Positions 1-64,000 of a DNA stretch of 64,000 bases are shown here, piece after piece (the stretch's first letter is position 1; each line of letters starts with the position of its first letter). The DNA comes from Myxococcaceae bacterium (GTDB lineage Bacteria; Myxococcota; Myxococcia; Myxococcales; Myxococcaceae). Made by a program: the position numbers and the translations under genes. The notes beneath the pieces were generated by a model, which ran no database searches, was not told where the DNA came from, and saw only the letters and a list, made by a program, of their open reading frames with translations. The stretch spans positions 1-64,000 of the forward strand of contig RPRB01000004.1 in NCBI GenBank assembly GCA_003818285.1, written 5' to 3'.

Positions 1-39
1 ACGAGGAGCCGCCTCTACGCGCTGCGGTACGCCGCCTGA
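1..39 (+). CDS. C-terminal tail of an unidentified protein (partial)
   Basis: Only the last 12 codons and a TGA stop lie in the window, reading TRSRLYALRYAA. They are too few to identify a family. The call rests on an open frame running in from the edge and on the inverted repeats that begin at its stop codon, which would suit the end of a rightward gene. It could equally be chance. Confidence 0.25.
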   Translation, partial: TRSRLYALRYAA

Positions 40-102
40 GGCGGCGAGTTCCCATCCGCAAGGTCGCCGCCTGGTTCGAGCATGCGCTCGGCCAAGCTCG
101 AA
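40..102. terminator. Two adjacent hairpins between convergent genes
   Basis: GGCGGCGA at 40-47 pairs perfectly with TCGCCGCC at 64-71, with a 16-base loop. TTCGAGC at 75-81 pairs with GCTCGAA at 96-102. They lie between the end of the rightward edge gene and the end of the leftward DUF885 gene, the usual place for a bidirectional terminator. There is no T-tract, so termination is inferred from position and symmetry only. Confidence 0.35.
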
Positions 103-118
103 TCAACTGATCCCGGTG

Positions 119-1915
119 TTAGCGAGCCGGCGGCGTCCAGCTCCGCATCTTCTCCTCCAGCACGTCGAGCGGCAGGGGGCCGGACTCGAGAACCGCGTCG
201 TGGAAGCCGCGGAGGTCGAACGCGGAGCCGAGCCGGCGCTTGGCGTCCTCGCGCATCCGGCGGATGGCGATCTCCCCCATCTTGTACCCGAGCGCCTGGC
301 CCGGGTCGGCGAGGTAGCGGTCGATCTCCAGCTCCAGCCCGACATCGTTCCTTCCCATCGTGGTCCGGGCGTAGGTGAGCGCCCGATCCCGTGACCAGCC
401 CTCGTGGTGGAGGCCCGTGTCCACCACCAGCCGCACCGCCCGGAAGAGCTCGCTGCGGAGCTGCCCCGCCCGCTGGCGCACGTCCTGGTACAGCCCGAGC
501 TGCGGCCCGAGCCGCTCTGCGTAGAGGGCCCAGCCCTCGACATAAGCGTTGTAGAGCGCGAAGCGCCGGACGCGTGGCAGAGCCTGGTTCTCGCCCGCCA
601 GCGCCACCTGGAAGTGGTGCCCGGGCAGTGCCTCGTGGAGGAAGAGCGACTCGGAGGGACGCACCGGTCGAACCCGCAGCGCGCCGGCGTTCGCGTAGAA
701 GACGCCCGGCCTCGACCCGTCCGGCGTCGCCGGGACGTACTGGCTCGCCGCGGCGTTCTCGCGGAAGCGCTCCACCGGACGCACCTCGAAGTCCGCGGCG
801 GGCATTCGCCCGAAGAGCTCGGGAAGGCGCGGGCGCACGCGCGCCTTGATCGCCAGATAACCGTCCACCAGCTCCTGTTCGCTCTTCACCGCCCCGGTGG
901 GATCGGCGGTGATCGACTCGAGTTACTGGGCCGGAGTGCCGTCGAACCGCTCGGCGATGCGCAGGGCGTCGAGATCTCCGCGGATCCGCTCCACCTCGTC
1001 CAGGCCGAGCTGGTGGATGGCGTGCGCCTCGAGCCGGGTGGTGGTCTGCTTCCGCACCAGGAACGCGTACCGCGCCGGTCCATCGGGCAGTGCCTCGATC
1101 GCCGTGGTGGCCCGTGCCGACGGGAGTACGGTGCTCCGGACGAAGTCGGCGAGCCTGCGGTACGTCGGCACCAGCGTGCCGGTGATGGCGTCGCGATACG
1201 CCGCCGTCAGGCGCTGCCGGTCGGCGGCGGAGAACGTTTCTGGCATCCGGGAGACGGGGCCCCAGAAGGTGCTGTCCTCGGGACGGGCCACCACCTGGGC
1301 CTCCAGCTGGGGCAGCAGCCGGGCCACCACCGGGCGCGGGCGGGTGATGCCCCGCGGGATCCCCTCGCGCGTCCGAGCGATGGCGGCGTCCACCCAGGCA
1401 GGGAAGGCCCGGATCCGCGCGAGGAAGTGCTCGTAGTCGGCGACGGTCCGGAAGGGGTGCTGCCCCATGCCCGACCCGAGAACCGGGAGCTGGACGGGCA
1501 ACGAGCTCATCTGCTCGAGCGGCATCAGGTGGTCGTCGAGCGGGAGCTCTTCCAGCGTGGTGCGCGTCAGGTCGTCCAGCACCGCCCAGGTCAGCACGTC
1601 CTCGCCCCGGAGCTCCGTGCGGGGAATGGCCTCCAGCGAGGCCCGGGTCCGGAGCGCGAGCTGGCGCTTCTCCTCCCGTCCGCCGTCGGTGAGGTCCTCG
1701 GGGAGGCGGTCGTCGTATCGACGGTCACCGACCATCGTGGCCAGCAGGGGGTCGAGGCGGAGCATTCCCTCGAAGTGCTCCTCGGCCAGGGAGCGCACCC
1801 GGGCGCTGGACTCGGCAGACCCGGGACCGGTCGGGGTCGAGGCCGCGGGAGGAGACGAACGATGCGTGCAGGCGAGGCTCAGCGAGAGCAGGAGAACGGG
1901 CAGGGTGGGGCGCAC
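119..1915 (-). pseudogene. DUF885-family lipoprotein, interrupted by an in-frame TAA
   Basis: The frame reads as one DUF885 protein of about 598 residues, close to the usual family length, but a TAA at 925-923 splits it. The first part (1915-923, 330 residues) has a lipoprotein signal with lipobox LSLAC and the family's N-terminal half. The rest (from 922 to 119, in the same frame; first usable GTG at 889) carries the hallmark HEALPGHH motif, resembling the HExxxGH zinc site of DUF885 putative peptidases. Because both halves are in the same frame, this is a nonsense codon and not a frameshift. CAG-TAA-CTC needs one base change to become CAG-TAC-CTC (Tyr). It may be a pseudogene, a sequencing error, or two separately translated pieces. 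The putative zinc site lies wholly downstream of the stop, so the first piece alone should be inactive. Confidence 0.75.
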
Positions 1916-1994
1916 GGAGCCGGCGAGGAGACGCGGGCGACATGGCGGGCGTCAACGGCGAATCCGCGAACGTCGCCTGGCGCGCTCACGGCCC

Positions 1995-2023
1995 TTGACC
2001 ACATGCGTGGCCCTGCCACAGAA
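1995..2023 (+). promoter_or_regulatory. Possible promoter for queA
   Basis: TTGACC at 1995-2000 is a good -35 element; 17 bases later ACAGAA is a poor -10. It lies in the 119-base divergent gap between the DUF885 gene and queA, just before the TTG start. The call rests mainly on the -35. Confidence 0.3.
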
Positions 2024-2034
2024 GTCGTGACTCG

Positions 2035-3111
2035 TTGCCTCTCTCCGACTACGACTTCGACCTGCCCGAGGCGCTCATCGCGCAGGCCCCGCTGGCCGAG
2101 CGCGATGCCTCCCGGTTGCTGGTGCTGGACCGCGCCACCGGCGCCGTCGCCCACCGCCGGTTCGCCGAGTGGCCCCGGCTGCTCGGGCACGGGGACCTGG
2201 TGGTGCTCAACGACACCCGGGTCATCCCGGCCCGGCTCCTCGGCCGGAAGCAGGGCAGCGGAGGTCGGGTGGAGCTGCTCCTGGTGCGCCCGGATGCGGA
2301 CGTGGACGCGTCCGGGGCGCTGTCGGGCTCCGCCGAGGCGCTCCGCTGGATCTGCCTGGGGCAGGCGAGCAAGAGCCTTCGCCCGGGGACGGTGGTCGAG
2401 CTCGAGGGGGGCCGGGCCACGGTGCTGGAGGCGCTCGGCGAAGGGGAGCTCCGGGTGCGCTTCGAGGCCCCCGGCTCGGTGGGCGCGCTCCTCGAGCGCA
2501 GCGGGCGGGTGCCGCTCCCGCCGTACGTCGACCGTGAGCCGACCCCCGAGGACCGGACTCGCTACCAGACGGTGTACGCGCGTGCCGACGGCTCGGTCGC
2601 CGCGCCCACCGCGGGCCTGCACCTCACCGCGAGGACGTTCGCCGAGCTGGAGGCGCTGGGAGTGGAGCGCCGGTTCGTCACCCTCGACGTGGGTCCGGGG
2701 ACGTTCCTCCCCGTCCGCAGCGAGGACGAGTCCTCCCACCGGATGCACGCCGAGCGCTACCACGTGTCGGACGAGACCGCGGCGGCGGTGAACCGGGCGC
2801 GTGCCGAGGGCCGGCGCATCGTCGCCGTGGGCACGACGGTGGTGCGCACGCTGGAGAGCGCTGCCGGGTACGGCCAGGTGCGGCCGGGCGCGGGATCCTC
2901 CCGCCTGTTCATCCGCCCGCCGTACACCTTCCAGGTGGTGGACGCACTGCTCACCAACTTCCACCTCCCGCGCTCCACCCTGCTCATGCTCGTCTCGGCG
3001 TTCGCCGGACGGGAGCGAGTGCTCGCCGCGTACCGGGCCGCGGTGGAGGAGCGGTACCGCTTCTTCAGCTACGGCGACGCGATGTTCATCGCCACCGGAG
3101 CGGTCCGGTGA
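2035..3111 (+). CDS. queA: S-adenosylmethionine:tRNA ribosyltransferase-isomerase
   Basis: QueA moves the ribosyl part of S-adenosylmethionine onto 7-aminomethyl-7-deazaguanine in tRNA to form epoxyqueuosine at wobble position 34. The 358-residue product is of normal length. It has the family's N-terminal FDLPEALIAQ-type start, VLNDTRVIPARLLG near residue 60, a PTAGLHLT segment in the middle and FHLPRSTLLMLVSAFAG near the C-terminus. The start is TTG, the only initiator codon next to the conserved N-terminus. The stop overlaps the tgt start as GTGA, so the two queuosine genes are probably translationally coupled and carry out consecutive steps, Tgt inserting preQ1 and QueA modifying it. Confidence 0.95.
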   Translation: MPLSDYDFDLPEALIAQAPLAERDASRLLVLDRATGAVAHRRFAEWPRLLGHGDLVVLNDTRVIPARLLGRKQGSGGRVELLLVRPDADVDASGALSGSAEALRWICLGQASKSLRPGTVVELEGGRATVLEALGEGELRVRFEAPGSVGALLERSGRVPLPPYVDREPTPEDRTRYQTVYARADGSVAAPTAGLHLTARTFAELEALGVERRFVTLDVGPGTFLPVRSEDESSHRMHAERYHVSDETAAAVNRARAEGRRIVAVGTTVVRTLESAAGYGQVRPGAGSSRLFIRPPYTFQVVDALLTNFHLPRSTLLMLVSAFAGRERVLAAYRAAVEERYRFFSYGDAMFIATGAVR

Positions 3112-4232
3112 GCGTTCGCTTCGAGCGGCTCCACGTCGACGCCGGCACCCGCGCCCGTCGCGGGCGGCTGCACACGCCCCACGGCACGGTGGAGACTCCG
3201 GTGTTCATGCCCGTGGGCACGCAGGCCACGGTGAAGGCGGTGGGGCAGGACGATCTCCGGACGCTCGGCGCGGAGATCCTCCTCGGGAACACCTACCACC
3301 TGATGCTCCGGCCGGGAGAGGAGCTCGTCGGTGCCCTGGGCGGCCTGCACCGGTTCATGGCCTGGGACCGGGCGCTCCTCACCGACTCCGGGGGCTTCCA
3401 GGTCTACAGCCTGGCCCAGAACCGGAAGATCACCGAGGAGGGCGCGAGCTTCCAGTCGCACCTCGACGGAAGCCGGTGGATGCTCACCCCCGAGCGCTCC
3501 ATCCAGATCCAGGAGGTGCTCGGCGCGGACGTCATCATGGCCTTCGACGAGTGCGCCCCGTCACGTTCCGAGCGCCGGTACATGGAGGAGAGTCTCGCCC
3601 GCACCACGCGCTGGCTGCACCGCTGCGCGGCAGCGTGGACGCGCGGGCGGAGTGCGCTCTTCGGCATCGTCCAGGGCGGGCTGGACCTCGAGCTCCGGCG
3701 CCGGCACGTGGAGGAGGTCTGCGCGGTGGAGCTCCCCGGCTATGCACTGGGCGGCTACTCGGTGGGCGAGCGCCCCGAGGAGATGCACGCCTCGGTCGCG
3801 GACGTCGCGGTACTCCTGCCGGCCGACCGGCCCCGGTACCTCATGGGGGTGGGCACCCCGGTGGACCTCGTCACCGCCATGGCCGCCGGGGTCGACATGT
3901 TCGACTGCGTCCTCCCCACCCGGTGCGCACGCAACGGGCTGCTCTTCACCCACCTGGGACGGCTGAACCTCCGGAACGCCACCCACGCCCGGGACGAGCG
4001 GGCGCCCGATCCGGAATGCGGCTGCTACACCTGCCGGACCCACTCCCGGGCCTACCTTCGCCACCTCTTCGCCGCGGACGAGCTCCTCGCGCTGCGGCTG
4101 GCAACGCTGCACAACCTCCACCACTACCTGGAGCTCATGCGCGGTGCGCGCGCCGCCATCGAGGAGGATAGGTACGCGGCGTTCGCCGAGGACGTGCGGC
4201 GGCGGGAATCCGGCCGGGCCCCCAGCGGCTGA
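3108..4232 (+). CDS. tgt: Queuine/preQ1 tRNA-guanine transglycosylase
   Basis: Tgt exchanges guanine-34 of tRNAs with GUN anticodons for preQ1. The 374-residue protein matches bacterial Tgt in length. LLTDSGGFQVYSL contains the conserved catalytic-pocket Asp93. DMFDCVLPTR near residue 265 carries the nucleophilic aspartate. The C-terminal CGCYTCRTHSRAYLRH segment supplies the Cys3-His zinc site. The GTG start overlaps the queA stop by four bases. Downstream are yajC, secD and secF, the queA-tgt-yajC-secDF order seen in many bacteria, although a 372-base gap here suggests that the sec genes have their own promoter. Confidence 0.96.
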   Translation: MSVRFERLHVDAGTRARRGRLHTPHGTVETPVFMPVGTQATVKAVGQDDLRTLGAEILLGNTYHLMLRPGEELVGALGGLHRFMAWDRALLTDSGGFQVYSLAQNRKITEEGASFQSHLDGSRWMLTPERSIQIQEVLGADVIMAFDECAPSRSERRYMEESLARTTRWLHRCAAAWTRGRSALFGIVQGGLDLELRRRHVEEVCAVELPGYALGGYSVGERPEEMHASVADVAVLLPADRPRYLMGVGTPVDLVTAMAAGVDMFDCVLPTRCARNGLLFTHLGRLNLRNATHARDERAPDPECGCYTCRTHSRAYLRHLFAADELLALRLATLHNLHHYLELMRGARAAIEEDRYAAFAEDVRRRESGRAPSG

Positions 4233-4604
4233 GGACGGCGTGCCCGGTCGGTGCCCGCGGAGCCGTCGAGGGCGGCGAGCCGACGCGCGGCGCACGGGCC
4301 CCTCTCACTCGCCGGCAGGCACGCGGGCGAGCGCGCCTGGCTGATCCACCGCGTGCGCAGCGAGGGGCGCACAGGTTCCAGGAAAGCGACCCGGGAGCGC
4401 GCCCCGAGGAATCCCGCGGGGCTGGCCGGTGTTGAACACCCGTTCAGAGGGGCAGTTCTGATCCGGTTCTGATCCTGGTGGGACTTCGTGCCCGCTCGCT
4501 CAGCCGGGGAGCGACGCGCCTTGTCGTCCGGTGCGCCCTCTTGCTAAGGATGCGCGCCCTCTCACGATTCCACTCTTCGAGAGGCCCTGACGGAGTCCAC
4601 CCCC
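4233..4604. promoter_or_regulatory. Long tgt-yajC gap with small repeats
   Basis: This 372-base stretch has no convincing gene. It holds a short palindrome TGAAC-ACCC-GTTCA at 4433-4446 and, just after it, a near-perfect tandem repeat of an 11-mer, GTTCTGATCCG at 4455-4465 and GTTCTGATCCT at 4466-4476. One helical turn between copies is typical spacing for binding sites of dimeric regulators. These sites lie 45-90 bases upstream of the candidate yajC promoter, suitably placed to regulate it. No regulator is known from the sequence. Confidence 0.35.
4521..4550 (+). promoter_or_regulatory. Candidate promoter of yajC-secD-secF
   Basis: TTGTCG at 4521-4526 and TAAGGA at 4545-4550 are separated by 18 bases, in the middle of the long gap and about 54 bases before the yajC start. 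Spacing and position suit a housekeeping promoter; the match to consensus is moderate. Confidence 0.4.
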
Positions 4605-4955
4605 GTGCTCACCCATCAAGTCCTGCTGGCCCAGACGGGCGGCGGAAGCCCCTCGTCGCTCTTCATCTTCATCGCCGGGATGTTCGCGATCATGTACTTC
4701 CTCATGATCCGGCCCCAGCAGAAGCAGCTGAAGGAGCACAAGAAGCTCCTCGGCAACCTCAAGAAGGGTGATCTGGTCGTGACCCAGGGGGGGATCATCG
4801 GCCGGATCTTCCTGATCGCCGACCGTGAGGTGCAGATCGAGGTCGCGACCAACGTGAAGATCCGGGTGCTGAAGACCTCGGTCCAGACCGTCCTCAAGGA
4901 CCCCAGCGAGACGCCGAAGTCGGACGAGGCCAAGGCGGAGAAGGAGTCGAAGTGA
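4605..4955 (+). CDS. yajC: Preprotein translocase subunit YajC
   Basis: YajC is a small single-pass inner-membrane partner of SecDF that associates with the SecYEG channel. The 116-residue product has one N-terminal membrane helix (about residues 17-36, FIFIAGMFAIMYFLMI), the hallmark RPQQKQ immediately after it, and the KKGDLVVTQGGIIGRI core. The C-terminus is rich in Lys/Glu/Ser. The start is GTG at 4605, preceded by a weak purine-rich site. Its stop overlaps the secD start (TGATG). Confidence 0.95.
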   Translation: MLTHQVLLAQTGGGSPSSLFIFIAGMFAIMYFLMIRPQQKQLKEHKKLLGNLKKGDLVVTQGGIIGRIFLIADREVQIEVATNVKIRVLKTSVQTVLKDPSETPKSDEAKAEKESK

Positions 4956-6721
4956 TGGGCCGCAGCAACTGGGGCCGGTGGCTCATCATCCTCGCCGTCA
5001 CCCTCGGCTCCATCTGGTACCTCATCCCCACCTACTACTCGTTCTTCATCCTGCCCAAGTCGCAGCGGAACGACGAGAAGGCCCTCCAGGCGCGGCTCCC
5101 ACGGTGGGCACCGAGCGCCAAGCACCGCCTCAATCTCGGTCTGGACCTGCAGGGCGGCATCCACATGGTGATGCGGGTCGACACCCAGACCGCGCTGCAG
5201 AAGCGCGTCGAACGCCGCGGCCTGCAGATCCTGAACTTCCTCAAGGACCAGAAGATCGAGGGAGTCACCTACACCACCAATCCCGAGAAGCTCGAGCTGA
5301 CGCTCAAGGCGCCTGACCCCGCTACCCTGGACAAGGTGGAGAAGGAGCTGAAGGGCTTCGACGACTTCACCCGCGTGGGCCGCGCCCAGGATTCGATCAC
5401 CTATCAGCTGAGGGACACCCAGGTCTCCCGCTTTCGCGAGGACGCGGTGGACCAGGCGATGCTCGTGATCCGCCGCCGGATCGACAAGTGGGGCGTGGCC
5501 GAGGTCGACGTGCGGAAGATGGGCACGGACTCGATCCAGATTTCCCTTCCCGGCCGTCAGGATCCGGAGCAGGCCAAGGAGCTCATCGGCACCACCGCCC
5601 AGCTCGAGTTCCGGATGGTGGACGAGAAGAGCAATCACTTCAGCCAGCTGGTGGCCAAGCACCCGCCACCGGCCGACTCGGGGATCAAGCTGGTGCGCCC
5701 CAACGCGTACGAGCAGCTGGAGGGCAAGGACCGCGACCAGCTCCTCGCCTATGCCCGCCAGGATCTCCCCGCCAACCAGGACGTGCTGCTCCAGTGCGTG
5801 ACCGCGCAGGCCCAGAAGGGCAGCTGCGACAGCTATCTCGCCTACCTGGTGGACAAGGCGGTCCCGCTCACCGGCGAGAGCCTCGCCGGGGCCGACGCCA
5901 GCCGCAGCCCGACCAGCAACGACTTCGAGGTCAACCTCTCGTTCGACACCCAGGGGGGCGTGGAGTTCGGAAAGCTCACCGGGGACAACGTGGGCCGGTA
6001 CATGGCCATCGTGCTCGACGACAACGTGAACTCCGCTCCCCGCATCAACGAGCGGATCCCCAACGGCCGCGCCCGCATCACCATGGGCCGTTCGCTGGGG
6101 AAGAGTGACGAGCAGGCGTACCAGGAAGCGAAGAACCTCGAGCTGGTGCTCCGCGCCGGGGCGCTGCCGGCGCCGGTCACCACCGGCGAGATCCGTCAGG
6201 TCGGAGCGAGCCTGGGGGACGAGCTGGTCCGCAAGGGCAGCCTCGCGGCCATCGTCGGCCTGGCCCTGGTGGTCGCCTTCATGGCGGTCTACTACCGGAA
6301 GTCCGGGGTGATCGCCGACGTGGCGCTGATCCTCAACGGCCTGCTGATCCTCGCCGGCCTGGCCCTGTTCAACGCCACACTGACCCTCCCGGGCATCGCC
6401 GGGTTCGTGCTGACGCTGGGCATCGCCGTGGACGCCAACGTCCTCATCAACGAGCGAGTCCGCGAGGAGCTGGCCGCGGGGAAGAGCGCCCGGGCCGCGG
6501 TGGACCAGGGCTACGACCGGGCGTTCTGGACCATCTTCGACGCGCACGTCACCACGCTGATCGCCGGGCTGATCCTCCTCTCCACCGGCACGGGACCGGT
6601 GCGCGGCTTCGCCACGTCGCTGATCATCGGGCTGGTGGCCTCGCTCTTCACCTCGATCGTCGTGACCCGGGCGATCACCACCTACTTCGTCCACGGGCGC
6701 GGCGCCCGGGTCTCGGTCTGA
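4955..6721 (+). CDS. secD: Protein translocase subunit SecD
   Basis: SecD, with SecF, uses the proton gradient to pull exported proteins through to the periplasm. The 588-residue protein has an N-terminal helix (WLIILAVTLGSIWYLIP), the conserved LGLDLQGGIHM motif, a large periplasmic P1 domain, and a C-terminal block of five membrane helices with VDANVLINERVREEL, the conserved proton-pathway region. I prefer the ATG at 4955 to the GTG one codon earlier because it forms the common TGATG overlap with yajC. Two bases separate it from secF. Confidence 0.96.
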   Translation: MGRSNWGRWLIILAVTLGSIWYLIPTYYSFFILPKSQRNDEKALQARLPRWAPSAKHRLNLGLDLQGGIHMVMRVDTQTALQKRVERRGLQILNFLKDQKIEGVTYTTNPEKLELTLKAPDPATLDKVEKELKGFDDFTRVGRAQDSITYQLRDTQVSRFREDAVDQAMLVIRRRIDKWGVAEVDVRKMGTDSIQISLPGRQDPEQAKELIGTTAQLEFRMVDEKSNHFSQLVAKHPPPADSGIKLVRPNAYEQLEGKDRDQLLAYARQDLPANQDVLLQCVTAQAQKGSCDSYLAYLVDKAVPLTGESLAGADASRSPTSNDFEVNLSFDTQGGVEFGKLTGDNVGRYMAIVLDDNVNSAPRINERIPNGRARITMGRSLGKSDEQAYQEAKNLELVLRAGALPAPVTTGEIRQVGASLGDELVRKGSLAAIVGLALVVAFMAVYYRKSGVIADVALILNGLLILAGLALFNATLTLPGIAGFVLTLGIAVDANVLINERVREELAAGKSARAAVDQGYDRAFWTIFDAHVTTLIAGLILLSTGTGPVRGFATSLIIGLVASLFTSIVVTRAITTYFVHGRGARVSV

Positions 6722-6723
6722 CG

Positions 6724-7881
6724 ATGCAGATCATCAAGCACAAGACGAACATCGATTTCATCGGGAAGCGGAAGCCCGCGCTCTTCATCAGCTCGGTGCT
6801 CAACCTGGCCATCCTGGTGGGCATCGCGATCTTCGGCTTCAACTTCGGGGTCGATTTCGCGGGCGGGACGGTGGTCGAGCTCAAGTTCGACCACCCGGTC
6901 CGCGCCGACGAGGTCCGGGCCCGGGCGGAGAAGGCGGGCCTGCACGATGTGAGCGTGCAGGGGATCGGCGGCTCCAGCGAGAACAGCTACCTGCTCCGGC
7001 TCGGTGGCGTGACCCAGCTGACCCCCGAGACCGCAGTCACCGCGAGGCAGGCCCTCGAGGCGCTGGGAGGCATCACCAACTTCCACGCCGACGTGCAGAA
7101 CGGGATCATCAACTTCCGCTCGGGACAGAAGCTGGACCCGGACCGGGTGCGCCAGGCCATCACCGGCTCCGGGACAGGGGTGAAGGAGGTCCGTGACCTC
7201 GGCCCCGCGCAGGGCGGGGGACAGGACTACCAGGCAGTGGCATCGGGCATGGCGGACCGGATCACCTCTGCCATGGCCAAGGGCCTTGCCCAGCCCGACT
7301 TCAAGGTGCAGCGGGTGGACTACGTCGGCCCGCAGGTCGGAAACCAGCTGCGGAACAAGGGCATCGCCGCCCTGCTCTACGCGATGCTGGCGATCCTGGT
7401 GTACGTGGCGTTCCGCTTCGACTTCAAGTTCGGACCGGGGGCGCTGCTGGCCATGGTCCACGACGTCATCATGGTGAGCGGCTACTACCTGGTGACTCGC
7501 CGCGAGTTCAACCTGACCTCGATCGCGGTGCTGCTCACCATCACCGGCTACTCGATCAACGACACCATCGTCATCTACGACCGGATCCGGGAGGAGATGG
7601 CCCGGTACAAGGGCAAGCCGCTGCCGGAGATCATCAACATCGCGGTGAACGACACCCTGTCGCGCACCATCCTCACCTCCGGCGTCACCGCGCTCTCCCT
7701 GGTGGGACTCCTCATCTTCGGCGTGGGGGAGATCTGGGACTTCGCGATGGCGATGCTGATCGGCATCATCGTCGGGACCTACTCGAGCGTGTACATCGCC
7801 AGCCCGCTGACCATCTGGCTCGACCAGCGCGCGGCGCGGAAGAAGGCCGCCGGCGGTGCGATGAAGGTGCGGGCGGCCTGA
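6724..7881 (+). CDS. secF: Protein translocase subunit SecF
   Basis: SecF forms the six-helix membrane half that partners SecD. The 385-residue product begins with IDFIGKRKPALFISS, typical of SecF, followed by FNFGVDFAGGTVVEL (the FGVDFxGG signature). The C-terminal half carries ITGYSINDTIVIYDRIREE, the counterpart of the SecD conserved motif, and further membrane segments. It lies two bases after secD, so the genes are certainly co-transcribed. The periplasmic segment (roughly residues 40-190) is longer than in Escherichia coli SecF. Confidence 0.96.
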   Translation: MQIIKHKTNIDFIGKRKPALFISSVLNLAILVGIAIFGFNFGVDFAGGTVVELKFDHPVRADEVRARAEKAGLHDVSVQGIGGSSENSYLLRLGGVTQLTPETAVTARQALEALGGITNFHADVQNGIINFRSGQKLDPDRVRQAITGSGTGVKEVRDLGPAQGGGQDYQAVASGMADRITSAMAKGLAQPDFKVQRVDYVGPQVGNQLRNKGIAALLYAMLAILVYVAFRFDFKFGPGALLAMVHDVIMVSGYYLVTRREFNLTSIAVLLTITGYSINDTIVIYDRIREEMARYKGKPLPEIINIAVNDTLSRTILTSGVTALSLVGLLIFGVGEIWDFAMAMLIGIIVGTYSSVYIASPLTIWLDQRAARKKAAGGAMKVRAA

Positions 7882-7915
7882 GCGCCATCTGCCGGCCCTC
7901 CGCGTGCTTCCGACT

Positions 7916-7930
7916 CCGGGAACGTCCCGG
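7916..7930 (+). terminator. Short hairpin after secF
   Basis: CCGGGA-ACG-TCCCGG is a perfect 6-base stem with a 3-base loop, 35 bases after the secF stop. It is followed by TTCATG and not a run of T, so it is only a possible terminator of the queA-to-secF run. Confidence 0.3.
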
Positions 7931-8105
7931 TTCATGCCGGGCACCGGCCGCCGCCTGCCGTGACGACCTCAGCGCCCGCTGGGACCACGGGGCGTAGGTG
8001 GAGTGCCGCCGAAGGCCCGCGAGCGGCTGAGGACCCTCCGCTGGACGCCTGAGCCATCGCGCTCGGGACGATGCACCGCGTGCGGGGCCCGGTGTCCTCC
8101 CGGGC

Positions 8106-8834
8106 ATGGGAGGATGGCCACTCCGCTCGCGCGTCGATCGCCGCCAGGCGCTCGCCCTCCTCGCCCGGGGCGGCGCGCTCCTCGTCGCCGCCTGCGGGAC
8201 GACACCCGGGGGGCCGGCGTGCGCGCTCGCGCCGATCCTCACTGCCGGCCCGTACTGGCGGGATGCGCCGCTCCACCGCCTGGATCTGCGGTGGGACAGT
8301 CAGCCGCTCGCCGGAGCGGGGCCCGTCCCCGGCGTCCCGCTCGTCCTCACCCTCCGCCCCTTCACCAGCACGGACGCGTGGTGCCGCCCGATCCGCGGAG
8401 CCCGCGTCGATCTCTGGCACTGCGACGCACGGGGTGCCTATTCCGGTGTCCAGGACCGCGGCACCGGTGGGCGTGACTTCCTCCGTGGCTACCAGGTGAC
8501 CGACGACGCTGGGGAGGTTCGCTTCGTGACCGTCTATCCCGGCTGGTATCCCGGGCGCACGGCTCACATCCACGCCAAGGTGCGGCTCTTCGATCCCTTC
8601 GGAGAGGTCACCACCGAGATGAGCACCCAGCTCTTCTTCGACGACACGGTCACCGACGTGGTCCTCGAGAAGGAGCCGTACGCCGGCCGCGGGCCGCGTG
8701 ACACCCGCAACGTGGACGATCGGATCCTCCGCGGTCATTCCGCCCCCTTCATCTCCGTCGCCGGAGACTTGGAATCGGCGCTGGAGGGCAGAGTCGAGAT
8801 CGGCGTCCGGGTAGGGGAGATCCAGCGCGACTGA
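8106..8834 (+). CDS. Secreted intradiol ring-cleavage dioxygenase-like protein
   Basis: This 242-residue protein resembles catechol/protocatechuate intradiol dioxygenases, non-haem Fe(III) enzymes that split aromatic rings between the two hydroxyls. VDLWHCDARGAYSGV carries the first tyrosine ligand, and YPGWYPGRTAHIHAKV carries the second tyrosine and the two histidines, so the metal site looks complete. The N-terminus has a DRRQALALLARGG segment like a twin-arginine signal, then a hydrophobic stretch ending in LVAAC, a likely lipobox. The product is therefore probably exported folded and anchored outside the cytoplasm. No other aromatic-degradation genes are nearby, so a specific substrate cannot be named; extracellular phenolics are plausible. 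Flanking gaps of 224 and 490 bases suggest a single-gene unit. Confidence 0.82.
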   Translation: MGGWPLRSRVDRRQALALLARGGALLVAACGTTPGGPACALAPILTAGPYWRDAPLHRLDLRWDSQPLAGAGPVPGVPLVLTLRPFTSTDAWCRPIRGARVDLWHCDARGAYSGVQDRGTGGRDFLRGYQVTDDAGEVRFVTVYPGWYPGRTAHIHAKVRLFDPFGEVTTEMSTQLFFDDTVTDVVLEKEPYAGRGPRDTRNVDDRILRGHSAPFISVAGDLESALEGRVEIGVRVGEIQRD

Positions 8835-9324
8835 GTCGCGCGCTTGCCGGTGAGACGGCGGCGAGGACGGCTTTCGATGCACGGGCGGGACCGACGCTGG
8901 CGAGCGCTCCCGCCGGTGTGGACGGGCCGCTGCCTGCTCGGTTCCACGCGGGTCGAATGGACCGGGCCGCCCGGGGTCAGACCGATCGTCTATGAATCGT
9001 CGGCGTCGGGGCGCACACGATGCGCGCTGCTCGGAGGCACGGCCCGGCAGGCGGTGTGACATCGCACCGACACGTGGCCGCGCACTGAGGCAACGTCGGC
9101 TCTCGTCGTCGTGGGCTGCAGCAACCGTGATCCGTTTGCTCGCGCTCGTACGTCGCATCCCGACTCCAGCGACATGCGCTGATCCTGCGCGCAGCCATTC
9201 CTTGCGTGTGCACGGGCACATTCCACGCGCCTGCTGATCCTGCGTGGGCGCGTGTCGTTCGCTGTCAGACCACTCCGGTACGAACATTCCAAACGGCGGG
9301 CGTTTGCACGAGAGGAGTTGCCGG
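8835..9324. other. Long intergenic region before recJ, no gene seen
   Basis: These 490 bases lack any frame with the strong G/C third-position bias seen in neighbouring genes, and from about 8990 the base composition is less skewed than in flanking coding DNA. The 12-mer GCTGATCCTGCG occurs twice, at 9178-9189 and 9233-9244. I see no tRNA, clear promoter or riboswitch fold. It may be decayed sequence or a regulatory leader for recJ. Confidence 0.4.
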
Positions 9325-11079
9325 TTGCGCTGGGTGTTCCGGGGTGGAGAGCGAGACGTCGAGTCCGAGCGTCGCGCCGCCCGCCGTCTTGCCATCGAGG
9401 TCGGCCTGGACCCGCTCGCTGCGCGGGTCCTCGTCGCTCGCGGCGTCGCCGAACCACAGGACGCCGCCCGTTTCCTCTCGCCCGAGCTCACGGACCTTCC
9501 CGACCCGTTCCGGATGAAGGGCATGTCCGCCGCGGTCGAGCGCCTCACCCGAGCCATCGTCCAGCGCGAGCAGGTCACCCTCTACGGCGATTACGACGTC
9601 GACGGGGTCTGCTCCACCGCGCTGCTCTCGCTCTTCCTCGACGCGGTCGGCGCGCCACCCAGGACGTACATCCCTCACCGGATCGACGAGGGCTACGGGC
9701 TCAACCTCCGCGCCGTCGAGCGCATCGCCCGCGAGGGCTCGCGGCTCCTCGTCTCCCTGGACTGCGGCATCGCCAGCGTCGCCGAGGTCGCCCGTGCACG
9801 GGACCTGGGCATGGACGTGGTCATCGTCGACCATCACACCGTCCCGGAGACGCTCCCGGCCGCCACCGCGATCCTCAACCCCCACCAGCCCGGCTGCGAG
9901 TACCCCACCAAGGCCCTCTGCGCCGCCGGTGTCGCCTTCAACCTGGTGATGGCCCTCCGGCGCTCGCTCCGCACCCTCGGCTGGTTCGAGAACCGCCGCG
10001 AGCCTCCGCTCAAGCCCTTCATGGACCTCGTCGCGCTTGCCACCGTCTGCGATGTCGTCCCCCTCACCGGTGCCAACCGCATCCTCGTCCGGCACGGGCT
10101 CGATGCCCTCGGCCGCGCGGATCGCCCGGGCGTCCGCGCCCTCAAGGAGGTGGCGAAGCTCGAGACCGAGGGACCGGTGAGCGCCGGTCAGGTCGGGTTC
10201 CACCTCGGCCCCCGCATCAACGCCGCCGGTCGCCTCGACGACGCCACCGTCGGTCTTCGGCTCCTCCGCACCCCGAGCCTCGCCGAGGCCCGCGAGCTGT
10301 CCACGAAGCTCGACGAGGCCAACGAGGAGCGCCGCGCGATCGAGCGGCAAATGCTCGTCGAGGCGGTCGCCCAGGCCGAGGGGCGATCCGGCACCCGCGG
10401 TCTGGTCCTCTGGGCCGAGGGCTGGCACCCGGGCGTGGTCGGCATCGTCGCCGCGCGGGTCGTCGAGCGCTTCCACAAGCCCACGCTGGTGATCGGCGTC
10501 CAGGGCGGGGTGGGGAAGGGCAGCGCCCGGAGCATCGAGGGCTTCCATCTCGTCGAGGCTCTCGGGGAATGTGCCGAGCACCTCTCCCGGTTCGGCGGTC
10601 ACCGCCACGCCGCCGGCGTCACGCTGGACGCCGAGCGCCTCCTCGACTTCCGAAGAGACTTCGAGGCCGTCGCCGCCCGCCGCCTTCGCGAGGAGGACCT
10701 CGAACCCCGCTGCCGCGTGGATGCCCTCGTCCACCCCGACGAGCTCACCGAGCACGCCGTCGGCGCGCTCGCTGCCCTCGGTCCCTTCGGCGCGGGCAAT
10801 CCCGAGCCCATCTTCGTCGCCGAGTCTCTCCACGCCGAAGCTCGGATCGTCACGGCGAGGAACGGCGGCGCTGCCCATCTCAAGCTCGTCCTTCCCCAGG
10901 CGCCGGCCATCGACACCATCGGCTTTGGCATGGGCCCCCGGCTCGGGGAAGTGGACGGGCCGGTCGACCTCGCCTTCCAGCCCTCCCTCGAGACCTGGAA
11001 GGGTCGCACCCGCGTCTCCCTCAAGATTCGCGACTTCCGAACCGCCGACTCCGCCGAGCTGTCCGCGACCGGCTCCTGA
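9325..11079 (+). CDS. recJ: Single-stranded-DNA-specific exonuclease RecJ
   Basis: RecJ is a 5'-to-3' exonuclease on single-stranded DNA used in recombination and repair. The 584-residue product has the DHH-superfamily motifs: GDYDVDGV at residues 88-95, DCGI near 150 and DHH at 169-171. A DHHA1 nucleic-acid-binding domain follows, with the FGGHRHAAGVTL motif, and a C-terminal OB-like domain. I place the start at the TTG at 9325 because AGAGGAG at 9311-9317 is a strong ribosome site seven bases upstream and the protein then begins MRWVFR, like most RecJ proteins. Initiation further upstream would add an unlikely Cys/Arg-rich leader. Confidence 0.95.
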   Translation: MRWVFRGGERDVESERRAARRLAIEVGLDPLAARVLVARGVAEPQDAARFLSPELTDLPDPFRMKGMSAAVERLTRAIVQREQVTLYGDYDVDGVCSTALLSLFLDAVGAPPRTYIPHRIDEGYGLNLRAVERIAREGSRLLVSLDCGIASVAEVARARDLGMDVVIVDHHTVPETLPAATAILNPHQPGCEYPTKALCAAGVAFNLVMALRRSLRTLGWFENRREPPLKPFMDLVALATVCDVVPLTGANRILVRHGLDALGRADRPGVRALKEVAKLETEGPVSAGQVGFHLGPRINAAGRLDDATVGLRLLRTPSLAEARELSTKLDEANEERRAIERQMLVEAVAQAEGRSGTRGLVLWAEGWHPGVVGIVAARVVERFHKPTLVIGVQGGVGKGSARSIEGFHLVEALGECAEHLSRFGGHRHAAGVTLDAERLLDFRRDFEAVAARRLREEDLEPRCRVDALVHPDELTEHAVGALAALGPFGAGNPEPIFVAESLHAEARIVTARNGGAAHLKLVLPQAPAIDTIGFGMGPRLGEVDGPVDLAFQPSLETWKGRTRVSLKIRDFRTADSAELSATGS

Positions 11080-11166
11080 AGCCCGATTCCAGAGTCGCCC
11101 CGGCGCTTCCCTGCACCCATGACGCGTAGCGGCGACATCCGCGGCGCGCTAGGTTCCGCCCCCTCC

Positions 11167-12987
11167 ATGTCCGTTCCCTTCGTCACCGAGGTCAAGCGCA
11201 CCCACAACTGCGGCGAGCTCACCGCCAGGGACGTGGGGAAGACCGTCGTCCTGTTCGGCTGGGTCCAGAACCGGCGGGACCATGGCGGCGCCGTCTTCAT
11301 CGACCTCCGCGACCGCCAGGGCCTCACCCAGGTCGTCTTCGAGCCCGACATCGACCCCGAGGCGCACGCCCTCGCCGGCACCCTCCGCCTGGAGTGGTGC
11401 GTCGGCGTCCAGGGAAAGGTCGTCAGCCGCGGCGCCAACGTGAACCCCAAGATGAAGACCGGGGAGATCGAGGTGAGAGCCACCGCCCTCACCGTCTTCA
11501 ACCGGAGCGAGCCCACACCGTTCCCGATCGAGGACAGGATCGAGACCGCGGAGGACAAGCGGCTCACTCACCGCTACCTCGACCTCCGCCGCCGGCCGCT
11601 GCAGCAGTCGCTGATCACCCGCTCGCGGATGAACGCCATCACCCGCAGCACGCTGGTGGAGGAGGGCTTCCTCGAGCTGGAAACGCCGTACATGGGCAAG
11701 TACACGCCCGGGGGCGCGCGGAACTTCCTCGTTCCCAGCCGGCTCAATCCGGGCAAGTTCTACGCCCTCGCCGAGAGCCCCCAGCTCTACAAGCAGCTCT
11801 TCATGGTGGCCGGGTTCGACCGGTACTTCCAGATCGTCAAGTGCTTCCGCGACGAGGACCTCCGGCTCGACCGGCAGCCCGAGTTCACCCAGATCGATCT
11901 GGAGATGAGCTTCGTCAGCCAGGACGACGTGTTCGCCGTGGTCGAGCGGCTCCTCGTCCGGTTGTGGAGGGAGATCCTCGGAGTCGAGGTCCCCACCCCC
12001 TTCCGCCGGATGCCCTTCGACGAGTCGATGGCCAGGTACGGCAACGACAAGCCGGACCTCCGCTTCGGCCTCGAGCACGTCATCCTCACCGACGTCATCA
12101 CCGCCCACGGCGGCGAGGGCGGCGTCCCCATGCTCCTCGAGGCCGTCCAGCAGGGCGGCATCGTGAAGGCGATGGTCATCCCGGCGGCCCACCCCCTCTC
12201 TCGCGCCGAGGCGGACAAGCTGGAGGAGGTCGCCAGGGGCAGCGGCGCCCGCGGTCTGGCCCGGGCCAAGGTGGGGGAGGGAGGGGAGTGGACCCAGTCA
12301 CCGCTGGCGAAGAGCATCTCCCCGGCACTCCGGACGGCGATCAACGAGGCCTGCAAGGCGAAGCCGGGCGACCTCATCCTCTTCCAGTTCGGCAAGCCAT
12401 CCCTGGTCCACACGGTGATGGCGAATCTCCGCGTGCACGTCGCCAAGAAGCTGGGCCTCATCCCCGAGGTGGGCTCGGGCGGCCGCTGGGAGCTCCTCTG
12501 GGTCGTCGACCCGCCCCTCTTCGAGTACGACGAGGAGCGCCGGGGCTGGGTGGCCGCGCACCACGCCTTCACCCGTCCCCACGACGAGGACGTCCCCTAT
12601 CTCCTGACCGATCCCGGGCGCGTGAAGTGCTACCGGTACGACGTGGTGCTCAACGGCTTCGAGATCGGCGGCGGGAGCATCCGCCTGCACGACCCGCGGG
12701 TACAGGCCGAGGTGTTCGCCGCGATGGGAATCGGCGAGGAGGAGGCCCGGAACAAGTTCGGCTTCCTCCTGGACGCGCTCCGCTACGGCGCGCCGCCGCA
12801 CGGGGGCATCGCGCTCGGCATGGACCGTCTGGCGATGCTCCTCACCGGCGCGGAGTCCCTCCGGGACGTCATCCCGTTCCCCAAGAGCAAGAGCGGCATC
12901 GACAGCATGACCGGCGCACCCGGCGAGGTGGATGAGCAGCAGCTCCGGGAAGTGCACATCCGCCCGCTGCCCCCGCCCAAGTCCTGA
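11167..12987 (+). CDS. aspS: Aspartyl-tRNA synthetase, probably non-discriminating type
   Basis: AspRS charges tRNA with aspartate. The 606-residue product has the bacterial layout: N-terminal OB-fold anticodon domain, class II catalytic core with motif 2 (FRDEDLRLDRQPEF), a GAD insertion, and motif 3 (GIALGMDRLAML). In the anticodon domain the segment NRRDHGG has a His at position 39. From known family work, a His at this point is seen in non-discriminating enzymes that also make Asp-tRNA(Asn) for GatCAB, while Escherichia coli has Leu. That assignment is inference. The ATG at 11167 is preferred because the upstream alternative adds 16 unconserved residues; a TAGGTT -10-like box lies at 11150-11155. 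Confidence 0.95.
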   Translation: MSVPFVTEVKRTHNCGELTARDVGKTVVLFGWVQNRRDHGGAVFIDLRDRQGLTQVVFEPDIDPEAHALAGTLRLEWCVGVQGKVVSRGANVNPKMKTGEIEVRATALTVFNRSEPTPFPIEDRIETAEDKRLTHRYLDLRRRPLQQSLITRSRMNAITRSTLVEEGFLELETPYMGKYTPGGARNFLVPSRLNPGKFYALAESPQLYKQLFMVAGFDRYFQIVKCFRDEDLRLDRQPEFTQIDLEMSFVSQDDVFAVVERLLVRLWREILGVEVPTPFRRMPFDESMARYGNDKPDLRFGLEHVILTDVITAHGGEGGVPMLLEAVQQGGIVKAMVIPAAHPLSRAEADKLEEVARGSGARGLARAKVGEGGEWTQSPLAKSISPALRTAINEACKAKPGDLILFQFGKPSLVHTVMANLRVHVAKKLGLIPEVGSGGRWELLWVVDPPLFEYDEERRGWVAAHHAFTRPHDEDVPYLLTDPGRVKCYRYDVVLNGFEIGGGSIRLHDPRVQAEVFAAMGIGEEEARNKFGFLLDALRYGAPPHGGIALGMDRLAMLLTGAESLRDVIPFPKSKSGIDSMTGAPGEVDEQQLREVHIRPLPPPKS

Positions 12988-13073
12988 GGTCCGGACCGCG
13001 CCGGGCGGCAACCCTCACTCTCCGACCGACTCCGTCGTTGCTCCCGCGTCAGGACGCGCGCGGAGCGAGCGGC

Positions 13074-13505
13074 TCATCCGCCGGCCGCGTCCAGCAGGTC
13101 GGCGGCGCGGGCCGTCGGCGCGGCGACCAGCGCCCGGACCAGCGCTCGCATCCGCGCCAGCTCGAAGGGCTTGGTGAGGAAGGCCGCGCCCAGCGCCTCG
13201 GCCCGCGGCACGTCCGCCGGCTCGAGGAACGCCCCCATGAGGATGACGCCCAGGCCGGGCTCGCGGCGCTGGATCTCCTCCACCGCCTCCAGCCCGCTCC
13301 GCACCGGCATCGACAGGTCGCTCAGCACCACCGTCCGTCCGTTGCGCCCCGGGGGAAGCGCCGCGTGCGCCACCACCAGCTGCTCGCCGTCGGGAACCTC
13401 GAGCACCCGGTGCCCGTCCTTGCGCAGGACCGAGGCGAGGAGAAAGCGCAGCGCACCGTCGTCCTCGGCCAGCAGCACCCAGCGCTCGTCACTCCCGTTC
13501 TCCAC
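13074..13505 (-). CDS. Stand-alone receiver-domain protein
   Basis: This is a 143-residue CheY-like single receiver domain without an output domain. The acidic pair is in LLAEDDG, the phosphoacceptor aspartate is in LSDLSMP, and the conserved lysine is in LTKPF. The switch Thr/Ser expected after the fourth strand is replaced in VILMGAF, where Gly sits at the usual hydroxyl position, so phosphorylation output may be altered. The start codon is GTG. It faces aspS tail to tail and is probably expressed alone; no cognate kinase is adjacent. Confidence 0.8.
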   Translation of the reverse strand: MENGSDERWVLLAEDDGALRFLLASVLRKDGHRVLEVPDGEQLVVAHAALPPGRNGRTVVLSDLSMPVRSGLEAVEEIQRREPGLGVILMGAFLEPADVPRAEALGAAFLTKPFELARMRALVRALVAAPTARAADLLDAAGG

Positions 13506-13642
13506 GCGGAGTCACATGCTAGCGCGCTGCGCCGCGAGCCGAGAGAGGACGACCTTCCGGGTCCCGGCAGGGTGCCGCGAAGCGTCAACCCACTTTGTTG
13601 CGAGCACTGTCCGGTGGCGTGCGACAGTGTCCGACCCAGCCG

Positions 13643-14557
13643 ATGCGCACCTTCCTGGTGGTGAACCCCGAGAGCGCGGGCGGAGCGACCGGCCGACGCT
13701 GGCCGGAGATCCGTGCCGAGGTCGTGCGCGCGCTCGGAGACGGCGCCGAGCACGCCTTCACCGAGCGCCCGATGCACGCCGCCGCGCTCACCGCCGAGGC
13801 GCTCCGCAACGGCTTCCGCCGCATCGTCGCGGTGGGAGGCGACGGCACCCTCAACGAGGTGGTGAACGGGTTCTTCCAGGCAGGCTCCATCCCTCCGGAC
13901 GCGTGCCTCGCCCTGGTCCCCCGCGGGACCGGCGGAGACTTCCGGAGGACCTTCGGGCTCAACGGCTCCCTCCGCGAGAGCTGTTCCCGGCTGAAGGGGG
14001 ACGTGCGTCCCCTCGACGTCGGCCGCCTCAGCTTCACCCGGCCCGACGGCAGCCCCGGCGAGCGGTACTTCGTGAACGTGGCGAGCTTCGGCGTCAGCGG
14101 CCAGGTGGACCGCGCGGTCAACTCGGGGACCAAGGCGCTCGGCGGGAAGGTGAGCTTCTTCCTCGCCAGCGTCCGCACCCTCCTCGGCTGGCGCGACCAG
14201 GCAGTCCGCATCCGGGTGGATGGCGGACCCGAGGAGTCGCTGGCCATCACCACCGTGGCCATCGCCAACGGCCAGTACTTCGGAGGCGGGATGCGCGTGG
14301 CCCCGGAGGCCGACCCCTCCGACGGCCAGTTCGACGTCACCATCTGGAGCGGGTACCACCTCAAGGACTTCGCGCTGAAGTCGGCGTCGGTCTACGACGG
14401 GCGCCACGTGCGCTGGGCGGGCACCCGCACCCTCCGCTGCCGGCGGCTGGAGGCAGCGAGCGACGAGGAGGTCCTGCTCGACGTCGACGGTGAGCAGCCG
14501 GGGCGGCTGCCGGCGAGCTTCGAGCTGCTTCCCGGGGCCCTGCGGATCCAGGTCTAG
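13643..14557 (+). CDS. Diacylglycerol/sphingosine kinase-family lipid kinase
   Basis: The 304-residue protein belongs to the DgkB/YegS-type lipid kinases, which phosphorylate diacylglycerol or related lipids using ATP. It opens with FLVVNPESAGG, and the nucleotide-binding GGDGTLNEVVNG follows near residue 70. LVPRGTGGDFRR and the NGQYFGGGM region are also typical of the fold. The ATG at 13643 begins exactly at the conserved N-terminus. The gene converges on the hybrid kinase, and the palindrome CTAG at 14554-14557 supplies the TAG stop on both strands. The lipid substrate cannot be read from the sequence. Confidence 0.88.
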   Translation: MRTFLVVNPESAGGATGRRWPEIRAEVVRALGDGAEHAFTERPMHAAALTAEALRNGFRRIVAVGGDGTLNEVVNGFFQAGSIPPDACLALVPRGTGGDFRRTFGLNGSLRESCSRLKGDVRPLDVGRLSFTRPDGSPGERYFVNVASFGVSGQVDRAVNSGTKALGGKVSFFLASVRTLLGWRDQAVRIRVDGGPEESLAITTVAIANGQYFGGGMRVAPEADPSDGQFDVTIWSGYHLKDFALKSASVYDGRHVRWAGTRTLRCRRLEAASDEEVLLDVDGEQPGRLPASFELLPGALRIQV

Positions 14558-17013
14558 ACGGGTGACGACAGCGCCCCGGGGAGCCGCACATGGAAGCTGC
14601 TCCCGACCCCCGGAATCGACTCGAGCGAGAGGCGGCCCTGGAGCTGCCCCACCAGCTCGCGGACGATGGCCAGCCCCAGGCCCACGCCGGGAGTGTGCTT
14701 GCGGAGAAGCGGCTCGAGCTGCACGAACGGCTCGAAGATCCGCTCCTGCGCCTCGGAAGCGATGCCCCGCCCGGTGTCACGGACCGAGAGCACTGCGCCC
14801 GGGCCGTCCCCCAGAAGGCCCACCGTCACCGAGCCCGCCTCGGTGTACTTGATGGCGTTGGAGACCAGGTTGTTCACCACCAGCCGGAGCAGCCGCGGAT
14901 CGCTCGTCACCGTGACCGGATCGGCCGCCTCGAGCCGGAGGGCGAGCTGGCGCAACTCCGCCTCCGGCCGGAGCTCGTCGAGGACATCCTCGAGCAGCGT
15001 CCGGAGCTCCACCGGCTGCGGCGCGAGGACGAGACGGCCGGACTGGAGGCGGGCGTACTCCAGCAAGGTCATCATCCGATCCTCGAAGCGCTGGGTGGTG
15101 GCGTCGAGGCGCCGGATGGCGTCCGCAGGTGGCGTGACGCTCCGCTGGACGGCGCGCACCAGCCGGTCCACCTGCAGCCGGACGGCGGTGAGCGGGGTGC
15201 GGAGCTCGTGGGAGACGAGGTTGAGGAAGGCCGATTTCGCCTCGCTCGCCGTGAGCGCCCTGTCCCGGGCGACCTCCAGCGTGGCGAGCGCCGTCTCCAG
15301 CCGGCGCTTGTGGTCCGCCAGATGCCGCGCCAGCTCCGCCAGGCTGGCCCCGCCGGAGGCCACCTCGCCCCGGAGCAGGTCCGAGGCGCGCTTGGCCTCG
15401 AGCAGGTTGCGCGCCCGGGCGCGGAGCTCCTCCGCCGCGAACGGCTTCACCAGGTAGTCCTGCGCGCCGTCCCGGAGCAGCCGGGCCCGGGTCTCCACGT
15501 CCGCCCGGGCGGTGAGGATCAGCACCGGTACCGTGGCCGTCGCCGGCCGGGATCGGAGCGTCTGCACCAGGGTGTCGCCGGAGAGGTCGGGCATCATCAG
15601 ATCCGTCACCACCAGGTCCGGCGGGCTGGCCAGCGCGGCCGAGACCCCCGCCTGGCCGCCGATGGCCACCTGGACCGCCGCGTCCGGGGCCAGCACGTCC
15701 GCAACGTGGCGCCCCATCTCCGGGTTGTCCTCCACCACCAAGACCGCCGGCTTCCCCTCGGGGGACTGAGCCGGGACGCCCCTCGCCTCGGGCGGTGGGC
15801 TCAGCTCGCCGGCCATCTGCTCCGCGGCCGCGCTGGCCTCGGTCCGGACCGGGCGGGCCCCGGGCTGCACCGGGGGAAGCGGGAGCACGCAACGGAAGAG
15901 CGCGCCTCCCTCCGGGGCGGTGGTCACGGTGAGCTCGCCCCCGTGCGCGCGGGTCAGGTCGCGGGCCAGCGCCAGGCCGATGCCCACGCCGCCGAAGCGC
16001 CGGGTGTTTCCCAGGTCGAGCTGCCGGAAGCGCTCGAACACCGCCTCGCGCTGCGGCTCGGGGATGCCGGGCCCGCTGTCGGCCACCTCCAGGACCGCGC
16101 GCGCCGGCTGGACGTCGTCCTCGCGAAGCGAGACGCGCACCGTGCCCTGGTGGGGAGTGAACTTGAAGGCGTTGGACAGGAGGTTCAGCACGATGCGCAG
16201 CACCCGCGAGGGGTCCAGCGCCCCGACCATCCGCGGCGGGGTGTCCACCCGAATCTCGAGCCCCCGCTCCCGGGCGAGCGAGCGGAACCCCTCCACGGCA
16301 TCGCGGACCGTCGCGGCGAGGTCCAGCGGCGAGCGCTCGAGCTCGGTGCGGCCCGCCTCGAGCCTGGACACCTCCAGGAGGTCATCGACCTCGCGCAGAA
16401 GCTGACGGGCGTTCCGCTGGACGATGCGCAGCTCCGCGCGGTGCTCCCCGCTCAGCTCGGGCGCGGCGAGCAGCGTCTCGGTGGGCCCGAGGATGAGGGC
16501 CAGCGGCGTGCGCAGCTCGTGGCTGACGTTGGCGAAGAACTGCGTCTTGAGCGCCTCGAGCTCCCGTGCCCGGTCGTACAGGGTGGCCAGCTCCTTCACC
16601 ACCGCCTCGAGCTCGATGCCCCGCTCGTGTGCCGCCCGCGCCCCTCGGGCCAGCGCGACGGCCCGCGGCACGAGCGGGGGCAAAAGGAAGGCGGTCCCCA
16701 CCGAGGCGGCGGCGGTGATCGCCCGCACGCCGCCGTCCACCCAGTACAGTGGCTTCCAGATGGTCACCACGTCCATGAGGTGGGTGACGCCACAGCTCAG
16801 GATGAAGGCGCCGAACGCGAGGTAGATGAGCTTGAAGGGGATGTCGCGCACCCGGCGGACCAGGACCGTCAGGGCGAAGGCGATGCCCGCGTAGGCGACG
16901 CCGATCGCGCCGTTGGTCAGGACCTGAAGCCAGACCAGCCCCGGCTCCCACCGGTAGCAGTGCCCGTGGGGCATGAACCACTCCGAAGAGAAGATCTCGG
17001 TCAGGTTGGGCAT
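14554..17013 (-). CDS. Tandem hybrid histidine kinase with ethylene-receptor-like sensor
   Basis: The product has about 819 residues. Residues 14-120 form three membrane helices like the ethylene-binding domain of plant ETR1 and Synechocystis Etr1, including the copper ligands C74 and H78 in SCGVTHLMD. Then come kinase 1 (H165 in SHELRTP, ATPase boxes near 281, 313 and 342-350), a receiver (phosphoacceptor D471, K523), and kinase 2 (H602 in SHELRTP, ATPase boxes near 719, 747 and 776-782). Two complete kinases around one receiver in a single chain is unusual. Two ETR1 pocket residues differ: D25 aligns with N34 and P36 with A45. The start is uncertain; ATG at 17013 is used, with ATG 17028 or GTG 17049 possible. 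It lies about 50 bases after the helicase gene on the same strand, so they are probably co-transcribed. No output regulator is adjacent. Confidence 0.88.
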   Translation of the reverse strand: MPNLTEIFSSEWFMPHGHCYRWEPGLVWLQVLTNGAIGVAYAGIAFALTVLVRRVRDIPFKLIYLAFGAFILSCGVTHLMDVVTIWKPLYWVDGGVRAITAAASVGTAFLLPPLVPRAVALARGARAAHERGIELEAVVKELATLYDRARELEALKTQFFANVSHELRTPLALILGPTETLLAAPELSGEHRAELRIVQRNARQLLREVDDLLEVSRLEAGRTELERSPLDLAATVRDAVEGFRSLARERGLEIRVDTPPRMVGALDPSRVLRIVLNLLSNAFKFTPHQGTVRVSLREDDVQPARAVLEVADSGPGIPEPQREAVFERFRQLDLGNTRRFGGVGIGLALARDLTRAHGGELTVTTAPEGGALFRCVLPLPPVQPGARPVRTEASAAAEQMAGELSPPPEARGVPAQSPEGKPAVLVVEDNPEMGRHVADVLAPDAAVQVAIGGQAGVSAALASPPDLVVTDLMMPDLSGDTLVQTLRSRPATATVPVLILTARADVETRARLLRDGAQDYLVKPFAAEELRARARNLLEAKRASDLLRGEVASGGASLAELARHLADHKRRLETALATLEVARDRALTASEAKSAFLNLVSHELRTPLTAVRLQVDRLVRAVQRSVTPPADAIRRLDATTQRFEDRMMTLLEYARLQSGRLVLAPQPVELRTLLEDVLDELRPEAELRQLALRLEAADPVTVTSDPRLLRLVVNNLVSNAIKYTEAGSVTVGLLGDGPGAVLSVRDTGRGIASEAQERIFEPFVQLEPLLRKHTPGVGLGLAIVRELVGQLQGRLSLESIPGVGSSFHVRLPGALSSPV

Positions 17014-17063
17014 GGCGCCGGGGAGCATGCTCCCGCCGGGCAGACCCACGCCACGGATGAACC

Positions 17064-19772
17064 TCAGCTCAGCCAGAAGTACGCGGTGCCCACCAGGGCG
17101 CGCCGGTCCACCACCTTGCCTCGCGCGGTGCGCTCGGCCAGGGAGCGGTCCTTGAGGCCGTAGCGGGTCTCCTCCTCGTTGCGGAGGGCAGCCAGACGGC
17201 GCCGGTGCTCGCGCTCCGCCCGCTCGATGGCCGCCCGCGCCCGGGCCCGCTCCGCCCCATCCTCGACTCCCACGAGACGCGCCCGGGCCTCCTCCCAGCT
17301 CGCCCGCGCCCGGGCCAGCGCCTCGCGCGGCTCGAGCAGGCACTCCTCGGCGTAGCGATCCGCCTGCTCCCGGAGTCGATCGAGCTCGTGCTGGTTGCGC
17401 CGCTCCGCCTCGCGGAGCAGGCCCTCCCGCGCCGCGGACAGCGCCCGCTCCTGGGCGTGAGCGACGGAGATGGCCGCCGGCGGCCGGAGCTGTCCCTCGC
17501 GTGCCGGCAGGCGGGCGAGTAGCGCCGCGTCCTCGGGCGGCAGCGCCCGGAACCCGTCCCGCTCCCTGAGGAGCACCAGGTGCAGGAGACGCTCGTCGGG
17601 GAGCAGTCCCGTCGCCTCGAAGCGATAGACGAACCACCAGCCCTCGCTTCCCGCCAGCCGGGCGAGCCGCGAGGGGAGGGTGGAGGCGTCGAGCTGGAGC
17701 CAGTGCACTCCATCGGCCGGGCTCGCGCGCACCGCGCCTGCCGCGACGCTCACGGTGCGGCCGCGGGCTTCCTTCCCCAGGACGTGACGGGTGAAGGCGC
17801 GGGCGTTCCGCCGGTGCCGGTCCACCGCCGCCTCGGCCTCCTCCCCGGCCATCCGGAGTCTCCGGCGCACCTCGCCGTCGAATCGTTCGAGGAGCAGGGA
17901 GCGGGCCTGCGTCATCCGCGCGTCGATGCGGTGCTCGAGGTCGTCGCGGAGCGCATCGAACGCGCGGGCGATCTCCACGGTGGACCGGCACGACTGGTAG
18001 ATGTCCAGGACGCGCTTCTCGAAGTCGATCCCGGTCTCCAGCGCCCCGAGGATCTCGTCCGAGGCGCCGAACACCCCGTCGAAGAGGTGGAGCTTCCGCT
18101 CCAGCAGCTCGTACAGCCGGGCGTCGGCGGCGTTCTGGCGGTTGAGGAAGTTGAGCACCAGGACGTCCCGTTGCTGCCCGTAGCGATGGCAGCGGCCGAT
18201 GCGCTGCTCGATGCGCTGCGGGTTCCAGGGCAGGTCGTAGTTCACGACCAGGTTGCAGAACTGGAGATTGAGCACCTCGGCCCCGGCCTCTGTCGAGAGG
18301 AGGATCTCGGTGCGCTCGCGGAACTCGTCCACCAGGGCCTGACGCTCCTCAGGCGTCCCCGCGTCGCCGGAGAGGAGCGAGATCCGCCCGGCCCAGCCGT
18401 GCGCGGCGAGCAGGTCGGCGAGGTAGCCCTGCGTCCGCCGCGACTCGGTGAAGACCACCGCCTTCTCCGGCCACTGGTGCGCGCGGGCGACGGTGAAGAG
18501 CCGATCCAGCGCCCGCTTCAGCGCCTCGCCCTTGGCGTTCACCCGGATCGATTCGGCGCGCGCGGCGTAGCGCTCCAGCTCGAACGCCTCCGCCTCGAGG
18601 GTGGCCGGGGCGGGAAGGGTGGGGCGGCCGGGCTCGTCCTCCCAGGCCTCGGCCTCCTCGGCCCAGGCGCTCGCCTCCTCGGGCTCGAAGGCCCCCCTCT
18701 CCCCGGCGCCGCGCCTCGCCGCGTCGATGCGCCGGCGCAGGCTCTCGGCCAGGCGCCGCAGGGTGGGCGCGATGGCGTACGTCGAGGAGGCGAGGAGCTT
18801 CCGGTAGACGAGGGTGAGAAGCGTCCTCTTCCCCGGCTCGATCGCCGCCGTCTCGCTGCGGCGGAGGTACTCGGACACCTCGTCGTAGAGCGACTGCTCC
18901 TCGTCGGAGGGCGCGAAGTCCTCCACCATGCTCCGGCGATTGGTGAAGCGGACGTACTCCCGCACCTGCCGGCGCAGTGTGCGGTGCACCACCGGGGAGA
19001 GGCGCTCGCGGAGCTCCTGGACCGGCCCGTCGGGAAGGCCGCCCACCTCGGGGTCCACCGAGTAGCGGCTCTTGAAGGCGTGCTCCGGGCCGAGGATCTG
19101 CTCGTCGAGGAAGGACATCAACCCGAACAGCTCCATCAGCTCGTTCTGGAGCGGAGTGGCGGTGAGGAGCAGCTTCGGCCGGTCGCCCAGCGCGTCCCGG
19201 AGGGCCCGGGCGATCTTGTTCCCCGCCCGGTGCGCGTTCCGGAGCCGGTGCGCCTCGTCGATGACCACCAGGTCCCAGGGGAGCTGCCGGATCTGCTCGG
19301 CCCGTCCCGCGGCGAAGGGGTGGCTGGCGATGACCGGCACCGGCTGCTGGAAGGGGTTGTGCCCCGTGCGCCCGGCCCGCCCGTCGACGATCACCGACTC
19401 GAGCTCGAACTTGTCCTGGAGCTCCGCCTGCCACTGCGCGCGCAAGGTGGCGGGGGTGAGCACCAGGACCCGCCCCTTCCCCTCGGCCACCAGCTGGGCG
19501 AGGACGATGCCTGCCTCGATGGTCTTCCCCAGCCCCACCTCGTCGGCGAGCATGCATCCGCCCCGCGGGAGCGAGTCGAGCGCGAACGCCGCCGCCTCCA
19601 CCTGATGCGGATTGAGGTCGACCCGCGCCTCCGAGAGCGCCGCGGCGAGCCGGTCCGTGGCCCGGCCTGCCTTGAGCGCCAGCTCCTCGGCCAGCAGCCG
19701 CTGATGAAAACGCGTGAGCGGGGTCTCCCCCGCGAGCTTCTCCCGGACCGGCTCCGCCACTCCACCCCTCAT
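17064..19772 (-). CDS. SNF2/RapA-type DEAH helicase
   Basis: The 902-residue protein is a superfamily 2 Swi2/Snf2-type ATPase. Motif I is DEVGLGKTIEAG (Lys83), motif II is DEAH at 172-175, motif III is LLLTATPLQNE, and the second RecA lobe ends with QRIGRCHRYGQ (motif VI). About 350 residues of Arg/Glu-rich, partly coiled-coil sequence follow and are not recognised. Such proteins translocate on double-stranded DNA to remodel protein-DNA complexes; RapA recycles RNA polymerase. Related helicases occur in phage-defence systems such as DISARM (DrmD), but no methylase, DrmA/B or nuclease gene is adjacent. The ATG at 19772 is the only good start. It leads the leftward pair with the hybrid kinase. 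Confidence 0.88.
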   Translation of the reverse strand: MRGGVAEPVREKLAGETPLTRFHQRLLAEELALKAGRATDRLAAALSEARVDLNPHQVEAAAFALDSLPRGGCMLADEVGLGKTIEAGIVLAQLVAEGKGRVLVLTPATLRAQWQAELQDKFELESVIVDGRAGRTGHNPFQQPVPVIASHPFAAGRAEQIRQLPWDLVVIDEAHRLRNAHRAGNKIARALRDALGDRPKLLLTATPLQNELMELFGLMSFLDEQILGPEHAFKSRYSVDPEVGGLPDGPVQELRERLSPVVHRTLRRQVREYVRFTNRRSMVEDFAPSDEEQSLYDEVSEYLRRSETAAIEPGKRTLLTLVYRKLLASSTYAIAPTLRRLAESLRRRIDAARRGAGERGAFEPEEASAWAEEAEAWEDEPGRPTLPAPATLEAEAFELERYAARAESIRVNAKGEALKRALDRLFTVARAHQWPEKAVVFTESRRTQGYLADLLAAHGWAGRISLLSGDAGTPEERQALVDEFRERTEILLSTEAGAEVLNLQFCNLVVNYDLPWNPQRIEQRIGRCHRYGQQRDVLVLNFLNRQNAADARLYELLERKLHLFDGVFGASDEILGALETGIDFEKRVLDIYQSCRSTVEIARAFDALRDDLEHRIDARMTQARSLLLERFDGEVRRRLRMAGEEAEAAVDRHRRNARAFTRHVLGKEARGRTVSVAAGAVRASPADGVHWLQLDASTLPSRLARLAGSEGWWFVYRFEATGLLPDERLLHLVLLRERDGFRALPPEDAALLARLPAREGQLRPPAAISVAHAQERALSAAREGLLREAERRNQHELDRLREQADRYAEECLLEPREALARARASWEEARARLVGVEDGAERARARAAIERAEREHRRRLAALRNEEETRYGLKDRSLAERTARGKVVDRRALVGTAYFWLS

Positions 19773-19943
19773 TCCAACGTGGGGACCGTCGACACTGGCG
19801 GCCCGGCCCGAAGTCTATCGCGGCTGGATCGATTCCCATGCGCAGCGACGGCTCCAGTTGCCACCGGAGCGGTGATCGCCCCCGACGATGTCCGCTGAAT
19901 CCGGGGAGACTTCGGGTGGGCCTGCGTGCCAACCTCCGGGCGC

Positions 19944-22040
19944 ATGCGGGTCCGTGACTGGGGGGTCTTCGTCTCCATCGCGCTCGGCTGTGCCACGGCG
20001 CCCAGCAAGCCGCCGCCCACCGACTTCGCCGCCGTCGAGCGGGCGCGCATCGCCGAGCTGGAGCTCGCCCGCGACACGCGAGGCGAGGTGCTCGTTTCCC
20101 GTGCCCGACTCCACGCCGATCCGACGGTCCGCGCCCGGGCCCTGCTCGCCCTGGGCCGGGTGCAGGACCTCTCCACCGCCCCGAAGGTCGCCGAGGCGCT
20201 GACCGACCCGGTGCCGGCCGTGCGCGGCGCCGCGGCCTTCGCCGCCGGGGAGCTCGCCCTCGCATGGGAGCCGGTACCGGACGAGACCCGGGCCCTCCTC
20301 GCCCAGGCGCTGCTCGACGCCGAGGCAAAGGAGACCGATGCCACGGCAAGGCTCCTGGAGGTGGACGCGCTCGGCCGGGTGCGCACGCCCGCCGCGCTCG
20401 AGCGGCTCACGCTGCTGCTCGCCGTGCCCACCGGGCAGCGCGCGGACGAGACCGACCCCCGCAGCGAGGTTCCGGTCCGTGCCGCCATCGCCCTCGGGGT
20501 CGCCGCCCGCGCGAAGGCGCCGGTTCCGGACAGCGCTCGACCCGGGCTCGAGCGGCTGTCCGGTGCGCTGCTCGCTCCGTACCGCTGGGCCGGTGTGTAC
20601 GCGCTGGCCCAGATGAAGACGCCCGCGGCCCGGCCGCTGCTCCTCGGCGCCCTGCGCGACGACGATCCGGAGGTCCGCGCCATCGCCGCGAAGGGCGTGT
20701 CCGACCTCGCGCTGGCCGAGGACACGGCGGCGCTCCGGGCCGTGCTGCGCGACCTCGACGGTCGGGTCGCCGCGGAGGCCGTCCGGGGGCTGGTCACCCT
20801 GGCGTCCCGCTGCGCCCCGGGGCCGTGCACCCCCGCCGAGGCGCTCGGCGAGCTGGATGCCCGTGCCGCCGGGCTCGGAGCGGCGAGCCTCCCCCAGGCG
20901 GTGCCGCCGCTCCTCGCCCTGGCCCAGGCGCCGGTGCCCGAGTCCGCCCGCCGCGTGCTGGTGCGGTTGCGGACGAGCCTCCGCGCCTCGGCGGAGACGG
21001 CGCCGGACGCGGTGCGGGCCACGGCGGCCTGGCTCGATTGCCGGATGGCGGCCGCCGAGGATCGCCAGCGGGGCTGGCTCGACGAGACGCTCCGCTGCGG
21101 TCACGACCGCGTCCCCGAGGTGCGCCGGCTCCGGCTCGGGCTGGAGGCCGTCGCCGCGAGCCCGCGCTTGGCCGAGGCGCGGGTCCAGAAGACGCTCCTG
21201 CCGTTCCTCGCTCACGCCTCGCCCCAGATCCGCGCCGCGGCCGCGGCGGTCGTCCCCGGCACGAAGGCGCCCGAGCTGACGCCGGCGCTCCGGCCCCTCC
21301 TTCAAGATCAGGACCCGATCGTGCGGGCCTCGGCCGTGGAGGCGCTGGTGGCGGTCGGCGACCGCGCGTCCGCGCCGGGCATCCTCGGCGGCGCGCGCAC
21401 GGCGACGGTCGACGTGGTCACCACCTACGCCGAGGCGCTGATCAAGCTGAAACCCGAGGGCGCCGCCGGCGTCGCTCGCCAGTGGCTCGGCTCGCCGCAG
21501 GCGCACGTCCGGCACGAAGGGGCCCGGGTGTTGACCGCGCTCGAGAGCACGCCCGTCCGGGCTCCCGCGCTGCCGGCGAAGGCCGAGGCCCCGTCCGCGC
21601 CGCCCCTGGTCCAGGGGTCCCTCTGGCGCATCGAGACCGCGCATGGGCCGGTGGTCATCGCCCCGGACGTCGAGGATGCCCCGGTGACGGTGGCCCAGCT
21701 CTCCCGCCTCGCGCGCGAGGGGTACTTCCGTGGCCTCACCTTCCACCGCGTCGTCCCCGACTTCGTGGTGCAGGGCGGCGACCCGCGCGGGGACGGGGAA
21801 GGGGGCCCGGGCTTCACCCTCCCCTGCGAGGTCTCCCCCCGGACCTACCTCCGCGGGACCGTGGGGATGGCGCTGGCCGGGAAGGACACCGGGGGCAGCC
21901 AGCTCTTCGTCTCCCTCTCCCCCCAGCCCCACCTCGACGGGCGTTACACCATCATCGGAACGGTGGTCTCCGGGATGGAAGCGCTGGACGGCATGGTGGA
22001 GGGAGACACACTCTCCGACTGGGTCGTGCTCAGCCCTTGA
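19944..22040 (+). CDS. Lipoprotein with HEAT repeats and a C-terminal cyclophilin domain
   Basis: The 698-residue product starts with a short signal ending in IALGC, a lipobox, so it is probably membrane-anchored outside the cytoplasm. Residues of about 40-550 are Ala/Leu/Arg-rich alpha-helical HEAT-like repeats (for example DPTVRARALLALG and DDPEVRAIAAKGV). From about residue 558 it is a cyclophilin-type peptidyl-prolyl isomerase, with FHRVVPDFVVQGGDPRGDG and GSQLFVSLSPQPHLDGRYTI. Key residues of the proline pocket (Arg, Phe, Gln) are present, although the Trp position is not conserved as in human CypA. A likely role is folding of envelope proteins, with the repeats binding clients. The ATG at 19944 gives the best signal peptide. 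Confidence 0.85.
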   Translation: MRVRDWGVFVSIALGCATAPSKPPPTDFAAVERARIAELELARDTRGEVLVSRARLHADPTVRARALLALGRVQDLSTAPKVAEALTDPVPAVRGAAAFAAGELALAWEPVPDETRALLAQALLDAEAKETDATARLLEVDALGRVRTPAALERLTLLLAVPTGQRADETDPRSEVPVRAAIALGVAARAKAPVPDSARPGLERLSGALLAPYRWAGVYALAQMKTPAARPLLLGALRDDDPEVRAIAAKGVSDLALAEDTAALRAVLRDLDGRVAAEAVRGLVTLASRCAPGPCTPAEALGELDARAAGLGAASLPQAVPPLLALAQAPVPESARRVLVRLRTSLRASAETAPDAVRATAAWLDCRMAAAEDRQRGWLDETLRCGHDRVPEVRRLRLGLEAVAASPRLAEARVQKTLLPFLAHASPQIRAAAAAVVPGTKAPELTPALRPLLQDQDPIVRASAVEALVAVGDRASAPGILGGARTATVDVVTTYAEALIKLKPEGAAGVARQWLGSPQAHVRHEGARVLTALESTPVRAPALPAKAEAPSAPPLVQGSLWRIETAHGPVVIAPDVEDAPVTVAQLSRLAREGYFRGLTFHRVVPDFVVQGGDPRGDGEGGPGFTLPCEVSPRTYLRGTVGMALAGKDTGGSQLFVSLSPQPHLDGRYTIIGTVVSGMEALDGMVEGDTLSDWVVLSP

Positions 22041-22079
22041 GTGAAAAACGAGGTCTCTGAGACGTCGTCGGAGTTTTGG

Positions 22080-22109
22080 TTGGCGCACCGGACCCGCCGG
22101 GCGTAAAAG
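22080..22109 (+). promoter_or_regulatory. Candidate promoter for the acyl-CoA cluster
   Basis: TTGGCG at 22080-22085 and TAAAAG at 22104-22109 are 18 bases apart in a locally AT-richer gap, 38 bases before the next start codon. A small palindrome GTCTC-T-GAGAC lies upstream at 22053-22063 and may be an operator or part of a weak terminator for the preceding gene. Confidence 0.35.
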
Positions 22110-22146
22110 CACAAACCCTCGAAACAGCGGGAGATTCGGTCGGAAA

Positions 22147-23145
22147 ATGGCCAGGGTGGCGAACTCGGGCCCGGTGCCTGTGGTGGTGATGGGGCTCGGG
22201 GCCATCGGGCGGGAGATCGCGCGCGCGTCCTTGCAGTCGGAGGAGGTGACGCTGGTCGGGGCCGTGGACACTCATCCTGCCTTGGTGGGCAAGCGACTGG
22301 ACGAGCTGGGGGTCCCTTCCCCCATCCAGGTCGAGCCGGCGCTCCGTCGTGGCCCGGCCCGGGGCCGGCGGCCGGTGGTGCTCCACGCGACGGGCTCCTC
22401 CTTTCCGGCGGTGGCCGAGCAGCTGCTCGCGGCGGTGAAGGAGGGGCACCCGGTGGTCTCGACGTGCGAGGAGCTCGTCTTCCCCTGGGTCCGCTATCCG
22501 GAGCTCTCCGACCGGCTGGAGCGTGCTGCCCAGCGCGCCGGTGTCTCCGTGCTCGGAACCGGGGTCAATCCGGGCTTCGTCCTCGATCGGCTGGCGGCCA
22601 CCCTGGGGCAGACCGTGGGGCCGGTGCGGCACGTCCTCGCCCGGCGGGTGGTGGACGCGCGGGGGAGGCGCGAGGCGCTGCAGCGGAAGATCGGCGCCGG
22701 CCTCACCGAGGACGAGTTCGATGCCCTGGCCGCCAAGAACGCGGTGGGACACGTGGGCCTGCTCGAGTCGGCGGCGCTGTGCGCCCTGGGCCTCGGGCTG
22801 GACCTCGACGAGTACGAGGAGGAGCTCACCCCGGTCCTCGCCCACGAGGACATTCCGGGCGGCGCCTTCGTCGTGCCCCGGGGCCGAGTGGCCGGCGTGA
22901 ATCAGACCGTCGTCGGCCTGGTGGACGGGCAGGAGAGGGTGCGTCTCGAGCTGATGCTTGCCCTGGGAGCAGAGCCCCCGGGAGACCAGATCGTCATTGA
23001 ATCCGACACTCCTCTTCGCGTCGAGATCCCCGGCGGGATTCCGGGGGACTCCGCCACCGCTCAGCTCGTGGTACACGCCGCTCCACGCGTCGCAGCCGCG
23101 GAGTCGGGGCTTCTCACCGTGCTCGATCTTCCGGCGGGACGCTGA
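22147..23145 (+). CDS. DapB-like NAD(P)-binding dehydrogenase (2,4-diaminopentanoate dehydrogenase-like)
   Basis: The 332-residue protein has an N-terminal Rossmann fold, VVMGLGAIGREIAR (GxGxxG), and resembles the DapB-N-containing family that includes 2,4-diaminopentanoate dehydrogenase of ornithine fermentation. VVSTCEELVFPW and GTGVNPGFVLDRL are typical of that family. Dihydrodipicolinate reductase itself is shorter and has a different C-terminus. The gene is followed after 18 bases by two MaoC-type hydratase genes and then an acyl-CoA dehydrogenase, so a role in amino-acid or short-chain acyl catabolism is likely. The substrate is not determined by the sequence. Confidence 0.75.
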   Translation: MARVANSGPVPVVVMGLGAIGREIARASLQSEEVTLVGAVDTHPALVGKRLDELGVPSPIQVEPALRRGPARGRRPVVLHATGSSFPAVAEQLLAAVKEGHPVVSTCEELVFPWVRYPELSDRLERAAQRAGVSVLGTGVNPGFVLDRLAATLGQTVGPVRHVLARRVVDARGRREALQRKIGAGLTEDEFDALAAKNAVGHVGLLESAALCALGLGLDLDEYEEELTPVLAHEDIPGGAFVVPRGRVAGVNQTVVGLVDGQERVRLELMLALGAEPPGDQIVIESDTPLRVEIPGGIPGDSATAQLVVHAAPRVAAAESGLLTVLDLPAGR

Positions 23146-23163
23146 TCCGCCAAAGGACCTGAC

Positions 23164-23610
23164 ATGCTGGACAAGAACGCCATCGGCCGCTCGTCACCGC
23201 CGACCCTGAACGAGGTCGAGAAGGGTTCGATCCGCCGATTCGCCGAGGCGCTCGGCGACTTCAACCCGATGTACTACGACGAGGAGTACGCCCGCGCTGC
23301 GGGCTACCCCACCATCGTCGCCCCGCCCACGTTCCCGGCGAGCTTCCACTCGGCCGCGGACCTCCGCGAGCTCCTCGGGGTGGGGATCAAGAGCCTGCTG
23401 CATGCCGAACAGGCCTTCGAGTACGACCGTCCCATCTTCGCCGGCGACCGCATCTACGTGTCCACCCGGGTGGCAGAGGTGCTGGAGCGGACTGGCCCGG
23501 CGGGCAAGATGGACGTCGCGGTCATCGAGGACGAGGGGCGCGACGAGGAAGGCAACCTGGTCTTCAAGGCCCGGCGCACGCTGGTGGTGCGCGCGAGCAA
23601 GGAGAGCTGA
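23164..23610 (+). CDS. MaoC-like dehydratase subunit, HadA type
   Basis: The 148-residue protein is a hot-dog-fold FAS1-like/MaoC N-terminal domain. It has ALGDFNPMYYDEEYARAAGY followed by IVAPPTFPASF, the pattern of the non-catalytic, substrate-binding subunit of two-part (R)-3-hydroxyacyl dehydratases such as mycobacterial HadA. The canonical catalytic His of DxNPxHxD is Tyr here. It sits six bases upstream of the catalytic MaoC gene, consistent with a heterodimer. The reaction would be reversible dehydration of (R)-3-hydroxyacyl-CoA or -ACP to the trans-2-enoyl thioester. Confidence 0.85.
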   Translation: MLDKNAIGRSSPPTLNEVEKGSIRRFAEALGDFNPMYYDEEYARAAGYPTIVAPPTFPASFHSAADLRELLGVGIKSLLHAEQAFEYDRPIFAGDRIYVSTRVAEVLERTGPAGKMDVAVIEDEGRDEEGNLVFKARRTLVVRASKES

Positions 23611-23616
23611 TCGGCG

Positions 23617-24255
23617 ATGGCATCACGCAAGCTCTACTTCGAGGCGGTCCGCGTGGGGGAGGAGCTCCCGGCGCTGACGAAGACGCCGGTGGACCGGGTG
23701 CAGCTGGCTCGCTACGCGGGGGCCTCCGGCGACTTCAACCCGGTCCACGTCGACGAGACCTATGCCAAGAGCCTCGGCATGCCGAGCGTGTACGCGCCCG
23801 GGATGCTGATCATGGGATTCCTCGGGCAGCTGGTGTCCGACTGGGCGCGTGGCGCGCAGCTCCGGCGGTACTCGGTGAAGTTCTCGAAGATCGTCTGGCC
23901 CGGGGACACCGTGGTCTGCAAGGGCAGGGTGACCGAGCGCTGGGGCGACGAGGGTCGGTACTTCGCCGAGCTGGACCTCTGGGCCGAGAACCAGAAGGGC
24001 GAGCTGGTGCTCCGCGGCGGGGCGCAGATCCAGCTCTTCCTCTCCCTGGAGGACGAGAACCGCCAGCGCTCCGGCCAGCCGCCGGTGGTGGTGCCCGCTC
24101 CCAGGGAGAGCATCCTTCCACCGGCGCCCCCGACGTCTGCCCCCCGGAAGGAGCCCGCGGTCGCAGCGCCGGTGTCCGGGGTCAAGAAGGCCACCCCGCG
24201 GGAATCCCACGCCCTGCGCAAGGTGCCCGAGGCGAAGAAGTCGACCAAGAAGTAG
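23617..24255 (+). CDS. MaoC-like (R)-hydratase/dehydratase catalytic subunit with basic tail
   Basis: Residues 1-145 form a MaoC hot-dog domain with the catalytic SGDFNPVHVDETYA (Asp and His), then YAPGMLIMGFLGQLV. It is the likely active partner of the preceding HadA-type subunit. The family normally ends near residue 150. Here about 60 extra residues follow, a Pro/Ala-rich linker and a Lys-rich end (SGVKKATPRESHALRKV, then KKSTKK). That tail is disordered-looking and might bind nucleic acid or membranes; its role is unknown. SD sequence GGAGAGCTGATCGGCG precedes the ATG. The genes are tightly packed with the same codon use, so they form one transcript with the upstream pair. Confidence 0.87.
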   Translation: MASRKLYFEAVRVGEELPALTKTPVDRVQLARYAGASGDFNPVHVDETYAKSLGMPSVYAPGMLIMGFLGQLVSDWARGAQLRRYSVKFSKIVWPGDTVVCKGRVTERWGDEGRYFAELDLWAENQKGELVLRGGAQIQLFLSLEDENRQRSGQPPVVVPAPRESILPPAPPTSAPRKEPAVAAPVSGVKKATPRESHALRKVPEAKKSTKK

Positions 24256-24304
24256 GCCTGTCGGGGCCCTGAACCGACCTGCCAACGCGGGGCGTCATTT
24301 TGGA

Positions 24305-24361
24305 TTGACTCAAGAATCAGCCGGACACATGCTTCCCCCACGTCCCGTTGATTCTGGAGTC
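24305..24361 (+). promoter_or_regulatory. Inverted repeat over promoter and ribosome site of the acyl-CoA dehydrogenase
   Basis: GACTCAAGAATCA at 24307-24319 and TGATTCTGGAGTC at 24349-24361 are inverted copies matching at 12 of 13 positions, 29 bases apart. The left arm overlaps a TTGACT -35-like hexamer at 24305-24310. The right arm contains GGAG at 24356-24359, the ribosome site for the ATG at 24367. This could be a pair of operator half-sites or an RNA hairpin hiding the ribosome site. It implies that the dehydrogenase can be controlled separately from the genes upstream. Confidence 0.5.
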
Positions 24362-24366
24362 GACCG

Positions 24367-26211
<1,845 letters not shown>

Positions 26212-26362
26212 CCGTGCTTCCCACCGGCCCGGCCAGCCGAGTCGGTCCACGGCTCGCCGCGGCGCGCTGAGGCATCGTCAGAGAGGATGGTGACGTTCAC
26301 CAGCCTTGGTTTGCGCTATGTTCGGGCCGCCTGGAGACGGGCAGCCATCGCAAGGAGCGCAG

Positions 26363-27826
26363 GTGCTCGAAGAGTTCTTCGCACCGTTCCGCGAGAACAT
26401 CGTCGGGGTGAGACATAGTCTGCTCGGCCCCTATGGAGAGCGGCCTCTCGTCTATGCGGACTGGACCGCCAGCGGTCGTCTCTACCGGCCCATCGAGGAA
26501 CGCCTCCTCGAGGAGTTCGGGCCCCTGGTGGGCAACACCCACTCCGAAGCGAGCGCCACCGGGATGGCCATGACCCGGTCCTATCAGCGCGCCCAGGCGC
26601 TGCTGAAAGAGCATGTCGGCGCGGGCCCGGACGACGTGATCATCACCCAGGGCTCGGGAATGACGGCGGTGGTCAACAAGCTCCAGCGGATGCTCGGCCT
26701 TCGCCTCCCCGAGCAGCTGGCCCCGTTCTGCCGGCTCCCGCCGGAGCTGCACCCGGTGGTGCTGGTCACCCACATGGAGCACCACTCCAACCAGACCTCG
26801 TGGCTGGAGACCGTGGCCGACGTCGAGGTGATTCCCCCCGACGAGCAGGGACAGGTGGACCCGGCGGCGCTCGCCGAGATCCTGGAGCGCTACCGGGACC
26901 GTCCGCTGAAGATCGGCTCCTTCACCGCCTGCTCGAACGTGACCGGGGTACGCCCTCCGGTGCACGCCCTCGCCCGGCTGATGCACCAGCACGGCGGCTA
27001 CTGCTTCGTGGACTACGCCGCGTCCGCCCCGTACGTGGACATCAACATGCATCCACCGGACGAGCTGGAGAAGCTCGACGGGGTGTACTTCTCGCCGCAC
27101 AAGTTCCTCGGCGGACCGGGGTCGCCGGGAATCCTGGTGTTCGATTCACGGCTCTACCACAACCGAGTGCCCGATCAGCCCGGCGGTGGAACGGTGAACT
27201 GGACCAATCCCTGGAAGCGCCACAGCTTCGTCGATGGCATCGAAGCCCGCGAGGATGGGGGGACCCCCGGCTTCCTCCAGACCATCAAGGCGGCGCTGGC
27301 GGTCCAGCTCAAGGAGGCGATGGGCACCTCCCGGATCCAGGAGCGAGAGCACGAGCTGCTGCAGCTCCTTCTCCGCGGGCTGCGGACCATTCCCCGGTTG
27401 CACATCCTTGCCGACCACCTGGAATCGCGGCTGGCCATCGTGTCCTTCTACGTGGAGGACCTTCACTACAATCTCCTGGTCCGCCTCCTGAACGATCGCT
27501 TCGGGGTCCAGGTGCGCGGTGGCTGCTCCTGTGCCGGCACCTATGGGCACTACCTGCTCCACGTGGACCCGAACCGCTCGTCGTTGATCACCGACAAGAT
27601 CGACCTGGGCGACCTCTCGGAGAAGCCAGGCTGGGTGCGGATGTCGCTGCACCCCACCACCACCACCGAGGAGGTTCACGCCCTAGTCGAGGCGGTGCGG
27701 GAGTGCGTCCGGCACGGAAGCGAGTGGGGTGCGGACTACCGCTACTCCTCGCGGACCAACGAGTTCACCCTCCTGAGCGGAACGAGCGACGGTCCGGACA
27801 TCGAGCCGCTCTTCCGTCCCTCGTAG
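26363..27826 (+). CDS. Class V aminotransferase / cysteine desulfurase-like PLP enzyme
   Basis: The 487-residue protein is a fold-type I PLP enzyme of the NifS/selenocysteine-lyase-like group. FSPHKFLGGPGS holds the PLP lysine, CFVDYAASAP the PLP-binding Asp, and VRGGCSCAGTYGHY a cysteine-rich loop at the place where desulfurases have their persulfide cysteine. It opens with YADWTASGRLYRPIEE, like many class V enzymes. I choose GTG at 26363 because AAGGAG at 26352-26357 is a strong ribosome site five bases upstream; an ATG at 26318 is possible. A GTGA-CGT-TCAC palindrome sits at 26290-26300. No SufBCD or IscU genes are nearby, so a role outside Fe-S assembly is possible. Confidence 0.85.
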   Translation: MLEEFFAPFRENIVGVRHSLLGPYGERPLVYADWTASGRLYRPIEERLLEEFGPLVGNTHSEASATGMAMTRSYQRAQALLKEHVGAGPDDVIITQGSGMTAVVNKLQRMLGLRLPEQLAPFCRLPPELHPVVLVTHMEHHSNQTSWLETVADVEVIPPDEQGQVDPAALAEILERYRDRPLKIGSFTACSNVTGVRPPVHALARLMHQHGGYCFVDYAASAPYVDINMHPPDELEKLDGVYFSPHKFLGGPGSPGILVFDSRLYHNRVPDQPGGGTVNWTNPWKRHSFVDGIEAREDGGTPGFLQTIKAALAVQLKEAMGTSRIQEREHELLQLLLRGLRTIPRLHILADHLESRLAIVSFYVEDLHYNLLVRLLNDRFGVQVRGGCSCAGTYGHYLLHVDPNRSSLITDKIDLGDLSEKPGWVRMSLHPTTTTEEVHALVEAVRECVRHGSEWGADYRYSSRTNEFTLLSGTSDGPDIEPLFRPS

Positions 27827-27861
27827 GGTCGCCGGTGCGGGCAGGTGGCGGAGGTGCGGGG

Positions 27862-28872
27862 ATGGGTCGAGCTTGGTGCGCGGTGCTGGCCTTGCTCCTC
27901 GGGTGCTCGGGTGAGCCTCAGCCCCGGCCGGGCCCCGGAAAACCGCCGGCGACGGTCCGGGTCGTCCAGGTCCAGCGCTCCAGCCGTCCGGTGATGACCG
28001 AGGTGGTTGGGACTGTCCGCGCGGTCCGCAGTGCCACCATCGCGCCTCTGATCATCGGCACGGTGGCCGAGGTCCGCGTTGGCCTCGGGAGCTCGGTTCG
28101 CGCCGGGGAGATCCTGGTGAGACTCTCGGCCCGCGAGGTCGACGCCCGTCTCGACCAGACGCGTGCGGTGACCGCGCTGGCCAGACGCGAGCGCGAGCGG
28201 GCCACCACCTTGAAGGGCCAGGGGGCCATCTCCAGTTCCCAGTACGACGCGGCCATGTCCCAGTGGAGCCTGGCCGAGGCGAGAGAGGCCGAGGCGAGCA
28301 CGCTGGCAGATCGAATGGTCCTCCGGGCTCCCTTCGCCAGCGTGGTCACCGCCAAGCTCGCCAACGTGGGGGACACCGCCATGCCCGGCCAGGCGCTCCT
28401 GGTCCTGGAGGCTCCGTCGGCCCTCCGCTTCGAGGCGCGCGTTCCCGAAGCCTCCGTCGACTGGCTCAGCGTTGGAGCATCGGTCCCCATCCGCCTCGAC
28501 GGGCTCGACAAGGAGCTGGAGGGCCGGGTCGCGGAGATCCAGCCTGCCGCCGACGACGCCACGCGGACCCGGCTGGTCAAGGTCGATCTCCCGCAGGTCT
28601 CCGGGCTCCGGTCCGGCCGCTTCGGCCGGCTCCTGCTGGCCACGGGGTCCGCTCAGACGGTGGCGGTTCCAGCCGAGGCGGTCACTCGCCATGGCCAGCT
28701 GGAAACGGTGTTCGTGGTGGATTCCGGAACGGCCCGGCTGCGCCTGATCCGCACCGGCCGGGAGCGGGAGCAGTGGGTGGACGTCGTCTCCGGGCTCTCC
28801 GGCGAAGAGAAGGTCGCGCTGCCCGGAGCGGTGGAGCTCGTCGACGGCCAGCGCGTCGAGGAGGCCCGGTGA
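27862..28872 (+). CDS. RND efflux periplasmic adaptor lipoprotein
   Basis: This 336-residue protein is a membrane-fusion (HlyD/AcrA-type) adaptor linking an inner-membrane RND pump to an outer-membrane channel. It has a lipoprotein signal ending in LLLGCSG, a barrel-sandwich half [28 protein letters not shown] is represented by the [15 protein letters not shown] region, then a short coiled-coil hairpin (about residues 90-150), the second lipoyl half ([11 protein letters not shown]) and beta-barrel strands. Its stop overlaps the RND gene start as GTGA. No outer-membrane factor gene is in the window, so the pump must borrow one from elsewhere. Confidence 0.93.
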
Positions 28873-31800
28873 GACGGGCCCGTCGCCAGGGGCTGGCGGG
28901 GGCCATCGCCCACGCCTTCATCGACTCCCGGTTGACGCCGCTCCTGGTCATCGCCTCGGTCCTCCTGGGCCTGCTGGCCATCGTCGGGCTTCCGCGAGAG
29001 GAGGAGCCGCAGATCAAGGTGCCGATGGTGGACCTCCAGGTGGCGATGCCCGGGGCGAGTGCCGCGGAGGTCGAGAGCCGGGTCTCGGCACCGCTCGAGC
29101 GTCTGATGTGGGAGATCCCTGGCGTCGAGTACGTCTACTCGACCAGCCAGCCGGGGCGCTCCCTGGTCGTTGTTCGCTTCCGGGTCGGCGAGGACGTCGA
29201 GCGCTCGCTGGTCAAGCTCAACCAGAAGCTGCAGAACCACTCCGATCGGATCCCCCCTGGTGCCTCTCCGTCCATGGTCAAGGCGCGGTCCATCGACGAC
29301 GTGCCGATCCTCGCGCTCACCTTCCACTCCCGGCTCCACGACCATCTGACCCTGCGCCGGGTCGCGGCGCAGGTCGACGCGGAGATCAAGCACCTCCCCG
29401 AGGTCTCGGAGACCACCCTCATCGGCGGCTACCGGCGTGAGGTCCGGGTCCACCTCGATCCCGCTGCCCTCGCGGCGCGGGGAATGGGGGTCATCGATCC
29501 GCTGCAGGCCCTGGGTCCGACCAATCGCCAGGAGGTGGCCGGTGCGCTGACCACCGGGGATCGCGACGTCATCGTCCAGAGCGGGGCCTTCTTCACCACC
29601 GTCGAGGAGGTGGCGTCAGCCGTGGTGGGTGTCCATGCCGGCAACCCGGTCTACCTGCGCGACGTCGCTGAGGTGAAGGATGGATCCGAGGAGCCCACGC
29701 AGTACGTGCTCTTCGGCGCGGGAGCAGCCGGCAAGGATCTCGGCGCCGAGGAGCCGGCGGTCACGCTCGCCATCGCCAAGCGCCCGGGGAGCAACGCCAT
29801 CGCCGTGGCCCAGGCGGTCCTGGCCCAGACCGACCGGATGAAGGGAACGGCCATTCCCGCCGACGTCGAGGTCTCCGTGACCCGGAACTACGGGGCGTCC
29901 GCGGCGGAGAAGGCGAACGAGCTCCTGCTCCACATGGCCATCGCCGTGGCGGCGGTCTCGCTCCTGGTCCTGTTCATGCTCGGCTGGCGCGAGTCGGCGG
30001 TGGTGGCGGTCGCCATCCCCGCCACGCTCTCGCTGACCCTGGTGGTCTTCCATCTCCTCGGCTACACCCTCAACCGGATCACGCTCTTCGCGCTCATCTT
30101 TTCCATCGGCATCCTGGTGGACGATGCGATCGTGGTGGTGGAGAACATCGTCCGCCATCGCGACCTCGAGCGCGGCGAGCGCAGCTCGCTGCGGGAGATC
30201 GCGGTCCGCGCGGTGGCCGAGGTGGGGAATCCGACCGTCCTGGCGACGCTGACGGTGATCGCCGCCATCGTGCCCATGGGCTTCGTGGGCGGCCTGATGG
30301 GCCCCTACATGCGGCCCATCCCCATCGGCGCCACCGCGGCAATGGTCTTCTCGCTCCTGATCGCCTTCGCGGTGACGCCCTGGGCGGCGGCCCGCCTGCT
30401 CCTCTTGCGCGTCGCGGAGGGGGAACACCGGGATGCCCGCTCCGACCGGGCCACCCGGCTCTACCGCTGGCTGATGTCCCGGCTCGTCGGTCGTTCGACC
30501 TGGCGCTGGTCGTTCCTGGTCCTGATCGCTCTGCTCCTGCTGGGAGCGATGGCGTTCGTCCCCGCCGGTTGGATGCGGGTGAAGATGCTCCCCCACGACA
30601 ACAAGAGCGAGCTGGAGATCGTCCTCAACATGCCCGAGGAGAGCTCGCTGGAGCGTACGGCTCAGGCGGCGAGGGAGATCGCCGCCGCGATCCGCCAGGA
30701 GAAGGAAGTCACCGACTACCAGGTCTACGTCGGGACGGCGGCCCCCTACAGCTTCAACGGCCTGGTCCGGCACTACTACCTGCGCCAGGGCTCGAGCGTC
30801 GCCGAGATCCAGGTGAATCTCCTTCCCAAGCACCAGCGCTCGGCGCAGAGCCACCCGATCGCCCTCCGCATCCGACCTGCGGTCGCCGCCGTCGCCGCCC
30901 GGTACGGGGCCCGGGTGGCCGTGGCCGAGATCCCACCTGGTCCGCCGGTGCTCCAGGCCCTGGTGGCGGAGGTGTACGGACCCGACGGCGCAGCGCGCCA
31001 GCGCCTGGCGGAAAGCGTGCGGGGCATCTTCGCCTCGACGCCGGGCGTGGTGGACGTCGACTGGTACGTCGAATCACCGCACCCCAAGGAGCTCCTGGTG
31101 GTGGACAAGGAGAAGGCGGCGCTCCACGGGATCACCGCCGACGTCATCGCCCGGACCCTCCGCGTGGCGGTGGGCGGCGAGTCGGTCGGTCTGCTGCATC
31201 TCCCGCACGAGCAGGAGGACGTGGAGATCGTCCTCGACGTGCCACGGACGCAGCGTTCGAACATCAGCGAGCTGCTGGCGATCCGGCTTCTCGACGGGCG
31301 CGGGCAAGCCATGGTGCCGCTCGGCGAGCTGGTGCGCGCCCAGAGCACGATCGAGGACCGGAGCATCTACCACAAGAATCTCCTGCCGCTGGTCTACGTC
31401 ACCGGTGACGTCGCCGGAGGCGCGGAGAGCCCGGCCTATTCCATCCTCCAGATGAACAAGGCCGTCGCCGCGCTGCCTGGACCGGTGGTGGTCTACAACT
31501 CGGTCCAACCGGCCAGCGACGCGCGGCCGGCGATCAAGTGGGATGGGGAGTGGCAGATCACGCTCGAGGTGTTCCGGGACCTGGGAGCCGCCTTCGGCAT
31601 CGTCCTGATCCTCATCTACGGCCTGCTGGTGGGCTGGTTCCGTTCCCTGCTCACACCGCTCGTGGTCATGGCGGCGATTCCCTTCTCGCTGGTGGGAATC
31701 CTCCCGGCGCACGCGGCGCTGGGGGCCTTCTTCACCGCCACCTCGATGATCGGCTTCATGGCCGGGGCGGGCATCGTGGTGCGAAACTCGATCATCCTGG

Positions 31801-32114
31801 TCGACTTCGCCGAGGCCCGGATCCGGCAGGGGATGCCGGTGGCGGACGCGGTGGTGGAAGCCGGAGCGGTGCGCTTCCGGCCCATGCTCCTCACCGCGAT
31901 GGCCGTGGCGGTGGGCGCGGCGGTGATCCTCTTCGATCCCATCTTCCAGGGGCTGGCGATCGCCCTTGCCGCGGGGGAGGTGGCCTCCCTGCTGATCAGC
32001 CGGATGGCGGTTCCGGTGCTCTACGCCATGGCCTACGGCGGGCAGGAGCGGGGCTCGGCCGGCGGCGAGCCGGTTCTCGTTGAAGGAGCAGCGTGGGCCG
32101 CCCCGAACCGATGA
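28869..32114 (+). CDS. RND-family efflux transporter
   Basis: This 1081-residue protein is an AcrB-like proton-driven pump. The N-terminal helix [23 protein letters not shown], the conserved periplasmic [12 protein letters not shown] segment and the twelve-helix layout fit the family. D418 and D419 in [12 protein letters not shown] are the proton-relay aspartates. The second half repeats the pattern ([22 protein letters not shown], APLGGIVVxN-type). The sequence resembles the 1080-residue heavy-metal/multidrug-neutral group found in many proteobacteria; substrate is unknown. The GTG start couples it to the adaptor gene. Confidence 0.94.
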
Positions 32115-32221
32115 CATCGACCCGCCCGCTGACCGAGCCCGGCGCCCCTTCGCCGCTCAGAGTCGGCGCACGGTGCTCCGGACCCTGGTCTGGCCGGCGC
32201 GGGCGTGGCACCCGGCGTGGG

Positions 32222-32710
32222 CTACTTCGCCGCGAGGGCCCGCTCTGCGAGTTGCTGTAGCTGCGCGTCGCTGATCTTGTACTGGACCTTCCCGTTCACG
32301 ACCTTGTCATAGGTGAGCGGGAACAGGACGACGGTGGTCTCGCCCTTTCGTGCGACGAGGTAGCGCATCCGTCCGGTGTCGTCCTTCATCAGCACCGCCT
32401 CGTCGCCCAGGCCCGGGACCGGCGAGTGCTGCGGGTAGATGTCCTTGGGGACGGATCCGACCGCCGTCCGGTAGGCGCCCGTGCCCCGGTGCCGATCGAC
32501 TCCCAGGAAGGCGTGTCCGTCCGGGGTCCGGAAGTTGGCACAGCCGCCCGCGCCGGGCGAATCACCTTTGGCGAGCGGCTGGACCTCCTGACCGGTGACG
32601 GCCTTCACGTCCGTGGGCGTGAGCACGTTGCAGGGTGGCTCGGCAGCCCGGGCCTCGGCCACGGTGAGGAAGACCACGCCAGCAGCAAGAAGGGCTGAAC
32701 GCATCGGCAT
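32222..32710 (-). CDS. Secreted protein, DUF3558-like
   Basis: The 162-residue product has a clear signal peptide (ALLAAGVVFLTVAEARA then Ala-Glu). The mature part begins PCNVLTPTDVKAVTGQEV, a pattern reminiscent of DUF3558-type lipoproteins where an early Cys and a later one (GGCANF) may form a disulfide. The rest is a small alpha/beta domain with no catalytic motif. It stands alone, convergent with the RND gene and separated by 115 bases from exbD on the same strand. Function is unknown. Confidence 0.7.
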   Translation of the reverse strand: MPMRSALLAAGVVFLTVAEARAAEPPCNVLTPTDVKAVTGQEVQPLAKGDSPGAGGCANFRTPDGHAFLGVDRHRGTGAYRTAVGSVPKDIYPQHSPVPGLGDEAVLMKDDTGRMRYLVARKGETTVVLFPLTYDKVVNGKVQYKISDAQLQQLAERALAAK

Positions 32711-32825
32711 CGCTCCTTCCCTCGTCGAAGAGAGCGGGACTCAGCCACCAAGACAAGCGGCGACGGAGCAGGACCGACCACCACCCGGCAATTGGCCCCG
32801 TGCTGGATCAGTTCATCCGGCGCGG

Positions 32826-33290
32826 CTACTTCGTCGCGCCCGGCGCCTCGCGCACCCCGATGGCGAGCTGACCGAGGCCGGCGCCCTTCGCCGTCTCCAT
32901 CACCTCGACCACCCGGCCGTGGGGGACACCCTCGTCGGCCTGGATGACCACCAGCGTGTTGGGATTCTTCTTCCGCGCCTCGTCGAGGGCCGTCTTGAGC
33001 TCGTCGGTGCTGATCACGTTCCCCGAGAGCACGATGCGGCCGTCCTGAAGGACCGCGACCGAGAGGTCGGTCGAGGCGGGCATCACGTCGGCCGCGCTCC
33101 CCTTGGGGAGATTGACCTTCAGCCCCGCCTTCGCCGCGCCCGCGCCCTGGTTCACGATGACCGAGCTGGTCACCATGAAGATGATGAGCAGCACCAGGAA
33201 GATGTCGGTCAACGGAGTGATGTTGATCTCCGAGAAGACCGCCTCGTCCCCCTCGTCTTCCTGCGTCCCCGGGACGTGTCCGATCGCCAT
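32826..33290 (-). CDS. exbD: ExbD/TolR-family proton-channel subunit
   Basis: This 154-residue protein forms, with the ExbB-type protein upstream, an inner-membrane proton channel that powers an envelope process. FSEINITPLTDIFLVLLIIFM contains the single membrane helix and the essential aspartate, D29. The periplasmic domain carries VVIQADEGVPHGRVVEVMETAK, typical of ExbD/TolR. It begins 12 bases after the exbB stop. No TonB gene is adjacent, but a TonB-like gene lies at about 52-53 kb; the partner may also be a motility or TolA-like protein. Confidence 0.92.
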   Translation of the reverse strand: MAIGHVPGTQEDEGDEAVFSEINITPLTDIFLVLLIIFMVTSSVIVNQGAGAAKAGLKVNLPKGSAADVMPASTDLSVAVLQDGRIVLSGNVISTDELKTALDEARKKNPNTLVVIQADEGVPHGRVVEVMETAKGAGLGQLAIGVREAPGATK

Positions 33291-33302
33291 CGCTCGCCCG
33301 GC

Positions 33303-34025
33303 CTAGCTCGCCCCGGCCGTGGTCACGGCGGGGAGCGGGGTGGGGGGCATCGACGCCTGCGCGGGCTCGGGATGAGCCGGGCCGCTCGGGCGTTCACGGA
33401 GCAGCTCCATGAACTCCTCGATCTGCAGCCGCATCTCCACGTTCAGCCGCGCGATGCGGGACTGGAAGTAGTTGAAGAGGATGACCGCCTCGACGGCCAC
33501 TAGGATGCCCGCCGCGGTCGCCACCAGCGCCTCGGAGATGCCGGTCATCACCGCCGCGGTCCCGCCCGTTCCGCCGGCTTCCACGTCGAGACCCAGCTCG
33601 CGGAAGCTCCGCATGATGCCGGCCACGGTGCCGAACAGGCCGACGAACGGCGTGGTCGCCCCGATGGTGCCGAGGATCCAGAGGTTCTTCTTCATCCGGA
33701 GAACGAGCTGCGCGCGCTCACGCTCCACCGCGGCCTCGACCCCGGGAGTCACCGTCCGTGACCGCTCCAGCCGCTCGAAGGCCACCCGGTACACGTCCGC
33801 CAGCAGGGTGTCGGACCGATCCACCGTGCCCTTCGCCGCCGAGATGTCCCCCCGCAGCAGGTGCCGGCCCACCGCATCGGTGAGGGCCCGGGAGTTGGCG
33901 GAGATGTTCCAGAGGGCGATCCACCGCTCCACGGCCACGCCGATCGCGAGCACCGAGGCGGCCAGGATGACCGCCAGCGTGGCGCCACCGAGGCGCAGGT
34001 AGTGGGACAGCTCTTCGAAGGTCAT
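33303..34025 (-). CDS. exbB: ExbB/TolQ/MotA-family proton-channel subunit
   Basis: The 240-residue protein has three membrane helices. ATTPFVGLFGTVAGIMRSF is the conserved GLFGTVxGI segment and GISEALVATAAG includes the essential glutamate. At the end of the last helix the usual VAIPA is VAVEA, so a normally invariant proline is replaced by glutamate. This may mark a subfamily or a changed channel. The ATG at 34025 begins at the conserved N-terminus. It is transcribed with exbD and is divergent from the lipoprotein gene across a 51-base gap. Confidence 0.9.
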   Translation of the reverse strand: MTFEELSHYLRLGGATLAVILAASVLAIGVAVERWIALWNISANSRALTDAVGRHLLRGDISAAKGTVDRSDTLLADVYRVAFERLERSRTVTPGVEAAVERERAQLVLRMKKNLWILGTIGATTPFVGLFGTVAGIMRSFRELGLDVEAGGTGGTAAVMTGISEALVATAAGILVAVEAVILFNYFQSRIARLNVEMRLQIEEFMELLRERPSGPAHPEPAQASMPPTPLPAVTTAGAS

Positions 34026-34076
34026 TCCGCCCTCAAATCCTTGAGTCTTACCGAGGTTACGTGCTTTTCGCTGCCC

Positions 34077-34838
34077 ATGAACAGGCGTCCCTGGCCGTTG
34101 TTCCTGCTCCTGCTCGCTGGCTGTCCTCCCAGGGTTGACGTGCGCAGCGCCCCTCCCCCGGACGCCACCGCGTTGCTCGCCGAGGTGGACGCCACGGATG
34201 CCCGGGTCGCCGCGCTGCAGAGCCAGGCGAAGGCTCATCTAGACGCCCGGAGCAAGAAGGGCAACGTGCAGATGTTCGTCGCGGTCGCCGCCCCGGCCTC
34301 GGTGCACCTCGAGGTGCTCGACTTCTTCGGCAAGCCGAGCGGAATCCTCATCTCCGACGGCCGCCGCTTCGTGATGCTCGCCTCCGACACCGGGACCTGG
34401 CTCCGCGGCGCCGCGACCGCCGAGAACGTCGCCCGCGTGCTTCCCGTCTCCCTCCCACCCGAGGAGCTGGTGGCGATGCTCCTCGGCCGGGCTCCACGCC
34501 TGGCCGACCCCGCGCCGACGCTCCTCGTCGACTCCGCGGAGAACGTGTTCCGGGTCACGTTGCGCGCCGGCGGCCGGACGCAGGAGCTGTGGGTCGACCC
34601 GACCCACAAGCGAGCCGTGCGCAGCCAGGTCGACGGGCCCGGGGGCTACACCCTTTCGTTTGCCGACTTCGAGGACGTCCGGGGCACGCCGTTCCCCCGC
34701 GCCATCACCTTCGCCGGGAACGGCCGCGTGGCCTTCCAGTACACCGACCTCCGGCTCGGCGAGCAGCCGGACGCGGCGCTCTTCACGCCCGAGGCGCCGC
34801 CGGGTGTGTCCGTGGAGCAGATCTCCTCCCTCCCATGA
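34077..34838 (+). CDS. LolB/DUF4292-like lipoprotein
   Basis: The 253-residue product starts with a lipoprotein signal, FLLLLAGCPP. The mature part has the beta-rich half-barrel pattern of LolA/LolB and DUF4292 proteins: VHLEVLDFFGKPSGILISDG, then ELWVDPTHKRAVRSQV. LolB receives lipoproteins and inserts them into the outer membrane. Sequence similarity here is of fold type only, so a specific lipoprotein-acceptor role is inference. It shares a 51-base divergent control region with exbB-exbD, hinting at common use in the envelope. Confidence 0.75.
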   Translation: MNRRPWPLFLLLLAGCPPRVDVRSAPPPDATALLAEVDATDARVAALQSQAKAHLDARSKKGNVQMFVAVAAPASVHLEVLDFFGKPSGILISDGRRFVMLASDTGTWLRGAATAENVARVLPVSLPPEELVAMLLGRAPRLADPAPTLLVDSAENVFRVTLRAGGRTQELWVDPTHKRAVRSQVDGPGGYTLSFADFEDVRGTPFPRAITFAGNGRVAFQYTDLRLGEQPDAALFTPEAPPGVSVEQISSLP

Positions 34839-34976
34839 CAGCCGAGCAGCCGGGCTGTCAGACTTCCCTCGAGCCGTAGATCCATCCGCCCGGCCCCGCG
34901 TTTGTAGGGGCATGGACGGAGCACCGGCGGAGGCCGCATCGACTCGCCCCAAGACACGACCCCCGACGAGGTCCTG

Positions 34977-35522
34977 ATGCGGAGGTTCCAGCGGGGTGAT
35001 GCCCGGGCGTTCCCGGAGCTGGTGCGGCGGCACCGGGCGGCGGTGTTCGCCTTCGTCCTGCGGTGGACGCAGGACCGGGCGCGAGCGGAGGACATCCTTC
35101 AAGAAACGTGGCTCAAGGTGGTGCGCGCCTCGACCGACTGGAGTCCCCGTGCGCGCTTCACGACCTGGCTGTACACCATCGCGAGGAATGCCTGCGTGGA
35201 TGGAGCACGACGAGAGCGGGCCCGCGCCGCGGAGCCGCTGGAGGCCGAGCAGGTGTCGACCGAGTCCCACGACCCGGAGCGCGCCGCTGCGGCGTCCGAG
35301 CTCCGCCCGGTGCTCGAGGCCGCCATCGCCGCGCTCCCCGACGCGCAGCGCGAGGTGTTCCTCCTTCGCGAGATGGCCGGAATCCCCTTCCACGAGATCG
35401 CCCGCATGACCGGCGCCCCCGAGCCGACGGTGAAGAGCCGGATGCGCTACGCGCTGGAGGCGCTGCGGACCCGGCTGACGGAGGCGGGCATCGACGCGCC
35501 CGCCGGAGGGCAGGTGGCATGA
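34977..35522 (+). CDS. ECF-type RNA polymerase sigma factor
   Basis: The 181-residue protein has sigma region 2 (DILQETWLKVVRAS and FTTWLYTIARNACVD, for -10 recognition and melting) and region 4 (LPDAQREVFLLREMAGIPFHEIA, a helix-turn-helix for the -35). The linker is short, as in ECF sigmas. The ATG at 34977 follows GAGG at 34968-34971, and an in-frame stop lies further upstream at 34905. Its stop overlaps the downstream anti-sigma gene as ATGA, the standard pairing that keeps the two proteins balanced. Confidence 0.95.
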   Translation: MRRFQRGDARAFPELVRRHRAAVFAFVLRWTQDRARAEDILQETWLKVVRASTDWSPRARFTTWLYTIARNACVDGARRERARAAEPLEAEQVSTESHDPERAAAASELRPVLEAAIAALPDAQREVFLLREMAGIPFHEIARMTGAPEPTVKSRMRYALEALRTRLTEAGIDAPAGGQVA

Positions 35523-36817
35523 GGCCTCCGGTGCCCACCCATCCCGAGGACGACCGGCTGCTCGAGCTGGCCTATGGCGAGGTGCCGGCGTCGGAAGCCC
35601 GCGCGCTCAGGCAGCACGTCGACGGGTGCGCCCGGTGCCGGAAGGTGCTCGACGGCATCTCCGAGGTCCGCACCGCCTTCCGGTCCATCCCGGAGGAGCC
35701 GGCGCCGGAGAAGGGCCTGGAGTCGCTCCTGGCATACGGCGAGCAGGCCGCGGCCCGCGCCCGGTCCCGCCGCGGCGGACTCCGCATCCTGGCACTGCTC
35801 TCGGCGGCGACCGCGTTCGCGGTGGTGTGGCTGATGCTCCCCGGGTCTTCGCGGCGCTCCGACACCCTCGTGCAAGCGCCGGCGACGAAGCCTCCCGACG
35901 TCCTGGCGCAGGCCGAGGTGCCACGCGAGCCGGTGCAGGGCGCGCCCGCCCGCGACGAGGCGGACCGGGTCAAGGACGCGAAGGAGAACGAGGCGAAGAC
36001 GCTCCGGCGTCTGGCCAGTCCGAAGTTCGAGCCGACGTCCCGGGCCGAGCAGGCCAAGGAGGAGCAGCCCTCGCCGGGTCGCCAGGCCGGCGCGGACCAG
36101 CTCTCGAAGCAGAAGGGAGTGGAGAAGCTCGACGCGCCGAGGGAGCAGCCCAAGCTGGCCGAGGCCCCGGCACCGTCCCCCTCTGACCACGAGGCCGGTG
36201 CTCGATCGGCACCCGGCGAGCTGGCCGGTGCCCTCGGGAGCGCCGGCGGGAAGGCGGCTGTCGCGGGCTCGTCCCCCGTGGGCGGCACCGGTGCGATGAC
36301 GGCGGAGTCGACGGCGGGAGCAGCGAAGAAGCGCTCGGCCACGGAGCGCGCGGACGAGGGCACCGCGAACCGCCCCTCCTCGGCTCCGTCGAGCCCGCCC
36401 GCGGCGGTCGCGGCCAGGCCTCCGGTCGCTGCCGCTGCCCGGCCGGAGAACGCGGCGACCGAGGACAAGGCCGCTGCAGCCGCGGACGCGGTCTCGGCCC
36501 CGGCGGCCAGCCCGCCCGCGAAGAGCGCGTCGAAGCCGGTCCCTCCGATGCAGTCCATGCGCATGGGCGCAGGCTCACCCGAGAAGCAGGCCCGGCTGGC
36601 GGAGATTCGCCGGCAGCTGGAGACCGCCCGGGGCGACCAGCGCAAGGCGCTGCTCATGGAGAAGTGCGAGATCGAGGCCTCGCTCGAGCTGGGGCCGGAT
36701 GCCGTGCTCACCTGCTCGATGGTGAGCCGCGAGTTCCCGGGCACCGCGGAAGCGAAGCGGGCCTCCGAGCTCGCCCGCGGCTTCTCCGTCCAGCTGCCGA
36801 CCGGGTCGGAGCGCTGA
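35519..36817 (+). CDS. Zinc-finger anti-sigma factor with long low-complexity extracytoplasmic region
   Basis: The 432-residue protein starts with a zf-HC2-type anti-sigma domain, RQHVDGCARC (HxxxCxxC), which would bind the preceding sigma. A single membrane helix (LRILALLSAATAFAVVWLML, about residues 85-105) follows. The remaining 325 residues are mostly Ala/Pro/Ser/Lys/Glu-rich and probably disordered, ending in a more ordered segment (about 355-432) with the EIRRQLETARGDQRKALLME helix and ALTCSMVSREFPGT-like TPR-like sequence. The length is several times that of a minimal anti-sigma, suggesting that the outside part senses the envelope or peptidoglycan directly. Confidence 0.87.
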   Translation: MRPPVPTHPEDDRLLELAYGEVPASEARALRQHVDGCARCRKVLDGISEVRTAFRSIPEEPAPEKGLESLLAYGEQAAARARSRRGGLRILALLSAATAFAVVWLMLPGSSRRSDTLVQAPATKPPDVLAQAEVPREPVQGAPARDEADRVKDAKENEAKTLRRLASPKFEPTSRAEQAKEEQPSPGRQAGADQLSKQKGVEKLDAPREQPKLAEAPAPSPSDHEAGARSAPGELAGALGSAGGKAAVAGSSPVGGTGAMTAESTAGAAKKRSATERADEGTANRPSSAPSSPPAAVAARPPVAAAARPENAATEDKAAAAADAVSAPAASPPAKSASKPVPPMQSMRMGAGSPEKQARLAEIRRQLETARGDQRKALLMEKCEIEASLELGPDAVLTCSMVSREFPGTAEAKRASELARGFSVQLPTGSER

Positions 36818-36975
36818 CCGCCGGCCCGGCTCGCGGCGCGCAACCGCGTGCTTCCCGGGCCTGACCCTGGTACGGAGGACCCAGCTCCGGTCGGCGGCGC
36901 GCCAGTGCCCTGGAGATGGGGCAGCGGCGCGCGTCAGTCCCACGGCATACTCCAGCAGCTGGAGCTGCCCGTCCC

Positions 36976-39006
36976 GTGCCCGTGAAGAAGGTCAAGAGCC
37001 TCGTTCCGTCCTCGCCCTCGACGCTGCAGGGGGACCTCTTCGCTCCGGCGGCGCCACGACCGGGCCAGATTCCGTCGGGCCCCACCGTCGAGGCGCCGCC
37101 GGAGCCCGTGCGGAGCACGGAGCTCGCTCCGGCGACCTCGCAGCTCGGCGAGTCTCGTCCCGAGCCACCGCCGGAGCTCGAGCCCCCTCCGTGGCTGGAG
37201 ATGGCTGGCACCGGCGCAGCGCGGCCGTCGCGGGGCCGGCCCGAGGCCGAAGCGCTGGAGCCCGAGGCGCGGACCGAGCTCGCGGTCAGCCGGGAGACGG
37301 TGCGGGTGGACCTCGCCCCGGCGCGCCCCCGCGAGCGAGGCGCGGCGGTCCGGTGGAGCTCCACCACCGAGGTGGTCCGGATCGACACCCCCGCGTCGAC
37401 GCCGCTCGTGCGGCCACCGGAGCGCGTCGTCCTCACCGTCACCCAGCTCACCCAGGCAGTGAAGGGCGTGCTGATGGAAGGGTTCCGGCGAGTGCTGGTG
37501 CGCGGAGAGGTCAGCAACTTCCGCGGGCTTCACGCCAGCGGGCACCTCTTCTTCAAGCTCAAGGACGCCGGCGCCTCCATCGACGTGAAGATCTGGGCCA
37601 GCGTGGTCCAGCGCCTCCGGTTCCGGCTGGAGGAGGGGATGGAGGTCATCGCCGAGGGCAACCTCGACGTCTACGAGAAGGCCGGCCAGTACAACCTCAT
37701 CGTCCAGCGCATCGAGCCCTCGGGCGCCGGCGCGCTGGCCATCGCCTTCGCCCAGCTGCGGGACCGGCTGACCGCCGAGGGCCTGATGGGCGAGAAGCGG
37801 CTGCGGCCGCCGAGGCCCTTGCCGTTCCTCCCCTGGCGCATCGGCGTGGTGACCAGCCGCTCCGGCGCGGCGCTGCACGACTTCCTGCGGGTCCTGCACC
37901 GGCGTCATCCGCGTCTCTCGGTTCTCCTCTGTCACGCCCGGGTGCAGGGGCCCGGCGCCGCGGACGAGGTGGTGCGCGCGCTCCAGCGCCTGGCCCGGAC
38001 GGACGTGGACGTCATCGTCGTCACCCGCGGCGGCGGCAGCGCCGAGGACCTCTGGACCTTCAACGAGGAGGCGGTGGCCCGCGCCATCGCCGCGAGCCCG
38101 GTGCCGGTGGTCTCGGCCGTCGGGCACGAGGTGGACTTCACCATCGCCGACTTCGTCGCCGACGCCCGTGCCCCCACGCCGAGCGCCGCCGCCGAGCTCC
38201 TGGCCCCCGAGCTCGAGGCGCTCCTCGACGACCTTCGCACCGCGCGCACCCAGCTCCGCCAGGCCGTCGGGAGCGCCATGGCTCATTCCCGGGAGCTGCT
38301 GCGGCAGCAGGAGCGGCGGCTTCGCGACCCGCGGCAGGAGGTGACCCGCCACCGGCACGTGCTCATCGAGCACGAGCGGGCGCTCGGCCGGTTGTGGACC
38401 GAGCGTCTTCGCGGGGAGCGCGCGCGGCTGATGGAGGTCCGCGGGCGGCTGGAGCGCTTCCGGCCCGAGGCGCTCCTGGGCGAGCGCCGCGCGCGCATCG
38501 ATCGGCTCCGGTGGCGGCTCGCCGAGGTGCAGCGTGCCCGGCTGTCGATGGAGGCGGCCGCGCTGGGCTCGATGCGCCAGCGGCTGGAGCGGCGGGCTCC
38601 GGACGTGGACGTCGCCCGGGCCCGCGCGCGTCTGGAGGGTCTCACCGCCCGTCTGCGGCAGCACGGCAGTCGCCGATTCTCGATGGCGAGCGCGCTCATC
38701 GCCGAGGCCCGCGCCCGGCTCGTGCGGGCCGCGCAGGCGCGCCTCGCGACCTCGAAGGGTGCGCTCCAGATGCATGCCGGCCGGCTGGACGGGCTCAGTC
38801 CCCTCCGGGTGATGGCCCGGGGCTACGCGGTGGTCTACCGCGCGGATGACGGTCACCTGGTCCGCCGGGTCGCCGAGCTCCAGCCGGGGGCGGCGGTCCG
38901 GGTCCGCTGGGCGCCACCGGGGTGCGCTTCGCTCTCCTCCTGCGACGAGGCGGAGGCCACCATCACCCGGGTGAAGCCCGGCGGCGGGGACGCAAAAGGG
39001 AACTGA
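36976..39006 (+). CDS. xseA: Exodeoxyribonuclease VII large subunit with long N-terminal extension
   Basis: XseA is the catalytic subunit of the nuclease that degrades single-stranded DNA from both ends. From about residue 150 it is a standard enzyme: OB-fold (VLTVTQLTQAVKGVL, VRGEVSNFRGLHASGH), catalytic domain with GVVTSRSGAALHDF and VVTRGGGSAEDLWTFNEE, then a long coiled coil and LSPLRVMARGYAVV. The first 150 residues are Pro/Glu/Ala-rich with no match I recognise. The start is uncertain: ATG 36916, GTG 36976 and GTG 36982 all precede the extension, and no strong ribosome site favours one. xseB follows after a 59-base gap with its own promoter-like sequence. Confidence 0.9.
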   Translation: MPVKKVKSLVPSSPSTLQGDLFAPAAPRPGQIPSGPTVEAPPEPVRSTELAPATSQLGESRPEPPPELEPPPWLEMAGTGAARPSRGRPEAEALEPEARTELAVSRETVRVDLAPARPRERGAAVRWSSTTEVVRIDTPASTPLVRPPERVVLTVTQLTQAVKGVLMEGFRRVLVRGEVSNFRGLHASGHLFFKLKDAGASIDVKIWASVVQRLRFRLEEGMEVIAEGNLDVYEKAGQYNLIVQRIEPSGAGALAIAFAQLRDRLTAEGLMGEKRLRPPRPLPFLPWRIGVVTSRSGAALHDFLRVLHRRHPRLSVLLCHARVQGPGAADEVVRALQRLARTDVDVIVVTRGGGSAEDLWTFNEEAVARAIAASPVPVVSAVGHEVDFTIADFVADARAPTPSAAAELLAPELEALLDDLRTARTQLRQAVGSAMAHSRELLRQQERRLRDPRQEVTRHRHVLIEHERALGRLWTERLRGERARLMEVRGRLERFRPEALLGERRARIDRLRWRLAEVQRARLSMEAAALGSMRQRLERRAPDVDVARARARLEGLTARLRQHGSRRFSMASALIAEARARLVRAAQARLATSKGALQMHAGRLDGLSPLRVMARGYAVVYRADDGHLVRRVAELQPGAAVRVRWAPPGCASLSSCDEAEATITRVKPGGGDAKGN

Positions 39007-39027
39007 GGCGGACGTCCGTCGCGGCGG

Positions 39028-39056
39028 TTGCGCCTCGGCCGCACCGGCGGTAGACG
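39028..39056 (+). promoter_or_regulatory. Candidate promoter upstream of xseB
   Basis: TTGCGC at 39028-39033 and TAGACG at 39051-39056 are 17 bases apart in the 59-base gap, ending 9 bases before the GTG of xseB. It would drive xseB and the downstream response-regulator and isoprenoid genes independently of xseA. Confidence 0.4.
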
Positions 39057-39065
39057 CTGTAACCC

Positions 39066-39362
39066 GTGGCCACGCCAGAAGAACCGCCCAACGAGCGCTA
39101 CAGCGACGTCGTGGACCGTCTCGAGGAGGTGGTCAAGAAGCTCGAGGGCCGAGAGCTCACCCTCGAGGACTCGCTCGAGGAATTCGAGAAGGGCATCCAG
39201 CTGGTGAAGCGCGGCGAGGCGCTCCTCCAGCAGGCCGAGCGCCGCGTGCAGGAGCTTCTGGAGCACAAGGGCGGGGACCGGACCGTCCCACTCGAAACCG
39301 TCCGGGGCGCGCCGTCGAAGCCTGCCCCGGCGGCCACCGACGATGACGACATCCCGTTCTGA
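39066..39362 (+). CDS. xseB: Exodeoxyribonuclease VII small subunit
   Basis: XseB subunits decorate the XseA coiled coil. The 98-residue product has the family core YSDVVDRLEEVVKKLEGREL and LEDSLEEFEKGIQLVKR, a helical hairpin, within residues 10-60. A 30-residue acidic, Pro/Ala-rich tail follows. GTG start. The last 20 bases overlap the start of the response-regulator gene. Confidence 0.93.
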   Translation: MATPEEPPNERYSDVVDRLEEVVKKLEGRELTLEDSLEEFEKGIQLVKRGEALLQQAERRVQELLEHKGGDRTVPLETVRGAPSKPAPAATDDDDIPF

Positions 39363-39753
39363 CGGTCCTTCTCGCCGCTCGGCGATCATCGTTGACGACG
39401 ATCGGGACACCCGCGAGATGCTGGCGATGGCGCTGGAGCTCGAGGGCTACCAGGTCACCCAGGCAGCCAACGGGGTGAAGCTCATCTCCAGCCTCCACGT
39501 TCACCGGCCGGACATCCTGCTCCTCGACGTGAACATGTCGTGGATCGATGGTTTCGAGCTCTGCCGTGCGGTCCGGCGCAATGAGCAGTTCCGGAGTCTT
39601 CCGGTCCTCTTCGTCTCCGCGCGGAAGGCCCGCGCCGACGTCGAGGCGGGGCTGGCCTCCGGCGCCGACGGCTACTTCACCAAGCCCATCGACTTCGAGG
39701 CGCTCCTGGGCCGGATGCGCGAGCTGGTCGACCGCCGTTCCGGAGGAAGGTGA
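39343..39753 (+). CDS. Stand-alone response-regulator receiver
   Basis: The 136-residue CheY-like protein has the acidic pair in IIVDDDRDT, the phosphoacceptor Asp in LLLDVNMSWIDG, Ser in VLFVSAR and Lys in YFTKPID, so the receiver site is complete. There is no output domain. It overlaps xseB by 20 bases and is followed after four bases by the prenyltransferase gene with a GGAGGAAGG ribosome site, so it is embedded in the isoprenoid operon. Its kinase could be any of the hybrid kinases nearby. Confidence 0.88.
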   Translation: MTTSRSDGPSRRSAIIVDDDRDTREMLAMALELEGYQVTQAANGVKLISSLHVHRPDILLLDVNMSWIDGFELCRAVRRNEQFRSLPVLFVSARKARADVEAGLASGADGYFTKPIDFEALLGRMRELVDRRSGGR

Positions 39754-39757
39754 CGCG

Positions 39758-40642
39758 ATGAGCGCTTTCCAGCTCGAGCCGTGGCTCCAGGCCCGGGGTG
39801 CGCGTGTCGAGGCGCTGCTCGCCGATCGGCTGCGGCGGCTCGAGGCGGCGCCGAGGCCGCTGGTGGAGGCGATGGAGTACTCGCTCCTGGCCGGCGGGAA
39901 GCGGCTCCGGCCGCTGCTCTGCCTCGCCTTCGCCGAGGCGGTGCGGGGCGGCCCGCCCGGAGCTGCCGCCGAGGATGCCGCCTGCGCGCTGGAGTACATC
40001 CACACCTACAGTCTGGTGCACGACGACCTCCCGGCGATGGACGACGACGACCTCCGCCGTGGCAGGCCGACCAGCCACAAGGTCTTCGGCGAGGCGATGG
40101 CCATCCTCACGGGTGACGCGCTGCTGACCGAGGCCTTCGCCCTGCTCGGCACCGGCCCCGAGCCGCGGCGCGCCGAGCTGGTCTCCCGGCTGGCCCAGGC
40201 CGCCGGTGCGGTGGGCATGGTGGGTGGCCAGGTGCTGGACATCGCCGAGGACCGTCCGGCCGAGGAGGGCTACCTCACGCGACTGCACCGGGCGAAGACC
40301 GGAGCGCTCCTCCGCGCGGCGTGCACGCTGGGGGTGGTGGCCGAGGGAGGGACCGCGTCCCAGGTCGCCGCGGCCGAGCGGTACGGCGACGCGGTGGGGC
40401 TCGCCTTCCAGATCGCCGACGACGTGCTCGACGTCATCTCGTCCGCCGAGGCCATGGGCAAACCCACCGGCGCGGACGCCGCGGCTGGGCGCCACACCTA
40501 TCCTGCGGTTCTTGGCCTGGAGGGGTCGCGGGCGAAGGCCCGGGCCCTCGTCGACGAGGCGCTCGGCGCGGTGAAGGCGCTCGAGCCCACCCCGGGGCCG
40601 CTCGCCGCCCTGGCTCGCTACAGCGTGGAGCGCAGCACGTGA
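39758..40642 (+). CDS. ispA: Polyprenyl (farnesyl/geranylgeranyl) diphosphate synthase
   Basis: This 294-residue trans-prenyltransferase joins isopentenyl diphosphate to allylic diphosphates. The first Asp-rich motif is DDLPAMDDDDLRRG and the second is FQIADDVLDV; GGKRLRPLL binds diphosphate. Small residues before the first motif (SLVH) leave chain length open between C15 and C20. The Escherichia coli-like xseA-xseB-ispA-dxs order supports IspA. GGAGGAAGG precedes the ATG at 39758. The stop overlaps dxs as GTGA. Confidence 0.92.
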   Translation: MSAFQLEPWLQARGARVEALLADRLRRLEAAPRPLVEAMEYSLLAGGKRLRPLLCLAFAEAVRGGPPGAAAEDAACALEYIHTYSLVHDDLPAMDDDDLRRGRPTSHKVFGEAMAILTGDALLTEAFALLGTGPEPRRAELVSRLAQAAGAVGMVGGQVLDIAEDRPAEEGYLTRLHRAKTGALLRAACTLGVVAEGGTASQVAAAERYGDAVGLAFQIADDVLDVISSAEAMGKPTGADAAAGRHTYPAVLGLEGSRAKARALVDEALGAVKALEPTPGPLAALARYSVERST

Positions 40643-42387
40643 GGCTGCTCGGGCACGTCCTCTCCCCCAGGGACGTGCGCGCGCTGCCGGAGCACGAGCT
40701 ACCCGCGCTGTGCGCCGAGCTCCGGGAGGAGATCATCTCCATCTGCGGCCAGGTGGGCGGGCATCTCGGCGCCTCGCTGGGCGCGGTGGAGCTCATCGTC
40801 GGGCTCCACCGGGTGTTCCACGCTCCCGAGGACGACCTGGTCTTCGACGTGGGACACCAGGCCTACGCGCACAAGCTGCTCACCGGCCGCGCGCCCCGGA
40901 TGCACACCCTCCGGCAGGAGGGCGGGGTCGCGCCGTTCCTCGATCCCCGCGAGAGCCCCTTCGACGCCTTCCCCGCCGGCCACGCCTGCACCTCGGTGAG
41001 CGTGGCGCTGGGCATGGCACAGGCGCGCGCACGGACCGGAGCGCCCGGCCGGGCGGTGGCCATCGTCGGCGACGGCGCGCTCACCGGGGGGCTGACCTTC
41101 GAGGGGCTGAACGACGCGGGTGCCAGCGGGCTGCCGCTGGTGGTGGTGCTGAACGACAACGGAATGTCGATCTCCGCCAACGTGGGCGCGGTGGCCCGGA
41201 TGCTGGCCGGCCCAGGGGCGCGGACCTTCTTCGAGGCGCTGGGCTTCACCTACCTCGGTCCGGTGAACGGGCACGAGCTGGGCGAGCTCCTTCCGGCGCT
41301 GACCGAGGCGCGCCGGAGCCGCCGGCCGGTGCTGGTCCACGTCCGGACCGAGAAGGGGCGGGGGCTCGCCGAGGCCGAGGCGGACGTCGCCACCCGCGGC
41401 CACGCGATGGGCCCGTACGAGATGCGCGACGGGAAGCTGGTTCGCAGCCGCCACGGGCAGCCCACCTGGTCCGACGCGGTGGCCGACGCGCTCGGCCGGG
41501 CGATGGAGCGAGACCCGCGGGTGGTGGTGGTGACGCCCGCGATGCTGGAGGGCTCCTCGCTCACCGGACTCGTCCGGCGCTTCGGGCCCCGGGTGCACGA
41601 CGCGGGCATCGCCGAGCAGCACGCGGTGACGCTGGCTGCCGGGCTCGCCGCGCGGGGGATGCGGCCGGTGGTGTGCATCTACAGCACCTTCCTCCAGCGC
41701 GCGCTGGACCAGCTCATCCACGACGTGGCGCTGCCGGGGCTGCCGGTCACCCTCGCCATCGATCGTGCCGGGCTGGTCGGCGCGGACGGGGCGACGCACC
41801 AGGGCACGTACGACCTGGCCTTTCTGCGGCCGCTCCCCGGGCTGCGGCTCTACGTGCCGACACTGGCAGAGGACGTGGACGCGGTGCTGGCGACGGCGCT
41901 GTCCGGGCCCGGGCCGGCGGCGTTCCGGTTCCCCCGCGGGACGCTCCCGACCACCCCGGCGTCGATCCACGTCGAGCCGGGGCCGGTGAGCGGTGCGCGC
42001 TGGCTCCGGCGCCCGGACGGTGCGGTCGCGGCGATCGTCACGCTGGGGCCGCTCGGGCTCGCGGCGCTCGAGGCGGCCGCGTCGCTCGACTTCCCGACGG
42101 CGGTGCTCGACGTGCTGGCGCTCGCGCCGCTCGACGTCGAGAAGGTGCTCCAGGCCTGTGCCACGGGGAACGTCGTGACGGTGGAGGAGGGGACGACCCA
42201 TGGCGGCCTGGGCAGCGCGGTGCTCGAGCTGCTCGCGGCGCGCGGGCTGACGGCCCGGGTGAGGACGCTCGGGCTCCCCGACGCCCCGGTGCCGCACGGG
42301 GACGCGCGCGCGCAGCGCCGCGCCCTGGGTCTCTCGCCAGAGGGCATCGCCAGCGCCGTGCGCTCGCTCGTCGCTGGCCCCCGGTAG
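40639..42387 (+). CDS. dxs: 1-deoxy-D-xylulose-5-phosphate synthase, shortened linker
   Basis: Dxs condenses pyruvate and glyceraldehyde 3-phosphate with thiamine diphosphate, the first step of the MEP isoprenoid pathway. The product is 582 residues; the family is usually 620-640. FDVGHQAYAHKLLTG, the thiamine site IVGDGALTGGLTFEGLN with VVLNDNGMSIS, the catalytic AEQHA and the C-terminal transketolase domain are all present. The shortening maps to between SANVGAVARMLAG and FFEALGF, where the Escherichia coli enzyme has a flexible stretch of some 35 more residues. Expression is coupled to ispA through the GTGA overlap. Confidence 0.93.
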   Translation: MRLLGHVLSPRDVRALPEHELPALCAELREEIISICGQVGGHLGASLGAVELIVGLHRVFHAPEDDLVFDVGHQAYAHKLLTGRAPRMHTLRQEGGVAPFLDPRESPFDAFPAGHACTSVSVALGMAQARARTGAPGRAVAIVGDGALTGGLTFEGLNDAGASGLPLVVVLNDNGMSISANVGAVARMLAGPGARTFFEALGFTYLGPVNGHELGELLPALTEARRSRRPVLVHVRTEKGRGLAEAEADVATRGHAMGPYEMRDGKLVRSRHGQPTWSDAVADALGRAMERDPRVVVVTPAMLEGSSLTGLVRRFGPRVHDAGIAEQHAVTLAAGLAARGMRPVVCIYSTFLQRALDQLIHDVALPGLPVTLAIDRAGLVGADGATHQGTYDLAFLRPLPGLRLYVPTLAEDVDAVLATALSGPGPAAFRFPRGTLPTTPASIHVEPGPVSGARWLRRPDGAVAAIVTLGPLGLAALEAAASLDFPTAVLDVLALAPLDVEKVLQACATGNVVTVEEGTTHGGLGSAVLELLAARGLTARVRTLGLPDAPVPHGDARAQRRALGLSPEGIASAVRSLVAGPR

Positions 42388-42513
42388 TGCTCGACGTCAC
42401 ATGTCCGGTCGGCCCGGACCGTCCCTGCGCTCCGGCGAAGCAAGCAAGCACGCCGCCTCGGACCTGCCCTCACATCGAGCCTGACGCCCCGAAGCGCTAA
42501 GACCCCCCGCGTC

Positions 42514-45500
42514 GTGACCGACCGAGCGTCCCCGACCATCCGTCCGAAGAAGGAGCGCCTCGACGTGCTCCTGGTCGACCTCGGCCTCGCGCCCACCCGC
42601 GCCCGGGCCCAGGCCCTCGTGCTCGCCGGCCAGGTGGTGGTCGACGATCAGCGCGTCGACAAGCCCGGGACCCGCGTCTCCACCGACGCCGAGGTTCGCC
42701 TCAAGGGCGAGCCCATGCCCTACGTCTCCCGAGGCGGGCTGAAGCTCGAGGCGGCCCTGAGGCACTTTCAGCTCGACGTCCGGAGCGCGGTCTGTGCGGA
42801 CGTCGGGGCGAGCACCGGAGGCTTCACCGACTGCCTCCTCCAGGCCGGCGCCTCGAAGGTGTACGCGCTCGACGTCGGCCGCGGTCAGCTGCACGCCCGC
42901 CTGCGGAGCGACCCGCGGGTCGTCCTCCGCGAGGGGGTGAATGCGCGTCACCTGGGCCCATCCGACCTCCCCGAGCCGGTCGCTGTCCTGGTGCTAGACG
43001 TGAGCTTCATCTCACTCACGTTGGTTCTCCCGGCGACGGTTCCGCTCCTGGTCCCGGGCGGGGTGACGGTGGCCCTGGTGAAGCCGCAATTCGAGGCGGG
43101 GCGGGAACAGGTGGGGAAGGGCGGGGTGGTGCGCGATGACGCGGTGCGAGCCGAGGCGGTGGCGCGGGTGCGTGCATGCATGGAGCAGCTCGGGCTCGTG
43201 CCCGTCGGCGCCCTGGAATCCCCGGTTCATGGCCCGGCCGGAAATCGCGAAATTCTCCTGGTGGCCCGGGCTCCCTGGAGACGGCCCGACCGCCCCATCG
43301 GTGTCGGTGAGGACTCCCTGACGGAGCGCTGGTCAGTGCCGAGAAAATCTAGGAAAATTGGAGCTCAGATGAACGGGGAGAGTTCCACGCCGGCCCTCGC
43401 GCGATCGCCGGAGACGGCAGGGGACCGCGAACGTCGCATCGCCGAGCGCATGGCGATGCTCCTGGACATCACCCAGGCGGCGACCTCATCCCTCGAGCTG
43501 GAGAAGATCCTCAAGATCGCGGTCGAGAAGGTGAGCCAGGTTCTCCCCACCGACCGGTGCTCGGTCGTCCTGGTGGACTCGCCCAGCTCCACCGAGGCGG
43601 TCGTCATGGCCACCCGGGAGCGCGACGACTACCGACCCATCACCATCGACCTGTCCAAGTACCCGGAACTCCGACGATCGCTGCAGACCCGCGAGGCGAC
43701 CTACATCGAGGACGCGCTGGTGGACCCCCTGATGGCCGACGTGATGCCCGCCATCGCCCCCCTCGCGGTGCAGAGCATCCTGGTCCAGCCCCTGATCAGC
43801 CAGGACGACCTGGTGGGAGCTCTGTTCCTTCGCCTGTCCAGGAGGCGAGGGGCCTTCGGCCCGGAAGAGCAGGAGTTCGCCAAGGCGGTCGCGGCCGCCC
43901 TCGCGAACTCGGTCCGGAACGCGAAGCTGCACGCCTCGGTCCAGAGGAAGCGCGACGACCTCGAGCTCGCCTACGTCGAGCGCTACCGGGAGCTGACCGA
44001 GGCCAACCGGCGGCTCCGCGAGCTGGCCCGCTTCAAGGACGAGCTGATCGCCATCATCAGCCACGACCTCCGGGCACCGCTTCAGGTCACGCTCGGGCAT
44101 GGCCGGATGCTGGAGGACGCGAATCTCCCCGGCGACCTCCGGACCTCCGCCGAGGCCATTGTCCGGCAGTCGCGGAAGATCCTGAAGATGGTCGAGTCGC
44201 TCCTCGACCGAGGGAAGGGAGAGCAAACCCGGGTCGCGCTCGACGTGCAGCTCCTGGACGTGAGCCGCGTGGCGCGCGACTGCGCGTTCGAGCTGGAGAT
44301 CCTCGCCGCCGAGCGAGGGGTGACGCTCAAGGCCCACGCCCCCGAGCGGCTGCCGGTGATGGGAGACGAGCTGAAGCTCCGCGAGGTGCTCCAGAACCTG
44401 ATCACCAACGGCCTCGAGCACGCGGCGAAGAACGGCACCGTCCTTGTCGAGGGCGAGGTGCTCCCCCGGCCCGACGGCCCGGTGGTGAAGGTGGTCGTCC
44501 AGGACGACGGCCCCGGGATGCCCGAGGAGCAGATGCATCTCGTGTTCGACCGGTACCGCCACGGTCCCGGGGGGACCGGCCTCGGGCTGGCCATCTGCAA
44601 GGAGTTCGTCGAGCTGCATGGCGGGGAGATCTGGGCCGAGCGCCCGGCCGACGGCGGCTGCGCCTTCGTCTTCACCCTCCCCCTCGCCCAGGACGACCGG
44701 AAGGTGGTCCCCAAGCTTCAGGCGCTGGGCGACGAGCAGCAGCCGCGCGTGCTCATCGTCGAGGACGAACCGGACATCGCCGCCGTGCTGGAGGGCATCC
44801 TCCGCAAGCGGTACCGGGTGGAAGTGGCCCGCGACGGGCGCGAGGGCGTGGCGAAGGTGCACGCGCTCCACCCCGACCTGGTGGTGATGGACGTGTTCCT
44901 CCCCCACCTCGACGGGCTCGATGCCGTCCTCTCGCTCAAGGCCTCGAGCGACACCGCTGACATCCCGGTGATCCTGGTGTCGGCGCAGGTGGGAGTCGCC
45001 GACCGGGTGCGGGCCCTGAATCTCGGCGCGGTCGACTACCTGGCCAAGCCGTTCCATGCCTCCGAGCTCCTCCAGAGGGCCGAGCGCGCCCTTTCGGTCA
45101 ACAAGCGCCGCGCCGCCGCGCCGGAGGCGGAGGCCACGACGGTGGGCGTGGCGGACGCCGAGACGGGATTGCTCGACCGGCGCGGGCTGGTCGCGCGGCT
45201 CACCCAGGAGGCGGCGCGAGCCCGGCGCTACGGCCGGCCGCTGTCGCTGGCGGTGGCCCGGACGGACGCGGTCCAGCCGGAGCTCTTGCGGACCGTGGCC
45301 GCGCGGATGCGCGAGCGCCTCCGGCAGCCGGACGTGCTCGCCCACCTCGGGCAGGGCACCTTCGCGGCGCTCCTTCCCGAGTGCACCTCCGAGCAGGCCA
45401 TGGCGGTGTTCGGCCGCGTGGAATCCGACCTCCACGCCTCCACCAGCCTGAAGTGCCACGTGGAGGTCGCCGAGGTGCCCGGACGCGAGCTCCCGGAGGC

Positions 45501-45540
45501 GGTGCTGGACCACCTCCTCGAGCGCCAGCCGGCGGGCTGA
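42514..45540 (+). CDS. tlyA: TlyA-type rRNA methyltransferase fused in frame to a GAF-kinase-receiver-GGDEF protein
   Basis: One open frame of 1008 codons covers two proteins that are normally separate. Residues 15-250 are TlyA, the 2'-O-cytidine rRNA methylase: S4 domain (RLDVLLVDLGLAPTRARAQ), SAM site ADVGASTGGFT, and catalytic K77, D162, K190, E246. A polar linker follows. From Met286 there is a GAF domain (about 310-470), HisKA with H517 in ISHDLRAP, an ATPase domain (N632, DDGPGMP, GGTGLGLAI), a receiver with D793, and a GGDEF-like end where GGDEF reads GQGTF, so it should not make c-di-GMP. A good internal start lies at Met286 (ATG 43369, GGAG five bases before). Either a true fusion or a lost tlyA stop with the kinase also made separately. 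dxs lies 126 bases upstream; a GCTAAGA box is at 42496-42502. Confidence 0.85.
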   Translation: MTDRASPTIRPKKERLDVLLVDLGLAPTRARAQALVLAGQVVVDDQRVDKPGTRVSTDAEVRLKGEPMPYVSRGGLKLEAALRHFQLDVRSAVCADVGASTGGFTDCLLQAGASKVYALDVGRGQLHARLRSDPRVVLREGVNARHLGPSDLPEPVAVLVLDVSFISLTLVLPATVPLLVPGGVTVALVKPQFEAGREQVGKGGVVRDDAVRAEAVARVRACMEQLGLVPVGALESPVHGPAGNREILLVARAPWRRPDRPIGVGEDSLTERWSVPRKSRKIGAQMNGESSTPALARSPETAGDRERRIAERMAMLLDITQAATSSLELEKILKIAVEKVSQVLPTDRCSVVLVDSPSSTEAVVMATRERDDYRPITIDLSKYPELRRSLQTREATYIEDALVDPLMADVMPAIAPLAVQSILVQPLISQDDLVGALFLRLSRRRGAFGPEEQEFAKAVAAALANSVRNAKLHASVQRKRDDLELAYVERYRELTEANRRLRELARFKDELIAIISHDLRAPLQVTLGHGRMLEDANLPGDLRTSAEAIVRQSRKILKMVESLLDRGKGEQTRVALDVQLLDVSRVARDCAFELEILAAERGVTLKAHAPERLPVMGDELKLREVLQNLITNGLEHAAKNGTVLVEGEVLPRPDGPVVKVVVQDDGPGMPEEQMHLVFDRYRHGPGGTGLGLAICKEFVELHGGEIWAERPADGGCAFVFTLPLAQDDRKVVPKLQALGDEQQPRVLIVEDEPDIAAVLEGILRKRYRVEVARDGREGVAKVHALHPDLVVMDVFLPHLDGLDAVLSLKASSDTADIPVILVSAQVGVADRVRALNLGAVDYLAKPFHASELLQRAERALSVNKRRAAAPEAEATTVGVADAETGLLDRRGLVARLTQEAARARRYGRPLSLAVARTDAVQPELLRTVAARMRERLRQPDVLAHLGQGTFAALLPECTSEQAMAVFGRVESDLHASTSLKCHVEVAEVPGRELPEAVLDHLLERQPAG
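43346..43371 (+). promoter_or_regulatory. Internal ribosome site and start inside the tlyA-kinase frame
   Basis: Just before ATG 43369-43371 is TTGGAG at 43358-43363, a good ribosome site with five bases of spacing, in a sharply AT-richer patch (AAAATCTAGGAAAATT at 43343-43358) unlike the surrounding coding sequence. This is what an ordinary intergenic gap looks like, and it begins the kinase domains neatly. The frame is nevertheless open across it. Confidence 0.55.
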
Positions 45541-45613
45541 CGTTTCCTGCCGGGGGTGACGGGCAACCCCCCGGGGGTGCCTGCTAGGCTTCGAGGTCCC
45601 CGGACTTCCCGTC

Positions 45614-47440
45614 GTGCTCGCCTCTGCCCTCGCTGCTCTCGTCCTCCTGGGCGCCTCGCCGGCGCATCCCCGGGTGGATGTCTCGGCGATGCAGGAGGCC
45701 ATGGCAGCGCCCACCGACGACTACTCGTCCGCCTCGGCGTATGCCCACTTCCTCCGCGCCCGGCTCCTCGCGCTGCAGGGGGAGCACGCCCGGAGCGTGG
45801 AGCAGCTCCGGCTCGCGCTCGCCTCCGACCCTGGCCGCGCCGAGCTGGTTCTGGCCCTCGCCGAGGCGCAGGCCCGCTCCGGCGCCCCGGCCCGAGGCGA
45901 GACCACCGTGCGCGGGCTCCTCGAGCGGAAGCCGGACCATGTTCCGGCGCTGCTCTTCCTCGGGCGGCTGCTCTTCGAGACCGAGCGGCCGCAGCGGGCG
46001 CGCGAGGTGCTCGAGCGGGTGCGGAAGCTCGCTCCCCGGGAGCAGGAGCCGTACCTGCTCCTGGCGGAGATGTCGCTCGAATCGGGTCACCCGCAGGATG
46101 CGGTGCGGACGGTGCAGGCCCTGGCCGACCTGAACCGCGACACCACCGGTCTGAGGCGCCTCGGAATGGCGTTGCTCGACCGCGGTGAGCACGAGACTGC
46201 CCGTGTCCTGCTCGAACGGACGGTGCAGATCGACCCCGGGGACGCCGAGGCGCAGGGGGCCCTCGGCGAGGCGCTGGAGGCGCTGGGCCGCCCGGCGGAG
46301 GCGGACGCCGCGTACGCCCGGGCGCTGGAGCGCGACCCGGATGCGCGCGAGGTGCTCCTGCGCGCGGGCCGGCTGGCGCTCCGCTCCGGGGCGGAGGCGC
46401 GCGCGCGGGCGTACCTGGACCGGCTGGCCTCGCTGGATCTCGGACCGGAGCAGTCGCTGCGGATCGCCCTGACCTGGCTCTCGGCAGGGAAGCCCGTTCC
46501 CGCCATCCGGGTCCTGGAGCAGGCGAGGGCCGGGAGCGACGATCCACGCCTGCTGCTCGCGCTGGGGCTCGTGCAAGGGAAGATCGGACGCTGGGCGGAC
46601 GCCGCCCGTGCGTACGCGCAGGTGCCGGTCGGGGCCCCGGGGTGGAAGGACGCGGTCGTGCAGCGGGGCCTCGCGCTGGCCCGGGCCGGGGAGCCCGCGC
46701 GGGCGGAGCGGGTCACCTCCGAGGCGCTGAAGCAGGCGCCGGGCGACGTGGCACTCGAGGCCGGCCACGCCGCGGTGCTCGAGGCGATCGGCGAGGCCGG
46801 CCGGGCCGAGCAGTTCCTCCAGGCACGCATCCGCGCCTCGGGCAGCACCGAGCTGGTCACCGCTCTCTCGCAGATCTTCTCCCGGACCGGGGCACACGCC
46901 GAGGCGGTGGCGGTGCTCACCGAGGCCCTGAAGGCGCACCCCCGGGACGAGGAGCTGCTCTACGCGCTGGGCACGGTGCTGGAGCGGAGCGGCGACACGC
47001 AGCAGGCGCTGACCCGGATGCGCGAGCTCCTGGAGGTGAATCCCCGGAACGCCGCCGCGCTGAACTTCATCGGGTACACCCTGGCCGAGCACGGCGAGCA
47101 GCTCGAGGAGGCGGAGCGGCTCGTGCGCCGGGCCCTGGGCATCCATCCCGAGAGCGGCGCCTACCTCGACTCGCTGGGCTGGGTGCAGTTCCGGCGGGGG
47201 GACGTGGTGCGCGCGGCGAGCACGCTGGAGCGCGCCGCGGAGCTCGAGCCCGACGAGCCCACCATCCTCGAGCACCTCGGCGACGCGTACGGCGGAGCGA
47301 GCCGGAGGGACGCCGCGGTCGGGGCCTACCGGCGGGCACTGGAGGCGATGCGCACCGCCGACGATCCCACGGCGCGCGAGCGGAGCGCGGTGGTGGAACG
47401 GAAGCTCAAGGCGCTCACCTCGCCGGTCGCGGACCGCTGA
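45614..47440 (+). CDS. Secreted tetratricopeptide-repeat protein
   Basis: The 608-residue product has a short N-terminal signal (LASALAALVLLGASPA) and then about fifteen TPR-like helix pairs through most of the length, for example AYAHFLRARLLALQGEHARS and ALNFIGYTLAEHGEQLEEAE. The C-terminal repeats (YLDSLGWVQFRRGD, ILEHLGDAYGG) resemble those of large bacterial TPR proteins involved in outer-membrane assembly or secretion. No enzymatic domain is visible. GTG start; a TAGGCT -10-like box lies at 45585-45590. It probably forms a periplasmic scaffold. Confidence 0.85.
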   Translation: MLASALAALVLLGASPAHPRVDVSAMQEAMAAPTDDYSSASAYAHFLRARLLALQGEHARSVEQLRLALASDPGRAELVLALAEAQARSGAPARGETTVRGLLERKPDHVPALLFLGRLLFETERPQRAREVLERVRKLAPREQEPYLLLAEMSLESGHPQDAVRTVQALADLNRDTTGLRRLGMALLDRGEHETARVLLERTVQIDPGDAEAQGALGEALEALGRPAEADAAYARALERDPDAREVLLRAGRLALRSGAEARARAYLDRLASLDLGPEQSLRIALTWLSAGKPVPAIRVLEQARAGSDDPRLLLALGLVQGKIGRWADAARAYAQVPVGAPGWKDAVVQRGLALARAGEPARAERVTSEALKQAPGDVALEAGHAAVLEAIGEAGRAEQFLQARIRASGSTELVTALSQIFSRTGAHAEAVAVLTEALKAHPRDEELLYALGTVLERSGDTQQALTRMRELLEVNPRNAAALNFIGYTLAEHGEQLEEAERLVRRALGIHPESGAYLDSLGWVQFRRGDVVRAASTLERAAELEPDEPTILEHLGDAYGGASRRDAAVGAYRRALEAMRTADDPTARERSAVVERKLKALTSPVADR

Positions 47441-47555
47441 GCGCCTCGGCAAACCCGGAAAGCAGACCGACGTGACTTCCGGTGGACCTTCGTCAGATCT
47501 CCCGGGCATGATTCCCGCCCCGCGGAGACGTTTCCCAGGGGCCGTCTTCTCCCCC

Positions 47556-48407
47556 ATGAACCACCACCAGGAAGGCCACTTCTCGGCGCCGGACGGCACG
47601 CGTCTGTGGTTCGAGCGCGACGTGCCGGACGGGGCGCGCGCGCACATCGTCCTGGTGCACGGATACGGGGACCACCTCGGCCGCTATCGCACCTTCCGCG
47701 ACGCGATGCTCGCCGAGCGGTTCGCCGTGCACGCCTACGACGTCCGCGGCCACGGCCGGAGCGACGGTGCCCGCGGCGCGGTCCGCGATTTCTCCGAGTA
47801 CGCCCGGGAGCTCGAGGCCTTCGTCCGCTCCTCCCATGCGCTCGCCGGTGGGCTGCCGATCTTCCTCGTCGCCCACAGCCACGGGGCGCTCATCACCCTC
47901 GGGTGGCTGGCCGGCGCCGGCGCGGAGACCGCGCGCACCCTGGGAGTGCGTGGGCTGGTCCTCTCCGCGCCCTACCTCGGTCTCGCCTTCACGCCCCCGG
48001 CGTGGAAGACCGCGCCGGCCGTGCTGCTCTCGCGCCTCCTCCCCGACGCTCCCATCCCCACCGGCATCTCCTCGGCGGACCTGAGCCGGGACGAGACATG
48101 GCAGCAGAGCACCGATCGGGACCCGCTCTATGGCCGCAAGGCAACGCCGCGCTGGTTCACCGAGCACACCCGCGTGCAGGGCGAGGTGCTGGCCGCCGGG
48201 GCGCGGCTCCGGATTCCAGTGCTGCTGATGCTGCCCGGCGAGGACCGTCTCGCCTCCGCGGCGGTGTCGCGCCGGTGGTTCGAGACGCTGACCACACCCG
48301 ACAGGCGGCTCCGGGAGTGGCCGTCCATGCGACACGAGATCTTCAACGAGCTCGGCAAGGAGGACGTGTACGCCGAAACCTCTCGCTGGATCTCAGAGCA
48401 TCTCTAG
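47556..48407 (+). CDS. Monoacylglycerol-lipase-like alpha/beta hydrolase
   Basis: The 283-residue serine hydrolase resembles bacterial monoacylglycerol lipases and lysophospholipases. VLVHGYGDHLGRY gives the oxyanion-hole region, VAHSHGA the nucleophile elbow (AHSHG instead of the usual GxSxG), PGEDRLAS the acid and MRHEIFNE the histidine. The motif order is complete. ATG 47556 fits the conserved N-terminus (FSAPDGTRLWFERDVP); in-frame ATGs upstream add an unlikely Pro/Arg-rich leader. Its stop sits 28 bases before the first bactofilin, so the genes may share a transcript. Confidence 0.88.
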   Translation: MNHHQEGHFSAPDGTRLWFERDVPDGARAHIVLVHGYGDHLGRYRTFRDAMLAERFAVHAYDVRGHGRSDGARGAVRDFSEYARELEAFVRSSHALAGGLPIFLVAHSHGALITLGWLAGAGAETARTLGVRGLVLSAPYLGLAFTPPAWKTAPAVLLSRLLPDAPIPTGISSADLSRDETWQQSTDRDPLYGRKATPRWFTEHTRVQGEVLAAGARLRIPVLLMLPGEDRLASAAVSRRWFETLTTPDRRLREWPSMRHEIFNELGKEDVYAETSRWISEHL

Positions 48408-48435
48408 CGTACGGTTTTCGACGACAGGGGCATTG

Positions 48436-48780
48436 ATGGCACAAGCCGATCAGGTCGGAGTCATCGGGAAGGGCATCGTCATCCGGGGGAACCTCACCGG
48501 CGGCGGGAACCTGGTCATCGAGGGCCGGGTCGAGGGGCAGATCGCCCTGAAGAATCACCTCACCATCGAGAACACGGGCCGGGTGCAGGCCGATATCCGT
48601 GCGGACGAGCTGACCATCAACGGCGAGGCCAGCGGCAACATCGACGCGAGCTCCCGGGTGGCCATCTCCGCGTCGGCGAAGGTTGCGGGGGACATCAAGG
48701 CCCCCCGGGTGGTCATCGAGGACGGCGCGGTGTTCAACGGCTCCATCGAGATGGACGTCAAGCTGCCCGAGGACATCTAG
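48436..48780 (+). CDS. bacN: Bactofilin (BacN-like)
   Basis: Bactofilins polymerise into cytoskeletal filaments through a right-handed beta-helix. The 114-residue protein shows the repeating GNLTGGGNLVIEGRVEG / GNIDASSRVAISASAKVAGDI pattern with the GxxxG-spaced turns of the family. With the next two genes it matches the BacN-BacO-BacP trio of Myxococcus xanthus, which lines the subpolar regions and positions the ParABS chromosome-segregation machinery. The name is by synteny and family. Confidence 0.85.
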   Translation: MAQADQVGVIGKGIVIRGNLTGGGNLVIEGRVEGQIALKNHLTIENTGRVQADIRADELTINGEASGNIDASSRVAISASAKVAGDIKAPRVVIEDGAVFNGSIEMDVKLPEDI

Positions 48781-48877
48781 CGCTCAGCGGGCGTGAGGGC
48801 GCCGGAGCGAGCGCCGAAACAGGTTCAAACCGCCCCCGAGGCACGCCGGAACGGACACGGGAAGGACGGAACACAAC

Positions 48878-49201
48878 GTGGCGAACACGGTCATCGGATC
48901 CAGCATCGTCATCGACGGGGAGATCTCGGGCGACGAGGACCTCGTCATCCAGGGCACCGTGAAGGGGAAGATCTCCCTGCGCGAGAGCCTCTTCGTCGAG
49001 GGCTCCGGCGTGGTGGAGGCCGACATCGAGACCCAGAACGTGGAGATCGCCGGCCGCGTCACCGGGAACATCCAGGCCACCGACAAGGTCGAGCTCAAGG
49101 CCGACTGCCGCGTGGTGGGGGACGTGAAGGCGCCGCGCATCCTCATCGCCGACGGCGCGAGTTTCAAGGGCAACGTCGACATGGACGTGAAGGAACGCTG
49201 A
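48878..49201 (+). CDS. bacO: Bactofilin (BacO-like)
   Basis: Second bactofilin of the tandem, 107 residues, GTG start. The beta-helix core runs DGEISGDEDLVIQGTVKGKI to KAPRILIADGASFKGNVDMD with almost no tails, as in short polymer-forming bactofilins. Close relation to its neighbours suggests local duplication. It is separated by three bases from bacP. Confidence 0.87.
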   Translation: MANTVIGSSIVIDGEISGDEDLVIQGTVKGKISLRESLFVEGSGVVEADIETQNVEIAGRVTGNIQATDKVELKADCRVVGDVKAPRILIADGASFKGNVDMDVKER

Positions 49202-49204
49202 CCC

Positions 49205-49810
49205 ATGGCCGCCAAGGATCTCGTCACGAGCGGCAACACGGTCATCGGCCCATCCATCCTCATCAACGGCAAGCTCACCGGTGACGAGGACCTCACGGTC
49301 CGCGGACGGGTCGAGGGTGAGCTTTCCCTCACCAAGACCCTCATCGTCGAGCCGTCCGGGGTGGTGAAGGCCAACGTCACGGTCAAGAACGCCGTGGTGA
49401 GTGGAGTGGTGGTGGGGAACATCCAGGCCACCGAGAGCGTGGAGCTCACCCAGGAAGGCCGGATGGTGGGCGACATCCGCGCACCGCGGGTCATCATCAT
49501 CGACGGGGCGAGCTTCCGCGGCCGTGTCGACATGGGCGAGCTACCGCCCGGCCGGAGCCTCCCCGAGCGCACCACCCCGCGGGCCCAGCTGCGTCCCACG
49601 GTGCGGAGCCTGCCCGCGCCGCCTCCGCGCCCGGCCGCGGCCGCCGCCCGTCCGGGCAACACCGGTGCGACCGTTCCGGCGAGGAAGCCCGGAGGCATGC
49701 CGGGCATCGTCCGCGCCGAGACCGCCCGTCCAGCACCGCCGGCGCCTCCCGCGCCGCCGGTGGTAGCCGCCGGGGCCAAGAAGAAGGTCGTGCTGAAGAA
49801 GAAGAAGTGA
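49205..49810 (+). CDS. bacP: Bactofilin with long basic C-terminal tail (BacP-like)
   Basis: The 201-residue product has the bactofilin core in residues 10-115 and then an 85-residue Pro/Ala/Arg-rich tail ending [10 protein letters not shown]. In Myxococcus BacP the C-terminal tail reaches out of the filament to bind partners such as PadC and the small GTPase SofG; the basic end here is consistent with that. It lies between bacO and the padC-like gene in the same order as in Myxococcus. Confidence 0.87.
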
Positions 49811-49865
49811 CCCTCGGGCACGTTCCCGGAGGGCCCCCGCCCGGGGTAGCGTGCCGACGAGGTCC

Positions 49866-50678
49866 ATGGAGACGCGCGAGCACGACGAGATGAGCTCGGA
49901 ATCCTCCGAGGAGCGTGCCGGGCCCGACGATGGACCGGGCACGGCGCCCTCCAGCCCGGAGGCCATCGACGCGGACGGTGCCGTCGCCGCGGACACCGCC
50001 ATGCCCACACTCCCTCCGCGGGTGGAGCCGGCGCCCACCCCACGGCTGGAGCGTCCGCCGGAGGTGGAGGAGCGGCTCGTGCCCCTCGAGCGGCTGGACG
50101 AGGACGACACCTTCCAGCTTCGCCCGGGCGGAGACGTGGGCCGGCTGGCGATGGACCTGGCGCGGCTGGGACAGGCCTTTCCGGTGGACGTGCGCCGTCG
50201 CGAAGGCAGCGACCGTTTCCAGCTGGTCTCGGGCTTCCGGCGCGTGGCCGCGCTCCGGTTCCTGCGCCGCACGTCGGTGCTGGCGCGCGTGCATGCGAGC
50301 CTGTCGGACGAGGACGCGCTGCTGGTGGCCCTGGCCGGGGTCCTCCATGCGGCCTCGCCCACGCCCGAGGAGCTGGCAGATCTCGAGGCGAGACTCGAGC
50401 AGGAGGGCCGGCTCTCGGCGGCCGCGCGGGACATGCTCGGACGGGCGCGGGAGACGGACGACGCGCTCGCGCCCGAGTCGGTGGAGGGCGCGGAGCAGGA
50501 GGTCGACGCCGACGAGCTGGCCGCCGAGCTCACCGCTCGCATGGCCGAGCTGAACCAGGACCTGTCCTTGCTCGCCCCGGTGTTCGACGCTCTGGAGCCC
50601 GGCCGCCGGGCCGAGCTGCTCCAGCAGCTGCGCTACGCGGCCGAGCTGGTGGCGTACTTCGACCATGAGGAGTCCTGA
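49866..50678 (+). CDS. padC: ParB/Srx-domain adaptor, PadC-like
   Basis: The 270-residue protein has a Pro-rich N-terminal region (residues 1-75), a ParB/sulfiredoxin-like domain (about 76-170) with the nucleotide-contact motif [12 protein letters not shown] (GxxRxxA type), and an acidic helical C-terminus. It lacks the helix-turn-helix of true ParB. PadC of Myxococcus has the same domain, binds CTP, and tethers ParA to bactofilin scaffolds; the gene follows bacNOP there, as here. CTP binding is therefore expected but not proven. ATG 49866 is preferred to GTG 49851; a TAGCGT box is at 49847-49852. Confidence 0.8.
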
Positions 50679-50682
50679 CCCC

Positions 50683-51243
50683 ATGCCCCTGGACCGGGAC
50701 CGCGCGCGGCTGCTCGAGCTGCTGACCCAGCTGTCGTTCGAGAAGCGCCGGGTGACGCTCTCCTCGGGGAAGGAGAGCGACTTCTACATCGACTGCAAGC
50801 GAACGGTGCTCACCGCCGAGGGTCACTTCCTGGTGGGGCGGCTCCTGTGGCGGGACATCCAGCGACTCGCGCCCGCCGCCGCCGCGGTGGGCGGGCTCAC
50901 CCTGGGGGCGGACCCGCTCGCCTCGGCGGTCAGCTACACCAGCTACCTCGCCGGATCGCCCATCCCCGCCTTCATCGTCCGCAAGGAGCCGAAGGGCCAC
51001 GGCACCGGCGAGTGGATCGAGGGGCGCAGCCTCATCGGCGATCGGGCCGAGGTCGCGGTGGTGGAGGACGTGGTCACCACCGGGGCCAGCACGCTCAAGG
51101 CGATCGAGCGGGTGGAGGCGGCCGGCCTTCGCGTGCGCTGCGTCTTCGCGCTGGTGGATCGGCTGGAGGGCGGTCGGGAGGCGGTCACCCAGAAGGGGTA
51201 CGGACTGTCGACCCTCTTCACCCGGAGCGACTTCCTGCCGTGA
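50683..51243 (+). CDS. pyrE: Orotate phosphoribosyltransferase
   Basis: PyrE joins orotate to PRPP to give orotidine 5'-phosphate in pyrimidine synthesis. The 186-residue protein carries the PRPP-binding loop VAVVEDVVTTGAST, the substrate loop with RKEPKGHG, and SGKESDFYIDCK near the start. GAGGAG at 50667-50672 sits ten bases upstream of ATG 50683; an alternative ATG at 50665 overlaps padC. Adjacent to padC by four bases, it is probably translated from the same message. UMP and then CTP are downstream products of PyrE, and PadC binds CTP in Myxococcus. Confidence 0.95.
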   Translation: MPLDRDRARLLELLTQLSFEKRRVTLSSGKESDFYIDCKRTVLTAEGHFLVGRLLWRDIQRLAPAAAAVGGLTLGADPLASAVSYTSYLAGSPIPAFIVRKEPKGHGTGEWIEGRSLIGDRAEVAVVEDVVTTGASTLKAIERVEAAGLRVRCVFALVDRLEGGREAVTQKGYGLSTLFTRSDFLP

Positions 51244-51929
51244 GGGTCGCGCCGCTGCTTCTCGCAGTGGCCGCCGGCGGATGTGCCGCGGTGCCGCCGG
51301 CCATCGGTGAGCCGGGGGCGGAGGTCCCGGACCGCAAGGCCGAGGCGAGCTACCAGGAGGCGCTGTCCCGGGTCACCGAGCACCGGGAGGTGTACTCGGG
51401 CATCGACACGCAGCTGTTCTGCGCGGCCACCTACCAGAGCGCGGAGTTCCGGGAGGCGCGCGTCCGGCGCCAGGCCCTGTTCCAGACCTGGCCGGAGCCG
51501 AAGCTCGACGAGGCGCTGGCCCGGGAGCGGGCCGAGGCCGCGCAGGTGCACGAGCTGGTGTTCGGGGTGAGCATCGTCGACCGCCGGTTCGACGACTTCG
51601 ACTCGAAGAACACCATCTGGCGGCTCAGTCTCGCCACCGATCAAGGCGAGGTCACTCCGCTCGCGGTCCGGCGAGTGGGGCGCGCCAACCAGGACCTGCG
51701 AGCGTATTACCCGTACCTGGGCGACTTCTGGACCATGTACACGGTGCGCTTCCCGGTGGCCGTCGCCGGACGGCCGCTGGTGGCGCCCACCACCCGTGCG
51801 CTGTTGTTCCGCATGTCCTCGACGCAAGGACAGGTGGAGATGGCGTTCCAGGTGGAGACGCGCACCGCCGCCGCGCCGTCCTCGCCGCCGGCCTCTGCAG
51901 TTCCGCCGTCGCCTCCGGCGCCGCGCTGA
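51240..51929 (+). CDS. Lipoprotein of unknown function
   Basis: The 229-residue product starts with MRVAPLLLAVAAGGCAAV, a lipoprotein signal with Cys in AGGC. The mature part is alpha/beta with FGVSIVDRRFDDFDSKNTIW and VRFPVAVAGRPLV, and ends in a Pro/Ser/Ala-rich tail. I do not recognise a family. Its GTG start overlaps the pyrE stop (GTGA), so it ends the bacN-padC-pyrE message, and it converges on the TonB-like gene 22 bases away. Confidence 0.65.
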   Translation: MRVAPLLLAVAAGGCAAVPPAIGEPGAEVPDRKAEASYQEALSRVTEHREVYSGIDTQLFCAATYQSAEFREARVRRQALFQTWPEPKLDEALARERAEAAQVHELVFGVSIVDRRFDDFDSKNTIWRLSLATDQGEVTPLAVRRVGRANQDLRAYYPYLGDFWTMYTVRFPVAVAGRPLVAPTTRALLFRMSSTQGQVEMAFQVETRTAAAPSSPPASAVPPSPPAPR

Positions 51930-51951
51930 CGGCGACGCGCGGCCACCAGAG

Positions 51952-53025
51952 TCAGTAGACGCGGAGGAGGAGCACGCCGCAGCCCGCTCCGGCGCGGTAG
52001 AAGGCCCACTCGGTCCGGGTCCCGTCCGGATGCAGGCCCGCACCCTGACGCGCCGGGGGAGGGGGGACCGCCGCGAGCGCCAGCGCTGCGTGCTCCACCA
52101 CGTACGCGTCGAACACCTTGTCCCCGCTCGAGGCCACGAGCTCGGTCGAGGCGATGCTCCCGTCGGCGCGCTGCACGATGCGCAGCACCGCCACCGGCTC
52201 CCCGGAGGAGGCCCGCTGGATGAGTCGCTGGGCGGCGAAGCTCGGCTGGACGGCCATGGGCCCGAGCTGGTTGGCGACGAACTCCTCCATCCGACCGGTC
52301 ACGTCCTGCACGTCGCGGGCGGGCATGCGCTCGCCCTTCGGTGGATCGCGCGAGGAGTTGGCCTCCTCCAGAGCGGCGAGCCAGGCGTTGATCCACCGCT
52401 GCCCCGGGGTGAGGTCTCCGTGCTTCGGGCCGCCGCCCGGTGGAGGGGGGCCCATGTGAGACTGGAGCGCGCGCCGGTACTCCTTGAAGTAATCGTCCAC
52501 CCCGGTGGCGACGAGGCGCTCGGCGAGGCCGTCCCGGCGCATCGTCTCCACCCGCTCGAGCACCCGTTTTCCTTCCACCTCGGGGCTATCGGGACGGTCG
52601 GGGGCGGTCGACGCGCCCGAGTCTCCGGGCGGAACCGGTCCTGCGCCGCGGGCGACCGCGCCGCCGGGAAACAGCTGGATGGGCGCGTCCGGAGGCGGCG
52701 CCCGCGGCGGGGTCGCGGGTGAGGGACTCGTGGGCGAGGGCGGCACGGGCGGTCCGTCGCCGATCGAGGGACGAGACGCGGTGCCGGGCGGGGAGGGCGC
52801 GACGGATCGATGCGGCGCCGGGGGCGGATGCGGTCCGGCCCGGTCCGGGGCCGGCCGCGGGGGCAGCGGGCGGAGAGTGATGCGGGTGGCCGGCCGGGGG
52901 GGCGGGAGCTTCGGGGGGTGAACCGACCGGAGGAGCCACAGCAGAAGAGCGGCGTGCAGCAGCAGCGAGACCGCCAGCGCACGGAGCAAGGGTCGCCGCT
53001 GGACGGGGCTCCCGTGCGTCGACAT
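51952..53025 (-). CDS. TonB-family energy-transducing protein
   Basis: The 357-residue protein has a cytoplasmic N-terminus, one membrane helix (ALAVSLLLHAALLLWLLRS, residues 16-35), a Pro-rich periplasmic spacer (about 40-130) and a C-terminal domain with AVLRIVQRADGSIASTELVASSG and VFDAYVVEHAALALA, the TonB C-terminal pattern. TonB transmits energy from ExbB-ExbD to outer-membrane receptors; exbB-exbD are at 33-34 kb. Here the C-terminal domain is slightly divergent and ends with an unusual Cys/Arg/Tyr-containing strand. Expression appears independent. Confidence 0.8.
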   Translation of the reverse strand: MSTHGSPVQRRPLLRALAVSLLLHAALLLWLLRSVHPPKLPPPRPATRITLRPLPPRPAPDRAGPHPPPAPHRSVAPSPPGTASRPSIGDGPPVPPSPTSPSPATPPRAPPPDAPIQLFPGGAVARGAGPVPPGDSGASTAPDRPDSPEVEGKRVLERVETMRRDGLAERLVATGVDDYFKEYRRALQSHMGPPPPGGGPKHGDLTPGQRWINAWLAALEEANSSRDPPKGERMPARDVQDVTGRMEEFVANQLGPMAVQPSFAAQRLIQRASSGEPVAVLRIVQRADGSIASTELVASSGDKVFDAYVVEHAALALAAVPPPPARQGAGLHPDGTRTEWAFYRAGAGCGVLLLRVY

Positions 53026-53224
53026 GCGCGCGCCGCTCCTCCCTCGCTCTTGCCTGGCCTCCGACGGAACGGCCGGCCGGGGACGAATGTTCCCCGGGAG
53101 CTACAGCGTACCGGGGAACGTCTCGGGGGGCTCGTCCGTGACCACCCACACCCGCTCCAGCGGCTCGAGCGCGGGGCGTGCGGTCGAGATGCGTCACCGC
53201 CGATGGCGCGCTCGAGCCGGAGGG

Positions 53225-53779
53225 CTAGCCGCCGGGCGCGCCCAGCGCGTCGAGCAGCGCGTCCGGCGTGGCCTCCACCGAGAGCCGTGCCCGGTCCGAT
53301 TCGGTGACGAAGCCGTCGGCGACCTGGCGGTCGATGGCGGCCACCAGCGGATCCCAGAACCCGTCCACGTTGAGCAGCCCCAGGGGCCGGGTGTGCAGGC
53401 CGAGCTGGGCCCAGGTGAGCGCCTCGAACAGCTCGTCGAGCGTGCCGAAGCCGCCGGGCAGGGCGACGAAGGCGTCGCTCTCGGCGGTCATCCGTGCCTT
53501 GCGGGCATGGAGCCCGTCCACCAGGACCAGCTCGGTGAGCCCGGAGTGGGCCACCTCGACGCTGGAAAGCGCGCGCGGGAGCACGCCGACCACGGGAGCT
53601 CCTGCCGCGAGCGCCGCGTCGGCCAGGGCTCCCATGAGCCCGACCCGCGCCCCTCCGTACACGAGGGCCAGCCCGCGCTCGCCGATGCGCCGGCCGAGCG
53701 CTCGCGCGGACTCGACGTGGACGGGAGCGTTGCCGGTGCGCGCCCCGCAGAAGACGCAGACGTGGAAGGCGCGACTCAC
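53225..53779 (-). CDS. LOG-family nucleoside-5'-monophosphate phosphoribohydrolase
   Basis: The 184-residue protein is of the Lonely-guy/YgdH-type family with a Rossmann-like fold. CVFCGARTG and [11 protein letters not shown] begin it and [16 protein letters not shown] is the PGGxGTxxE signature. The enzymes cleave ribose 5-phosphate from purine-type monophosphates, in plants producing cytokinins and in bacteria often acting on AMP. Nothing nearby suggests cytokinin synthesis. The GTG start overlaps the rhomboid stop. Confidence 0.9.
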
Positions 53780-54495
53780 GCCGGGCGGCTCCCGGGGCCG
53801 ACGCCGAAGGCACCTGGAGTCATGTCGAGGCCGGCGCCCGCGTGCATGCGCATCACCAGGACCACTGCCAGTGCGGCGAGCACGAGGAAGGGAAGCGCGA
53901 GCCGGTCGAAGGTGCGGAACGCCTGTGCCGGGTGCGTGCGGTACCCCGCGCGAATCACGAGGCCGCACACCAGCCCTGCGACGAAGCCGCCCAGGTGCGC
54001 GGCCCAGCTCACTCGGGGAACGAGGCTGACCAGGACCAGGAGGATGGTCCACTGGACCAGCACCTTCCGCGCGCGCCCGTCGGAGATGGGGAGGGCGAGC
54101 CCCAGCCACCCCGCGATGACGCCGGAGGCCCCGGCGCTCGGGTAGTGCCACATGAACCCGAGCGCCGCGGCGGAGGACAGGAGGCCGGCGATCACCGACA
54201 CCACCATCAGGCGCGCCGTGCCGATCTGCCGCTCCACCACCGGGCCGAAGCTGAAGATGCTCAGGCCATTCATCAGGATGTGCATCGGGGTGACGTGCTC
54301 GACGTTCGAGGTGAGCACGCGCCACCACTCCCCGGCGGCGATGGCCGGCCCGTAGAGGAGGAGGCGGTCCGGCGGCTCGCCCTGGACCGCGTGGGGCAGG
54401 AACACCAGCACGCAGACCCCGAGGAAGATCCACGAGAACAGTGGGAGCGGCGGCCGGGGGACCGGCACCGGCGGCGGAGTCGGAGTGGGTTCCAC
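53776..54495 (-). CDS. Rhomboid-family intramembrane serine protease
   Basis: The 239-residue membrane protein has about six helices. The catalytic Ser is in [11 protein letters not shown] (GxSx) and the catalytic His in [35 protein letters not shown] supplies the usual HxxxN motif of helix 2. Rhomboids cut single-pass membrane proteins. I place the start at GTG 54495, four bases after the nadB stop, because the upstream alternative lies inside nadB. nadB, rhomboid and LOG form one leftward unit with overlaps. Confidence 0.87.
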
Positions 54496-54499
54496 CGCT

Positions 54500-56083
54500 T
54501 CAGAGCTCGCGCTGGACAACGGTGTCCTTGTTCCAGTTGTGGTCGTCGCGGTTGGGGTAGTCGAGCGTGTAGTGGAGCCCACGGCTCTCCTTGCGGCGGC
54601 TGGCGCACTCGACGATGAGGTGCGCGATGTCGGCGATGTTCCGCAGCTCGATGACGTCGCGGGTCACCTTGAATCGCCAGTAGTAGTCCCGGATCTCCTC
54701 GCGGAGCAGATCCAGGCGGCGCCGGGCACGCATCAGGCGCTTGTCGGTGCGGACGATGCCCACGTAGTTCCACATCAGACGGCGGACCTCTTCCCAGTTG
54801 TGGGTGACGAGCACCGCCTCGTTGGGGTCCACCGCGGCCCCGGGGTCCCAGGGAGGGACCTCCTCGGCCTGTGCCTTGCCGCCCAGCTCCTCGGCCGCGA
54901 CCTGCGCCGCCCGGTGGCCGAAGACCAGGCCCTCGAGGAGGGAGTTCGAGGCGAGCCGGTTGGCGCCGTGGAGCCCGGTCTGCGCCACCTCGCCGACGGC
55001 GAAGAGTCCCGGCACGCTGGTGCGGCCACCGAGGTCGGTGGACACGCCGCCGCACTGGTAATGGGCCGCGGGCACCACCGGGATGGGCTGTACCGCCATG
55101 TCGATGCCGAACGCCTTGCAGGTCTCGTAGATGTTGGGGAAGCGCTCGATCAGGAAGGCCCGTCCGAGGTGGGTCATGTCCAGGAGCACGAAGTCGTCGC
55201 CGCTGCGCTTGAGCTCCGAGTCGATGGCCCGGGCCACGATGTCGCGTGGAGCGAGCTCGCCGCGCGCGTCGTACCGCTGCATGAATGGCGCGCCGTTGCG
55301 CAGCCGCAGCTTGCCGCCCTCCCCGCGCAGCGCCTCGGAGATGAGGAAGTTCTTCGCCTCGGGGCTGAAGAGGCAGGTGGGGTGGAACTGGTAGAACTCC
55401 ATGTTGGCGATGCGCGCGCCCGCCCGGTAGGCCATGGCCACCCCGTCGCCGGTCGCGACGTCGGGGTTCGTGGTGTACAGGTAGACCTTCCCCGCGCCTC
55501 CGGTGGCCAGCACCGTCACCTTCGCGAGGAAGGTCTCGATCTCCCCGGTGGGAAGGAGCACGTAGGCGCCGAGGCATCGCGGCTGACCGTGCGGGCTGCG
55601 CCGGTCGAGGATGAGGTCGATCGCCGCCGAGTCGGAGAAGAACTGGATCTGGGGCCGGTCGTCGCAGGCGGCGAGGAGGGCCCGTTCGATCTCCCGGCCG
55701 GTGATGTCCCCGGCGTGGACGATGCGGCGCCGGGTGTGCCCCCCCTCACGGCCGAGGTCGAGCTCCCCGTTGGGCCGGGTGTCGAAATGTGCGCCCAGGG
55801 CGGCCAGCTCGCGGATGCGCTCCGGTCCCTCGCGCACCGTGACCGACACCGCCTCGGGGTTGTTCAGACCCGCCCCGGCGTCCACCGTGTCCGCCACGTG
55901 CTGCTCGAAGCTGTCCCGCTCGGAGAGGACGGCGGCCACTCCCCCTTGGGCATACATGGTGTTGCTCTCGGAGCGGCTGCGCTTGGTGAGCACCGCCACC
56001 GATCCGCGCTGTGCGGCCTCGAGGGCGAACGACAGGCCGGCCACGCCGCCGCCGAGCACCAGGAAGTCGAACCGCTGGGGCAT
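54500..56083 (-). CDS. nadB: L-aspartate oxidase
   Basis: NadB oxidises L-aspartate to iminoaspartate, the first step of NAD biosynthesis. The 527-residue FAD protein has the FAD-binding LGGGVAGLSFALEA at the start, SNTMYAQGGVAAVL, a capping domain and HGANRLASNSLLEGLVFG of the FAD site, then a helical C-terminal domain with RDDHNWNKD. The length is normal. ATG 56083 begins at the conserved N-terminus. nadA and nadC are not in the window. Confidence 0.95.
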   Translation of the reverse strand: MPQRFDFLVLGGGVAGLSFALEAAQRGSVAVLTKRSRSESNTMYAQGGVAAVLSERDSFEQHVADTVDAGAGLNNPEAVSVTVREGPERIRELAALGAHFDTRPNGELDLGREGGHTRRRIVHAGDITGREIERALLAACDDRPQIQFFSDSAAIDLILDRRSPHGQPRCLGAYVLLPTGEIETFLAKVTVLATGGAGKVYLYTTNPDVATGDGVAMAYRAGARIANMEFYQFHPTCLFSPEAKNFLISEALRGEGGKLRLRNGAPFMQRYDARGELAPRDIVARAIDSELKRSGDDFVLLDMTHLGRAFLIERFPNIYETCKAFGIDMAVQPIPVVPAAHYQCGGVSTDLGGRTSVPGLFAVGEVAQTGLHGANRLASNSLLEGLVFGHRAAQVAAEELGGKAQAEEVPPWDPGAAVDPNEAVLVTHNWEEVRRLMWNYVGIVRTDKRLMRARRRLDLLREEIRDYYWRFKVTRDVIELRNIADIAHLIVECASRRKESRGLHYTLDYPNRDDHNWNKDTVVQREL

Positions 56084-56130
56084 GGGCCCGTCGTGTAACG
56101 CTCTCAACCCGGCGGAAACAAGGCCATTTC

Positions 56131-56160
56131 TTGAGGTTCCGGCGGCGGGTTCAGTAGAGT
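56131..56160 (+). promoter_or_regulatory. Candidate promoter for the lytic-transglycosylase operon
   Basis: TTGAGG at 56131-56136 and TAGAGT at 56155-56160 are 18 bases apart, 20 bases before ATG 56181, in a divergent gap with nadB. This is the best -10/-35 pair seen in the window. Confidence 0.5.
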
Positions 56161-56180
56161 CGGGAGCCCGGCTCCTCCCG

Positions 56181-56816
56181 ATGCGTCTCGTCCCCGTGCT
56201 CCTGCTCGCGCTACTCGCGGCTCCGTCCGCGCGCGCGAGCGCCATCTACACCTACCGCGAGAAGGACGGCACCATCGTCTACACCAACGTGCCGCCCTCG
56301 GGGGTGAAGGCGCGGCGACTGGGCGGCTCGTCGTTCCGCCAGGCACCGCGTCCGAGCGAGGCGCCGGCGCGCTCGGTCATCGCTCCCTCGCTCTATCTGG
56401 AATGGATGACCGAGGCGGCGCGCAAGTACAACATCCCGCTGCCGCTGGTGCGGGCCGTGGCCCATGCGGAGAGCAACTTCGATCCCCACGCGCTCTCCCG
56501 GAAGGGCGCCTCGGGGCTGATGCAGCTCATGCCAGGCACCGCCTCGGAGATGTACGTGCGGGACATCTTCGACGCGCGGCAGAACATCTTCGGCGGCGTA
56601 CGCTACCTGCGCGTGCTGGCCAACGAGTTCGACGGCCAGATGGAGACGATCGTGGCCGCGTACAACGCCGGGCCGGACGCGGTGCGGAAGTACGGGAACC
56701 AGATCCCTCCGTTCGAGGAGACCCGGGCCTATGTGCAGAAGGTCCTGGCGCTGTACTTCCAGTACAAGCAGGAGGGGGCGATGACCTCGCAGGTGGAGCC
56801 GGCGTCGTGGCGGTGA
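56181..56816 (+). CDS. Lytic transglycosylase with DUF4124-like N-terminus
   Basis: The 211-residue secreted protein has a signal peptide (LLALLAAPSARASA), a DUF4124-like segment (IYTYREKDGTIVYTNVPP) and an SLT domain with catalytic Glu in VAHAESNFDPHALS, GASGLMQLMPGTA and IVAAYNAGPDAVRKY. It cleaves peptidoglycan glycan strands to 1,6-anhydro products. It is followed directly by the TPR gene, which starts 10 bases before its stop, so the two are coupled. Confidence 0.93.
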   Translation: MRLVPVLLLALLAAPSARASAIYTYREKDGTIVYTNVPPSGVKARRLGGSSFRQAPRPSEAPARSVIAPSLYLEWMTEAARKYNIPLPLVRAVAHAESNFDPHALSRKGASGLMQLMPGTASEMYVRDIFDARQNIFGGVRYLRVLANEFDGQMETIVAAYNAGPDAVRKYGNQIPPFEETRAYVQKVLALYFQYKQEGAMTSQVEPASWR

Positions 56817-58276
56817 ACCCGGCGGAGGCCAGCGACGCGGTCTTCCTCGAGGCGCTCTACCGCGGGGGCGAGCTGCTCCAGCAGGGGCAGGTGAACGAGG
56901 CGCGCGATCACCTCGAGCGCGCCTACCAGATGCGCCCGGCCGACGAGAAGGCGAAGAACCTGCTCGGGCTCGCCTACTTCAAGCTCGGCGATTTCGGCCG
57001 CGCCGCCGAGGTGTACGAGGCGCTGGTGCGCGAGAACGGCACCGACCCGACGCTCCGGGTCAACCTCGGCCTCGTGTACCTCAAGTCCAACCAGCTCACC
57101 CGGGCGGTTCGCGAGTTCGAGACCGCGGTCGAGCTGTCGCCCGGACATCTCAAGGCGCACAACTATCTCGGCCTCGCGCTCGCGCAGGCCGGGCAGTACG
57201 GCCGGGCACGCGAGCACTTCGTGAAGGCCGGTTCGGAGGCCATGGCGGAGAAGATGGCCAAGGCCCTCGCTGCCGAGGCGCGTCCGGTGCCCGTGCCGCC
57301 GCGGCCCGCGCCCCCGCCCGCCGAGTCGAAGATCACGGGGATCACCCAGGAGCTCCCGGTGGTCTCGGTCTCGGACCTCGCGGGCAGGCCGGCCACGCCG
57401 ATCCCGCTCACCGAGACGGTCCCACCGGCGCCGCCGGTGCCCGCGGCGCCGCTTCCCAGCTTCGGAAACGGTGAGGCCGCGGCCGCCGCCAGCGAGCCCG
57501 CGCCGGCCCGGGAGGCGCCCTCGCCCGCACCCGTCCAGCAGTTCCCGCCCGCGGCCCCCCCGAGAGCGCCGCCGTCGAACGCTTCGCCCCCGACGGGCGT
57601 GCGCGCCGCCGCGGAGGAGCCGGCGCACCCGGTGGTGCGGCCCACCGAGCTCACCACCGTCGCGGGGAAGCTGCCCGGAGACGGGAGCCGCACCTTCACC
57701 GTCACGCCCGAAGCGGTCCGGGTGGAGGTCCGGGGCGAGGTGCTGGTGCGCACCGCCGGGCTCCTGGGCTGGACCGGGCTCATCGAGGCGCGGGCCGAGT
57801 TCAAGCGCTTCCGCGGCCGGGTGACCGACAAGCCGTTCGGCTGGGGCCCGGTACGCATGCACCGGCTGGTGGGAACCGGGACGGCCTGGCTCGGGGTGAT
57901 GGGGAGGACCTTCCTCGCCGTCGACCTCGGGGACGAGAGCGTCTACCTCCGCGAGGACTGGGTGTTCGGCTTCGAGGAGCCGGTGATGTTCGAGAACGGG
58001 CGGGTCCCGAGCGAGGTGGCCCCCGACCTCGACCTCGTCCACCTGAGCGGGGTAGGGCAGGTGCTGCTCGCGCTTCCCGGCCCGCTGCGCTCCACCGAGG
58101 TGCGGCACGACGCGCCGGTCACCGTTCCGCTCCAGCACTGGGTGGGGTGGCAGGGCCAGCTGAGCCCGCGCGTGGTGGCGCTCGGCTGGGAAGGCCCGGA
58201 GGGAACCCCTGCCCCCGCGGTGGAGCTGTCGGGCGAGGGGGTGGCCCTGCTCTGCGTTCCGGCGGGGACGACCTAG
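56807..58276 (+). CDS. TPR protein with C-terminal AIM24-like domain
   Basis: The 489-residue protein contains three to four TPRs in residues 5-130 (ARDHLERAYQMRPADEKAKN, AHNYLGLALAQAGQYGRARE), a Pro/Ala-rich linker (about 145-285) and a beta-rich C-terminal domain with LVGTGTAWLGVMGRTFLAVDL and LVHLSGVGQVLLALPGPL, resembling AIM24/TerD-like sandwiches. There is no signal peptide, so it may act in the cytoplasm or at the membrane. GTG 56807 follows GGAG at 56794-56797; it overlaps the transglycosylase gene. The AIM24 assignment is moderate. Confidence 0.7.
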   Translation: MAVNPAEASDAVFLEALYRGGELLQQGQVNEARDHLERAYQMRPADEKAKNLLGLAYFKLGDFGRAAEVYEALVRENGTDPTLRVNLGLVYLKSNQLTRAVREFETAVELSPGHLKAHNYLGLALAQAGQYGRAREHFVKAGSEAMAEKMAKALAAEARPVPVPPRPAPPPAESKITGITQELPVVSVSDLAGRPATPIPLTETVPPAPPVPAAPLPSFGNGEAAAAASEPAPAREAPSPAPVQQFPPAAPPRAPPSNASPPTGVRAAAEEPAHPVVRPTELTTVAGKLPGDGSRTFTVTPEAVRVEVRGEVLVRTAGLLGWTGLIEARAEFKRFRGRVTDKPFGWGPVRMHRLVGTGTAWLGVMGRTFLAVDLGDESVYLREDWVFGFEEPVMFENGRVPSEVAPDLDLVHLSGVGQVLLALPGPLRSTEVRHDAPVTVPLQHWVGWQGQLSPRVVALGWEGPEGTPAPAVELSGEGVALLCVPAGTT

Positions 58277-58300
58277 CGCCCCCGGCAACGCCGGAAGGAT

Positions 58301-58669
58301 TCAGCGCGCGGCGGCGGCGTCCACCGGGGGAGTTGCGAGCGCCGCGCGGCTTGCGCGCTCGGCATCCAGGAAGCGGGTGACGGCGACCCGGTCCGCTTGC
58401 GGCATCCGGAAGCCCTCGAAACGCTCCACCATGTGGTCCATCTGCACGTCGGTCACGCGTGCCGACCAGTCCCGCTCGTGGAGATCGAAGATCCGGAGCG
58501 CCGCGGGCCGTGCGGTGGAGCGTGTGCGGTCGTGACAGCGCCCGCAGCTGGTGCTCAGCGCCTCGCGGGCGGACTCACGAAGCTGGGAGAGCTCGACCGC
58601 GGCGTCACTCGGGGCCTCGGCGGCAGCTCCGAGCGCGACGAGGACCAGCAGTGCCCCGGTACGACGCAT
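58301..58669 (-). CDS. Small c-type cytochrome
   Basis: The 122-residue product has a signal peptide (LLVLVALGAAAEA) and a single haem motif CGRCHD. MPQADRVAVTRFLDA near the C-terminus offers the distal methionine ligand. It is likely a periplasmic monohaem cytochrome c of class I. It converges on the TPR-AIM24 gene and is divergent from pgsA. No oxidase or reductase is adjacent. Confidence 0.8.
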   Translation of the reverse strand: MRRTGALLVLVALGAAAEAPSDAAVELSQLRESAREALSTSCGRCHDRTRSTARPAALRIFDLHERDWSARVTDVQMDHMVERFEGFRMPQADRVAVTRFLDAERASRAALATPPVDAAAAR

Positions 58670-58739
58670 GACGGCGAGAGGCTACTTCCCCTCGGTTGCT
58701 CGTCGCCAACCCGGGCGCACGTGGGGTAAGCCCGGGACC

Positions 58740-59429
58740 GTGAACCGGCCCCCGGAAGAGCGGCCAGTGCGGCGGAGGCGCCGGCGGCCTCGTGCCGGCC
58801 GCGAGCGCCGGCCGCCCGGGGTGCTGCTGAAGGAGTTCTGGAACGTCCCGAACCTCCTGACCTTCGGCCGGATCCTCATCATCCCGCTCTTCATCTACCT
58901 GGCGTACCAGGCGAGCCCCCTGGCCTCGCTCCTGGCCGGGGCGCTGTTCGCCGTGGCGGCGATCACCGACGTGGTGGACGGCTGGCTCGCCCGGCGGATG
59001 GGGCTGGTCACCGTCATCGGCAAGTTCCTCGACCCGCTCGCCGACAAGCTGATCGTCCTCGCGGCGATGGTGATGCTGGTCCGGCTCGGGCGCTTCCCGG
59101 CCTGGGTGGCCATCCTCCTGCTGTCGCGCGAGCTGGTGGTCACCGGTCTGCGGCAGATCGCCGCCAGCGAGGGGATGGTCATCGCCGCGGGGCAGGAGGG
59201 GAAGTGGAAGACCGCCCTCCAGCTGGTGGGGATCATCGCCCTGCTGGTGCACTACCGGCACGAGCTGGACCTGTGGGTCTGGCGCGGTCCGGTGAGCTTC
59301 AACGCCGTGGGCCAGGTGCTGACCTACCTGAGCGTGGTGTTCAGCCTCTGGAGCGCGGGCGTCTACTTCCGCGGCTTCCTGCAGATGCTGGCCCGGCGAG
59401 GCCAGGGCGGCGGGTCGGCGGAGGCCTGA
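58740..59429 (+). CDS. pgsA: CDP-diacylglycerol-glycerol-3-phosphate 3-phosphatidyltransferase
   Basis: PgsA makes phosphatidylglycerol phosphate. The 229-residue membrane protein has an Arg-rich N-terminus (about 30 residues), then NVPNLLTFGRILIIPLF and the CDP-alcohol motif TDVVDGWLARRMG, continuing VIGKFLDPLADK (DG..AR.....G...D...D). About five more helices follow. The GTG at 58740 is used; a start nearer residue 33 would remove the Arg-rich leader and is possible. Confidence 0.9.
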   Translation: MNRPPEERPVRRRRRRPRAGRERRPPGVLLKEFWNVPNLLTFGRILIIPLFIYLAYQASPLASLLAGALFAVAAITDVVDGWLARRMGLVTVIGKFLDPLADKLIVLAAMVMLVRLGRFPAWVAILLLSRELVVTGLRQIAASEGMVIAAGQEGKWKTALQLVGIIALLVHYRHELDLWVWRGPVSFNAVGQVLTYLSVVFSLWSAGVYFRGFLQMLARRGQGGGSAEA

Positions 59430-59441
59430 AGACCGCCCGGC

Positions 59442-60761
59442 TCACCTCGTGGTGAAGCTCGTGAAGGTCTGCGTCTGGAAACCGACGCCCTCACGGGGGA
59501 AGGTCCCGGTCTCGGCGAAGGCGTCGATGCTGGCGTAGGGACCGACGGCGAAAAGCTGGAAGTCGTACGGATGGGCGGAGGGGAGGCCGAGCCCGTGTGC
59601 ACTGAGGTCGGGGATGCGGGCGTGCGTGCCTCCGCTGGCGATGAGGTAAGTCGGATCGTTCGCGGCGCCGCTCAGCACGAGGACGTGGATTCCCCCGGCG
59701 ACCGGGGTCCACACCAACTCGGTGCTGGTGTCCACTCCGGTCGCGCCATCGGCGGGGGCAGTGGCGATCGCGGGCGAGGGCAGGGTGAGCACGGCGCCGG
59801 TCGTGCCCGGATTCACGCCGGTGATCTGCGCCGTGGTGAACGAGGTGCCGTCGCCGGTGAGGGCGGTGGCGCTGACGATGGCCTTCGCGCCGATGCCGGA
59901 GGGCACCGGGACCGTGAGGGTGCCCGCGTCCAGGCCGTCCAGGCTCACCGGGAAGTACGCCAGATCGTCGAAGGTCACGTACACGTCCCGCTCCAGGATC
60001 TCGTGGCCCGCGGGTGCGGAGATGGTCGTCGAGATCGGGTCGGTCAGGACCGCGGCGAGCATGAGGTCGGCGTTGCTCACCGTGCCTCCGCTGGTGAGGG
60101 CGACCCCGGTCTGCACCCCGTGCGAGCGGTAGCCGGTGACGGTGCCGTTCGCGTCGACGGTCCACTGCAGGCCGTGCACGGTACCGGTGATGGTGCTGGC
60201 GCCGGACCAGGCGACTGGAAAGGAGTACGGGGTGGCCTCCACGTAGGCACCGGTCGAGATCTCCGGGGCGCCGTAGCTCACGGCGGTCAGCTCGCCCGAG
60301 GGCGTGGGAAGCGCGTCGCCTCCCACGATGCCCCCTCCCAGGGTGGCGCTCCGGGTCGGCTGGGTACCGGCAGCAAGGTCGAGCAGCTTCGGATCGGTCC
60401 GGGTGAGCTGAGCGTAGACCGTCGCCACCCTCGCCGGTGACGGCTCGAGGATGATCAGGTCGTAGGGAGTGGTGACCCCGGAGATGGTGAACTGGCCGTT
60501 GGCGCCGGTGGTGGCCGAGCCCGGGCCGATGAGCACGGTGCGATTGGCCAGAGGTTGACCGAAGCCATCGAGCACCGAGCCGGAGACGGTCGTCCCTCCG
60601 CCCCCTCCGCCGCCTCCTCCCCCTCCACCGCCTCCGCCGTCCTGCAGTCCAGGCCCGTCGGAACCTCCGCAGCCGAGGAGCAGGACGAGGACGGTCGTGG
60701 CGAGAAACGAAGGACGAACGGGCACGGGTGGGTTCCCCCCGGAAGAGGCCATCGGTCGCAT
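59442..60761 (-). CDS. Lipoprotein with poly-Gly tract and carboxypeptidase-regulatory-like domain
   Basis: The 439-residue product has a lipoprotein signal ending in VLLLGCGG, then a run of about 15 glycines (near residue 41) encoded by GGA/GGC/GGT/GGG codons, and the domain TTVSGSVLDGFGQPLANRTVLI, of the carboxypeptidase-regulatory-like/Ig-like fold (residues 55-115). The remainder is Thr/Ser/Gly-rich beta sequence with GVDTSTELVWTPVAG, like Ig/FN3 modules. It is probably an extracellular surface protein; no enzyme motif is seen. It lies close to pgsA, tail to tail. Confidence 0.72.
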   Translation of the reverse strand: MRPMASSGGNPPVPVRPSFLATTVLVLLLGCGGSDGPGLQDGGGGGGGGGGGGGGGTTVSGSVLDGFGQPLANRTVLIGPGSATTGANGQFTISGVTTPYDLIILEPSPARVATVYAQLTRTDPKLLDLAAGTQPTRSATLGGGIVGGDALPTPSGELTAVSYGAPEISTGAYVEATPYSFPVAWSGASTITGTVHGLQWTVDANGTVTGYRSHGVQTGVALTSGGTVSNADLMLAAVLTDPISTTISAPAGHEILERDVYVTFDDLAYFPVSLDGLDAGTLTVPVPSGIGAKAIVSATALTGDGTSFTTAQITGVNPGTTGAVLTLPSPAIATAPADGATGVDTSTELVWTPVAGGIHVLVLSGAANDPTYLIASGGTHARIPDLSAHGLGLPSAHPYDFQLFAVGPYASIDAFAETGTFPREGVGFQTQTFTSFTTR

Positions 60762-60845
60762 CTACCATGGCTGGCGGAGATGCCCCATCCGCGGGCGGCT
60801 TGACCCCCGGGGGCGGCGGTTGGTAACAGGCCAGCGTCGTCCAGT

Positions 60846-60917
60846 GCGGGAATAGCTCAGTGGTAGAGCATCGCCTTGCCAAGGCGAGGGTCGAGGGTTC
60901 AAATCCCTTTTCCCGCT
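60846..60917 (+). tRNA. tRNA-Gly (anticodon GCC)
   Basis: A full cloverleaf is seen: acceptor GCGGGAA/TTCCCGC, D arm GCTCAGTGGTAGAGC, anticodon arm TCGCC-TTGCCAA-GGCGA with anticodon GCC, and T arm GAGGG-TTCAAAT-CCCTT with a G-U at the base. Discriminator base U73 is at 60917. CCA is not encoded (CCT follows), so it must be added by tRNA nucleotidyltransferase. Confidence 0.97.
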
Positions 60918-60922
60918 CCTCG

Positions 60923-60955
60923 AAGCCCCGGCGCCCCCGGGGCTTTCATTTTCTC
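60923..60955 (+). terminator. Rho-independent terminator after tRNA-Gly
   Basis: AAGCCCCGG at 60923-60931 pairs with CCGGGGCTT at 60937-60945 (nine pairs, five-base loop), and the stem runs into TTCATTTTCT. The position five bases after the tRNA supports it as its terminator. Confidence 0.8.
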
Positions 60956-61032
60956 CCGTCCACGTGGTCGCTCCATGGACGCCAGCGACCCCGGTCTGAG
61001 TCGGCTGATCGTGCTGGCAGTGGGCGTGCGCG

Positions 61033-61422
61033 ATGGAGGAGGCTGTGCGGATGACGGTCACTCGATTCCTCACCATCGACAACGTCATCGCGGCGAACCC
61101 GGACGCCTTCGGCCCGGGCATCGTGGCGAGCCGTCTGCTCTACCGCGGGCTCGGGGGCGTCTTCATCGTCCGCTCGTTCCGCTGGGCGTCGTGGCTCCCC
61201 CGGGTGTACCGGGTGAGCGAGGTGCTCCGCGACGGGCAGCTCGATGCCGTCGCCCTGTACGTGCGCAGCGAGAGCGCCCACCATCGTGCCCGGCGCTGCG
61301 CAGCGAGGCCCGGTGCGGCGGCCGAGTACCAAGAGAAGCTTCTCCGACGGCTGTCTCCACCGGCGCCGCAGCCCCGGCAGCGCCCTCGTCCTCGACGCGC
61401 CATTGGGGCGGCTGACTGCTGA
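61033..61422 (+). CDS. Hypothetical protein, possibly the 5' part of a broken gene
   Basis: Residues 7-85 of this 129-residue frame look like a real protein with good codon bias (FLTIDNVIAANPDAFGPGI, VFIVRSFRWASWLPRVYRV), whereas the last 45 residues are Pro/Arg-rich and look like an out-of-frame reading. A second protein-like frame picks up downstream and runs into the OPT gene. The pair may be one gene damaged by frameshifts. I do not recognise the family. Confidence 0.45.
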   Translation: MEEAVRMTVTRFLTIDNVIAANPDAFGPGIVASRLLYRGLGGVFIVRSFRWASWLPRVYRVSEVLRDGQLDAVALYVRSESAHHRARRCAARPGAAAEYQEKLLRRLSPPAPQPRQRPRPRRAIGAADC

Positions 61423-61604
61423 CGCCCGATTGGCCACCGACGGGCGTGACCCGCGGCTGAGCTGGCACAGCCCGATCATGGCGGGGCCCACCGGAGCTCA
61501 ACGAGCGCGGCGACGCGATTGTGGGACGCGTCCTCCTCGTGGATGATGCGTCGGTCACCGTCACGCTCGACGTCGACTATCGGTTCGTGCCGCAGACGCA
61601 GTGA
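61423..61604 (+). pseudogene. Possible remnant ending next to the OPT transporter
   Basis: From about 61500 a frame reads ELNERGDAIVGRVLL and VTLDVDYRFVPQTQ and stops with TGA at 61602-61604 overlapping the OPT ATG (TGATG). It has the codon bias of real genes but no good start codon. In another frame slightly upstream, LGRLTADARLATDGR also looks coding. The parts are best explained by frameshift decay of a gene that was once co-translated with the transporter. Confidence 0.35.
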
Positions 61605-63451
61605 TGGCCACCGCACCTTCCGAGCTGAGTTCGCCCCCCGGCCCGTCCCCGGTCGAGGACCCCGAGCAGCGGTGGCTGCGCACGGTGTACCGGCCGGGCG
61701 TCCCGCAGCTCACGGTGCGCGCGGTGGTGGTCGGCATGCTGCTCGGCGCGCTGATGTGCCTCTCGAACCTCTACGTCGTCCTCAAGGCTGGCTGGAGCTT
61801 CGGGGTCACGATCACCGCCTGCGTCATGGCCTTCGCCCTGTTCCGGCTGGGCAGGGCGCTCGGGCTGGTCCGGCGCGAGTTCGGGATCCTCGAGAACAAC
61901 GCGATGGGATCGGTGGCGTCCTCGGCGGGGTTCATGACCGGCGGGGGGAACCTCCCGGCGATGGGTGCCCTGCTCCTCCTGACCGGTCTCCGCCCGGAGC
62001 CGGTGGCAATGATGGCCTGGCTGGCGGTGATCGCCATGCTGGGGGTCTTCACCGCCGTGCCGATCAAGCGGCAGCTGATCAACGTCGAGGGGCTGCCGTT
62101 CCCCACCGGGACCGCCACCGCCGAGACGCTGCACGCGCTCCACGGCGAGGGCGGCGAGGCCGTGCGCCGCGCGCGGAAGCTCGGCTGGGCCGCGGCCTTC
62201 GGGGCCGCGCTCGCCTTCGTCCGGGACCTGCGGTGGTTGCCGGTGCACGTGCCCGCCTCCACCGGGTTCCCCTTCACCTTGCGGGGTTTCCCGGCATCCC
62301 AGTGGACGGTCAGCTTCGACTGGAGCGTGCTCCTCATCGGTGGCGGGGCGCTGCTCGGGTTCCGCACCGGGTGGTCGATGCTCCTCGGCGGCCTCCTGAA
62401 CTTCTGCGTGCTCGCCCCCTGGATGCACGATCGGGGAGTGTTCGGGGCGGTCAACTTCCGCTCGCTCCTCGGCTGGTCTCTGTGGCCGGGGGCGGCGCTG
62501 ATGATCGCCTCGGGGCTTCTCGCCTTCGGGTTCCAGTGGCGGACCGTGGTCCGCGCCCTCTCGGGGCTCCTGAGCGTGTTCCGGCGAGGCGCGCGCCGGG
62601 GCTCGGCCGCGGACCCGATGGCGGCGGTCGAGGCTCCGCTCACCTGGTTCGGGATGGCGTACCTGGTGCTCGGGCCGATCATCGTCGCCCTGATGGTGAC
62701 GCTGTTCGGGTTCCCGGTCTGGGCAGCGCTCCTGGCGCTGCCGCTCGCGGTGCTACTCGGGGTGGTCGCCTCCCGGGTGACGGGCGAGACCGACGTGACG
62801 CCCAGCAAGGCGCTCGGCCCCGTGACCCAGCTGGTCTACGGCGCGGCGCTCCCGGGCCAGCTGCTCCCGAACATCACCGGGGCGAACGTCACCGCGGGCG
62901 TGGGACTCCATGCGGCGGATCTGCTCACCGACCTCAAGTCGGGCTGGCTCCTCGGGGCCAAGCCGCGGCAGCAGCTGATCGGCCAGCTCTTCGGCGCGGT
63001 GGCCGGAGCGGTGGCCGTCGTCCCCGCCTTCAACCTCCTCGTCCCGAGCGCGGACGTGCTCGGCTCCCAGCACTTCCCGGCGCCGGGAGTGCAGGTCTGG
63101 GCGAGCGTCTCCCGCCTGCTGTCGGAGGGCGCGTCGCAGCTCCACCCGGCGGCGCGGCAGGGCATCATGGTCGGGCTGGTCGTCGGCGTAGTGCTCGCGA
63201 TGCTCGAGCGGTTCGCTCCGCGGAGGCTGCGGGCCTTCATCCCATCGCCGACCGCGGTGGGAGTCTCCTTCATGATCCCCTTCGCCAACTCGCTGGCCTT
63301 CTTCATCGGCGCGCTCGCGGCCGAGCTGGTGCGGCGCCGGCGGCCTCCCGAGGTGGACGCCACCGTCACCCCGGTGGCGAGCGGGTTCATCGCCGGGGAG
63401 AGCCTGATGGGCGTGCTCATCGCGATCGCGATCGCGCTCCTGGCGGCCTGA
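61604..63451 (+). CDS. OPT-family oligopeptide transporter
   Basis: The 615-residue membrane protein has some 14-16 hydrophobic helices. QLTVRAVVVGMLLGALMCLSN and GILENNAMGSVASSAGFMTGG resemble OPT-family signatures (NPG-type and GGG segments); PNITGANVTAGVGLHAADLL is also typical. OPT proteins import small peptides or metal complexes by proton symport. ATG 61604 follows the TGA of the preceding frame. No peptidase or siderophore genes adjoin, so the substrate is open. Confidence 0.88.
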   Translation: MATAPSELSSPPGPSPVEDPEQRWLRTVYRPGVPQLTVRAVVVGMLLGALMCLSNLYVVLKAGWSFGVTITACVMAFALFRLGRALGLVRREFGILENNAMGSVASSAGFMTGGGNLPAMGALLLLTGLRPEPVAMMAWLAVIAMLGVFTAVPIKRQLINVEGLPFPTGTATAETLHALHGEGGEAVRRARKLGWAAAFGAALAFVRDLRWLPVHVPASTGFPFTLRGFPASQWTVSFDWSVLLIGGGALLGFRTGWSMLLGGLLNFCVLAPWMHDRGVFGAVNFRSLLGWSLWPGAALMIASGLLAFGFQWRTVVRALSGLLSVFRRGARRGSAADPMAAVEAPLTWFGMAYLVLGPIIVALMVTLFGFPVWAALLALPLAVLLGVVASRVTGETDVTPSKALGPVTQLVYGAALPGQLLPNITGANVTAGVGLHAADLLTDLKSGWLLGAKPRQQLIGQLFGAVAGAVAVVPAFNLLVPSADVLGSQHFPAPGVQVWASVSRLLSEGASQLHPAARQGIMVGLVVGVVLAMLERFAPRRLRAFIPSPTAVGVSFMIPFANSLAFFIGALAAELVRRRRPPEVDATVTPVASGFIAGESLMGVLIAIAIALLAA

Positions 63452-63482
63452 GCAGGCGTCTCACAGCTGCGGGGCGCCTGCT
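63451..63482 (+). terminator. Inverted repeat at the end of the OPT gene
   Basis: AGCAGGCG at 63451-63458 pairs perfectly with CGCCTGCT at 63475-63482 with a 16-base loop. It starts at the stop codon. No T-run follows, so it is a possible terminator or mRNA-stabilising hairpin. Confidence 0.35.
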
Positions 63483-63637
63483 GCCAGGTGGGTGCAACCC
63501 CGGCCGCGACACTCCCCGGCCGGCCGTCACCGGCGGCGCAACACGCTCGGATCCAAGTGTCTGGAGTTCCTGGGTTCCGGGCTGGCAACGGCCATGCACT
63601 GGGGAGAGGGCGTCTCGCCTCTCCAAAGGAGCTCGCC

Positions 63638-63814
63638 ATGAACACCGCCGCCCTCTTCTCCGCCAGCCGTCACAATCGGTCGCTGGGCCTCGTCCTCGCC
63701 GGAGTCATCTTCGCCGCCCTCGGCGTCGGCGGCTCGGGTGCCATCGTCCGGAACTTCGTCACCGCCAACGGCCACGCCAGCGCGCCGGTCACGGTTGTCG
63801 GGACCATCGGGTGA
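63638..63814 (+). CDS. Small hydrophobic secreted or membrane protein, 58 residues
   Basis: AAAGGAG at 63625-63631 is a strong ribosome site six bases before ATG 63638. The product has one hydrophobic helix (LGLVLAGVIFAALGVGG, residues 17-33) followed by a short polar end (VRNFVTANGHASAPVTVVG). The gene is short but the combination of ribosome site, codon bias and signal-like helix supports it. Function is unknown. Confidence 0.6.
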   Translation: MNTAALFSASRHNRSLGLVLAGVIFAALGVGGSGAIVRNFVTANGHASAPVTVVGTIG

Positions 63815-63821
63815 GCCGCGC

Positions 63822-64000
63822 TCACCGCTCGCAACCGAGGTAGGTCCGCTCGTTGATCCCGAGCACCTGTTCCTCCCATGGCGCGAAGCTGCTGCACCAG
63901 CCATTGTGGTCGTCGGAGCCCCGCCCCAGCTGCACGTGACGGAGCTCGTGAGGAAAGGTCTCCAGAGCCTCCTCGGCGACGTCGACGACCCTGGAGTGGT
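63822..64000 (-). CDS. C-terminal end of an HExxH-containing protein (partial)
   Basis: About 59 residues of a leftward gene enter from the right edge and stop at TGA 63824-63822. They include FPHELRHVQLGRGSDDHNGW, which has an HELRH (HExxH) zinc-protease-like motif and a possible third His eleven residues on, and three cysteines. The identity of the rest is outside the window; zinc-metallopeptidase is a tentative reading. Confidence 0.5.
   Translation of the reverse strand, partial: HSRVVDVAEEALETFPHELRHVQLGRGSDDHNGWCSSFAPWEEQVLGINERTYLGCER

Follow-up and report, generated by a model that had tools for sequence, protein, structure and literature searches.

The locus lay on the + strand of a 64,000-nt window, which is the whole stretch of DNA analyzed (Myxococcaceae bacterium, contig RPRB01000004.1; class Myxococcia, hereafter the class), and contained the following features:

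45614 to 47440, + strand: TPR-repeat protein gene (open reading frame), upstream part of the conserved block
47556 to 48407, + strand: alpha/beta hydrolase (Hydrolase_4) gene, upstream part of the conserved block (PF12146, E 6e-55)
48436 to 48780, + strand: bacN, bactofilin (PF04519, E 1e-27)
48878 to 49201, + strand: bacO, bactofilin, GTG start (PF04519, E 1e-26)
49205 to 49810, + strand: bacP, bactofilin, with a long tail ending in a 12-residue stretch (letters not shown; PF04519, E 3e-24)
49851 to 50678, + strand: padC, predicted CTP-binding adaptor of ParB/Srx fold, GTG start (PDB 6ryk, E 3.3e-64)
50668 to 50673, + strand: GAGGAG, Shine-Dalgarno sequence of pyrE, inside padC
50683 to 51243, + strand: pyrE, orotate phosphoribosyltransferase (TIGR00336, 124.4 bits against a cut-off of 106.8; PDB orotate phosphoribosyltransferases, E 1e-32)
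51240 to 51929, + strand: conserved lipoprotein gene, overlapping the end of pyrE by 4 nt (GTGA)

Genes were separated by 97 nt (bacN-bacO), 3 nt (bacO-bacP), 40 nt (bacP-padC) and 4 nt (padC-pyrE). The padC stop (TGA, 50676 to 50678) was followed after those 4 nt by the pyrE ATG at 50683, and GAGGAG was 9 nt 5' of that ATG; another in-frame ATG (50665) had no comparable site. The first-pass annotation had placed pyrE four bases behind padC with its ribosome site inside the end of padC, and had recognized the Myxococcus order bacN-bacO-bacP-padC, all of which agreed with these coordinates and with the three PF04519 matches and the 6ryk match. An alternative in-frame ATG of padC was present at 49866. 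The PRPP-binding loop (VVEDVVTTGAS) and the catalytic K/H loop (VRKEPKGHG) of PyrE aligned with PDB 5hkf. The lipoprotein had no match in Pfam, NCBIfam or PDB, and its structure prediction, made from two sequences, had a pLDDT of 45. The tight run is longer than first described, with the TPR and hydrolase genes before bacN and the lipoprotein gene after pyrE; the TPR gene adjoined the hydrolase gene in 20 of the 21 class loci with full flanks and both genes.

Farther upstream in the window, a TlyA-like rRNA methyltransferase and a GAF/histidine-kinase/receiver protein formed a single open frame of 1008 aa with no stop (42514 to 45540), the two parts of which mapped in relatives as separate adjoining matches. 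ARAGORN called a tRNA at 40742 to 40833, with its anticodon unassigned (cgct).

Residues 54 to 271 of PadC matched the M. xanthus PadC ParB/Srx structure (6ryk), and 121 of 213 positions (57%) were identical to the M. xanthus PadC ParBC domain; no Pfam match was above threshold. Judged by its sequence, the window protein is the PadC orthologue. The gene order and the long BacP tail were those of M. xanthus bacNOP-padC (Lin et al. 2017, PMC5703909), but the N-terminal region of the window PadC was much shorter than in M. xanthus. Box I (LGQ-FPVDVR) and a further box of 11 residues (letters not shown) were conserved, and both CTP-binding motifs were present, with phenylalanine at both catalytic positions. 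The window PadC thus resembles canonical ParB CTPases in its ParB/Srx fold, its C-motif-like box I and its GxRR box II, and differs from them in that Q58 and E102 of Caulobacter ParB both correspond to F, which has also been described for the M. xanthus protein (PMC8367383), and in that padC is not beside parA. PadC binds CTP, and ParA prefers the CTP-bound form (PMC7333895); conservation of the motifs makes CTP binding by the window PadC likely. PadC is without noticeable CTPase activity (PMC8367383), and published work finds that it undergoes no switch-like change (PMC12704722). Of the initial description of PadC as a CTP-switched adaptor, CTP binding was therefore supported by the conserved motifs, but switching by the window PadC is not indicated.

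The class survey comprised 147 genomes, some of them fragmented, with PadC in 129 and a pyrE match in 138; whole genomes were used, as a contig scan with a single PadC sequence had given one close relative. padC and pyrE adjoined on the same strand in all 123 genomes having both, so that the pair, for which the first-pass annotation had proposed a synteny check, is not peculiar to this genome. Further adjacent pairs, cut by contig ends, were present in G068 and G128. Contamination or sampling as the source of the adjacency was rejected, because closed genomes of one contig, G043, G104, G013 and G143 among them, also had the two genes side by side. Because the PadC of G104 was identical to the 6ryk chain at 204 of 214 positions, and G104 has the padC-pyrE arrangement, the arrangement very probably occurs in the model genus Myxococcus as well. 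Clustering of bacNOP with padC has been described as conserved in Myxococcales, with pyrE unmentioned in the main text (PMC5703909); beyond that description, pyrE is part of the run throughout the class, and bactofilin-pyrE occurs also without padC outside it.

Attachment of padC to pyrE (26 of 26 class loci) was more constant than its attachment to bacP (21 of 26). The pair was still together in G137, with bacNOP on a different contig, and in G024, G040 and G144, where a single bactofilin gene was found in the genome, apart from padC. These four genomes also raise the question of the role of PadC without a nearby scaffold. This strict adjacency, kept even where bacNOP was gone or elsewhere, together with CTP-binding motifs in nearly all PadC and the preference of ParA for PadC-CTP (PMC7333895), favors the proposal, raised in the first-pass annotation, that pyrE behind padC ties UMP and CTP supply to CTP-bound PadC, and chromosome segregation to pyrimidine status. 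The absence of noticeable CTPase activity in PadC (PMC8367383) already argues against it. The metabolic position of the enzyme does so too. The product of PyrE is OMP, from which all pyrimidine nucleotides derive, so that the enzyme feeds all RNA and DNA synthesis, and the CTP-committing gene, pyrG (CTP synthase), was megabases from the locus in all 12 closed genomes checked.

Outside the class, 48 Myxococcota genomes were searched for PyrE and bactofilins. In 20 of them, from 11 families, pyrE immediately followed a bactofilin gene; 17 of the 20 carried two or three bactofilins there, usually the full triplet. padC was absent from these clusters, which had no room for it. The pyrE start was usually at -4 to +45 nt from the bacP stop. 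The lipoprotein gene often followed pyrE outside the class too. No other neighbor of pyrE was as constant in Myxococcota, and genomes with no bactofilins at that place had it as well; among the 26 class loci with full flanks, 25 had it no more than 1.5 kb from pyrE. Matches of the PadC profile outside the class were set aside as ParB-like, as they were partial and covered the N-terminal ParB region only, with the exception of one full-length PadC-like gene (G159, L049 4274 to 5044), which adjoined a ppx/gppA-type gene and shared its contig with neither the bactofilin triplet nor the pyrE of that genome. The bactofilin-pyrE link would thus be the older one and padC the later arrival, because the link occurs without padC in 11 other families, and the proposed coupling to CTP supply is not supported in that the association of pyrE is not specific to PadC. 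No description of the bactofilin-pyrE linkage was found in the searchable literature.

The BacP tails pointed in the same direction. Of 34 class loci, 27 had a basic motif at the end of BacP (KKKVVVKKK-like; 49770 to 49807 in the window), and a KKKVVVKK tail was also present in most of the padC-less BacP upstream of pyrE. That the motif is common to both supports orthology of BacP inside and outside the class at the sequence level. In M. xanthus, the C-terminal extension of BacP is the part that binds PadC (PMC5703909); the basic motif appears to be older than PadC.

padC and pyrE were also found apart, in both directions. Three families of the class (f2, f4 and f5; 13 genomes) were without bacNOP-padC and kept pyrE in the block, the loci read having the order TPR-hydrolase-pyrE-lipoprotein, with the lipoprotein gene beside pyrE in all but G038. 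In a concatenated-gene tree f2 and f4 nested within the class, pointing to loss of bacNOP-padC in those two families. Conversely, five class genomes (G138, G139, G141, G142 and G093) kept padC without a linked pyrE, and their PadC retained both box I and box II. A different PyrE type was encoded elsewhere in G138, within a pyrC-pyrE-pyrF run, and in G093; none was found in G139, G141 and G142. Therefore PadC needs no linked pyrE, and pyrE needs no PadC to stay in the block. With the separations in both directions, the padC-less bactofilin-pyrE loci and the distant CTP synthase gene, coupling of CTP supply to PadC is very unlikely to account for the arrangement.

In Caulobacter, CTP synthase filaments act with crescentin. 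With this example of a pyrimidine enzyme that takes part in a cytoskeleton, and with a bactofilin-pyrE link that is phylum-wide and appears older than padC, PyrE could itself associate with the bactofilin polymer as client or partner, the ancient link being with the bactofilins and not with PadC. However, pyrE stayed in the block after loss of bacNOP (f2, f4 and f5), and other PyrE types served as replacement where bactofilins persisted: in G187, G192 and G193, outside the class, the bactofilins were followed by the lipoprotein gene, and another PyrE type was elsewhere. PyrE as a client of the polymer is accordingly regarded as highly improbable. A broader version, in which the phylum-old link is functional, PyrE (or orotate and UMP production) working with the bactofilin scaffold, and padC was recruited into that operon, is considered very improbable.

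From bacN to pyrE the genes were on the same strand with gaps of 3 to 97 nt, and a sequence scan found no terminator-like site within this run; they probably form one transcript. A promoter scan at the locus was empty, the sigma-70 consensus being uninformative in such a G+C-rich genome, and no Rfam element was found in 45000 to 53000. When 41 class loci were read at base level, 27 had a pyrE start overlapping the padC stop, mostly by 4 nt, and in 37 the pyrE ribosome site was within padC. Translation of pyrE is probably coupled to whichever gene precedes it. In the enterobacterial rph-pyrE operon, pyrE is likewise translated close behind a gene unrelated to it, and translation of that gene affects how pyrE is expressed. 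There, an attenuator is between the two genes, whereas here pyrE is directly behind the unrelated gene, 4 nt apart or overlapping, with no terminator-like site found. Coupling to padC would explain the fidelity of the padC-pyrE pair without a regulatory link.

The pair might also be neighbors kept together through low rearrangement, with no shared expression, as conservation of the wider block (TPR, hydrolase, lipoprotein and nadB genes) would allow. In the same loci, however, other flanking pairs decayed (lipoprotein-LOG, 10 of 25; nadB-LT, 9 of 21), and the 4-nt overlaps of padC and pyrE across families would be hard to keep without co-translation; an accident of history of this kind is considered unlikely.

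It is considered likely, instead, that an old bactofilin-pyrE block received padC at a later time, and that the pair has been kept by shared expression and not by a CTP circuit. The ancestral Myxococcota block would have been (TPR-hydrolase)-bacN-bacO-bacP-pyrE-lipoprotein, and padC would have entered it, behind bacP and ahead of pyrE, no later than the radiation of the class. Translation of pyrE would have been coupled to the preceding gene, padC here and bacP or the hydrolase gene elsewhere, and the persistence of padC-pyrE would result from shared expression of an essential-type gene in an ancient housekeeping operon. Insertion rather than many losses is probable by parsimony, the trees being of single genes or short concatenations, with no robust species tree, and we infer that a specific CTP link is absent. 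The tighter attachment of padC to pyrE than to bacP, and the lineages that kept padC-pyrE after loss or relocation of bacNOP, leave room for a real relationship between padC and pyrE.

The comparative control corrected a tempting reading, in which a gene for CTP supply beside a CTP-binding protein implied a connection between the two, and brought to light a deep bactofilin-pyrE cluster of Myxococcota. For genetic work in this group, knock-outs of padC or bacP could act polarly on pyrE. If a functional link between scaffold and pyrimidine synthesis were true, cytoskeleton, chromosome segregation and nucleotide status would be under one expression unit. That the bactofilins and pyrE were probably together first, and PadC came afterward, suggests that PadC joined a BacP which already had its basic tail.
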